A stretch of DNA of 39,671 nt from Gemmatimonadota bacterium (GTDB lineage: Bacteria > Gemmatimonadota > Gemmatimonadetes > Longimicrobiales > Gaopeijiaceae), in assembly GCA_028874995.1 (NCBI GenBank), contig JAPPGM010000024.1:1-39671 (forward strand). Reading direction: 5' to 3'. Below the pieces are notes generated by a model. It was given only the letters and a program-made list of their open reading frames with translations, had not been told where the DNA came from and did not search any database. The position numbers and the translations under genes were made by a program. Positions 1 to 39,671 of the stretch are shown here, one piece after another; positions within the stretch are counted from its first letter, which is position 1; every line of letters begins with the position of its first letter.

Positions 1-58
1 ATGGCGCCTTTTCAGCACCCGCCGCACCGTCTTACGACATATCACGTGTGGCATGGTT

Positions 59-1630
59 CTAGTCGAATGCCAGCTCCACAAACCCCTCCGGCGGCCGCCG
101 GTGCCGGGTCCCCTGTTCGTAGGCGTACGCATAGCGGAAGAGCAGCCCCTCCGCCCAGGGCCGCGCCAGAATCTGCAGCCCGGCGGGATGGACCCCTTCC
201 GTGAACCCCATCGGCACGGTGATCGCCGGCATCCCGGTGGCGGGCGCCACGCGCTGGGAGTTGTCGCCCCCATATTCCTCGCGGGCCCGGTCGATGTGCG
301 CGGGCGGGCTCAGCCAGGTGGGGTAGACGAGGGCGTCCACTTCCGCCGCGTCCATCGCGGCCACCAGGTCACCCAGGTACCCCTGGCGCCCCTCGTTCTG
401 GAGATAGTCGGGACACGGCGGCTCCCACTCGGACGGGTGCACATCGGGCGGCGAGTCCGTGAAGGAACGCAGCGACCGCTCCACGTAGTCGGAATGCTCA
501 CCCGTCTCCAACACGGCCAGCACATCCGTGAACGGGGCCGCGTCCCCGAGCGAATTCAGGTACACATGCATGTCGTAGCGGAAACGCGAGCAGTACATGT
601 TCTCGCGCTGAAGCTGCTCACCCACATCGAAGTCGAACGGGTCGACGACCTCCGCGCCCAGGCCCTCCAGCTCCCGCAGCGCCTCCTCGAAGACGGCGAC
701 CACCCCCGAATCGGCATCCTCGGTGTCGACCAAAGCGCGCAAAACCCCTATTCTCGCCCCCTCCAGCCCGTCCGTCGCCAGGAAGCCCGTGTAGTCGTCC
801 TCCCCGCGCCCCCGCCCGGCCTCGGTGTACGGATCAGCCGGATCGTAACCCGCCACCACGTTGAACACCCTCGCCACATCCTCCACCGTCCGCCCCATCG
901 GCCCCGCGATGTCGCGGTCGAGGAAGAGCGGGATCACGCCGTCCCGGCTGGTGAGCCCGATCGTGGACCGGATCCCCACCAGCGCCAGCCGCGACGACGG
1001 CCCCCGGATCGAGTTGCCCGTGTCGCTCCCGAGCCCGATCACGCCGAAGCTCGCCGCCACTCCCGACGCCGTACCCCCACTCGACCCCGCAGGCACGCGG
1101 TCAAGCGCATACGCGTTGCGGGTCGTGTCGAACGATGAACTCACCGACTGGCGGGGGCTGAAGGCCCACTCGGCCATGTTGGTCTTCGCCACCACGACCG
1201 CCCCAGCTTCGCGGATCCGGCGCACCATGAAGGCGTCGTCGGGCGGGATGCTGGCCGCGAGTGCGACCGAACCGCCGGTCGTGACCATGTCGTGGGTGTC
1301 GAAGTTGTCCTTGACGAGCATGGGAACGCAGAAGAGGGGGCCCGGTTCGTCGCCTGCGGCCAGCGCGGCGTCGAGTTCGCCGGCGCGGTCGAGGGCGGCC
1401 GGGTTGACGACCGTGATCGCGTTGATGCGGTCCTCGTAGGCCGCGATGCGGTCGAGATGGGCCTGTACGACCATACGGCAGGTGGTCGCGCCGGAGAAGA
1501 TGGCCCCCTGGACGTCGGCAATGGTGGCCTCGACGACGGGGATGGGGGCGGGGGCGGGGGCACACGCGGCGGCGAGGGCGGCCAGCACGGCCGTGCCGGC
1601 AGGGCGGAAGCCCGGAGGGGGATTCATCAT
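59..1630 (-). CDS. Amidase signature family lipoprotein
   Basis: Predicted 523-residue amidase of the amidase-signature (AS) family, which hydrolyses amide bonds with a Ser-cisSer-Lys triad. The N-terminus has a hydrophobic stretch ending in a lipobox, with the lipid Cys near residue 23 (ALAAACAPAP), so it is probably a membrane-anchored lipoprotein. The catalytic Lys is in LVKDN (about K107). The Gly/Ser-rich signature PAGSSGGTASG lies near 180-190 and supplies the cis-Ser. The nucleophile Ser is in GSDTGNSIRG (about S207), where the usual second Gly of DTGGS is Asn. Two ATG codons are adjacent at the start; the first is used. It lies 75 bases downstream of the B12 transporter genes on the same strand, so co-transcription is possible, but a role in cobalamin metabolism is not shown. 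The substrate is unknown. Confidence 0.9.
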   Translation of the reverse strand: MMNPPPGFRPAGTAVLAALAAACAPAPAPIPVVEATIADVQGAIFSGATTCRMVVQAHLDRIAAYEDRINAITVVNPAALDRAGELDAALAAGDEPGPLFCVPMLVKDNFDTHDMVTTGGSVALAASIPPDDAFMVRRIREAGAVVVAKTNMAEWAFSPRQSVSSSFDTTRNAYALDRVPAGSSGGTASGVAASFGVIGLGSDTGNSIRGPSSRLALVGIRSTIGLTSRDGVIPLFLDRDIAGPMGRTVEDVARVFNVVAGYDPADPYTEAGRGRGEDDYTGFLATDGLEGARIGVLRALVDTEDADSGVVAVFEEALRELEGLGAEVVDPFDFDVGEQLQRENMYCSRFRYDMHVYLNSLGDAAPFTDVLAVLETGEHSDYVERSLRSFTDSPPDVHPSEWEPPCPDYLQNEGRQGYLGDLVAAMDAAEVDALVYPTWLSPPAHIDRAREEYGGDNSQRVAPATGMPAITVPMGFTEGVHPAGLQILARPWAEGLLFRYAYAYEQGTRHRRPPEGFVELAFD

Positions 1631-1705
1631 GGGATCGGTCGGTTCTGGTGGAACGTCCGCACCGTGCGGATCTATGGGATCAATGTACGCCCCCGCGCGG
1701 GAATC

Positions 1706-2620
1706 TCACGCGTCGTCTCTTCGCAACGGGACCGTCTGCGGTGCGCCCGCGTCACTCCCGGGGCCGGGGTGCGGCACCAGCCTGAGGGGCCACTCGTACA
1801 CTCCCTCCAGGATCTCGCGCGACAACACATCGTGCGGATCGCCCCCGGCACGTTCGCGGCCGCCGTCAAGCAGGAGCAGCCGGTCGGCGAACCGCGCCGC
1901 GAGGTTGAGGTCGTGGGTGACCGCGAGCAGCGCGAGCCCGTCGGCACGGAGTTCCTGCAAAAGGTGGAAGAGTTCCATGCGATAGTGCAGGTCCAGGCCG
2001 GCGGTGGGCTCGTCGAGGAGGAGAACGGGCGCCTCCTGTGCCAGCGCCCGGGCGATCCGGGCCCGCTGGCGCTCGCCCCCTGAAAGCTCACCGACCTGCC
2101 GGTGTGCGAGCGCGGCGACCGCACACCGTTCCAGCGCCTCGTCCACGACGTCGCGGTCCCGGGTGCCGACGCTCTCCCACGGGCCGAGGTGCGCGTACCG
2201 CCCCATCCCCACCATCTCACGCACCGTCACCGGAAAGGGGGACGATTCCGACTGGGGAACCACGGCAACCGCCCTGGCTCGCTCCCGGTCCCCAAGATCA
2301 CCCAGCAGCCGATCGTCCAGCAGCACCTCCCCTTCCTGGGGCGCAAGCGATCCCGACAGCAGCCGGAGCAGTGTCGTCTTCCCCGCCCCGTTCGGCCCCA
2401 CCACAGCCAGGAGACTGCCCGGAGCCACCGACAGCGAGACCTCCCGCACCGCCGCCTCCTCCGCGCGTGGGTGCGTGAAGGTGAGGTCCCGTCCCACCAA
2501 CACAGGACGCCACCGGCCCGGCGGCGCAATCCCGCCACCCCCATGACCCCCGCCACTGTCAGGACCGCCCCCGCCACCGCCGTCGCGACCACGGCCCCGC
2601 CCCCTCCCCACCCCCCTCAC
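1706..2620 (-). CDS. btuD: ABC transporter ATP-binding protein, BtuD/FecE type
   Basis: ATPase subunit of a vitamin B12/iron-siderophore class importer, acting on the cytoplasmic face with the adjacent permease. With the GTG at 2620 as residue 1, Walker A (GPNGAGKTT) is at about 75-83, the signature LSGGERQ at about 179-185 and Walker B (LLLDEPTAGLD) at about 200-210, followed by the switch His (VTHD). The GTG at 2620 overlaps the permease stop in a GTGA, which argues for translational coupling. However, the first 40 residues are an unusual Gly/Arg-rich stretch, and a GTG at 2503 would give about 265 residues, the normal family length. The open frame continues upstream inside the permease gene and should not be included. 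The cobalamin assignment rests on the upstream riboswitch, not on the ATPase sequence itself. Confidence 0.88.
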   Translation of the reverse strand: MRGVGRGRGRGRDGGGGGGPDSGGGHGGGGIAPPGRWRPVLVGRDLTFTHPRAEEAAVREVSLSVAPGSLLAVVGPNGAGKTTLLRLLSGSLAPQEGEVLLDDRLLGDLGDRERARAVAVVPQSESSPFPVTVREMVGMGRYAHLGPWESVGTRDRDVVDEALERCAVAALAHRQVGELSGGERQRARIARALAQEAPVLLLDEPTAGLDLHYRMELFHLLQELRADGLALLAVTHDLNLAARFADRLLLLDGGRERAGGDPHDVLSREILEGVYEWPLRLVPHPGPGSDAGAPQTVPLRRDDA

Positions 2621-3627
2621 CGCCGCCCCCCGCGCATCAGCAGCACCACGAAGAACGGCACCCCCGCCACCGCGGTCACCACCCCCGTCGGCAGTTCCGC
2701 CGGCGCCACCACCACACGCGCCACCGTGTCCGCCAACAGCAGGAACGCGCTCCCGGCCAGAAACGACGCGGGCAGCAGCAACCGATGATCGTTCCCCCAC
2801 GCCAGCCGCACCGCGTGAGGCACGATCAGCCCCACGAAGCCGATCACTCCCACCGCCGCCACCGACGCGGCCACCATGAGCGACGCGGCCAGGTACGCCG
2901 TGAGCTTCACCCGCTGCACCGATGCGCCCAGGTAGTACGCCACCTCCTCACCGCGCGAAAGGACATTGAAGGCGCGGGCCAGCGACAGCACCACCACCGA
3001 GGCCGGCACGAGGAACACGGCCAGCCGGGCCGACCCCCAGTCCGCGCCGGAAAGGTTGCCCATCATCCAGAAGATCGCCGAGCGGAACGATTGAAGGTCG
3101 GCGAGCGAGAGCAGCAGCAGGATGATCGCGTTGAAGAACGCACCCGCGATCACCCCCGAAAGGATCAGCACGCGCGTGTCCATGCCGCCGCGCGACGCCC
3201 TCCGCGCGATCGCCAGCACCAGCGCCATCGCCCCGACCGCGCCCAGAAAGGCGCCGAGCGACAGCGTCCACGGAAGCGCCACGGCGAGGCCGGTCACGAA
3301 CACGCAAACCGCCCCGACCGCGGCCCCCCCCGAGACGCCGAGCACATACGGTTCGGCCAGGGGATTGCGCAGCAGCGCCTGAAAGGTGCAGCCGCTGAGC
3401 CCGAGCGCCCCGCCGACCAGCGCGGCCAGGACGGCGCGCGGCAACCGCAACCTGAGCAGGATGGTCTCCGTGGCCGGATCGGCGGCTCCCGTCACCGCGC
3501 GCCAGAGGTCGCCGGGCCCGAGGCCGGAGGCTCCGAGAGAGAGGCTGACGGCGCCCGCGATCAGAACCGCCAGGGCAAGAACGGCGACCCGGCCGGAGGC
3601 GCGCCACGTTCGGGCCTGTACGGACAC
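2617..3627 (-). CDS. btuC: Cobalamin ABC transporter permease, BtuC/FecCD family
   Basis: Integral membrane permease of 336 residues, the usual BtuC/FecCD size. Recognisable features include LRLPRAVLAALVGGALGLSG followed by the family hallmark QALLRNPLAEPYVLGVSGG, multiple hydrophobic segments, and the late VGVIGFVGLIVPHAVR segment that contacts the ATPase. I chose GTG 3627 because GGAGGG sits at 3639-3634, six bases upstream, and because the open frame above it runs into the riboswitch. The gene directly follows a cobalamin riboswitch and overlaps the ATPase gene by 4 bases. No periplasmic binding protein (BtuF) or outer-membrane receptor (BtuB) lies beside it, so those parts must be encoded elsewhere if this is a complete importer. 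Confidence 0.9.
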   Translation of the reverse strand: MSVQARTWRASGRVAVLALAVLIAGAVSLSLGASGLGPGDLWRAVTGAADPATETILLRLRLPRAVLAALVGGALGLSGCTFQALLRNPLAEPYVLGVSGGAAVGAVCVFVTGLAVALPWTLSLGAFLGAVGAMALVLAIARRASRGGMDTRVLILSGVIAGAFFNAIILLLLSLADLQSFRSAIFWMMGNLSGADWGSARLAVFLVPASVVVLSLARAFNVLSRGEEVAYYLGASVQRVKLTAYLAASLMVAASVAAVGVIGFVGLIVPHAVRLAWGNDHRLLLPASFLAGSAFLLLADTVARVVVAPAELPTGVVTAVAGVPFFVVLLMRGGRR

Positions 3628-3679
3628 CGGCTTCCCTCCCTCGAAGGATGGTGTTGGTGTCGTGTCCCGACACAAGGGA

Positions 3680-3882
3680 CGAGGGGGCCGCGTCTCCTGG
3701 CTCGAGGCGACTTCGCTCGCCTTCCCGGGGGACGATCCCGGTGGCAATCGAGCGAGTCGTGCGGAACCCCGGGAGTCCGTGGACTCGTGGCGGGTTCCGT
3801 GCCTCCTACAGTGGCGGGGCCGCGTCGGCTTCGGACCGAACTTCCGGTGACCCCCTCGCTACAGCGGGCGACGTTAGCGGCA
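3680..3882 (-). promoter_or_regulatory. Cobalamin (adenosylcobalamin) riboswitch
   Basis: Read on the minus strand, this leader contains the hallmarks of the B12 riboswitch class. There is a core GACGCGGCCCCGCCACTGTA (around 3825-3807) and, about 100 bases further, the B12 box GAGCCAGGAGACGCGGCC (3703-3686). Between them are GC-rich stems of the expected kind. Just downstream, CCCTCG (3685-3680) can pair with CGAGGG (3643-3638), which overlaps the Shine-Dalgarno of the permease at 3640-3634. That suggests control at translation initiation when B12 is bound. The exact 5' boundary is uncertain, and the promoter must lie in or near the 3' end of the RidA gene. Confidence 0.88.
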
Positions 3883-3918
3883 GGGCCGAAGCGGGTCAAC
3901 CCTGCACGCGCACAGCCG

Positions 3919-5136
3919 TCAGCGAACCACCGCCGTCATCTGGATCTCCACGCCAAGCCTCCCCACGAGCGGCAACCCGGCCACCGTCGTCGGCACCCCC
4001 TCGGGCAGGACTTCGGCCAACACACCCAGCACCGTCTCCGCATCGCGCACGTCGGTCAGGTACACCCACACATCGACCACATCTCCAAACCCGAGTCCCG
4101 CGGCCTCGAGCGTGGCCCCGAGTCTGGCCAGCGTCGCCCGCGCTTCCGCCTCCGCATCCTCGCCCCGCGCCAGCATCCCCGAAAGCCACACCCGCTCGCC
4201 CGTCGCGATCGCCGGCGACAGCGGCGACCGTCCCAGCCGCTGGCCCTCGCGCAGCACCACCCGCCGCTCGTCAGACCGCTCGGCCACGCACTGGATCTCG
4301 ACCAGGAAGTCGGGGTTCATGAGCCCGCCACGCACCGCCGCCCGCGCCGGCGGATCCTCCGCGGTCACGAACTCGCGGTACGCCGTGTTCATGTCGCCCC
4401 AGAGCCGCACGTCGTCCAGGAAGACCTTGCACGCGACCAGGTCGCCATAGTCCATCCCGGCCTCCGCCAGCACCATCCCGATGTTGCCGAAGACGCGCCG
4501 CGTCTGGGTCTGCACGTCGCCCCCGACGGGCTGGTAGGTCTCGGGGTCGCGGCTCGTGGCCCCCGCGATGAAGAGCACTTCGCCCGCGCGAATCCCCCAC
4601 GAATACGGCAGCGACGGCGACTGCAGCCCGGGAGGCGAGATCACCTCGGTCTCGGCTGGCGTCGCGACCGCGGAGATCTGCACCAGTGCGTCCCGCTCCG
4701 GCAGATCCGCCTCCAAGGTCGCGCGCGTGGGCGGGTTCTCGGCGAAGTACCCCCGGTAGACCCCGTTCATGGCCTGGAAGTGGCGCGAGTCCCGCAGGAA
4801 CACGTTCATCGCGACGACGTCCCCGTAGCCGAGCCCGCGCGTGCCCAGCCGTTCACCGAGCGCATCCAGCACGGCCTTCGTCTGCTCCTCGATGGTCGTG
4901 AGGGGACCGGAGCCGCCTGAGGTGGCGGTGATGTTGGAGATGAAGACGAGCTCGGGCGCCTGGGGTGAGGCGGGGGCCGGGAGGAAGAGGAGAAGGGCAG
5001 GGAGCGCGAGTGCCGCGCGCAGCCCGCGCGACCGGCCGACTGGTCGTGCACGTTCAGCCTGCGCGGCTGCCCGCGCCCGGAGGTCGCGGGACGCCGTGGC
5101 ACGGCGGCGGCGGCGATGCACGGTCAAGGTCTTCAT
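3919..5136 (-). CDS. Secreted protein with three tandem RidA (YjgF/YER057c) domains
   Basis: Protein of 405 residues with a basic N-terminus, a hydrophobic segment at about 38-57 ending in APASPQA (probable export signal), then three RidA-like domains at about 62-160, 185-287 and 312-405. Each shows the family pattern: a hydrophobic strand such as LVFISN, a helix, then GYGDVVAMNVFL-like and Pro-x-Arg segments. RidA proteins are normally about 130-residue cytosolic homotrimers that deaminate reactive enamine/imine intermediates. The arginine that binds the carboxylate (Arg105 of E. coli RidA) aligns with R138 in domain 1 and R265 in domain 2, but is Thr (T384) in domain 3. One chain could therefore form a pseudo-trimer with non-equivalent sites. 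It lies 42 bases downstream of the Big2 lipoprotein gene on the same strand. The substrate is unknown. Confidence 0.87.
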   Translation of the reverse strand: MKTLTVHRRRRRATASRDLRARAAAQAERARPVGRSRGLRAALALPALLLFLPAPASPQAPELVFISNITATSGGSGPLTTIEEQTKAVLDALGERLGTRGLGYGDVVAMNVFLRDSRHFQAMNGVYRGYFAENPPTRATLEADLPERDALVQISAVATPAETEVISPPGLQSPSLPYSWGIRAGEVLFIAGATSRDPETYQPVGGDVQTQTRRVFGNIGMVLAEAGMDYGDLVACKVFLDDVRLWGDMNTAYREFVTAEDPPARAAVRGGLMNPDFLVEIQCVAERSDERRVVLREGQRLGRSPLSPAIATGERVWLSGMLARGEDAEAEARATLARLGATLEAAGLGFGDVVDVWVYLTDVRDAETVLGVLAEVLPEGVPTTVAGLPLVGRLGVEIQMTAVVR

Positions 5137-5178
5137 GAGGTGATTCCTTCGTGTGGATTGGATGGTCCCCGCACCGCG

Positions 5179-6897
5179 CTACCGGCGGATCCTCGTCCGG
5201 CGATCCACGAGCACATTGTCCGGCGGTTCCGGCCAGAACCCCACGTTGTGCTGCACATCGTGTCCCTTACGAAAGACCGTCACGTAGCACAAAGTGGTCT
5301 CATACCCGTTTTCAGCGACATCCACCGTGCCGCTGCTGGTCGACGGCCGGACCTGGATCGGACGATCCTCGTCCGCCCCCGCGGTCACGTCCAGAACCGC
5401 CAGCGAAGACGCCTCGAAGTCGCTGCAGATGAACTTCCCGGCACCGTTTCGTGAACGCCACCAGTGCAGGTCCTCGCCGAACACGGACGTGTGCCGCGAC
5501 CAAAGCGCGGACGGTCGCCCATTGATCGTCACCGGCACCCGCTGCTCACCCACGAACGAGGTCGAGTCGGCAGCCAGGTCCGTCACCCAGAGTCCCCACC
5601 ACTTCCCCTCGTTCTCCACCCCACTCGGCCCTTCCCGCAGCTCGAAGCGGTACTTGCGCCCTTCCACCCACTCGTACTGCAGCATGATCTGGTGGCAGCC
5701 GCACTCCTCGTTTTCCGGATTCACGAGCCCGTCCGTGCGAGCCGCGTTGGATCCCCAGATGGAGAAGTTCACGACCTTCCCCCACCGGTTGCGGTTGCCG
5801 ACGGTCATGTGCCCATCGGACTGGAATCCGGCATACCCGTAACCGATCGCGGGCGTGCGGTTCAGCAACTCGAAGTTGTACGCGTAGTAGTGGAGCAGAT
5901 CCTTCCTCCTGAGGCTCTCCGGCGGGTCGACCGCGGGAAGGAACGTCCAGGCCAGGATGTCGTACGCGGTGTCCGGGAACTCGTAGTCGGTGTAGGTGTT
6001 GCCGGGGCCCCACTTCCCCCGCTCCCGATTGACCGGGAAACGCGCCTCCACCGTGTGGTTGCCGGCCAGTTGCATCGGGTAGACGGAATCGGTGGAGAGC
6101 GTCGCATCGCCCTCGGTCCAGCGGCCGAAGTCGTACCCGGGGTTGCCCCGGGCGCGGAGCGTGACCGTGAAGACCTCATCCTGCGCGAGTTCCCAGGACC
6201 CCGCTCCGTCCACGGATCCTCCATTGGTCGGCCCGGACGCCGCCTCCACCGACCGTACCGGCGGCGGCAACACAACGGAAATCCCGGCCGTATCCTCGAC
6301 GTTCCCCGAGGCCGCAACCACGGACGCGCTTCCCAGGCTGACGGCCTCCGCAACGAACGACCCGGTCACGCGAACCACCGCCGTATCGCTCGATCTCCAC
6401 GAAAAGGCCGCATGGGCCATCGGTTGGCCGTTGGCATCGGCGGCCGTGGCGGCCATCGGCACCGAGCCCGCGGTGATCAGGCTGAACGCGGCCGGTATGA
6501 GGGAGATGGAAGCCACGCGTTGCTCCACGGTCGCCGCGGCGCTTCCCGACGCCTGCCCCGCGGTCGCAACGATCGACGCAACGCCGTTGGACTCGGCCGT
6601 GACGACGCCGGCCGGGTTGACCGTCGCAACCCCGGCGGCCGAGCTGGACCAGGCCACCGCCACCGACATCGCGTTGCCGAACTGGTCCAGCACTTCGGCC
6701 GTCATCCGGGCGGTCTCGCCCAGGGACGTCAACTCGATTGCCGCCGGGCTGACCGTGATGGTCGTCGGCACCGGGGTGGGGGGCGGGGGATCGACCGGTT
6801 CGTCCCCGCAGGCCAGGACCGCCGAGAGCGTCAGGGCAGCAACCGCGGAGCCCGGTCCCGCACGATACCGCAAGCAGTCCACCTTCCTTTGCATCAT
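5179..6897 (-). CDS. Big2-domain lipoprotein with a DUF3472-like C-terminus
   Basis: Protein of 572 residues. A signal peptide ends in a lipobox near residue 30 (LSAVLACGDE), predicting a lipoprotein. Two bacterial Ig-like (Big2) domains follow at about 44-125 and 127-210, each with the typical ATVNPAGVVTA / GVASIVAT style. A short repeat-type domain comes next (YDFGRWTEGD then HTVEARF, near 250-285), resembling InlB B-repeat/bacterial-repeat domains. The C-terminal 280 residues (GYGYAGFQSDG, VVNFSIWGSNAA, QYEWVEGRKYRFEL) look like DUF3472, a carbohydrate-associated family of unknown function; that assignment is tentative. The architecture suggests a surface or secreted adhesion or binding role. 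ATG at 6897 is followed by a second ATG. Confidence 0.8.
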   Translation of the reverse strand: MMQRKVDCLRYRAGPGSAVAALTLSAVLACGDEPVDPPPPTPVPTTITVSPAAIELTSLGETARMTAEVLDQFGNAMSVAVAWSSSAAGVATVNPAGVVTAESNGVASIVATAGQASGSAAATVEQRVASISLIPAAFSLITAGSVPMAATAADANGQPMAHAAFSWRSSDTAVVRVTGSFVAEAVSLGSASVVAASGNVEDTAGISVVLPPPVRSVEAASGPTNGGSVDGAGSWELAQDEVFTVTLRARGNPGYDFGRWTEGDATLSTDSVYPMQLAGNHTVEARFPVNRERGKWGPGNTYTDYEFPDTAYDILAWTFLPAVDPPESLRRKDLLHYYAYNFELLNRTPAIGYGYAGFQSDGHMTVGNRNRWGKVVNFSIWGSNAARTDGLVNPENEECGCHQIMLQYEWVEGRKYRFELREGPSGVENEGKWWGLWVTDLAADSTSFVGEQRVPVTINGRPSALWSRHTSVFGEDLHWWRSRNGAGKFICSDFEASSLAVLDVTAGADEDRPIQVRPSTSSGTVDVAENGYETTLCYVTVFRKGHDVQHNVGFWPEPPDNVLVDRRTRIRR

Positions 6898-6928
6898 CTA
6901 CCTCGAGAAGGCTTCGGCAATACCCGCG

Positions 6929-6981
6929 CCACCGCGGTCAGCCGGATCCCGACACCAAGCCGCCCCCACGAGAGGCAGGCC
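6929..6981 (-). pseudogene. Decayed fragment of a RidA-domain 3' end
   Basis: On the minus strand this short stretch reads, after one single-base shift, GLPLVG then RLGVGIRLTAVAR. It closely matches the last 22 residues of the triple RidA protein encoded at 3919-5136 (GLPLVGRLGVEIQMTAVVR). At nucleotide level about 37 of 45 aligned positions match the stretch at 3927-3980, with a one-base insertion in the C-run. It has no start codon, and only the C-terminal strand region survives, so it is called a remnant. It sits just upstream of the Big2 lipoprotein start, so it may mark the scar of a duplicated and deleted RidA gene. Confidence 0.5.
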
Positions 6982-7004
6982 GCGGAAAGATCTCTTCGCC
7001 CGGG

Positions 7005-7128
7005 GACCGCCGCAACGGCCTTGGCGGACCTTCGCGACCGAATCCGGTGTCTTGAAACCATGACGGGTCCATGGTAGCACGCCGCAACCCAACCGTTCTT
7101 CCTGAAAGACACGCTCACCCGAATCGGG
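7005..7128 (+). repeat. 124-base direct repeat, copy 1 (leader of small lipoprotein)
   Basis: This stretch is repeated in the same orientation at 7681-7804. Shared blocks in the same order are GACCGCCGCAACG, CCGAATCC, GTCCATGGTA versus ATCCATGGTA, CTGAAAGAC and TCACCCGAATCG. By eye roughly 70% of positions match, with a few 1-2 base indels. It ends 23 bases before the ATG at 7152, so it probably contains the promoter and untranslated leader. Confidence 0.75.
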
Positions 7129-7151
7129 ATCTCACACAGGAGAGCAGCCCC

Positions 7152-7682
7152 ATGAACAGCATTCCATTCACCCCAGGCGCTCGTTCGGCCGGTACCCACC
7201 CAGGACGCAAGCGGCAGGCCCTTCGCCACCTGGCGACGCTGGCGGTCGCGATCGCGGCTGCCGGTCTCCTCGCCTGCGAAGATCCGGAGGAGTCGCGCGG
7301 CATTGTGTTCGGGAGGATCGACTTTGACGATCCCGACTGGCCGTTGCAGCAGATCCCCGATACGGCAACCGTCGGGGTCCCCCTGGAGATAACGGTTTGG
7401 ACAGGGGGTAGCGGCTGCTATGAGTATGCGTGGACCGAAGGAGGCGTTGACGGTCGGTCGGCTTGGTTCCGGCCAATCGATTTCTTGATTGTTGGCGGCT
7501 GCTCGACCCATCGCGAGTTCATCGAACACAGGACAACGCTGGTCTTTGAGGAGCCGGGGACCGCGGAGATCGTGCTCTGGCACAGTGACGGCTGGGCGAT
7601 TCGGCGCGAGGATCACGACCAGGGGCGGAAGGTCTACACCGTGGAGGTGGCGGAGGCGGACGAAGGCCGTCCATCCTCGTGA
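7152..7682 (+). CDS. Small lipoprotein of unknown function
   Basis: Protein of 176 residues that I do not recognise by name. The first 40 residues form a basic-hydrophobic signal peptide ending in AAAGLLACEDPEE, a clear lipobox, so it is likely membrane anchored. The remainder is about 130 residues rich in beta-strand pattern. It has two cysteines (in SGCYEYAW and GGCSTHREF) that could form a disulfide, and a C-terminal strand pair (LVFEEPGTAEIVLW) of Ig-like character. ATG 7152 is preceded by ACAGGAGAGC, a good ribosome binding site. It lies upstream of the ECF sigma operon and shares a duplicated leader with it, so it may belong to the same regulon. Confidence 0.8.
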   Translation: MNSIPFTPGARSAGTHPGRKRQALRHLATLAVAIAAAGLLACEDPEESRGIVFGRIDFDDPDWPLQQIPDTATVGVPLEITVWTGGSGCYEYAWTEGGVDGRSAWFRPIDFLIVGGCSTHREFIEHRTTLVFEEPGTAEIVLWHSDGWAIRREDHDQGRKVYTVEVAEADEGRPSS

Positions 7683-7804
7683 CCGCCGCAACGACCTTGA
7701 CGAACTCCCCGGCCGAATCCCGTGTTTCACGCCGTGAAGGATCCATGGTAACACCCCGCGCACCTGGCCGTTGTCTCTGAAAGACGCCCCTCACCCGAAT
7801 CGCA
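7681..7804 (+). repeat. 124-base direct repeat, copy 2 (leader of ECF sigma operon)
   Basis: Second copy of the leader found at 7005-7128. It begins at the stop codon of the small lipoprotein and ends just before the GTG proposed as the sigma factor start. The position suggests a promoter/leader duplicated together with, or around, the lipoprotein gene. The best conserved core is around the CCATGGTA at 7743-7750 and CTGAAAGAC at 7777-7785. Confidence 0.75.
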
Positions 7805-7818
7805 ATTCCCCCTGCCCA

Positions 7819-8406
7819 GTGTCCGACCCCGAAGAACACCCGACTCCAGGCGAAGCCGACCCGTTCACGCCACTGATGGACGCCATCCGCGGCGGCTCCC
7901 AGTCGGCGCTGGCACGGTTGATGGATCAGTGCTGGCCGGAACTCGTGCGCTACGCCGCGCGCCAGGTCGGCGATCTCGACCTCGCCCGCGACATCGTGCA
8001 GGAGACCTTCATTCAGATCTGGGAGCGCAGGCGCGCATGGAAGCCACGGGGATCCGCGCGGGCCTACCTGTACCGCATCGTGCGCAACCTGGTCATCGAC
8101 GAGAAGCGGAAGCAGGCGGTTCGGCGGCGATGGCTGGCGACCCGGGACTCGCGCCCGGCCACACATGTCGTGACCCCCGACCAGGTCCTGGACGCGAAGC
8201 TGCTCACCGAAGTATTCGAGCGTGCCGTGGCGGCGCTCCCCGACCGTCGCCGCGAAGTCTTCGAGCTCGTCTTCCAGCGGGGACTCTCTCACGCGGAAGC
8301 GGCGAAGGTGATGGGCCTGTCGACGCAAACGGTGGCGAACCAGATGAGTGCCGCGCTTCGCGCCGTGCGGAAGACGGTCGCCGATTCGGGCGCGCTGGAG
8401 GGGTGA
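7819..8406 (+). CDS. ECF (extracytoplasmic function) RNA polymerase sigma factor
   Basis: Protein of 195 residues from the GTG at 7819. Region 2 is seen as LVRYAARQVGDLDLARDIVQ followed by ETFIQIWERR and LYRIVRNLVIDEKRK. Region 4 is ALPDRRREVFELVFQRGLSH with the helix-turn-helix AEAAKVMGLSTQTVANQM. It would direct RNA polymerase to its own target promoters when released by the FecR protein encoded next. A TTG at 7771 extends the frame by 16 residues, but those codons lie inside the duplicated leader, so GTG 7819 is preferred. The sigma, FecR, TonB-receptor order is the classic FecI-FecR-FecA layout, here in the style common in Bacteroidetes and related phyla. Confidence 0.92.
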   Translation: MSDPEEHPTPGEADPFTPLMDAIRGGSQSALARLMDQCWPELVRYAARQVGDLDLARDIVQETFIQIWERRRAWKPRGSARAYLYRIVRNLVIDEKRKQAVRRRWLATRDSRPATHVVTPDQVLDAKLLTEVFERAVAALPDRRREVFELVFQRGLSHAEAAKVMGLSTQTVANQMSAALRAVRKTVADSGALEG

Positions 8407-8466
8407 CATGGTAGTCATGGCGGGGTTCATTCGCTTGTCAGGGAAAACCCGGATTGGACGGGCCAC

Positions 8467-9504
8467 ATGAGACAGAAATTGCGAAAGATGGATGAATTGC
8501 TGCTCCGGCATCTGCACGGGCAGACGACGGAGGAAGAGAACCGGTCGGTCGAAGCCTGGCGCATCCGCACCGCAGACGCAGAAGGTGTTCTGGCCGACTA
8601 CCGCCGCCTGATTCAGGCCGGGGAGTGGGCGGACCGGGCGATCGACCCGGGCGACCCGCCGCCCGTTGAACAGCTGATCTGGCGGGCGGAGGCCCGGAGG
8701 GCGCAGCTGGCGGCACGCCCGCGGCCCGCGCGTACATGGCTCGGCCATCCCGGAACATGGATCACCGCGGCGGCGGCCGCCGTTGCCGGCTTCACCCTCT
8801 GGAACGTCTCGAGCGACACCGCCGGCCCAACGCGGAACGGTGCTGTCGCCGTCCGCGATTTCCTCACGACAGCGGACGAGACCGCCATGGTCCGCCTCGA
8901 CGACGGCAGCGTCGTCCGGCTCGGTCCCGAAAGCCGGCTGACCACCCCCGCGACCCACTCGGCGGATGTGCCCACGCGGCAGGTTACCCTCGAAGGGGAG
9001 GCATTCTTCTCCATCGCCGCAGACGAGGCCCGGCCGTTCGTCGTCACCACGGCCGCCGGCTCGGCTCGGGTACTCGGGACGCGCTTCCACCTTGCCGCCC
9101 AGGCCGACGAGCTGGCCGTCGTGGTCGTGGAGGGGCGGGTCGCGCTGGCCGGCCCGAACCAGGAGGTGGAGGTCGGCGCGGGACAGGCAACCCGCCTGGT
9201 GCGCGGGAGCGCGGAACCGGTTGCGGACGCTCCCCCGATCGAAGAGGTGGCGGACTGGCTCCGCGGTTTCCTGATCTTCCACGACACTCCGCTCGCGGTG
9301 GCGATGCGGGAGGTCGGGGAGCGGTATGGTGTGGAGTTCGAGATCGACGATTCCGCCCTGAAGGAAAGGACTCTGACGATGTGGTTCAACGGGAAGTCCC
9401 TCGAAGAGGTGATGACCGTCGTCTGCAGTGTGATCGACGCGCATTGCACCATCGGCCAGGCCGCGATCCGGATCGAGGCCCGAGATACCGGAGTGGAATC
9501 GTGA
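8467..9504 (+). CDS. FecR-family anti-sigma factor
   Basis: Protein of 345 residues. The cytoplasmic N-terminus (about 1-95) contains the sigma-binding helical region, including LLLRHLHGQTTEEENRSVEA. One membrane segment lies at about 96-113 (TWITAAAAAVAGFTLW). The periplasmic FecR domain at about 125-235 shows VRLDDGSVVRLGPESRL, LEGEAFFSIA and ARVLGTRFHL. The C-terminal 80 residues match the DUF4974/STN-like domain (FHDTPLAVAMREVGERYGVE). It should hold the ECF sigma factor inactive until the TonB receptor signals across the periplasm. An ATG at 8488 is an alternative start. The stop overlaps the GTG of the receptor gene (GTGA), implying coupled translation. Confidence 0.92.
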   Translation: MRQKLRKMDELLLRHLHGQTTEEENRSVEAWRIRTADAEGVLADYRRLIQAGEWADRAIDPGDPPPVEQLIWRAEARRAQLAARPRPARTWLGHPGTWITAAAAAVAGFTLWNVSSDTAGPTRNGAVAVRDFLTTADETAMVRLDDGSVVRLGPESRLTTPATHSADVPTRQVTLEGEAFFSIAADEARPFVVTTAAGSARVLGTRFHLAAQADELAVVVVEGRVALAGPNQEVEVGAGQATRLVRGSAEPVADAPPIEEVADWLRGFLIFHDTPLAVAMREVGERYGVEFEIDDSALKERTLTMWFNGKSLEEVMTVVCSVIDAHCTIGQAAIRIEARDTGVES

Positions 9505-12239
9505 GGGGCTGGAAAGCGCGCGGGGCAAGATCCCCCGACACCCGGCCGGCGATGCTCCCGACACGGGCAGGCCTGCTGGCCGCCCTCGCGCTCGTCACCT
9601 CCGTCATCGCGGCCCCTCTTGCCGCGCAGAAACCGCAGGAGGTCGCCCTGCTTCGCGGCCAGACCGGCGTCGAACCCGAACCGGGCTCCCTGCTCGCCAC
9701 CCCCGCCGGCCTCACCGTCGGCCAGCTGCCCCTCGCCGCGGCGCTCACCCGGCTCTCCGAGCGCTCGCGCGTCCAGATCGCCTTCAGCCCCAGCCTTCTC
9801 CCCACCGGCCACCAGGTCGCCTGCGAATGTGCCACGCTGAACATTGCGCGCGCCCTCGACCACATGCTGGAGGGCACCGAGCTGGGGTACGTCGAACTGG
9901 GACCCCAGGTGATCGTCGTCCCCTTGGCCCCACCCGAAGCGCCGCGCTTCGACGCGACCATCAGGGGCAGGGTCCGCACCGAGGTCGCGATTCCACTCGA
10001 GGACGCAACCGCCATCCTCCGCCCGGCGGGCGATTCCACCGGCGAGCGGATGGCCTTCACCGACGGGCTGGGCTTCTTCGCCTTCCACGACCTGGCCGCC
10101 GGCGCCTACGAGCTCACGGTCGGCCGCCTCGGCTACGCGGGCCACGACGAAGCTGTCACCGTAGCGCCCGGTGGCGTCGTCGAGGTCGGGATCGCACTGG
10201 CCGTGCGGCCGGTCCCGGTCGAGGGGATCCAGGTGGACGGTCTCGGCGAGCGCGACCGGGCGCGCTTCCGGGAGTCGGCGGCGGGCGCACCCATGGAGAT
10301 GGACCGCGCCGGTGTCCGGTCCATACCCGGCGCGGCCGAGGCCGACCCGGTCCGAACGGTCGACGCGCTACCGGGCGTCACCCGGGTGTCCGAGATCGGA
10401 GCCTCCTTCAATGTGCGCGGAGGCTCGGCGGACCAGAACCTGGTCCTGCTGGACGGCGTCCCCATCTTCAATCCCTTCCACATGCTCGGGATCTTCTCGG
10501 TCTTCAATGCCGACATGGTCAAGCGGACGCAACTGCGTTCGGGAGGCTTCGCGCCCGAGTACGGAGGCCGGGCGTCGTCGGTGCTTCTCGTCGAGAGCGA
10601 CCTGGGCGACGGGAAGTTCGGAGTCGACGCGGGACTCAGTCTCCTCACGGCGCGGCTCTCGGTTTCCGGGGGACTGCCGGAAGAGGTCAGGGACGGCTTC
10701 GGGCTGGCCGCCGCACGGTGGCGGATCTCCGGACGCCGCAGCTACGCCGACGTCCTGGCCAACCCGTTCCTGTCGGCCGACTTCCCCTACCACCTGAGGG
10801 ACCGGCAGTTCGGCTTCGAGGCCTGGACCAGGGGCGGAAGCCGGCTGGGGATCACCTACTATTCGGGGACGGATGCCTTCAATCTGACGGCCTACGAGCG
10901 CCTCGAACACTCTACGCGGAACCAGGAACTCCACCCTGAACAGGACGTCACCTGGCGTTGGGGGAACAGGGCTCTCGGCTTCTCCTGGACCCGTCCCGGC
11001 TCCAATGGAGGCTCGCTCGACGTCCACGGGTCGTACTCGCGCTTCGAGGGCGACTTCAACCTGTCCGAGTTCGGGTCGCCGATGCTGGAGACCGCGATTC
11101 GCCGACTGTCGCTGGGCGCGGACCTGGAGGTCAGGCCCACAGCGGCGTTCCGTTGGAAATCGGGCCTGGGCCTCGAGGCGCTGGAACATTCGGACGAGAG
11201 CAGAGGCGAACTGGAGTCGCTGGTCAGAAGCGGCCGGTCGACCGGCCTGGGGGCATCCGCCTATTCACAGTTCAACTGGTCTCCCAACCCGCGGTGGCTC
11301 ATGGAGGGCGGCCTTCGCCTGGACCACTGGTTCGACAGCGGGACCAGCACCTCGCCCCGAATCGCCCTCAAGCGCTTCCTGTGGGACGGGCGCTGGGCGG
11401 TGCGGCTGGACGCCGGACGCTACGTCCAGTTCCTGCAGTCGGTGCGGGACGAATCCCTGCCGATCGCGCTGGATTCGTGGGTGCTCGCGGGCAACGAAGT
11501 GACGCCGCTGGTCTCCCGCCAGTTCCAGGGGGGACTGGAAGGCTTCTTCGGCACCGATGACGAGTGGTTCGCCTCGGCGGTGGGATTCCATCGCGGCTAC
11601 GAAGGTCTGGCCACCAGAAACTGGGCCGACGACCCCGGCGTCCGGTCGGACGACTTCAAGTCGGGCACGGGAAGATCCTTCGGAGCCGAGTTCCTGCTGC
11701 GACGCGGCAAGGGCGCGACGAAAGGGTGGGTTTCGGTCTCCCTGCTGAAGGCGACGCGGAAATTCCCGCATCCGGGGCGCGCGGGCATCGACAACATCGT
11801 GCCGGCCGTCGAGTACGCTCCCGCCTTCGACCGCCGCCTGGCGCTGGACCTGGTCGTTCAGCGCCGGCTGCCCTGGAGCGTGGAGGGCGGGCTGCGCTGG
11901 AGCTTCGGCACCGGTCTCCCGTTCACCCGCCATGCGACGTACTCCGTCAATCCCCGGAGGATGATCGATCTGCGGCCCGGCGGCCGGGAGCAGGTGGTCT
12001 GGCTGGGCCCGAGGAACGGCGAACGGTATCCGGCGCATCATCGGCTCGACATCAGCCTGCGCAAGGTGATCCGGAAGCGCTGGGGCGTGGTGACCCCCTG
12101 GCTCAACGTGCTCAACGTGTACAACCGCAGGAACGTGGTGTTGTTCTACGAGTACATCGACTACTACGGACAAACCGGCCGCAGGGGCCTTTCGCTCGTG
12201 CCGATCCTTCCCACGCTCGGAGTGGAGGTGTCGTTCTGA
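9501..12239 (+). CDS. TonB-dependent transducer/receptor with STN domain (FecA-like)
   Basis: Outer-membrane receptor of 912 residues. After a signal peptide (about 22-42, ending PLAAQ) come an STN signalling domain at 75-140 (LPLAAALTRLSERSRVQIAF), a carboxypeptidase-regulatory-like beta domain at 150-235, a TonB plug at about 262-375 (FNVRGGSADQNLVLLDGVPI, then FAPEYGGRASSVLL) and a beta-barrel ending in a typical strand (GVEVSF) with a terminal Phe. The STN domain indicates that substrate binding is signalled to the FecR protein. The GTG at 9501 overlaps the fecR stop; ATG 9552 would also leave a complete signal peptide. The ligand cannot be told from sequence. The next gene starts on the last base of its stop codon. 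Confidence 0.93.
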   Translation: MRGWKARGARSPDTRPAMLPTRAGLLAALALVTSVIAAPLAAQKPQEVALLRGQTGVEPEPGSLLATPAGLTVGQLPLAAALTRLSERSRVQIAFSPSLLPTGHQVACECATLNIARALDHMLEGTELGYVELGPQVIVVPLAPPEAPRFDATIRGRVRTEVAIPLEDATAILRPAGDSTGERMAFTDGLGFFAFHDLAAGAYELTVGRLGYAGHDEAVTVAPGGVVEVGIALAVRPVPVEGIQVDGLGERDRARFRESAAGAPMEMDRAGVRSIPGAAEADPVRTVDALPGVTRVSEIGASFNVRGGSADQNLVLLDGVPIFNPFHMLGIFSVFNADMVKRTQLRSGGFAPEYGGRASSVLLVESDLGDGKFGVDAGLSLLTARLSVSGGLPEEVRDGFGLAAARWRISGRRSYADVLANPFLSADFPYHLRDRQFGFEAWTRGGSRLGITYYSGTDAFNLTAYERLEHSTRNQELHPEQDVTWRWGNRALGFSWTRPGSNGGSLDVHGSYSRFEGDFNLSEFGSPMLETAIRRLSLGADLEVRPTAAFRWKSGLGLEALEHSDESRGELESLVRSGRSTGLGASAYSQFNWSPNPRWLMEGGLRLDHWFDSGTSTSPRIALKRFLWDGRWAVRLDAGRYVQFLQSVRDESLPIALDSWVLAGNEVTPLVSRQFQGGLEGFFGTDDEWFASAVGFHRGYEGLATRNWADDPGVRSDDFKSGTGRSFGAEFLLRRGKGATKGWVSVSLLKATRKFPHPGRAGIDNIVPAVEYAPAFDRRLALDLVVQRRLPWSVEGGLRWSFGTGLPFTRHATYSVNPRRMIDLRPGGREQVVWLGPRNGERYPAHHRLDISLRKVIRKRWGVVTPWLNVLNVYNRRNVVLFYEYIDYYGQTGRRGLSLVPILPTLGVEVSF

Positions 12240-13189
12240 TGCGCCAATCATTTCGTGGTTCCCGCTGGCCGATCCCGGCGCTGCTGCCGCTGCTCGGCGC
12301 CTGCATCGTGGACTGGACCGAAGTCGGGGAACCGGCGCTCGTGATCGCGAGCGCGACCGTGGTCCTGACCGTCGACCCGATGGACTCGACCGTCCGGAGC
12401 ACCGATGTCCTGGCCTACCTCGTCCGCGACTCCGCGGACGACCGGGTCCAGGGAGCGTCAGTGCGCATCGTCGACCGGTCCGGGCGGTCGTTGCGGCTCG
12501 AGGAGCTGCCCAATTCGCGGGAGGTGTGCCGCCCGGAAGGCGCTACCGCGGAGGGGACCTGTTACGTCGCCTCGGTCCCATCCGCCTATTTCGAACCGCT
12601 CGCGGAGCTGTCCCTGCAAGTCGCCCTGCCCGACGGACGGCAGCTGTCCGGGACCAGCACGATACCCGGCCTCTTTCATGCCCTCACGACTGTCCTCCGG
12701 GACGGGCGCTGCCGCGCCGATCCGGAAACCAACTACAGGATCCGCTGGAACCCGATCCGAGGTGCCTGGGCCTACATCGCGGAAGCGGAGTTCAAGGGGC
12801 TCAGGCGCAACCTCTGGGATAGTCAGAAGCCGCTGTATCTCACCGCCGCCTGGATGGCCGCACCCCCCCACCGAATGGGGTTTCCCCGGACGCTGATCGA
12901 AGGCGACGTGCCGTTCAACGCACGCAAGGCGGCCCGCAGGCTGGAGTCGGGCCTGCCATGGGGGGTGACGGTCGACCTGGCCGTCGCGGCGATCGACCGG
13001 AACTGGGCCAACTGGATCCGTCCCGGCCAGGTCCACGTCGCCGGCAAGGTTCCCGTTCCCTCGGTGTTCGGCGACGGCACCGGCATGTTCGGGACCGCCG
13101 TGCGCTGGACGGCGACGATCGAATCGCGGGACGCCAAGGACGAGACGGGACTGGTGGATTGCGATATGGTGGGCGTGAGCTCCGGCTAG
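12239..13189 (+). CDS. Receptor-associated lipoprotein, DUF4249-like
   Basis: Protein of 316 residues. The N-terminus PALLPLLGACIVDW has a lipobox, so it is likely a lipoprotein at the outer membrane. The next segment (LVIASATVVLTVDPMDSTVR) and a beta-rich region with two cysteines (REVCRPEG, GTCYVASV) resemble the carboxy-regulatory first half of DUF4249 proteins, which accompany TonB receptors in Bacteroidetes. The match is by pattern and gene position only. Its ATG shares the last A of the receptor stop (TGATG), so it is almost certainly translated with the receptor and may form a lid or auxiliary subunit. Confidence 0.75.
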   Translation: MRQSFRGSRWPIPALLPLLGACIVDWTEVGEPALVIASATVVLTVDPMDSTVRSTDVLAYLVRDSADDRVQGASVRIVDRSGRSLRLEELPNSREVCRPEGATAEGTCYVASVPSAYFEPLAELSLQVALPDGRQLSGTSTIPGLFHALTTVLRDGRCRADPETNYRIRWNPIRGAWAYIAEAEFKGLRRNLWDSQKPLYLTAAWMAAPPHRMGFPRTLIEGDVPFNARKAARRLESGLPWGVTVDLAVAAIDRNWANWIRPGQVHVAGKVPVPSVFGDGTGMFGTAVRWTATIESRDAKDETGLVDCDMVGVSSG

Positions 13190-13209
13190 CCAGGGACACC
13201 CTAGTCTGT

Positions 13210-13233
13210 GACAGATTCTACCATGAATCTGTC
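13210..13233. repeat. Inverted repeat GACAGATTC, first copy
   Basis: Perfect 9-base inverted repeat: GACAGATTC at 13210-13218 and GAATCTGTC at 13225-13233, separated by six bases. It lies 21 bases after the stop of the DUF4249-like gene. It could act as an RNA hairpin at the operon end or as an operator for the next gene. No T-run follows immediately, so a simple intrinsic terminator is not well supported. Confidence 0.7.
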
Positions 13234-13290
13234 CAAGGGATCCGTTTTTCGGACTCGTTGACCGCCTCCGTCTACACCAGCATCCGTCTC

Positions 13291-13332
13291 CGTGACAGAT
13301 TCTATGTGGAATCTGACCGCGAATCTGTCACG
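13291..13332. repeat. Inverted repeat GACAGATTC, second, compound copy
   Basis: CGTGACAGATTC (13291-13302) is the exact reverse complement of GAATCTGTCACG (13321-13332), a 12-base perfect arm. A further half-site GAATCTG at 13309-13315 lies inside, so two alternative hairpins are possible. It uses the same arm sequence as the copy about 84 bases upstream and lies 64 bases before the next start codon. Confidence 0.75.
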
Positions 13333-13396
13333 ACCCGGGCGTTCGTCTCGCTGGCAGGGTTCTGGCGATCAGTATGGCGAACCGTTACGGTGTGCC

Positions 13397-15103
13397 ATGC
13401 CAACGAAGACACGTGTCGCCACCGCCCTCCTCGCGGCCACCACCCCACTCGTGGCCGCGACCGCCGCCCCGCACCCCACCGCGGCGCAGCAGACACCGTC
13501 GCGCGTGCTGGTCGCGACCCACGCCGTGTGCCGCGCGGGACCCTCCCGCACGGCCGAGGTGGTCGCGCTCCTCGTCCCGCGGGGGAACCGTGGCGGACTC
13601 GGACAGCGGATCGCCCCGCTGCAAGCCGTCACCAGCACCACGGGCGAGGTCTGGTTCCAGATCAGCCCCGCGGACCTCAAGTGGGCCGACGCGGATGACG
13701 GTTGCTGGCTCTCCCAATCGGTTCTCCCTCCGTCCCATGGTCCCGAAGCCGATCTGCTGACCATCGCGGACCGGCTTCTCGGCGCGCCGGAGGGACGGCC
13801 GCTCACACAGTGGGTGGCCGCGCACAACCTCTTCCTGCACCGGTGGCACCGCGAGATGGTGGACGCTTCGGCCCTCTTGAGCCTGAGGCGTCTGGAGCTG
13901 CTGGACCGCGCGATGTCGGCCGTGGGCGAACCCGGGCGGCATCAGCCGGGTCCGGACCATCTCGATCCCCTGGTCCGCGCCTGGGTCGAGTCGCTCGGCG
14001 ACCAGGTGGTGTATTCCTCCAGGTACACCCGGAACAGTTGGAAGGTGAGCCGCGAGGCGTTCGAGGCCCTCCACGACGCGAACCGGAACGACTCCGTGGC
14101 CGACGAGATCCTGCGCAGGGCCGCCGAGGCTCCATCGCTCACACGGGCGCGGCAACCCGACCGCTTCGGACCTCCGTCACCGGCCCGGGCGCGGCCGATG
14201 GCCATCATCGTCCCCGACGCCACCTGCCGCCGCGAGCCGTTGCCGGACGCCCGGGTCTCGTGGACGGCCCCGCTGGACCACCACTTCTCCAGCGACCGGG
14301 CCGACACCGTCGTGGCCGGCGTACGGTGGACCCTGGTGTCCCGCTCAGGCTGCTGGGTGCAGGCGTCACTCACCGCACCCGGCGACACCGACGAACATGT
14401 CCTCCGCATCGCCGAGAGCTACTTCGCCGCCCCCGAGCGACGGTCCCGGGAGTACCTCCTGCGGGTCTACAACGTCCTCTCCAGCCGACGTCACGGCCAT
14501 GCGGACGCCGTGGAAAGGTCCCCCATTCTGAGCCTGCGGCGGATGGAACTGCTGGAAAGGGGGTTCGCGGCCGATGCGTGGAGCGTGGACCCCCTCACCC
14601 TGGCGGTGATCCGGACCAGGGATGCGGAACTCCGCTACTACGAGCCCGCGGGTGGCTGGTCTCTGCGCGACGAAGCCGTGCTAAACCTGTACGAACGTTA
14701 CCGCGGCCAGCCCGAAGCGCACGAGATTCTCTGGCGCATCGCGAGCGCTCCGGCCCTGCACGACTGCGAAGGGGACCTGGCTTGTTTCATTCAGGCGGCA
14801 GTCCTGAACCGCGTGGCCAGGTACTGGGCCGACTACCCGGAGGGGCCCCGCGTGACGGATGCCGTGGCGCGGGCGGTCACCCGTCTGAGCCACGATCTCG
14901 AAGGGTGCCGCGCCGCGCGGGACGCCGAGGAGGGGTCCCGTGAGGCGCGATGGCTGGAAGGGGTGGGATGGGAGGAGCGGGGAGCGGAAGCCGTGCGGCA
15001 GCTCCGGGCCACGCTGAGCGATGTGCGGGAGGCCGCCAAGGCACCCCTCGCGCGGTTCCTGGATGACCTCGAGCGCTGCGCGGCGGAGTTGGGGGAGCGG
15101 TAG
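13397..15103 (+). CDS. Periplasmic protein with two SH3-like domains
   Basis: Protein of 568 residues that I cannot name. A signal peptide covers about residues 1-32 (RVATALLAATTPLVAATAAP then TAAQQ). Two bacterial SH3-like segments are visible. The first is at about 36-110 (VLVATHAVCRAGPSRTAEVV to GCWLSQSVL); the second is at about 270-335 (IIVPDATCRREPLPDARVSW to SGCWVQASL). Each is followed by a similar alpha-helical region (LSLRRLELLDRAMSAVGE and LSLRRMELLERGFAAD), so the protein looks like an internal duplication of an SH3-plus-helical unit. The C-terminal 80 residues are helical. SH3-like domains often bind peptidoglycan or peptides; the function here is unknown. ATG 13397 is chosen because it leaves a complete signal peptide. 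Confidence 0.82.
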   Translation: MPTKTRVATALLAATTPLVAATAAPHPTAAQQTPSRVLVATHAVCRAGPSRTAEVVALLVPRGNRGGLGQRIAPLQAVTSTTGEVWFQISPADLKWADADDGCWLSQSVLPPSHGPEADLLTIADRLLGAPEGRPLTQWVAAHNLFLHRWHREMVDASALLSLRRLELLDRAMSAVGEPGRHQPGPDHLDPLVRAWVESLGDQVVYSSRYTRNSWKVSREAFEALHDANRNDSVADEILRRAAEAPSLTRARQPDRFGPPSPARARPMAIIVPDATCRREPLPDARVSWTAPLDHHFSSDRADTVVAGVRWTLVSRSGCWVQASLTAPGDTDEHVLRIAESYFAAPERRSREYLLRVYNVLSSRRHGHADAVERSPILSLRRMELLERGFAADAWSVDPLTLAVIRTRDAELRYYEPAGGWSLRDEAVLNLYERYRGQPEAHEILWRIASAPALHDCEGDLACFIQAAVLNRVARYWADYPEGPRVTDAVARAVTRLSHDLEGCRAARDAEEGSREARWLEGVGWEERGAEAVRQLRATLSDVREAAKAPLARFLDDLERCAAELGER

Positions 15104-15126
15104 CCCCGCGACTGACAGTCCCTCGC

Positions 15127-15522
15127 TCAACACCCGCAACCTACTTCGGTTCCCGCCTGGCAGACCTCTCCCTCGGTCGCGTAGCCGTCGCGCTTCCACC
15201 AGTCGAGTCCCCCCATCAGCTCGCGGACCTGGAATCCCAGGGTCAGCAGCTTCAGCGCGGTCTTCGTGGAAGCATTGCAGCCGATGCCGTCGCAGTAGCA
15301 CACGTAGAGCTTCGATTGGTCGAGCGAACCCGCGGAGCTCTCGTCGATTTCGCGGTGCGGCAGGTTGATCGATCCCGGTATGCGCTCGCGGGCGTACGCC
15401 TCGGCGGACCGACCGTCGATCACGACGACGGGCTCGTTTCGGGTGAGGGCTTCGTGGAGGTCCCATGAATCCGTTTCGAAGGCGAGTTTTGTCTTGTAGT
15501 GGTTCAGCTGGTCGATGTTCAT
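15127..15522 (-). CDS. Rhodanese-like sulfurtransferase with a cysteine-rich tail
   Basis: Protein of 131 residues, a single rhodanese domain without signal peptide. Family features are VVVIDGRSAEAYARERIPGS followed by INLPH (about 31-55), an active-site loop YCDGIGCNAS with Cys77 as probable persulfide carrier and a second Cys82 in the loop, and the closing GGLDWWKRDGY. The C-terminus is unusual: VCQAGTEVGCGC adds three cysteines in the last eleven residues. Upstream in-frame codons extend the frame to 15627, but the MNIDQL start at 15522 is the natural domain boundary. It is convergent with the SH3 protein gene and divergent from the DUF1684 gene. Confidence 0.87.
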   Translation of the reverse strand: MNIDQLNHYKTKLAFETDSWDLHEALTRNEPVVVIDGRSAEAYARERIPGSINLPHREIDESSAGSLDQSKLYVCYCDGIGCNASTKTALKLLTLGFQVRELMGGLDWWKRDGYATEGEVCQAGTEVGCGC

Positions 15523-15681
15523 GGGCCGTTCGGTTTTCGGACAGGGTTTGTGAGTACGAGATGCGTGGCAGATCGTGAGGCACACCAAGCAAAGATGCGA
15601 ACGATTCCCGCGGCAGAAAACCGCCACGAACGACTACCTGCCTGTATCCCGGGGCGCGGCGGCACCGAGCCGATCCGACGG

Positions 15682-15701
15682 ATGTCAACTGCGCTTGTCA
15701 A
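15682..15701 (+). repeat. Single AT-rich unit related to the 21-base elements
   Basis: ATGTCAACTGCGCTTGTCAA matches 16 of 20 positions of the first unit of the element at 22964 (ATGTGAAGTGTACTTGTCAA). It lies in the 248-base interval between the divergent rhodanese and DUF1684 genes. A second TTGTCA follows at 15703, but no complete second unit is present. The relation is suggestive rather than certain. Confidence 0.4.
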
Positions 15702-15770
15702 CTTGTCATGTCGGGATTACATCTTCGCTGATTCCGTCTTCCGGATCTCCATGAACCCGACGGCAAAACG

Positions 15771-16748
15771 ATGATCCTTCCGCTGCGGACCCCACCCTCC
15801 CCCCTCCCCGCCCTCGTGTTCCCCGTAGCCGCCGCGGTCATCTCCGCCTGCGCCGACGCCCCGACCCCCGACCCCCCACCCATCCCCCCCGAAACCCTCG
15901 CCGCCGAACACGAAGAGTGGCGGACCGGGCGCCGTAACAGCCTCGCCGACCCGGAGGGCGGCGTGGTGAGCTGGATCGGGCTGTGGGAACTCGCGGAAGG
16001 CCCGACCTGGTTCGGCTCCGACCGTACGCTTGCGATCGTGCTGCCGGCCAAGGACTCCCCTCCGCTTGCGGGGAAGCTCGACCTTGCGGGCGGTCGGGTA
16101 AGTCTGATTCCCGAGCCCGGCAGCGGGATCACTGTGCGGGACGGTGACCCGGTGACCGGCCCGATCGATCTTCAGGACGACCGCAGCGGGAACACGACCA
16201 TCCTCGACCTGGGCTCCCTCGGGATGCGCATCCACGCCGAACGGGGCACCGACCGCCTCTGGCTTCGCGCGTGGGACCGCGACTCCCCGCGCACCGCCGC
16301 CTTCGAACTGCCCCCCTACTTCCCCATCACCAACGAGTGGCGGCTGTCGGCACGGTTCGACCCCTACCCGGAACCCCGCGGCGTGCCCATGGCCGACGTA
16401 AAGGGCGGCACGGTCGAGAACATCGCGCCGGGAGAGCTGGTTTTTCGCGCCGGGGGACGAGAGCACCGCCTGATCGCCTTCGCCACCGAAAGGAGCCGCG
16501 ACTACCTCGTCATGCTGCGCGACTCGACGGCCTTCGCCGACACCTATCCGCTGGGCCGCTACATGCACGTCCCCTTCCCGGACGACGATGGCTGGACGGT
16601 GATCGATTTCAACCGGGCGTACAATCCGCCTTGCGCCTTCACACCGTTCTCGGTGTGCAGCTTTCCGCCGCGCGAGAACCGGCTGGCGCTTGAGGTGACG
16701 GCCGGGGAGAAGCGGCCTGAGGGGCCGGTTTACATTTCGATCCGGTAG
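15771..16748 (+). CDS. DUF1684 lipoprotein
   Basis: Protein of 325 residues. The signal peptide ends in AAAVISACADAPT (lipobox), then a Pro-rich linker. The body matches DUF1684: an N-terminal EEWRTGRRNSLADPEGGVVS with WIGLWELAEGPTWFG, a central FELPPYFPITNEWRLSARFD and GVPMADVKGGTV, and the diagnostic VIDFNRAYNPPCAFTPFSVC followed by SFPPRENRLALEVTAGEK. The family is widespread in Actinobacteria, Bacteroidetes and Gemmatimonadota but has no established biochemical function. The conserved C-terminal motif with two Cys is intact. It appears monocistronic; the next gene begins about 200 bases downstream. Confidence 0.88.
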   Translation: MILPLRTPPSPLPALVFPVAAAVISACADAPTPDPPPIPPETLAAEHEEWRTGRRNSLADPEGGVVSWIGLWELAEGPTWFGSDRTLAIVLPAKDSPPLAGKLDLAGGRVSLIPEPGSGITVRDGDPVTGPIDLQDDRSGNTTILDLGSLGMRIHAERGTDRLWLRAWDRDSPRTAAFELPPYFPITNEWRLSARFDPYPEPRGVPMADVKGGTVENIAPGELVFRAGGREHRLIAFATERSRDYLVMLRDSTAFADTYPLGRYMHVPFPDDDGWTVIDFNRAYNPPCAFTPFSVCSFPPRENRLALEVTAGEKRPEGPVYISIR

Positions 16749-16825
16749 CCAGGGGGCTACGGTGCGGGCGGCCCGAGACCGGCACGACCGTGCGGCTTCG
16801 AGTCCGCCCCAACTCGTTTTCTTTC

Positions 16826-16855
16826 TTGCGATTCGCCCATCCCGTCCCGATTATG
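16826..16855 (+). promoter_or_regulatory. Possible housekeeping promoter for the NCS2 pair
   Basis: TTGCGA at 16826-16831 and ATTATG at 16850-16855 with an 18-base spacer lie about 95 bases before the first permease start, in a locally AT-richer patch of the 201-base intergenic region. The match to sigma-70 consensus is moderate and has not been tested. Confidence 0.3.
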
Positions 16856-16949
16856 GTCGCGGCGGCCTCCCGACTCTGAATGGTCACTACTCCAGGACCG
16901 CCCACGCCCTGATCCCTGCCTGAGCCACCCTCTCCCGAGGAGAACCCGG

Positions 16950-18704
16950 ATGGCATCCCCCCCGACCGCAGCCGGACCCGGCGTCCGCTTCGAACCCGAC
17001 GAAAAGCCACCGTGGCCGATCGCGGCCGGACTCGCGCTGCAGTACTGCATCCTCGCGCTCGGTGGCGTCGTGCTCACGGTCGCGATCGTCTTCCGCAGCG
17101 CCGGGACCGGCGAGAGCTACCTGGCCTGGGGAGCCTTCGGGGCGCTCATGGTCTGCGGCCTGGCGACCATCGTGCAGGCCAGGCGGTTCGGATGGCTGGG
17201 ATCGGGGTATGTGCTCATGATGGGGACTTCGGGGGCCTTCATGGCGGTGTCGGTGGCGGCCATTCAGCAGGGTGGTCCGGCGCTGCTGGCCACGCTCGTG
17301 ATCATCTCGGCGCTCTTCCAGTTCCTCCTCGCGGGGCGTCTCTCGCTGCTGAGGCGCATCCTCACGCCGACGGTGGCCGGGACCGTGATCATGCTGATCG
17401 CGGTCAACGTGATGCCGTTCCTCTTCGACTTTCTGAACAACGTGCCGGAGGGGAGCGATCCCCTCGCCGCGCCGGTGACAGTGCTCTCGACGCTCGTCGT
17501 CACGCTGGTGGTCATGCTGCGCTTCACGGGTCCGGCCCGACTCTGGGGCCCGTTGATCGGGATCGTGGCCGGGTGCATCGCCGGCGCGCTTTTCGGCCTC
17601 ATCGACGCCGGGCCCGTGGGCGAGGCGTCGCTGGTCGGGGTGCCCGTGGCGGGGTGGCCGGGATTCGGTTTCGACTTCGGTCCCGCCTTCTGGGCGATCC
17701 TGCCGGCCTACACCTTCGTCACGCTGGTGGGCGCAATCGAGACGATCGGCGACGCGGTGGGAATCCAGCGAGTCTCCTGGCGCAAGCCGCGGGCCACGGA
17801 CTATCGCGCCGTGCAGGGGGCGGTGGCCGCCGACGGACTGGGCAACCTGCTCTCCGGCATCTTCGCGACGGTGCCGAACACCACCTACTCGAGCAGCGTC
17901 TCGGTCGTCGAGATCACGGGGATCGCCGCGCGCCGGGTGGGAATCTGCATCGGGGCAATCTTCTGCGTGCTCGCCTTCCTGCCGAAGGTGACGCAGCTGC
18001 TCCTCATCATCCCCGACCCGGTAATCGGCGCGTACGCGATGGTGATCATTGCCGTGCTGTTCGTGCTCGGGACCCGGATCGCCCTGCAGGATGGTATGGA
18101 CTACCGCAAGGCCACGATCATCGGGTTCTCCTTCTGGGTCGGCGTCGGCTTTCAGAGCGGCCAGATCCCGACCACGGGGCTGCCGCCCTTCCTCGAGCAG
18201 ATGCTCGCCAACGGCATGACCTCGGGGGGACTGACGGCGCTGCTGCTGACCGCGTTCATGGAGCTGTCCGGGCGGCGGCGCATGCGCATGCAGACCACGC
18301 TGCGGGTGGAGTCTCTGCCACAGGTCCAGCGTTTCCTGGAGGACTTCGCCGGACGCAGGGGACTCGGGGACGAGTTGGCGGGGCGGCTTGCGCACGCGGC
18401 GGAGGAGACGCTCCTGCTTCTGGTCGGAGAGGCGGAGGAGGACGAGTCCCCCGGGAAGCGACGGCTGCGGCTGACCGCCCGGGCCGACGCGGGCGGAGCC
18501 GAGCTCGAGCTTCTGTCCACCAGCGGCGGGGGCAATATCGAGGACCGCATGGCCGTGATCGGCGGGCACGTGGCCGAGGACCCGAGCGAACACGAGTTTT
18601 CGCTGCGGCTGCTGCGGCACCTCGCCACCTCGGTGCAGCACCACAAGTACGCAGATACCGATGTCGTGACCGTGCGGGTCGATCCCTCCTCACCGAAGGG
18701 GTAA
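16950..18704 (+). CDS. NCS2 (xanthine/uracil-type) permease with C-terminal RsbW-like GHKL domain, copy 1
   Basis: Protein of 584 residues. Residues about 25-440 form a multi-pass nucleobase:cation symporter-2 permease: GSGYVLMMGTSGAFMAVSVA, TPTVAGTVIMLIAVNVMP, and the substrate-site helix with E264 in GAIETIGD. The second substrate motif, normally QN-V-G in purine and uracil carriers, reads NTTYSSSVSVVEITG (from N310), so the usual Gln is absent. Residues about 442-584 form an extra cytoplasmic domain resembling HATPase_c_2 (RsbW/SpoIIAB class). A helix AAEETLLLLVG (483-493) sits where the N-box would be, GGGNIEDRMA (526-535) follows a strand, and FSLRLLRHLATSV precedes a final strand VVTVRVD. 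The Asn and Asp that bind ATP and Mg in active kinases are not evident. ATG 16950 follows GAGGAGAACCCGG. An identical-architecture paralogue follows 8 bases later. Confidence 0.88.
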   Translation: MASPPTAAGPGVRFEPDEKPPWPIAAGLALQYCILALGGVVLTVAIVFRSAGTGESYLAWGAFGALMVCGLATIVQARRFGWLGSGYVLMMGTSGAFMAVSVAAIQQGGPALLATLVIISALFQFLLAGRLSLLRRILTPTVAGTVIMLIAVNVMPFLFDFLNNVPEGSDPLAAPVTVLSTLVVTLVVMLRFTGPARLWGPLIGIVAGCIAGALFGLIDAGPVGEASLVGVPVAGWPGFGFDFGPAFWAILPAYTFVTLVGAIETIGDAVGIQRVSWRKPRATDYRAVQGAVAADGLGNLLSGIFATVPNTTYSSSVSVVEITGIAARRVGICIGAIFCVLAFLPKVTQLLLIIPDPVIGAYAMVIIAVLFVLGTRIALQDGMDYRKATIIGFSFWVGVGFQSGQIPTTGLPPFLEQMLANGMTSGGLTALLLTAFMELSGRRRMRMQTTLRVESLPQVQRFLEDFAGRRGLGDELAGRLAHAAEETLLLLVGEAEEDESPGKRRLRLTARADAGGAELELLSTSGGGNIEDRMAVIGGHVAEDPSEHEFSLRLLRHLATSVQHHKYADTDVVTVRVDPSSPKG

Positions 18705-18712
18705 CCCCGCCG

Positions 18713-20461
18713 ATGTCCCCACCGTCCGAAACCCGACAGGACCTCCGCTACCAGGCCGACGAGACGCCCAGCTATCCGGTCTCCTTCGGGCTGGCCTTCC
18801 AGTACATCCTGCTCAACATCGCGGGGATCGTCATTACGGTGGCGATCGTGGTGCGGGCGGGCGGCGGCACCGAGGAATACCTGACGTGGGCGGCGTTCGC
18901 GGCGCTGATCGTCTGCGGCATCACGACGCTGCTCCAGGCGAAGCCGCTCGCGGGGAGGATCGGAGCCGGGTACATCCTGCTGATGGGGACCTCGGGGGTC
19001 TTCATCGCGGTGTCGGTGGCGGCGCTGCAGCTCGGCGGCCCCGCGCTGCTGGCCTCGCTGATCGTGGCCTCGTCGCTCTTCCAGTTCGCGATTTCGTCGC
19101 GTCTGTCGCTGCTGCGGCGGGTCATCACCCCCACCGTGGCGGGCACCGTGATCATGCTGATCGCGGTGACGGTCATGCCGATCGGGTTCAACCTGAGCTT
19201 CCAGGCGCCCGAGGGAGCCGGGCCGGCGGCCGCTCCGCTCACCGCCCTGGCGACGATGCTGATCACCATCGTGATCGTGTTGCGGGCGCGAGGGGCGCTC
19301 AGGCTGTGGGGGTCGGTGATCGGGGCGGTGGGAGGCTGTCTGGTCGCGAGCGCGTACGGGATCTACAACATGGAGCTGGTGGGCGACGCGGCCTGGTTCG
19401 GGGTGCCGGCCGCCGGATGGCCCGGTTTCGATCTGCGTCTGGGCACCGAGTTCTGGGCCATGCTGCCGGCCTTCATCTTCGTCACGCTGGTGGGCGCGAT
19501 CGAGACGATCGGCGACGGCATGGCCATCCAGCGGGTATCGTGGAGGAAGCGGCGGGCGACGGACTTTCGCGCCGTGCAGGGGGCGGTCGCCGCGGACGGG
19601 GTCGGCAATCTCCTGTCGGGCCTCTTCGCGACGGTTCCGAACACGACCTACTCCAACAGCGTGTCGATCGTGGACATCACGGGGATCGCCGCCCGCCGGG
19701 TGGGCGTCTGCATCGGCGTGATCTTCATCGCGCTGGCCTTTTTCCCCAAGGCCGCGGCGGTACTTCTCGCGATCCCCGACCCGGTGGTCGGCGCCTACAT
19801 CATCGTGCTGATCGCGATTCTCTTCGTGCTGGGCGTGGAAATGGTCGCGCAGGACGGGATCGACTACCGCAAGGCCACGATCATCGGGGTCTCGTTCTGG
19901 GTCGGGGCGGGCTTCCAGAGCGGCCAGATACCGTCGGAGTACTTCGGAGAGTGGGCCGGCCAGCTGCTCCAGAACGGGATGACGTCGGGCGGACTCACCG
20001 CGATCATTCTGTCGGCCTTCATGGAGTTATCGGGACCGCGGCGGCGGCGCATCGAGACAAGGCTGAACGTCGAGGCGCAGCCGAAGATCCGTGATTTCCT
20101 GGAGGACTTCGCCGCCAAGGCCGGGCTGGGGGAGGAGATGGCGGGGCGAATGGGACTCGCGGCCGAGGAGACGCTGCTCGTGTTGCTGGACCAGGCGGAC
20201 CGGGACGAGGCGCTTGGGGAACGCAGGCTGCGGGTGACGGCTCGTGCGGAATCGGGTGGGGCGGAGCTCGAGTTTCTCGCCGCCACGGGTGAGGGGAACA
20301 TCGAGGACCGAATGGCTCTGGTGGGCGGACGGACGGCCGAGGTTCCGGTCGAGCATGACTTCTCGCTGCGGCTGCTCAGGCATCTGGCCACGTCGGTGCG
20401 GCACCAGAAGTACCACGATACGGACATCGTGAGCGTGCGGGTGGATCCGGTGGGGGCTTAA
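18713..20461 (+). CDS. NCS2 permease with C-terminal RsbW-like GHKL domain, copy 2
   Basis: Paralogue of the preceding gene, 582 residues, same domain order. The permease part keeps GAGYILLMGTSGVFIAVSVA and GAIETIGD. Its second substrate motif is NTTYSNSVSIVDITG, so the usual QN pair is again absent. Residues 443-582 form the GHKL-like tail with AAEETLLVLLDQ, GEGNIEDRMALVGG and FSLRLLRHLATSVRHQKY. GNIEDRMA, FSLRLLRHLATSV and the DTD-x-V-x-VRVDP ending are almost identical between the two copies, so this tail is under strong constraint. ATG 18713 lies 8 bases after the stop of copy 1; the two are surely co-transcribed and could form a heterodimer. The frame upstream of this ATG is only the shadow of copy 1. 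Substrate unknown. Confidence 0.88.
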   Translation: MSPPSETRQDLRYQADETPSYPVSFGLAFQYILLNIAGIVITVAIVVRAGGGTEEYLTWAAFAALIVCGITTLLQAKPLAGRIGAGYILLMGTSGVFIAVSVAALQLGGPALLASLIVASSLFQFAISSRLSLLRRVITPTVAGTVIMLIAVTVMPIGFNLSFQAPEGAGPAAAPLTALATMLITIVIVLRARGALRLWGSVIGAVGGCLVASAYGIYNMELVGDAAWFGVPAAGWPGFDLRLGTEFWAMLPAFIFVTLVGAIETIGDGMAIQRVSWRKRRATDFRAVQGAVAADGVGNLLSGLFATVPNTTYSNSVSIVDITGIAARRVGVCIGVIFIALAFFPKAAAVLLAIPDPVVGAYIIVLIAILFVLGVEMVAQDGIDYRKATIIGVSFWVGAGFQSGQIPSEYFGEWAGQLLQNGMTSGGLTAIILSAFMELSGPRRRRIETRLNVEAQPKIRDFLEDFAAKAGLGEEMAGRMGLAAEETLLVLLDQADRDEALGERRLRVTARAESGGAELEFLAATGEGNIEDRMALVGGRTAEVPVEHDFSLRLLRHLATSVRHQKYHDTDIVSVRVDPVGA

Positions 20462-20479
20462 GCAGAGTGCCACCGGGAT

Positions 20480-20508
20480 TTGAGATTGAGCGACGATGCA
20501 TTTACGAT
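20480..20508 (+). promoter_or_regulatory. Candidate sigma-70 promoter of the propeller lipoprotein
   Basis: TTGAGA at 20480-20485 (5 of 6 with TTGACA) and TACGAT at 20503-20508 (4 of 6 with TATAAT) are separated by exactly 17 bases. This lies in the 119-base gap between the NCS2 pair and the next start codon, suggesting the lipoprotein gene has its own promoter. Confidence 0.4.
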
Positions 20509-20580
20509 GGGCGCGTCGCTTCACCTGTTCACGCCGTAGAGATTGTGGGATCCCGGCGATCAACGAGGAGAAGAGCGGGC

Positions 20581-21765
20581 ATGAATGGTCGGTCCTCGCG
20601 AAGATGGGTCTCGTTACTCGGGCTCGTGCTCTGCCCAGCGTGTTCCGAGCGTGGCGAACACCGTGTTGAGGCGCCGACCCCGACGCCGCTCGGTCCCCCA
20701 AACGCCGTGTTTCCGGAAGACTTCGGCTTTGTCCACGCGGTGCGGGAGCTCTCGGGGGGTCACGTCCTGGTTCCGGATCCCCTCGGCGAAGCGCTTTACC
20801 GGGTGGATATGGACACCGGAGTGCGCACCGTGATCGGGAGGCTGGGCGAGGGGCCTGAAGAGTACCGACAGCCCGACGCCGTGTGGCCATTGCCTGGGGA
20901 TTCGACGTTGTTTGTGGACCTTGGCAACGGCCGCCTGGTGAGACTGGGCCCTGACCTGGAGTTCGGGCAGACATATCCGATTGCAAGACCACAGTATGAT
21001 GGGGGCTTCGTCATGGCGCTTCCGGCCGGAGTTGACCGTGGCGGGAATGTCTACGCCGCCGGGCTGGGCAGCTACCCGCCCGACCCCGAAGGCCGCGGCA
21101 CTATCCTCCGCATTGACCCGGCAACGGGATCGGTGGATACCGTGGGCAGCTACAAGCTCAACGACGTAGTGGTCGAAGAGTCGGAAAACAACATCAGCAT
21201 CATGCCGATTCCGCTGTCTCCCGCCGACGCCTGGGGGGTCGCGGGCGACGGGTCGGTCGTGGTGGCCCGCTCGGTGGGATACGGCGTGGACTGGTACGCG
21301 CCGGACGGCCCGATGACCCGCGGGGATACCGTCGCCTACGACCCCATCCCCATTACGGTGTCCGAGAAGGCGGAGTATTTCCGGGACAGGCGCCGTCAGG
21401 CCGAAGTAGGCATGGGCATAACGACTTCTTCGGAGGGACAAACGACTGCGACCTTTTTCCGCGGCAGTTCCGGTAGTTCGGAGGAACCGGACTATGACAG
21501 CTATCGTTGGCCAGACGAAAAGCCCGCGTTACAGTCGATCACCGTCAGGGTCGATCCACGCGGCCGCGCGTGGGTGCGGCGTCATGTGCCCGCAGGTAGC
21601 GGCACCACTTACGACCTGTTCGACCGCGACGGGACTCTGTTGGAACAGGTCACGCTGGATGGGGATCGGCGCGTTGCCGGATTTGGCCCCGAATCGGTGT
21701 ATATGATCGCGTTCGATGACCTGGACCTTGCGTATCTCGAAAGGTACGCGTTGCCGGACGATTGA
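20581..21765 (+). CDS. 6-bladed beta-propeller lipoprotein
   Basis: Protein of 394 residues. The signal sequence ends in LLGLVLCPACSER, a lipobox. The rest has the repeated blade pattern of 6-bladed propeller (NHL-like) proteins: GGHVLVPDPLGEALYRVDMD, DSTLFVDLGNGRLVRLGPD, GNVYAAGLG with TILRIDPATG, GDGSVVVARSVGYGVDWYAP, and the final VDPRGRAWVRRHVP with YDLFDRDGTLLEQV. ATG 20581 is preceded by CGAGGAGAAGAGCGGGC, a strong ribosome binding site, so the open frame back to a GTG at 20467 is not used. Such lipoproteins are numerous in this kind of genome; the ligand is unknown. Its stop overlaps an alternative TTG of the next gene. Confidence 0.85.
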   Translation: MNGRSSRRWVSLLGLVLCPACSERGEHRVEAPTPTPLGPPNAVFPEDFGFVHAVRELSGGHVLVPDPLGEALYRVDMDTGVRTVIGRLGEGPEEYRQPDAVWPLPGDSTLFVDLGNGRLVRLGPDLEFGQTYPIARPQYDGGFVMALPAGVDRGGNVYAAGLGSYPPDPEGRGTILRIDPATGSVDTVGSYKLNDVVVEESENNISIMPIPLSPADAWGVAGDGSVVVARSVGYGVDWYAPDGPMTRGDTVAYDPIPITVSEKAEYFRDRRRQAEVGMGITTSSEGQTTATFFRGSSGSSEEPDYDSYRWPDEKPALQSITVRVDPRGRAWVRRHVPAGSGTTYDLFDRDGTLLEQVTLDGDRRVAGFGPESVYMIAFDDLDLAYLERYALPDD

Positions 21766-21809
21766 CCGGTTTGGAGCCAACAACCCGCGGACGCCCGGAA
21801 GCCGGGAGC

Positions 21810-22997
21810 ATGACAAGAAGCGCGCGACCTCTCCACATCGACCAGCGTGTCCCCGGCGAAGACGCCGACTTCCTGCACCTCGCCTGCCTCAACTACCGGC
21901 AGGATCGCCCCGCATTCCGCCGGCGTGCCCTCGGCATGCTCGAGCGGGACCCGGGACTGGGCGAACGCGACATCTGGTCCGCGGCGTGCGTGGGCAACGT
22001 CGAGACCGCTCGCCGCATGCTCGACGCCGACCCGTCACTGGCCAATGCGCGCGGCGGGTGGTTCAACTGGGAGCCGCTGCTCTACACGGCCTATTCCCGC
22101 GTAGAGGCTCCCGGCGGTTCGACGCTGGCAACGGCGAGGCTCCTGATCGAGCGAGGAGCCGACCCGAACGCCTGCTACCTGTGGGGGGGCAACTACCGGT
22201 TCACCGCGCTGACGGGCGCGTTCGGCGAAGGGGAGCAGGGCCCGGTCAACCAGCCGGCGCACCCGGAGTGGGAGGCGATGGCCCGGCTGCTGCTCGGCGC
22301 GGGCACGGATCCAAACGACGGACAGGCGCTCTACAACCGCATGTTCGGCTCGTGCAACCGCTGTCTGGAGATCCTTCTGGAATACGGACTGAATCGGCGG
22401 CACAGGGTCAACTGGCGATCGGGCAAGGGGCGGATACTCGACTACCAACTCGACTGGGCGGTGCGCAAACACCATGTCGCCCGTGCGAAGCTGGTGGTCG
22501 AGCATGGGGCCGATCCCGCGCGGCAGCACCATGGCATGAACCTCGCCAAGGCGGCCATGCTTGCGGGCCATCCCGGGCTCGCCGAGTTCCTGGTGGCACA
22601 CGGGGCGAAGCCGCCGCGGCTGGACCGGGTCGACCGGTTCGCGAGTGCGTGTATGGCGGGTGATGCGGTCGCCGCGCTGAAGGCTGTCCGGCGCGACGCG
22701 GACCTTCCCGGGCGCGCTCAGGCCCGGCATGCCGACCTGGTTGCGGACGCCGCGGGCGCCGACCGGCTGGACGCGGTCACGCTCATGGCGGACCTCGGCT
22801 TCGATCTCGAGCGAGGAAGTTTCGGGGCACCGTTGCACATGGCTGCGGTGCGCGGCCACCTGGAGATGGTGAAGCTGCTGGTTGGGCGGGGGGTGGACGT
22901 GGCGGCGAAGGATCCGGAGGGACGCACGGCTCGGGACTGGGCGGAGTGGCGGGGGGAACAAAAATGTGAAGTGTACTTGTCAAAATGTGAACTGTAG
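21810..22997 (+). CDS. Ankyrin-repeat protein
   Basis: Protein of 395 residues without signal peptide, composed of ankyrin repeats. Examples are DIWSAACVGNVETARRMLDA, ATARLLIERGADPNA, AMARLLLGAGTDPND, ARAKLVVEHGADPA, AAMLAGHPGLAEFLVAHGA and a perfect C-terminal repeat PLHMAAVRGHLEMVKLLVGR. It likely mediates protein-protein contacts; the partner is unknown. The last codons (EQKCEVYLSKCEL and the stop) come from the inserted AT-rich element at 22960-23003, so the native C-terminus has been replaced. A TTG at 21762 overlapping the previous stop is an alternative start; ATG 21810 is preferred. Confidence 0.85.
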   Translation: MTRSARPLHIDQRVPGEDADFLHLACLNYRQDRPAFRRRALGMLERDPGLGERDIWSAACVGNVETARRMLDADPSLANARGGWFNWEPLLYTAYSRVEAPGGSTLATARLLIERGADPNACYLWGGNYRFTALTGAFGEGEQGPVNQPAHPEWEAMARLLLGAGTDPNDGQALYNRMFGSCNRCLEILLEYGLNRRHRVNWRSGKGRILDYQLDWAVRKHHVARAKLVVEHGADPARQHHGMNLAKAAMLAGHPGLAEFLVAHGAKPPRLDRVDRFASACMAGDAVAALKAVRRDADLPGRAQARHADLVADAAGADRLDAVTLMADLGFDLERGSFGAPLHMAAVRGHLEMVKLLVGRGVDVAAKDPEGRTARDWAEWRGEQKCEVYLSKCEL

Positions 22998-23003
22998 TTG
23001 ACT
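22960..23003 (+). repeat. AT-rich element of two 21-base units at the ankyrin/pheA junction
   Basis: Unit 1 begins ATGTGAAGTGTACTTGTCAA at 22964 and unit 2 begins ATGTGAACTGTAGTTGAC at 22985, exactly 21 bases later. The stretch is far richer in A and T than its surroundings. It supplies the last 13 codons and stop of the ankyrin gene and reaches to within 4 bases of the pheA start. A related pair of units lies inside menE at 30739-30778. Confidence 0.75.
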
Positions 23004-23006
23004 ATC

Positions 23007-23870
23007 GTGAAGCTCGCCTACCTTGGACCCGCGGGGACCTACAGCGAAGAGGCCGCGCTGCAGCACGCCCGACAGGACGCCGCACACTTCGGCGAGTCCC
23101 CCAGCCTGGTACCCTTCGCCAGCATTCCGGCTGCGGTGCGGGCCGTCGAGGAGGGCGCGGCGGACGAGGCGGTCGTGCCGGTGGAGAACAGCCTCGAGGG
23201 CGTCGTGACCCACACCGCAGACCTCCTCATCCACCACACACCGCTGAAGATCAGGAGGGAGATCGTCCTCCCGATCCACCACTGTCTGGTACTTCAATCC
23301 GGCGTGGACCGCCGCGACGTTCAGGTCGTGTATTCGCATCCCCAGGCACTCGCCCAGTGTCGCGGCTACCTAGAGCTCCGTCTGCCGGGAGCGGAGCCGG
23401 TGGCCTCGCTCAGCACGGCGTCCGCGGTGCGGGACATGCAGCGAAGCGACCGCCCCGCGGCCGCCATCTCGAGTCTGCGCGCGGCCGAAATCCTCGGCGC
23501 GACGGTGGCCGACCACGACATCGAGGACGTGGCCAGCAACAAGACGCGGTTCGTGGTCCTCGCCGACCGCGACGCCGCCCCCACCGGCCGCGACAAGACC
23601 TCGGTCTGCTTCGATTTCAGCGAGGACGCGGCGGGGATTCTGCACGGCGCTCTGGGCGAACTCGCGTCGCGCGGCATCAACATGGTCAGGATCGAATCGC
23701 GTCCCGACCGGCGCAGCCTGGGGCGCTACATCTTCCTCATCGATCTCGAGGGCCACCGGACAGACGCCATCGTCCACGAGGCGATGGAGGGGATTCGCTC
23801 CCGCGCGACGATGTTCAAGGTGTTGGGGTCGTATCCGCTGGCTGCCTCCCAGCTCGACTCGAACGCATAG
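23007..23870 (+). CDS. pheA: Prephenate dehydratase
   Basis: Cytosolic enzyme of 287 residues converting prephenate to phenylpyruvate in phenylalanine synthesis. The catalytic domain begins LAYLGPAGTYSEEAAL and contains AVVPVENSLEGVV, the conserved IHHCLV, and the catalytic Thr-Arg-Phe in ASNKTRFVVL. The C-terminal ACT domain (about 200-280) has the Phe-binding motifs GALGELASRGINM and IESRP, so feedback inhibition by phenylalanine is expected. It lacks a chorismate mutase domain. GTG 23007 fits the family start; a TTG at 22998 lies within the AT-rich element. No good ribosome binding site precedes either, perhaps because the element displaced it. Confidence 0.94.
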   Translation: MKLAYLGPAGTYSEEAALQHARQDAAHFGESPSLVPFASIPAAVRAVEEGAADEAVVPVENSLEGVVTHTADLLIHHTPLKIRREIVLPIHHCLVLQSGVDRRDVQVVYSHPQALAQCRGYLELRLPGAEPVASLSTASAVRDMQRSDRPAAAISSLRAAEILGATVADHDIEDVASNKTRFVVLADRDAAPTGRDKTSVCFDFSEDAAGILHGALGELASRGINMVRIESRPDRRSLGRYIFLIDLEGHRTDAIVHEAMEGIRSRATMFKVLGSYPLAASQLDSNA

Positions 23871-23954
23871 CTCGCCCGCACGTCGCCTCCCTTCCGAAGA
23901 GATGGACGACGGGGGACCCGCCCAGGCATCGGAGAACCATCGGACGGGATCACC

Positions 23955-26900
23955 TCACGGGGGAGAACGGCGGGGCGCGGGTCGCACGAGACGCCAGATC
24001 GGCTCGCGCGCGGGGCGCACCAGAGAGAGGCCCCCATCCCGCGCACGGGACGGGTTGCGGCGTTCGATCCGCACCTCGTGGCGGTTGAAGGAGAGTGCTG
24101 GTGATCCCGGCGGGGCTGAAATCACCCGCACCACCCTGCCGTCCTCGTCAATGACCATCACGGGCCCCTGAACGACATCGTTGCTGAGATCCAACGCCTG
24201 GCCGGCCAGGTCGCCAGCCATCTCCGGCGGAACCGTGTTCGGGAGCTGATAGTCGTCGGCCAGGGACACGTCCACCAGATATCCGACATCGGCCATTGCC
24301 TGCAACGTGATGGCGCTGAACGGGTTCACAACCCCCAGGGTCAGTGCGGGGGTCATGCCCTCGCGTCCGAACACGTCCTCCCGCCAATGGCTGTAGTCCG
24401 TTGAAATCGGGACCTTGGCACCGGGGTACCCGGCGCCGCCCGCCGCGTCGAAGGCATCAACTGTCAACGCACCGTCGAAGTGGGGGTCGTCGCCGGTGTC
24501 GAGCAGGCCATGGTGTCTCCAATACGCATTGTGAAAGCCGAGACCGTGGGCGAACTCGTGGAACGCCACGACTCCGAGCATGCCAAGCGACACCAGCCGG
24601 CCGATATCCGCTTCGTCGACGATCGTGGCGGAAACCACGGGAGAACCGTCCAACGAGCGAGTGTAGCAATACCCGGCAAAGGCCAGAGTGCCGCCCGGGC
24701 CGTCGATTTCGTCGACGTGCACCAATATGAGGTGGTCGTCCACCGTTCCGACTCCGGACGCCGTGAGACCCAGGCAACGGACGGGATCGGGAACCGCCAC
24801 ATCGGTCAGCTCGGTTCGGTCCAGGATCCCGCTCCAGGCGCTCCGCGCCCGCCTAAACCACACCCTCCGGGCCTCGGTCACGGCGTCGGTGAACCCCATC
24901 CACAGGTCGAAGTTGCCAGGCAGTACCGCTGTCACTTGAAACGTCTCCGTGGCGGAGAGGCCTCCCGGATCGGTAGCGGTGACTTCCATGGTCGCCGAAC
25001 CCACGCCGACCAGCGAGACGAACATCGTGTCGTCGATGACTTCGGGCTCGGCTACCGCGGTGTTCGAGGACGAGGCGGCATAGGTGAGCGGATCGCCGTC
25101 GGGGTCCTCGAAGACGGTGTCGAGAGGCAGGGAATACCGCTCTCCGACGAGGGCCGTCAGGTCCTCAATCCGCCTGATTACGACTGGTGGCCGGTTGGGG
25201 GCGACCTGGACCTTGAAGGGCTGGACAGCCGTGAGGCCGCCGGGGTCCGTCGCGGTCACTGTGATGGTCGCCGTCCCTTCGGCCTCTCCGGTCAGGGTTA
25301 TCGCATCGTTCGACACCGCCACCGAGGCTACCGAGCGGTCGGACGAGGTGGCGGAGTAGTCCAGCGCGTCGTCATCGGGGTCGGTGAAGTACCCGCTCAC
25401 GTCGATCCGGTGCTCTTCGTCCGCCGCGAGCGTCTGGTCCGGGATCGTGCCAACTGCACGTGGCGCCCGGTTGGGACGGACCACCGTCACATCGAATCGC
25501 TGGCGGCTGGTGAGCCCGCCCGGATCCCGGGCCGTCACGGTGACGGTGGCAACGCCCACGGAAACGCCCCGGATCGTGATCATGCTTCCCGACACGCTGA
25601 CACCGGCCGTGCCCGCGTCCGACGAGGCGATGGTGTATGTGAGGTCGTCACCATCCGGATCGGCGAAATACGGCGCGATGTCCAGCGACAGCGACCTGCC
25701 CCGCGGGACCGATCGGTCGTCGATGGAGCCAACGGTCGTGGGAGCCCGGTTGGGAACGGTCACTACGAAGGACTGCCGCGCCGACAGTCCGCCCGGATCC
25801 CGGGCCGTCACGGTTACCGTCGCGGTTCCGCCGGCGACCCCGTGCAGCGTACCCAACCGGCCCAGCACCGACGCCCTCACCCGGGTCGTGTCCGACGAAC
25901 GCGCGGAGTATTCGAGCGCGTCGCCATCGGGGTCCGCAAAGTAGGCCGATACATCCACCTCCGCCGAACTGCCGGCCTGTATCTCCCGGTCCGCAATCGC
26001 GCCGACCGCCTCGGGCGCCCGGTTCGGCACCGTCACAACGAAGCTCTGCCCGGCCTCCAGCCCACCCGGATCCCGCGCCGTCACCGTCACCATCGCGGAG
26101 CCCAGCCCGACGCCGGTCACTGTGACGGCACTGCCCGAAACGGCCACCGACACCACCGCCGCGTTGGACGCGGCCACGGCGTATTCCAGTTCCTGCCCAT
26201 CCGGTTCAGCGAAGTTCGCCGCGACATCCAGGGTCACCGAGTCGCCTATGAATACCTGCTGATCCGCCACCGTACCGACCGTCTCGGGCGGACGGTTCGG
26301 CACGGTTACGGTGAAGCGCTGCTCGGCGCTCAGCCCCTCGGGGTCCGTGGCCACGACCATCACCGTGACATTCCCCACGGCCATCCCGGCCAGCGACACC
26401 GCACTGCCCGATGCCGACACCGCCACCAGAGTCGAATCCTGCGAGGTGGCCGTGTACGCCAGCGTATCCTGGTCCGGGTCCCGAAAGTGCGCGGCCACAT
26501 CGATTTCGATCGTGTCGCCCACGTACACGTTCCGGTCCGCGATCCTTCCAACCGGCCGCGGCGGACGGTTCGGAACCCTCACCGAAAAACTCTGTTCAGC
26601 CGTCAGCCCACCCGGATCGGTCGCCACCACGGTCACGATCGCGTGCCCGGCCCGGACACCCAGCACGGTCACGACACCGCGCGAAGCAATGACCACCACC
26701 CGGACGGTGTCCGACGACGAGGCCGAGTAGTTCAGCGCCTGACCGTCCAGATCCCTGAAGTACGCCGCGACACCCAGCGTCACGACGCCGTCCACTTCGA
26801 CCTCCCGGTCCCCGATGCTGCCCACCGTCTCCGGCGCCCGGTTCGGCACCGTCACGACGAAGTCATGCTCGGCCCGCAACCCCCCCGGATCCTGCGCGGT

Positions 26901-28367
26901 CACCGTCACCGTCGTGGCGCCCACCGCCACCCCGCTTATCGTGACGGCGCTCCCCGATACGGCCACCGTGGCCTTCGCCGGACGGGTGCCGGCGGCCGCG
27001 TATTCCAGTTCCTGCCCGTCCGGTTCGAAGAAGTTCGCGGCGACATCCACGGTCACGGAGTCGCCCACGAACACCTCCCGGTCCGCCAGCGTGCCGACCG
27101 CTTCCGGCGGCCGGTTGGGGACGGTCACCGTGAATTCCTGCTCGGCGGCCAGCCCCTCCGGATCCGCTGCCGTAACCGTCACCGTGGCACTGCCAACGGC
27201 CATCCCGGTCAGCGTCACCGCACTCCCTGTCACCCGCACCGCCGTGAAGGAGCTATCCGATGAGGTGGCCGCGTACGCCAGCGTGTCCCCGTCGGGGTCG
27301 CCGAAGTGCTCCGCCGCATCGAACCCTATCGTGTCGCCCACGTACAGGTCACGGTCCGCGATCGTCCCGACCGTGTGAGGCGGCCGGTTCGGGACCGTAA
27401 CCACGAAGCTCTGTTCGGCCGACAGTCCGCCTGGATCAGTCGCCGTGACGGTGACCGCAGCGTTGCCCGCGGCCGCTCCCGCGATCGTCAACACGCTGCC
27501 GGACACCGTCAGAGTCACCCGGGTCGTGTCCGACGAGGCCGCGGAGTACTCGAGCTCCTGCCGGTCGGGGTCGGTGAAGTACTCCGCCACATCGACCACC
27601 TCGACGCTGTCCACCTCCACTTCCCGGTCCGGGATCGTTCCGACTGCCGTCGGCGCCTGGTTCGGGACCGTCACCCCGAAGCTCTGCTCGGCGGACAGCC
27701 CCGCGGTGTCCTGCGCGGTCACAGTGACGGTCACGCTCCCCACGGCCACCCCGGTCACCGTCACCACGCTGCCCGACACCGCCAACGCGGCCAGGGTCGT
27801 GTCCGACGAGGCCGCCTGGTATGCCAGCTCGTCGCCGTCCGGGTCCGTGAAGTACTGGGCGACATCAATCTCTGCCACGCTGTCCACGAAAACTTCCAGG
27901 TCGTCGATCCTGCCGACGACAACAGGCGTCCGGTTCGGGATCATGACGGCAAAGGTCTGTGCCGCGGTCAACCCGCCCGGGTCCCGAGCCGTCACCGTCA
28001 CCATCGCATTCCCCGCAGCCACACCCCTCACCGTGACGGTGCTGCCTGCCATCGTCACCGTCGCGTTGGCTTCGCTGGATGAGACTGCGGAATAGGTCAA
28101 CGCGTCCCCATCCGGATCGACAAAGTATGCCGTGACATCCACTGCCGTAGCACTGTCCACCTCGACAACCTGGTCCGGGATCGTCTCGACCGCCCGCGGG
28201 GCCTGGTTCGCCGGCGGTTCCGTGCCCCCGTCGCATGTGAGGATACCGGCTACGGCAAGGGTGGCCGCCAGCCGGGCTCCGAGCGCGCGCCTCGGCCTCC
28301 GTCGCAGCCGGCCTCCCGCCTCTGCGGGCCCGGACAGCCGTCGGTCGAGCGGTGCACGCGGCATCAT
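23955..28367 (-). CDS. Giant secreted metalloprotease (leishmanolysin-like) with twelve cadherin-like repeats
   Basis: Protein of 1470 residues. The signal region ends LAVAGILTCDGGTEP, a probable lipobox. Residues about 53-1150 contain twelve repeats of about 90 residues, each with the pattern VDVAxYFxDPDGDxLxY, VSGSxVTxxGVAxG, VTVTAxDPGGL and VTVPNRAP. They resemble cadherin/Ig-like domains with Asp-rich calcium-type loops. The C-terminal 300 residues carry a zinc protease: HEFAHGLGFH starting at residue 1270, a third ligand in STDYSHWREDVFG and a Met-turn-like REGMTPAL, followed by FSAITLQAMADVGYLVD. This spacing matches the M8 (leishmanolysin) family. It starts 17 bases after the tyrS stop with GAGGGA ahead, so it may be read from the men-tyrS transcript. 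The host substrate is unknown. Confidence 0.87.
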   Translation of the reverse strand: MMPRAPLDRRLSGPAEAGGRLRRRPRRALGARLAATLAVAGILTCDGGTEPPANQAPRAVETIPDQVVEVDSATAVDVTAYFVDPDGDALTYSAVSSSEANATVTMAGSTVTVRGVAAGNAMVTVTARDPGGLTAAQTFAVMIPNRTPVVVGRIDDLEVFVDSVAEIDVAQYFTDPDGDELAYQAASSDTTLAALAVSGSVVTVTGVAVGSVTVTVTAQDTAGLSAEQSFGVTVPNQAPTAVGTIPDREVEVDSVEVVDVAEYFTDPDRQELEYSAASSDTTRVTLTVSGSVLTIAGAAAGNAAVTVTATDPGGLSAEQSFVVTVPNRPPHTVGTIADRDLYVGDTIGFDAAEHFGDPDGDTLAYAATSSDSSFTAVRVTGSAVTLTGMAVGSATVTVTAADPEGLAAEQEFTVTVPNRPPEAVGTLADREVFVGDSVTVDVAANFFEPDGQELEYAAAGTRPAKATVAVSGSAVTISGVAVGATTVTVTAQDPGGLRAEHDFVVTVPNRAPETVGSIGDREVEVDGVVTLGVAAYFRDLDGQALNYSASSSDTVRVVVIASRGVVTVLGVRAGHAIVTVVATDPGGLTAEQSFSVRVPNRPPRPVGRIADRNVYVGDTIEIDVAAHFRDPDQDTLAYTATSQDSTLVAVSASGSAVSLAGMAVGNVTVMVVATDPEGLSAEQRFTVTVPNRPPETVGTVADQQVFIGDSVTLDVAANFAEPDGQELEYAVAASNAAVVSVAVSGSAVTVTGVGLGSAMVTVTARDPGGLEAGQSFVVTVPNRAPEAVGAIADREIQAGSSAEVDVSAYFADPDGDALEYSARSSDTTRVRASVLGRLGTLHGVAGGTATVTVTARDPGGLSARQSFVVTVPNRAPTTVGSIDDRSVPRGRSLSLDIAPYFADPDGDDLTYTIASSDAGTAGVSVSGSMITIRGVSVGVATVTVTARDPGGLTSRQRFDVTVVRPNRAPRAVGTIPDQTLAADEEHRIDVSGYFTDPDDDALDYSATSSDRSVASVAVSNDAITLTGEAEGTATITVTATDPGGLTAVQPFKVQVAPNRPPVVIRRIEDLTALVGERYSLPLDTVFEDPDGDPLTYAASSSNTAVAEPEVIDDTMFVSLVGVGSATMEVTATDPGGLSATETFQVTAVLPGNFDLWMGFTDAVTEARRVWFRRARSAWSGILDRTELTDVAVPDPVRCLGLTASGVGTVDDHLILVHVDEIDGPGGTLAFAGYCYTRSLDGSPVVSATIVDEADIGRLVSLGMLGVVAFHEFAHGLGFHNAYWRHHGLLDTGDDPHFDGALTVDAFDAAGGAGYPGAKVPISTDYSHWREDVFGREGMTPALTLGVVNPFSAITLQAMADVGYLVDVSLADDYQLPNTVPPEMAGDLAGQALDLSNDVVQGPVMVIDEDGRVVRVISAPPGSPALSFNRHEVRIERRNPSRARDGGLSLVRPAREPIWRLVRPAPRRSPP
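24922..28211 (-). repeat. Twelve tandem coding repeats of about 270 bases
   Basis: DNA encoding the twelve 90-residue cadherin-like repeats of the metalloprotease. Repeats 3-4-5 pair with 6-7-8. Examples are RDLYVGDTIGFDAAEHF in repeat 4 against RNVYVGDTIEIDVAAHF in repeat 7, and EVFVGDSVTVDVAANF in repeat 5 against QVFIGDSVTLDVAANF in repeat 8. A block of three repeats therefore seems to have been duplicated as a unit. Repeats 1, 11 and 12 are the most diverged. Confidence 0.85.
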
Positions 28368-28384
28368 GTCGGTTCGTCCCTCTC

Positions 28385-29653
28385 CTACTTCACCTCCACA
28401 ACGAAATACCGCTTCTTGCCCGCCCGCACCACAAGGAATCGCCCCTCGATCGGATCATCCGCCCCCACCACCACCCCGCTCCCCATCACCCTCTCGCCAT
28501 TCAGATACACCCCCCCACCCTTCATCAGCCGCCGCGCGTCGCTCCGGGACGCGGTCATCCCGTGGTCGCACATCAGCGCGGCCAGCTCCATCCCCTCCCC
28601 CTCCAGCGCCGACCTGGCCAGCACGGTCGAGGGCACATCGGCGAAGATCTCGGCGATGTCCTCCGCTCCGAGCCCCTCCAGGCTGCCCCCGAAGAGCACC
28701 CGCGACGCCCGCTCGGCGCGCTCCAGCCCGTCCGCCCCGTGCACGGTCCGCGTCATCTCCGCCGCCAGCCGTCTTTGCGCCTCACGCCGGTGCGGCCGCT
28801 CGGCCACGGCCCCCGCGAGTTCGTCCACCTCGGCCCGGCCCAGCAACGTGAACATCCTGAGGTAGGCGACCACGTCGCCGTCGTCGGTGTTCACCCAGAA
28901 CTGGTAGAAGCGGTACGGAGACGTGCGTTCCGGATCCAGCCACACGGTCCCCTCTTCGGTCTTGCCGAACTTGACCCCGCCCGCCGACTCGACCAGGGGG
29001 AAGACCACGCCATGGCACCGGGATCCGCCCATGCGCCGCACCAGGTCGATCCCCGCGGTGATGTTGCCCCACTGGTCCGACCCGCCCATCTGCAGGGTGC
29101 AGCCGTAGCGGCGGTTCAGCTCGCGGAAGTCGTACGCCTGCAGCAGCTGGTAGCTGAACTCGGTGAAGGAGATCCCCGACTCCTCGTCGGCCAGGCGGCG
29201 GCGCACCGACTCCTTGCGGAGCATCGCGTTGACCGAGAAGTGCTTGCCGACGTCGCGCAGGAAGTCCACCAGCCCCAGCCCGTCCAGCCAGTCGAGGTTG
29301 TTGGCCATGCGGGCCGGCGCCGTACGCGACTCGAAGTCCAGGAAAGACGACAGCTGGCGGTGGATCCCCGCGGCGTTCTCCTCCGCCTGCGCCCGGTCAA
29401 GGAGCGCCCTCTCCGAAGCCTTTCCCGACGGGTCCCCGATCAGGCCGGTGCCCCCCCCGACGAGGGCGATGGGACAGTGGCCCGCGCGCTGCAGGTGCAC
29501 GAGGCCCATGATGGGGACCAGCGAGCCCACGTGCAGCGACGAGGCCGTCGGGTCGAACCCGATGTAACCGGTCACCTGGCCAGCTGCGAAGGCTGCGGCC
29601 GCGTGCTCGCTCGCATCCGCGAGGAGGCCGCGCCAACGGAGTTCCTCGATCAT
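28385..29653 (-). CDS. tyrS: Tyrosyl-tRNA synthetase
   Basis: Cytosolic class I aminoacyl-tRNA synthetase of 422 residues that charges tRNA-Tyr. The HIGH-type motif is LHVGSL in FDPTASSLHVGSLV. The Tyr-binding region shows SYQLLQAYDF and LQMGGSDQWGNI. The KMSKS-type loop is KFGKTEEGTVWLD. The C-terminal 70 residues are an S4 RNA-binding domain (ARRLMKGGGVYLNGERV). ATG 29653 overlaps the menE stop (ATGA), which sets the start; the longer frame upstream runs within menE. Co-transcription of an essential tRNA synthetase at the end of a menaquinone operon is odd but the overlap makes it likely. Confidence 0.96.
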   Translation of the reverse strand: MIEELRWRGLLADASEHAAAAFAAGQVTGYIGFDPTASSLHVGSLVPIMGLVHLQRAGHCPIALVGGGTGLIGDPSGKASERALLDRAQAEENAAGIHRQLSSFLDFESRTAPARMANNLDWLDGLGLVDFLRDVGKHFSVNAMLRKESVRRRLADEESGISFTEFSYQLLQAYDFRELNRRYGCTLQMGGSDQWGNITAGIDLVRRMGGSRCHGVVFPLVESAGGVKFGKTEEGTVWLDPERTSPYRFYQFWVNTDDGDVVAYLRMFTLLGRAEVDELAGAVAERPHRREAQRRLAAEMTRTVHGADGLERAERASRVLFGGSLEGLGAEDIAEIFADVPSTVLARSALEGEGMELAALMCDHGMTASRSDARRLMKGGGVYLNGERVMGSGVVVGADDPIEGRFLVVRAGKKRYFVVEVK

Positions 29654-31065
29654 GTGGTCTTCCTTGGCTGTACCGCGGGTTCCAGGTGCTCGAGCACTCT
29701 GTACCGCATCACCTTGCCCGTCCAGGTGCGGGGCAGCGCGTCCACCACCACGGTGCGCGTCGGGCAGCGGCCGCGCACCAGATGCTTCCGGCAATGGCGG
29801 TCCACGTCGGCGGGAGTCACGGCCGCCGGATCGGCTTCGACCACCGCGGCTACCGTCTCGCCCCATTCCTCGTCGGGGAGACCCAGCACCACCGCTTCGC
29901 GCACACCCGGCATCGCCTCGATCGCACGTTCGACCTCACCGGGACTGACGTTGAGCCCACCGCTCACAATGATCGCGTCGGCGCGCCCTTCAATCCAGAC
30001 GAGCCCGTCCGCGTCAATGTGGCCGAGGTCGCGGGTGGCGAACCAACCCTCGGGGTCGGTAGGCAGCGGTTCGGGAGGGACACCGGCGCCGCGGATCACG
30101 ACGGAGGCGAGGGTCGGGCCGCGGACCTGCAGCGCCCCGCCGGGGCCGGTCCGGACTTCGATGCCGCGAAGGGGACGGCCGGCCGTGCCCGGGTGTCGCC
30201 GGGCGAGGGCGGGGGACGCGGTGGCGACCTGCGATGCGGTCTCGGTCATGCCCCAGGTGGTGGCAAGGGGCATCGCCGCGGCCCAGGCCTGGTCCAGGAG
30301 CGCGCGTGGGGCGGCCGCGCCACCGACCAGGACACAGCGCAGGGAAGGGGGAATGCGTGCGCCCGCCAATTCGGTGAGGATGCGCCGCAGCATGACAGGA
30401 ACCACGGCCAGGTGGGTCACTTCCTCCGCCAGGATCGCCCGCACCACGGCGTCGGCATCGAAGGACGGCCAGAGTCGAACGGAGGCACCCGTCATCACCG
30501 CCCGCACGATCAGCGACAGCCCCCCGATGTGCCCCGGGGAGAGGCACAGGCCCCACCGGTCGTCCGCCGACAGTCCGAGCCGGCCCGCCACGGCCGAAGC
30601 GGAGGCGGCGAGCGTATCGCGGGTGAAGCCGAGTGCCCTGGGGGAGCCGGAGGAACCGGAGGTGAGAATGAAGGCAATGACGTCGGGGAAGGCCTGCACG
30701 TCATTCGGGCCTGCGCCGGGGGTGGCCGCAAGCTCACTATGTAAACCTGGATTGTCAATATGTAAACTGGACTTTACAGTTTGGCGTGCATATCCGATCT
30801 CCGACCGGGTGAGGCGCTCGTGCAGCGGGACCGCCACGCACCCGGCTCTCCACAAGGCGAAGAGGGCGGCGATGGCGTCGGGGGCGGGGGTGGCGCATAG
30901 GGTCGCGGCGCCGCCGGGGATCGCTCCGCGTACCTGGAAACCGTCTGCCAGAGCGGCTGCCCGGGTGTCCAGTTGGCGGTAGGTCATCCGGCCGCCCTCC
31001 CATTCCAGGGCGGTGGCCGAGGGGGTTTCGGCCGCTCGCCGAGCCAGGTCGCCGGCGGGGGTCAA
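29650..31065 (-). CDS. menE: o-Succinylbenzoate-CoA ligase
   Basis: Acyl-CoA synthetase of 471 residues activating o-succinylbenzoate with ATP and CoA in menaquinone synthesis. Adenylation motifs are ILTSGSSGSPRAL (phosphate loop, with Arg where Lys is usual), TWGMTETASQ, the hinge GWFATRDLGHIDADGLVWIE and GRADAIIVSGGLNVSPGEVE, and the catalytic Lys in RTWTGKVMRY. The TTG at 31065 overlaps the menA stop (TTGA), so the long upstream frame is only menA shadow. About 16 residues (QTVKSSLHIDNPGLHS) near residue 100 are encoded by an AT-rich element inserted in frame, so the protein still reads through. Activity could be reduced if this loop is structural. Confidence 0.92.
   Translation of the reverse strand: MTPAGDLARRAAETPSATALEWEGGRMTYRQLDTRAAALADGFQVRGAIPGGAATLCATPAPDAIAALFALWRAGCVAVPLHERLTRSEIGYARQTVKSSLHIDNPGLHSELAATPGAGPNDVQAFPDVIAFILTSGSSGSPRALGFTRDTLAASASAVAGRLGLSADDRWGLCLSPGHIGGLSLIVRAVMTGASVRLWPSFDADAVVRAILAEEVTHLAVVPVMLRRILTELAGARIPPSLRCVLVGGAAAPRALLDQAWAAAMPLATTWGMTETASQVATASPALARRHPGTAGRPLRGIEVRTGPGGALQVRGPTLASVVIRGAGVPPEPLPTDPEGWFATRDLGHIDADGLVWIEGRADAIIVSGGLNVSPGEVERAIEAMPGVREAVVLGLPDEEWGETVAAVVEADPAAVTPADVDRHCRKHLVRGRCPTRTVVVDALPRTWTGKVMRYRVLEHLEPAVQPRKTT
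30736..30778 (+). repeat. AT-rich element of two 21-base units inside menE
   Basis: Unit 1 begins ATGTAAACCTGGATTGTCAA at 30739, and unit 2 begins ATGTAAACTGGACTTTAC at 30760. This is the same 21-base period and the same strand as the element at 22960-23003, with about 27 of 39 positions shared. The surrounding menE is strongly GC-rich while this stretch is mostly A and T. The insertion, about 48 bases including flanks, keeps the menE frame. Confidence 0.78.
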
Positions 31066-31991
31066 GGTCCGCCGAACGGGCTCATCGCCCCAATGAGTGC
31101 GCCGACGCCCAACCCCGCGCCGTAGAGAGCGACGCCCCGCGCGGTCATCCCCAACGCGGGATTGAGGGTGCGCCGGTCCACGGTCCCGGGAGCCCGGAGC
31201 ACGACCATGATGCGCGACCCCGCGGGCATGCAGGGCAGCCAGCCGGCCAGCGAAAGGAGCGTCCAGGCGGACCACCCCATCCACGCGGTACCGATGACGG
31301 GCGCGACAGTCGCCACCGCCAGCGAGCCGAAGTACTGCACGACCGAAAAGCGGTCCCCGAACCGGACGGCCAGGGTGCGCTTGCCCGCGGCGCCGTCGGT
31401 CTCGCGGTCGCGCAGGTTGTTCACCACCAGCATGGCCGTGCTGAAGGCGCCGAGTCCGACACCGGCCACGATCGCACCCGCGGACCATGTCTGCGCCTGT
31501 ACGTAGTAGGTGGTGGCCGTCGCGACCGGGCCGAAGAAGACGAAGACGAACACGTCGCCCAGGCCGTGGTAGGAGAGCGGGTAGGGGCCGCCCGTGTAGC
31601 AGACCCCCATCAGCATCGAGACGAGGCCGATCGCGATGACGGGCCACCCGGCCACCCACGCAAGATAGACCCCGACCAGCGTGGCCAGCCCGAGGGTGAT
31701 CGCCATGCCGCGAAACACCGCCGCGGGCGCAAGAATGCCCGCCTGGGTCACCCGCACCGGGCCAAGCCGGTCGCCGGTGTCGCCACCCTTCAGGAAGTCG
31801 TAGTAGTCGTTCGCCAGGTTGGTGGCGATCTGGATGAAGAGCGCGCCGAGCAGGGCGGCCAGCGCGGGGAGCTGGGCGAAGACGCCATCGGCCGCCGCGA
31901 AGCCCGAACCGGCAACGACGGGGGCCGCGGCCGCGGAAAGGGTGCGCGGCCGGGTGGCGAGGATCCAGGCCTGGGTGCGGGTCACCTCCAT
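31062..31991 (-). CDS. menA: 1,4-Dihydroxy-2-naphthoate polyprenyltransferase
   Basis: Membrane prenyltransferase of the UbiA superfamily, 309 residues, attaching the isoprenoid tail to dihydroxynaphthoate to give demethylmenaquinone. The start WILATRPRTLSAAAAPVVAG is typical of MenA. The first Asp-rich motif is NLANDYYDFLKGGDT and the second is NNLRDRETD, both binding Mg-diphosphate. Eight to nine hydrophobic segments follow. ATG 31991 has GGGAGGG six bases upstream; an ATG at 32045 would add 18 residues. The stop overlaps the menE TTG start. An 82-base gap separates it from menB. Confidence 0.94.
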   Translation of the reverse strand: MEVTRTQAWILATRPRTLSAAAAPVVAGSGFAAADGVFAQLPALAALLGALFIQIATNLANDYYDFLKGGDTGDRLGPVRVTQAGILAPAAVFRGMAITLGLATLVGVYLAWVAGWPVIAIGLVSMLMGVCYTGGPYPLSYHGLGDVFVFVFFGPVATATTYYVQAQTWSAGAIVAGVGLGAFSTAMLVVNNLRDRETDGAAGKRTLAVRFGDRFSVVQYFGSLAVATVAPVIGTAWMGWSAWTLLSLAGWLPCMPAGSRIMVVLRAPGTVDRRTLNPALGMTARGVALYGAGLGVGALIGAMSPFGGP

Positions 31992-32073
31992 CGACGCCCT
32001 CCCGGCGAAACCGCCGGGCTGCCGCTTCGGCACGGCGGCGCCCATGGTGTCCGCTTGGCCGTGCGCACCACCT

Positions 32074-32913
32074 TCACCAGGGCAGCCATGGGTATTTCCG
32101 AAAGTCCGGCTTGCGCTTCTCCAGGTATGCGTCGCGCCCCTCCTGGCCCTGCTCGGTCATGTAGAAGAGGAGCGTGGCGTTGCCGGCCAGCTCCTGCAAT
32201 CCCGCCTGACCGTCCACGTCCGCGTTCATGGCCGACTTGAGCAGCCGGATCGCCAGCGGGCTGTGTTCAAGGATCCGCTGCGCCCACCTGAACCCCTCGT
32301 CCTCGAGCTCTTCCACCGGCACCACCTTGTTGACCAGTCCCATCTCCACCGCCTCGGTGGCGCTGTATTGGCGGCAAAGGTACCAGATCTCGCGCGCCTT
32401 CTTCTGCCCCACGATCCGGGCCAGGTAGGACGACCCGAAGCCGCCGTCGAAGCTGCCCACCTTGGGGCCGGTCTGTCCGAAGACGGCGTTGTCCGCGGCC
32501 AGCGTGAGGTCGCAGACGACGTGCAGGACATGGCCGCCGCCGATGGCGTAACCCGCCACCAGGGCTATGACCGGCTTGGGCATGGTGCGGATGAGCCGCT
32601 GCAGGACGAGGACGTTGAGGCGCGGCACGCCGTCGCCCCCCACGTAGCCGGCGTCGCCGCGCACGCGCTGGTCGCCTCCGGAGCAGAAGGCGTATTTTCC
32701 GTCTTTCGACGGGCCCTCGCCGGTGAGCAGTACCACACCGATCGACGGATCCTCGTTGGCGTCGTTGAAGGCGTCGAGGAGCTCGAAGAGGGTCTCGGGC
32801 CGGAATGCGTTGCGCACCTCGGGACGGTTGATGGCAATGCGGGCGACCCCGTCGCGTTTCCCGTAGGTGATGTCCTCGTAGGACTTGACGGTCTGCCATT
32901 CGGTGGCGGTCAT
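32074..32913 (-). CDS. menB: 1,4-Dihydroxy-2-naphthoyl-CoA synthase
   Basis: Crotonase-fold enzyme of 279 residues, closing the naphthoate ring of o-succinylbenzoyl-CoA. Diagnostic stretches are [18 protein letters not shown] (acyl-CoA oxyanion loop), [20 protein letters not shown] with the conserved Asp, and the C-terminal [14 protein letters not shown]. The QTGP motif marks the bicarbonate-dependent type of MenB. The ATG at 32913 overlaps the menD stop (ATGA). The frame continuing far upstream is shadow of menD. Confidence 0.96.
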
Positions 32914-34745
32914 GTTTCTTCCCGGTTCATGATTTCGTTCACGCGGCGGGCGACCCGCGCGCGGGTGCGTTGGTGGCTCTCCCGGTTGCGCTCGCGGTCG
33001 GTCCGCACCCGGATGATCTCCGTGCCTGCGCGCTTGACGCCGGCCACGACGGCCTTCTCCAGTTCGGCCGGAGTGGCCGCGTCGGTGAAGCGCAGTCCGT
33101 ACAGGCGCGCCGCGTGCCGGAAATCGAGTCCGTGCGGCGTCGCAAAGTACGGCGTGAACGCCGGCTCGAAGTCGCGGATGGGGAGCATGTGAAAGATGCC
33201 GCCCCCGTCGTTGTCCACCAAGACGAAGACGACGTTGAGCGCCTTGTCGCGTGCGGCCAGCAAGCCGTTCATGTCGTGGTAGAGGGCGAGGTCGCCTATC
33301 AGCCCCACCACCGGGCCCGCGCCGCCCCCCGCACAACCCATCACCGACGAGACGATGCCGTCGATCCCGCTCGCGCCCCGGTTGCCGAGCACCTGGATGT
33401 CGAGGGGGGCCGGGCGGCCGTACGCGTCGACGTCTCGGACCGGCATGGAGGAGGACACGAACAGGGTCGCGCCGGGAGGGAGGGCCCGGAGGGTGGCGGC
33501 CGCGTAGGCGCCTTCGTGGTCCGCGTCGGCGCGGTCTTCTTCGATGGCCGACCAGGCGGCCGCCTCGATCTCCGTCCAGTTGCGCGTCCAGGGGGGGTGG
33601 GGGGACGGGTCGCCGTCGTGCCGGTCGGCGAGCCGGTTGAGGACTTTTCCCGCCGAGGCGTGAAGGTAGTGCCGGGCGAGGCCCTGGTGGTCCTTCCGGT
33701 GCGCTCCGTCGTCGATCACGACCTGCGTGGCCTGGTGCCAGGTTGCGAGGGCCGCCTCGAGCGCCTCCGAGGTGGGGGTGCGGCCGATGCGGACGATCAG
33801 GTCGGGGCGCAGTCGGCGAAGAAGTTCGCGATCGCGCAGAAAGTGGTCGTACGCGCCCAGCACCGGCGTCGCGGCGGATTCTCGCAAACCGCGTTCGAAG
33901 CGGGCTCCGGAGAGGGGGTCGGCGAGCGTGGTCACCCCCGTGCGAGCGGCGAAGCGGACCACGGCCGGCCCGTCCAGACCGGGATCGGTCACCGGGCCCG
34001 CTACGAGGAGCGGTCGTTGCGCGGCACGCAGGCGGTGGGCCAACAGCGAATCCTGGTCGCTCCCCCGTGCACGCCGGCCGCCCTCCCAGGTGCCTGCCGC
34101 GCCGGCGTCACCGCGCTCGATCGCCTCGGCGGCCGCGGTCAGATTCGGTGGCACCTCGTCGACGCCGCCACCCTGGTCCAGTCCATCCGGGGACTCCGGC
34201 TGCAGCGGCTTGTCGAAGGGGATGTTGATGTGCGCGGGTCCGCCCGGCGGGCCCATCGCGTGCCGGGCGGCGCGCCGAACCACCTCGGTCACCGAACGCG
34301 GCCCCACCTCCCTGAGCCCCTGCGCCGACGGCAGTGGAAGGTCCGCCTCGAAGCGTACACGGTCCCCGAAGATGCCCGGCTGCATGATCGTCTGGTTGGC
34401 GTCGGCGCCGCGCATTGCCGGCGGCCGATCCGCGCTGACCACGATCAGGGGCACATCCGACAGGTCCGCCTCGACCACGGCCGGCAACAGGTTGGCCACC
34501 GCGGTGCCTGACGTAGTGACGACCGCGGCCGGGCCCAGGTGGCTCCGCCCGTACCCCACCGCGAAGAACCCCGCGCAGCGCTCGTCCAGGTGTACCCGGA
34601 CCTTCATCGCGGGCAGGGTCTGCGCGGCAAGGACCAGCGGCGCGGAGCGTGAGCCGGGGGCGATCTCCACCTCTTCGACACCGCAGTCGGCCAGGACCTC
34701 GAGAATGGCGCGGGCCCACTTGAGGTTGAACTCGCCGCTGGTCAA
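32910..34745 (-). CDS. menD: 2-Succinyl-5-enolpyruvyl-6-hydroxy-3-cyclohexene-1-carboxylate synthase
   Basis: Thiamin-diphosphate enzyme of 611 residues joining isochorismate and 2-oxoglutarate in menaquinone synthesis. The N-terminus [18 protein letters not shown] and [15 protein letters not shown] (with the catalytic Glu) are characteristic. The ThDP/Mg motif is [14 protein letters not shown] followed by [11 protein letters not shown]. The middle domain contains a Gly/Asp-rich linker of about 40 residues near 190-235, longer than usual. The start is a TTG at 34745, 7 bases after the menF stop; no better start exists. The stop overlaps menB. Confidence 0.95.
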
Positions 34746-34752
34746 CGAGCCG

Positions 34753-36150
34753 TCACCCCGAACCGGTCGCCGCGCGCGCCGGAAACTCGGCCCGCGCCAT
34801 CGCCCTGAGCACCGGGTCGAACTTGAGTTCTGTCTCCTCCCACTCCAGAGACGGATCCGACCCCGGCACGATCCCCGCCCCCGCGAAGAGCCGCCAGCCC
34901 ACGCCGTGCGTCACGGCGGAACGCAGCGCGGGGACGAAGATCCCCTTCCCACCGGAACCGAACCAGCCCACCGGTCCGGCGTACCAGCCGCGGTCGAAGG
35001 GCTCGCTCTCCGTGAGTATCGAGAGGGCCACGTTCCGAGGCATCCCGCACACCGCGGGGGTGGGGTGGAGCGACGCGAGAATGTCGAGGAGCGTCACGCC
35101 TTCGGGCATCCCGGCGGCGATCTTGGTCTCGAGGTGCTGGATGCGGGCCAGCGTGAGCACATGCGGCTCCACATCCCGCTCCACGGTACAGCCCAGCGCC
35201 GACAGCCGGGCCACCATGTCCCGCACCGCGAAGTCGTGCTCGGCCCGGTCCTTGTCACTGTTGAAGAGGCGGCGCGCGAGCTGCGCGGTCTCGACCGAAT
35301 CGGCGCCGACCCCAACACTTCCGGCCACCGCCGTCCCGCGCATCACTCCGTTCACAACCGTGGCAATGATCTCCGGCGCCGCGCCGACGACCGCCCGTCC
35401 CGGTTCGGGCTCGAAGAGGAACACATGGCTCCCGTGGCTCTCCTGCCAGAGCGCGAGGACCAGGTCGAGGGGCGACACCTGCCGCCCGGGCGTCACGTCA
35501 AGCGTACGGGCGAGCACCACCTTCTCCGCCTCGCCGACCTGGATTCGGCGTAGCGTCCGCCAGACCATGCGGCTCCATGCAGCCCGTTCGGCGGCCCGGG
35601 ATTCCCGCGTCCCGCGGACGCCGGACCCGATGCGGCGGGGTGGTCCGAGTGGTCCGGCAGCCCCGCTCCGGGCCAACCGATCGGCCCAACCGGCCCAGGA
35701 CTCCTCGGCCTGCCTTCGCCCCCCGCCGCGAACCAGCAGTGAACACTTCCCCGCGCGCGGATCGTGTTCCAGCTCGGCGGCGGGCAACTGGAAACGCGCC
35801 GGGGGGAAAGAGGACCAGACCGGATCGTCGGTGCGGCGCGTCGCAAAGGAGAACCCGCCGAAGACACGGGAATCACCGGCCCCGCCGATCTTCCCGAACA
35901 ACCGCGCCGATCTGTCCTGGACAACCGCGAAGCGGGAACGCCGATCCGCCGACGCCGACTCCGCGCGGCCTCCGTCCACGCGGACTTCGGCCATCGCCCC
36001 CGCGTGCGCCACCCAGCGGCGGCCGGATGCCCAGAATCCCCGCGGCCCACGATGGGCGGCGGCGAGAAAGGCAGCGGGAGGGACCGCTGCCAGGTCGCGC
36101 CGGATCTGGTACAGGCGCGGCCGTGTCTCCGGCGAAACTGGTCGCGCCAA
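34753..36150 (-). CDS. menF: Isochorismate synthase
   Basis: Chorismate-utilising enzyme of 465 residues converting chorismate to isochorismate, the first committed step to menaquinone. The C-terminal 260 residues are the catalytic domain: KVVLARTLDV with the water-activating Lys, SHVFLFEPEPGRAVVGAAPE, NSDKDRAEHDFAV, LHPTPAVCGMPR, and GWRLFAGAGIVPGSDPSLEW followed by EETELK. The N-terminal part (about 1-195) is variable, as usual. The first start after an in-frame stop is TTG 36150; no strong ribosome binding site precedes it, so the start is uncertain. Salicylate-type or PabB/TrpE-type activity is less likely given menD next to it. Confidence 0.92.
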   Translation of the reverse strand: MARPVSPETRPRLYQIRRDLAAVPPAAFLAAAHRGPRGFWASGRRWVAHAGAMAEVRVDGGRAESASADRRSRFAVVQDRSARLFGKIGGAGDSRVFGGFSFATRRTDDPVWSSFPPARFQLPAAELEHDPRAGKCSLLVRGGGRRQAEESWAGWADRLARSGAAGPLGPPRRIGSGVRGTRESRAAERAAWSRMVWRTLRRIQVGEAEKVVLARTLDVTPGRQVSPLDLVLALWQESHGSHVFLFEPEPGRAVVGAAPEIIATVVNGVMRGTAVAGSVGVGADSVETAQLARRLFNSDKDRAEHDFAVRDMVARLSALGCTVERDVEPHVLTLARIQHLETKIAAGMPEGVTLLDILASLHPTPAVCGMPRNVALSILTESEPFDRGWYAGPVGWFGSGGKGIFVPALRSAVTHGVGWRLFAGAGIVPGSDPSLEWEETELKFDPVLRAMARAEFPARAATGSG

Positions 36151-36162
36151 GATCGAAGGCTA

Positions 36163-36705
36163 CTAGCGGTCGCCCGCGGACCCGTGGCCGGCCCGCACCA
36201 CGACCCCGCCGAAGGCGGTCACGCCCTCGAGCGCGTACCCATCGGCCTGGTCGTTGGGCGGGCCCATCACGTTGCCGACCCCGCAGTTCTGCAGGAGTGC
36301 CTGGCCGTCGGCCTTGCCGGTGTCGGAAGGCGCCAGCACGTCTTCCCCCTCCTCGGGCCCATCGCCGGCCGTGAATCCCGCGGAAACGTCCTGGTCCGCA
36401 ATGCGCGTGACCGTAACCCGGAGGTTCGTCTCACCGGTTTGGGGGTTGTCGTAGGCCGTGGCGGTCAGCACATCGTGATGGGTGTTGCCGGTGAAGAGTT
36501 GCAGGCCGAGCCCGGAGGTCTGCTTGCGTCCCCTGACGACGATGCCCTCGGTCGCCTCCTCGATCGTGTAACCCATGATGTTGAGCTGAGCCACCGCGCA
36601 CTTGTACGCGGTCTCGATGCCGGGCGGGGCCACCCCGTAATACTGGACCGGAGCGGACGAACAGGCGGCTGCCAGGACAGCGATGAAAGCCATGTGTTTC
36701 TTCAT
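36163..36705 (-). CDS. Small lipoprotein of unknown function upstream of menF
   Basis: Protein of 180 residues with a short signal peptide and lipobox (MAFIAVLAAACSSAP; Cys at about 15). The body has a compact alpha/beta pattern: TAYKCAVAQLNIMGYTIEEA, then EGIVVRGRKQTSGLG and ETNLRVTVTRIAD, a pattern seen in small periplasmic lipoproteins of many phyla. The C-terminal 50 residues are acidic and Gly-rich with one Cys. ATG 36705 has AGAGGGG upstream. The stop is 12 bases before the menF TTG, so the two may be co-transcribed, though no link to menaquinone is evident. Confidence 0.8.
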   Translation of the reverse strand: MKKHMAFIAVLAAACSSAPVQYYGVAPPGIETAYKCAVAQLNIMGYTIEEATEGIVVRGRKQTSGLGLQLFTGNTHHDVLTATAYDNPQTGETNLRVTVTRIADQDVSAGFTAGDGPEEGEDVLAPSDTGKADGQALLQNCGVGNVMGPPNDQADGYALEGVTAFGGVVVRAGHGSAGDR

Positions 36706-36851
36706 TTTCTACCCCTCTTGACCCTTCTCTCCTGCGTGTGGGGAACGATGGGCCCACGGAAGCAAGTTGGGCGCCGCCTCCCCATCCGTCAACCGAGAAG
36801 GGGACGCTGCGGTCGCTGGTCCCGCTTACCTTGGGACCATATGTTTACACC

Positions 36852-39134
36852 ATGTCCGAGATCAGAACACGGCGTGAGGCTCCCGAGGCTGCGGAAGATG
36901 GCCCGGAGAACCCCACCGTTGCTACACGGTCCGGCCCGACACGTTCCTCGGGTCCCCCGGAACCGGCTTCGTATCGCACGCCTCCGGACCCCACTCCCAT
37001 CCCCGACGCGGCCGACCGGCACGACCTGGGCAGACCCGAGTACTACCTGAACCGCGAGCTGACGTGGCTCAACTTCAACTTCCGCGTGCTGCACGAGGCC
37101 CAGGACCCGCGCACGCCGCTTCTGGAACGCTTGAAGTTCCTGTCGATCGTGGGCTCGAACCTGGACGAGTTCTTCATGAAGCGGATCGGGGGACTCAAGC
37201 AGCAGGTCGAGGCGGGAATCACCGAGCGAACCGTGGACGGCCGCACTCCCGTCGAACAGATCGAGCAGTGCTACATCGTGGTGCGCGAACTCGAGGCGCG
37301 GCAACGCGAAACCGGCGCCGAGATCCTGGCCGCGCTGGCCGACGAGGGCATTCGCGTTACATCGTGGCAGGAGTTGAGCCGGGCACACCGCAAGTGGCTG
37401 CGCAAGCACTACGTTCGCAACATCTACCCACTGGTCACGCCCCAGGCGACCGACCCCGCCCACCCCTTCCCCTTCATCTCCAACCTTTCGCTCAACCTGC
37501 TCGTCACCTTGCGCTACAAGCGCGACGAACACACGTCGATGGCACGGGTCAAGGTACCCGTGGGGGCGGGGATCCCACGTTTCGTCGAGGTGGCGGAATC
37601 GGGGGACTGGGTGCCGCTCGAGAGCATCATGGCCAACAACCTCGACCTGCTCTTTCCCGGCATGAGAATCGAGGGCTGCGAGATCTTCCGGGTGACCCGC
37701 AACGCCATCTACGACGTCGACGAGGACATGGCCGACGACCTCCTCGAACTCATCGAGGCGGGACTCCGGAAGCGTCACCTAGCCCCCATTGTGCGACTGC
37801 AGGTCGAAGAGGGGTTCGATTCCGGCCGGCGCACCATGCTCGCCAACGAACTCGGGCTGAAGGAGGGTGACATCTTCGAGAGCAGGGGGTTGCTGGGCTG
37901 GGCGGATCTGCTGGCTCTGCACGACCTGCCGCGGCCGAGCCTCAAGGACTCGCCACACCACCCATCCGAGCACCCGGATCTGCTGACCAACCGCCCGATG
38001 TTCCACGTCATCCGGGAAGAGGGACCGGTTCTGCTGCATCATCCCTACCAGGCCTTCGACACCTCGGTGCTCCGTTTCCTGCGCGAGGCGTCGCGCGACC
38101 CCAAGGTGCGCGCCATCAAGATGACCTTCTACCGGATGGCCCCGCGGAGCAGCATCATCGACCACCTGGTGCACGCGGCCCGCCAGGGCAAGCAGGTGGC
38201 GGTCGTGATCGAACTGCAGGCGCGCTTCGACGAAGCCGCCAACATCCGGTGGGCCAACGCCCTGTCGGCGCACGGCATTCACGTCACCTACGGGGTGCTG
38301 GGGCTGAAGACGCACTGCAAGCTCATCCTGGTGGTGCGCCAGGACCACGACGGGCTGCGCCGGTACGCGCACGTGGGGACCGGCAACTACCATGTGGAAA
38401 CCGCCCGCCTCTACTGTGACCACGGCATCCTGACCTGCGACCCCTCGATCGGTGCGGATCTGACCGAGCTCTTCAACTACCTCACCACCGGCTACCGCCC
38501 CAAGCGCAAGTACTGGAAGCTGCTGGTGGCGCCGAAGCACCTGCGCGGCGGGATCCTGAAGAGAATCGAGCGCGAGATCGCGGTGCACTCCGACGAGTCG
38601 CCCGGCAAAATCCAGTTTCAGATGAATGCGCTGGAGGACCCGGAGGTGACCCGGGCGCTGTACACGGCGTCCCGCAAGGGCGTGTCGGTCGACCTGGTCG
38701 TGCGCGACGGCTGCCGGATACGGCCGGGCATCCCGGGGCTGTCGGAGAACATTCGCGTGATCAGCATCGTGGGGCGCTTTCTGCAGCATTCGCGCGTCTA
38801 CTACTTCCGCAACGGCGGCGACGAGGAATACTACATCGGCTCGGCGGACTGCATGGGGCGGAATCTGGGGGCGCGGGTGGAAGCGCTGGTGCCCGTCGAG
38901 GACCCGGCGCTCAGGGCCGAGTTGCGGCAGGCGCTGGACATACAGCTCTCCGACCACCGTTGCGCCTGGGAGATGGCGGTCGACGGCAGCTACACGCAGC
39001 GGACGCCGCCTCCAAAGCGCGAAACTTGCACCTTCGAGTCGATGATCGCATGGGCGCACGCGCGGGAGTTCGAGGGTACGCGGCTGCGGAACCGGCCGGC
39101 GGCAGGGTTGCTGGAGAGGTGGAAGCGGGACTGA
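36852..39134 (+). CDS. ppk1: Polyphosphate kinase 1
   Basis: Cytosolic or membrane-associated enzyme of 760 residues that polymerises the terminal phosphate of ATP into polyphosphate. The N-terminal 60 residues are a Pro/Ser/Thr-rich extension beyond the family core, which begins YYLNRELTWLNFNFRVLHEA. Both catalytic His regions are present: GLKTHCKLILVVRQ (phospho-His) and RFLQHSRVYYFRN. Other core elements are SNLDEFFMKRIGGLKQQVEA, HHPYQAFDTSVLRFL and YIGSADCMGRNLGARVEAL. ATG 36852 is the first ATG without a conflicting upstream segment. It has only a weak ribosome binding site, so a start further upstream in the same frame cannot be excluded. It is transcribed divergently from the menF-side lipoprotein; 146 bases separate them. 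Confidence 0.95.
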   Translation: MSEIRTRREAPEAAEDGPENPTVATRSGPTRSSGPPEPASYRTPPDPTPIPDAADRHDLGRPEYYLNRELTWLNFNFRVLHEAQDPRTPLLERLKFLSIVGSNLDEFFMKRIGGLKQQVEAGITERTVDGRTPVEQIEQCYIVVRELEARQRETGAEILAALADEGIRVTSWQELSRAHRKWLRKHYVRNIYPLVTPQATDPAHPFPFISNLSLNLLVTLRYKRDEHTSMARVKVPVGAGIPRFVEVAESGDWVPLESIMANNLDLLFPGMRIEGCEIFRVTRNAIYDVDEDMADDLLELIEAGLRKRHLAPIVRLQVEEGFDSGRRTMLANELGLKEGDIFESRGLLGWADLLALHDLPRPSLKDSPHHPSEHPDLLTNRPMFHVIREEGPVLLHHPYQAFDTSVLRFLREASRDPKVRAIKMTFYRMAPRSSIIDHLVHAARQGKQVAVVIELQARFDEAANIRWANALSAHGIHVTYGVLGLKTHCKLILVVRQDHDGLRRYAHVGTGNYHVETARLYCDHGILTCDPSIGADLTELFNYLTTGYRPKRKYWKLLVAPKHLRGGILKRIEREIAVHSDESPGKIQFQMNALEDPEVTRALYTASRKGVSVDLVVRDGCRIRPGIPGLSENIRVISIVGRFLQHSRVYYFRNGGDEEYYIGSADCMGRNLGARVEALVPVEDPALRAELRQALDIQLSDHRCAWEMAVDGSYTQRTPPPKRETCTFESMIAWAHAREFEGTRLRNRPAAGLLERWKRD

Positions 39135-39156
39135 TCATCGAGCGCCCCAATCTGCC

Positions 39157-39174
39157 AGCACTTTGTGCTAGCAC
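39157..39174. other. Small palindromes between ppk1 and the propeller gene
   Basis: AGCACTTTGTGCT (39157-39169) can form a five-base-pair hairpin, and GTGCTAGCAC (39165-39174) is a perfect palindrome overlapping it. The position between convergent genes suggests a weak bidirectional termination role, but no T-run is present. Confidence 0.3.
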
Positions 39175-39210
39175 ACCAGCTCGGCCAGCGTGTCGGCCTC
39201 CACGCGGGGA

Positions 39211-39671
39211 TCACGCGGGCGGCAAGCGTACTTCGTACATCATGACCCGCTCGGTTCCCAGTTCGTCGGTATGCACCCCGAGCAGGTAGCCGGCGCCGAA
39301 TTCGTAGATCGTGACTCCCGCCGGCTGGTCCAGGCGGCACTGGAAGTCGCCACCGGATCCGAAGGCCCACCACTCCCTGCCTGCTCCGGGCCTGCGATAG
39401 GGGTAGACCCACAAGCGGCCGTCGCGGCCGACCCGAACATGGCTCACGGTCGGGAACACATCGGCGACCGGGCGGCGGTCGCTGATCCGGGTATCATCCA
39501 CTGGATGCCAATCCTCGCTGTCGCGTCCCCCCCGACTCTCGATCAACTCGTCCCGGTACCCCTGCACATGAGCGCGGGTGACCTCTCTGCCCGGATCCGC
39601 CCAGCGCACGATTCGTCGCAAGCGCCGTTGCTCGTCCAGCAGCCGGACTTCGGGTTCCCTCGCGGTCGCGA
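39211..39671 (-). CDS. 6-bladed beta-propeller lipoprotein, 3' end only
   Basis: The open frame reaches the right edge of the window without a start, so only the C-terminal 152 residues are seen. They show the last blades of the same propeller family as the gene at 20581: VGRDGRLWVYPYRRPG, WWAFGSGGDFQCRLDQPAGV, YEFGAGYLLGVHTDELGTER and VMMYEV. A TTG at 39621 is only an internal codon. It is convergent with ppk1 across 76 bases. Confidence 0.8.
   Translation of the reverse strand, partial: ATAREPEVRLLDEQRRLRRIVRWADPGREVTRAHVQGYRDELIESRGGRDSEDWHPVDDTRISDRRPVADVFPTVSHVRVGRDGRLWVYPYRRPGAGREWWAFGSGGDFQCRLDQPAGVTIYEFGAGYLLGVHTDELGTERVMMYEVRLPPA

Follow-up and report, generated by a model that had tools for sequence, protein, structure and literature searches.

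NCS2-fold permeases with a degenerate RsbW-like C-terminal domain, an apparently undescribed architecture in several bacterial phyla

Known transporter fusions related to the RsbV/RsbW partner pair carry its STAS half, which is found on SulP proteins, and only a few bacterial transporters, to our knowledge, double as sensors. For the RsbW half, a precedent for loss of the kinase function is given by Mycobacterium smegmatis RsbW3, which is homologous to RsbW but has no kinase activity towards RsfB, and for which a role through binding, as an anti-SigF antagonist, has been proposed (PMC7693655). Unlike the domains described below, RsbW3 is a soluble protein with no transporter attached.

Here we report on two adjacent genes in a window of 39,671 nucleotides (the whole stretch of DNA that was analysed) from a Gemmatimonadota bacterium. 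The original prediction for this DNA, namely two neighbouring NCS2 paralogues that each end in an RsbW/GHKL-like domain, was borne out by both open reading frames and by Pfam and fold matches. It had also stated that no characterised example was known to its author, and a description of an NCS2 protein with a pseudo-RsbW tail was likewise not found in the open-licence PMC text searched. The combination is real and widespread, and as an architecture it is apparently undescribed. The features of the gene pair are as follows:

16950..18704, + strand: gene 1, NCS2-fold permease with a C-terminal RsbW-like tail (584 aa; ORF, Pfam, AF2)
16950..18257, + strand: gene 1 permease part, 14 TM fold, residues 1-436 (Pfam, full-length model)
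17739..17753, + strand: gene 1 TM8 segment ETIGD, with the UapA-aligned Glu and Asp kept (alignment to UapA)
17880..17921, + strand: gene 1 TM10 segment TTYSSSVSVVEITG, in which the NAT signature (TTFAQNNGVIALTR in UapA) is lost (alignment, 97-sequence table)
18270..18701, + strand: gene 1 pseudo-RsbW tail, residues 441-584 (AF2, Foldseek, VIA)
18384..18422, + strand: tail 1 former N-box RLAHAAEETLLLL, Leu in place of Asn (hhalign against true RsbW-type proteins)
18498..18554, + strand: tail 1 former G1 box AELELLSTSGGGNIEDRMA, Asp gone and N-I/L-E/Q-D conserved (97-sequence table, hhalign)
18591..18635, + strand: tail 1 former G2/ATP-lid helix HEFSLRLLRHLATSV, Gly-x-Gly gone, near-invariant family motif (97-sequence table, hhalign)
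18705..18712, + strand: intergenic gap of 8 bp (ORF positions)
18713..20461, + strand: gene 2, second NCS2-fold permease with an RsbW-like tail (582 aa; ORF, Pfam)
20033..20458, + strand: gene 2 pseudo-RsbW tail (Pfam; E 4.6e-63 against a tail profile that includes it)

The two proteins are 63% identical, and the genes, 8 bp apart, are likely co-transcribed. The strings GNIEDRMA and FSLRLLRHLATSV, noted at the outset as shared between the copies, were recovered in both tails.

Permease part

Residues 28-401 matched Xan_ur_permease (PF00860) with E 7e-45 for gene 1 and 4e-47 for gene 2, and a full-length AF2 model (pLDDT 84) matched UapA, UraA and SVCT1, followed by SLC26 (Foldseek E 5.6e-17 for UapA and 1.1e-15 for UraA). 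The proteins thus possess the domain and the 14-TM UraA/UapA fold by which NAT/NCS2 (SLC23) members are recognised, and UapA, UraA and XanQ are the closest structural and sequence matches of the permease part. In the model, TM14 is joined to the tail by a linker of about 4 residues. The TM8 Glu and Asp (ETIGD, with UapA as reference) are retained in most copies. In contrast to UapA, UraA and XanQ, the proteins carry the additional tail, and the NAT signature [Q/E/P]-N-x-G in TM10 is absent: TTYSSSVSV stands in place of TTFAQNNGVI in UapA, and across the 97 tabulated relatives AQNNG gives way to SSSVS or a comparable string (QNxG to S-S/T/N-S-V/I). Five paralogues in the same genome, on contigs C13, C80, C103, C164 and C191, also lack the TM8 Glu, in a further departure from these references. 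Scores against the NCBIfam models pbuX (200.9 and 218.3 bits; curated cut-off 414) and ncs2 (168 and 189.7 bits; cut-off 291.8) fell below the thresholds.

The absence of the NAT/NCS2 substrate motif cautions against assuming that nucleobases are the substrate. The initial label of a nucleobase-type symporter accordingly stands for the fold, given the UapA/UraA matches, but not for the substrate. Judged by its motifs, the permease part is non-canonical as a nucleobase carrier, and some copies may possibly be without transport activity. Gene neighbourhoods, for which the initial clustering was swamped by permease shadow ORFs, include a DctM TRAP permease, Amt, amidohydrolase, carbonic anhydrase, class-III aminotransferase and SDR; contexts differ between loci, and no common neighbour indicating one substrate was found.

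Fold and motifs of the tail

Within the full-length proteins, HATPase_c_2 (PF13581) scored 24.1 and 18.1 bits, under the gathering score of 27.4, while for the tails alone tail 1 passed this cut-off (E 1.3e-6, 28.8 bits) and tail 2 stayed under it (E 1.3e-4, 22.4 bits). The sub-threshold scores in the full-length proteins may explain why the domain has gone unnoticed, and standard annotation likely misses it. A search of PDB sequences with the tail profile returned chance matches only (best E 0.088), and the fold was therefore assigned by structural comparison. An AF2 model built from 54 diverse tails (pLDDT 81, pTM 0.77) revealed the order E-H-H-E-E-H-H-E-E, with pLDDT below 50 in the former ATP-lid region (tail residues 101-110). 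All 18 Foldseek matches in the PDB with E<0.001 were anti-sigma factors (UsfX, RsbW and SpoIIAB), and VIA-align placed RsbW first (6m37_C; Z 16.2, rmsd 2.2 over 113 residues), followed by UsfX (Z 15.9), SpoIIAB (Z 14.4) and, at about 8, histidine kinases. Structure prediction and fold search thus agreed with the proposed GHKL/RsbW fold.

Comparison of the tail profile with a profile of 12 bona fide RsbW-type proteins from the examined genomes gave a significant match (hhalign Prob 94.5, E 7.7e-8). The tails share fold and strand/helix order with RsbW, SpoIIAB and UsfX, but differ from these anti-sigma factors in being fused to a permease, in lacking the ATP motifs and in having motifs of their own, N-I/L-E/Q-D and SLRLLRH. 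In the hhalign alignment Leu stands at the N-box position that binds Mg through Asn in true RsbW-type proteins, Ser or Ala takes the place of the G1 Asp, and the G2 Gly-x-Gly is gone; none of the three was present in any of the 97 relatives tabulated. The missing Mg-binding Asn, first noticed in the window pair, is therefore a trait of all relatives inspected. Of the earlier suggestion that the tail binds rather than catalyses, the non-catalytic part is likely correct on the basis of these motif losses.

The family's own conserved tail residues comprise R40, E46, E47, N90, D93, SLRLLRH and H125, the conservation of the G2 region being in part a selection effect because that region supplied two of the search patterns. 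When orthologues of gene 1 from congeners were compared, dN/dS was about 0.15-0.32 for the tail and 0.05-0.17 for the permease, values that for the tail indicate purifying selection and hence its maintenance. Together with the conservation, they rule out that the tail is a chance extension of the reading frame, as does its recurrence on 10 paralogues in the same genome and on hundreds of relatives elsewhere.

Copies and distribution

The window pair is not isolated: its genome encodes 10 full-length tailed permeases, of which the pair represents two. In addition, contig C28 of the same genome carries two stand-alone tails in tandem, one of which has an N-terminal membrane helix and no permease, and this stand-alone pair recurs together in other species of the genus. 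All 22 congeners examined contained matches (4-11 each), and within the phylum the tail was detected in 49 of 395 genomes and 8 of 138 genera.

A search across GTDB species genomes yielded at least 549 relatives. The titles of the best 78 of these at least 549 loci name Gemmatimonadota, Pseudomonadota, Binatota, Acidobacteriota, Latescibacterota, Rhodothermota, Chloroflexota, Nitrospirota and Nitrospinota, although such titles are fallible, as the contig coordinates of the 'Gammaproteobacteria' bin RHO1_bin_70 (L065) are those of G392, a member of the window's own phylum. Independent clade searches confirmed the spread, with the tail in 28 of 245 genomes of the class of a Dehalococcoidia locus, in 4 of 146 genomes of the order of a Pseudohongiella locus and in 1 of 198 genomes of the phylum to which the genome of L105 belongs. 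It was absent from PLSDB plasmids.

Across 15 tail-bearing genomes, there is one tail match for each match to the permease profile, except for fragments and contig ends, so that all close relatives of this permease subfamily there bear the tail unless truncated by the end of a contig. Untailed NCS2 proteins are distant and match the permease profile at E 7e-48 or weaker, versus 1e-129 or better. The fusion is thus constant in several bacterial groups. In a tree of 97 proteins, the paralogues of the window's genome group with different phyla, which rules out their origin from a single lineage-specific duplication; because of paralogy and mislabelled bins, transfer cannot be claimed firmly.

The 78 named loci belong to MAG series of which jk18x was obtained from Ircinia sponges (PMC9531527), while SB06xx, RHO, APA, COS, CO36, ASG and similar series are ones that we take to be sponge microbiome projects. 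Exclusivity to sponges is not claimed, because the loci inspected were the best 78 of at least 549.

Function of the tail

Each gene encodes an elevator-type membrane protein of the NCS2/SLC23 fold whose cytoplasmic C-terminus, directly after TM14, is a degenerate RsbW (anti-sigma kinase) domain. The tail would have lost the ability to phosphorylate and would serve as a protein-binding module. It would most likely dock a component of the partner switch, be it a STAS-type (RsbV-like) protein or a different one, and would either inform the switch whether substrate occupies the permease or allow the switch to gate the permease. We tentatively favour this docking reading, in which a non-catalytic tail ties the permease to proteins of the partner switch. 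A close comparison is with SulP/SLC26 proteins, which have the same 7+7 TM elevator fold class and a C-terminal cytoplasmic domain from the RsbV/RsbW partner pair, whereas the present proteins combine an SLC23/NCS2-type permease with the other half of that pair (a pseudo-RsbW, with no STAS match in the Pfam scan) and would be their mirror image if the docking reading holds. If true, a family with the RsbW half on NCS2-type proteins in several phyla would have arrived at this coupling independently and would offer a test of whether partner-switch proteins can communicate directly with transporters.

Genomic context lends circumstantial support. In a set of 11 genomes, selected because they carry tails, 4 tailed genes had a STAS or RsbW neighbour within 4 kb versus 0.24 expected (P ~1e-4, a rough value; the distances were picked after the first matches had been seen), and 5 had one within 8 kb versus 0.46 expected. 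Whole modules consisting of REC/PP2C, RsbW, periplasmic binding protein, sensor kinase and STAS genes adjoin tailed genes at four loci (L158, L159, L160 and L162). L160 and L162 are arranged alike and are possibly not independent cases. Full modules within about 10 kb accompany only 5 of 94 tailed genes and, among the remaining loci sampled in the class to which the genome of L127 belongs (Dehalococcoidia), adjoin none, and partner-switch genes within 6 kb were seen at few of the 78 named loci (L119, L124). Near the window pair there are none, and the linkage is absent from its genome. The linkage of tailed permeases to partner-switch genes is thus sporadic: STAS or RsbW neighbours are enriched in the 11 genomes, but STAS or PP2C genes do not adjoin most copies, the window pair among them.

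The main rival, which we consider a doubtful but substantial possibility, is that the tail forms a structural pseudo-RsbW dimer that clamps the two permease protomers and tunes transport with no outside partner. SLC23-fold transporters function as dimers (PMC11362169), RsbW-type domains are described as self-associating (PMC7340262), the tail begins only about 4 residues past TM14, and near most copies there are no partner-switch genes. Against it, ordinary NCS2 proteins do without such a domain, the stand-alone tail pair, including the tail with a membrane helix and no permease, is conserved in the genus, and the partner-switch linkage exceeds chance. It appears improbable that the emptied ATP pocket binds a different small ligand and gates transport allosterically: the conserved polar residues E46, E47, N90, D93 and H125 do lie at or near the former catalytic positions, but the conservation of the G2 segment owes something to the search patterns and the lid region was modelled at low confidence.

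The RsbW fold would speak for a tail that has kept ATP binding and kinase activity by means of unusual motifs, yet this highly improbable reading was rejected because the N-box Asn, the G1 Asp and the G2 glycines are missing in 97 of 97 sequences. Even less can be said for the view that a duplicated permease family carries the tail along as a dispensable passenger, or that the fusion is an assembly artefact; a few copies do have stop codons or frame breaks, but with the fusion present in hundreds of assemblies, including single-contig genomes, and the tail under purifying selection, this explanation is close to refuted.

Also in favour of the docking reading is L198, a locus in a further genome known from a single 8.8-kb MAG contig, where the genes for RsbW, STAS, REC/PP2C, a soluble kinase, the tailed NCS2 permease and Amt follow each other in one direction as an operon. 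The start of the permease gene overlaps the stop of the kinase gene by 4 nt (GCATGAGC), the Amt start codon follows 8 bp on, and the permease occupies the position held by the membrane kinase and binding protein in the L158-type modules. A broader proposal, which we regard as unlikely in its full extent, is that these proteins might form a large 'transceptor' family common in sponge-associated bacteria. Its members, SLC23-fold receptors or transporters, would signal an outside solute directly to the partner switch through the built-in pseudo-RsbW and would in some lineages replace the sensor made of periplasmic binding protein and membrane kinase; the paralogues would each be suited to a different solute and would be shared by more than one phylum. 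The abundance of the proteins, with up to about 10 copies per genome in distant symbionts, also offers a testable trait of sponge-associated life. As a minor observation, xanP has been described as enriched in marine Gemmatimonadota, with the tail unmentioned (PMC11596202), and we would guess that these genes belong to the tailed family.

Signalling and ammonium transporter genes beside tailed permeases

Signalling genes were found beside NCS2-fold permeases carrying the C-terminal pseudo-RsbW tail (tailed permeases), including in an operon at locus L198:

L198:1743-7772, operon of RsbW, STAS, REC/PP2C, histidine kinase, NCS2 permease with tail, and ammonium transporter (Amt)

Here the histidine kinase and tailed permease genes overlap. 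An Amt gene also adjoins the tailed permease in L110/L172, L123 and L213. A recurrent signalling module, seen in several phyla at L158, L159, L160 and L162, combines REC/PP2C and RsbW with a periplasmic binding protein (of the Peripla_BP_6 family in L158), a sensor kinase and STAS. At L161, a GPP34 (Golgi phosphoprotein 3-like) gene (7326-8003) has a tailed permease on one side and a gene for a STAS protein on the other.

Stand-alone tails

Contig C28 of the window's own genome encodes two tandem stand-alone pseudo-RsbW proteins (locus L009), one of which has a single N-terminal membrane helix:

6179-6622 (-), stand-alone pseudo-RsbW protein
6635-7147 (-), stand-alone pseudo-RsbW protein

Such tandem genes were found again, without a permease, in several species of the genus.

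Other genes flanking tailed permeases

The following genes flank the pair in the window:

15127-15627 (-), rhodanese-domain protein, upstream
15771-16748 (+), DUF1684 protein, upstream
20467-21765 (+), 432-aa ORF, starting 6 bp past gene 2, the second permease gene

The 432-aa ORF, which had no match in Pfam, is possibly co-transcribed. At L068 (360-5236), a class-III aminotransferase gene lies between two tailed permeases and overlaps the second, and relatives of it occur near the permease pair at other Gemmatimonadota loci. At L201, L211, L212 and L218, which belong to four genomes in the class of the Dehalococcoidia locus, the tailed permease has a carbonic-anhydrase-type gene on its own strand at a distance of 31-46 bp.

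Taxonomic placement

RHO1_bin_70 (L065, L078) is titled Gammaproteobacteria, yet its genome (G392) places in the window's own phylum; NCBI titles for such bins are unreliable.
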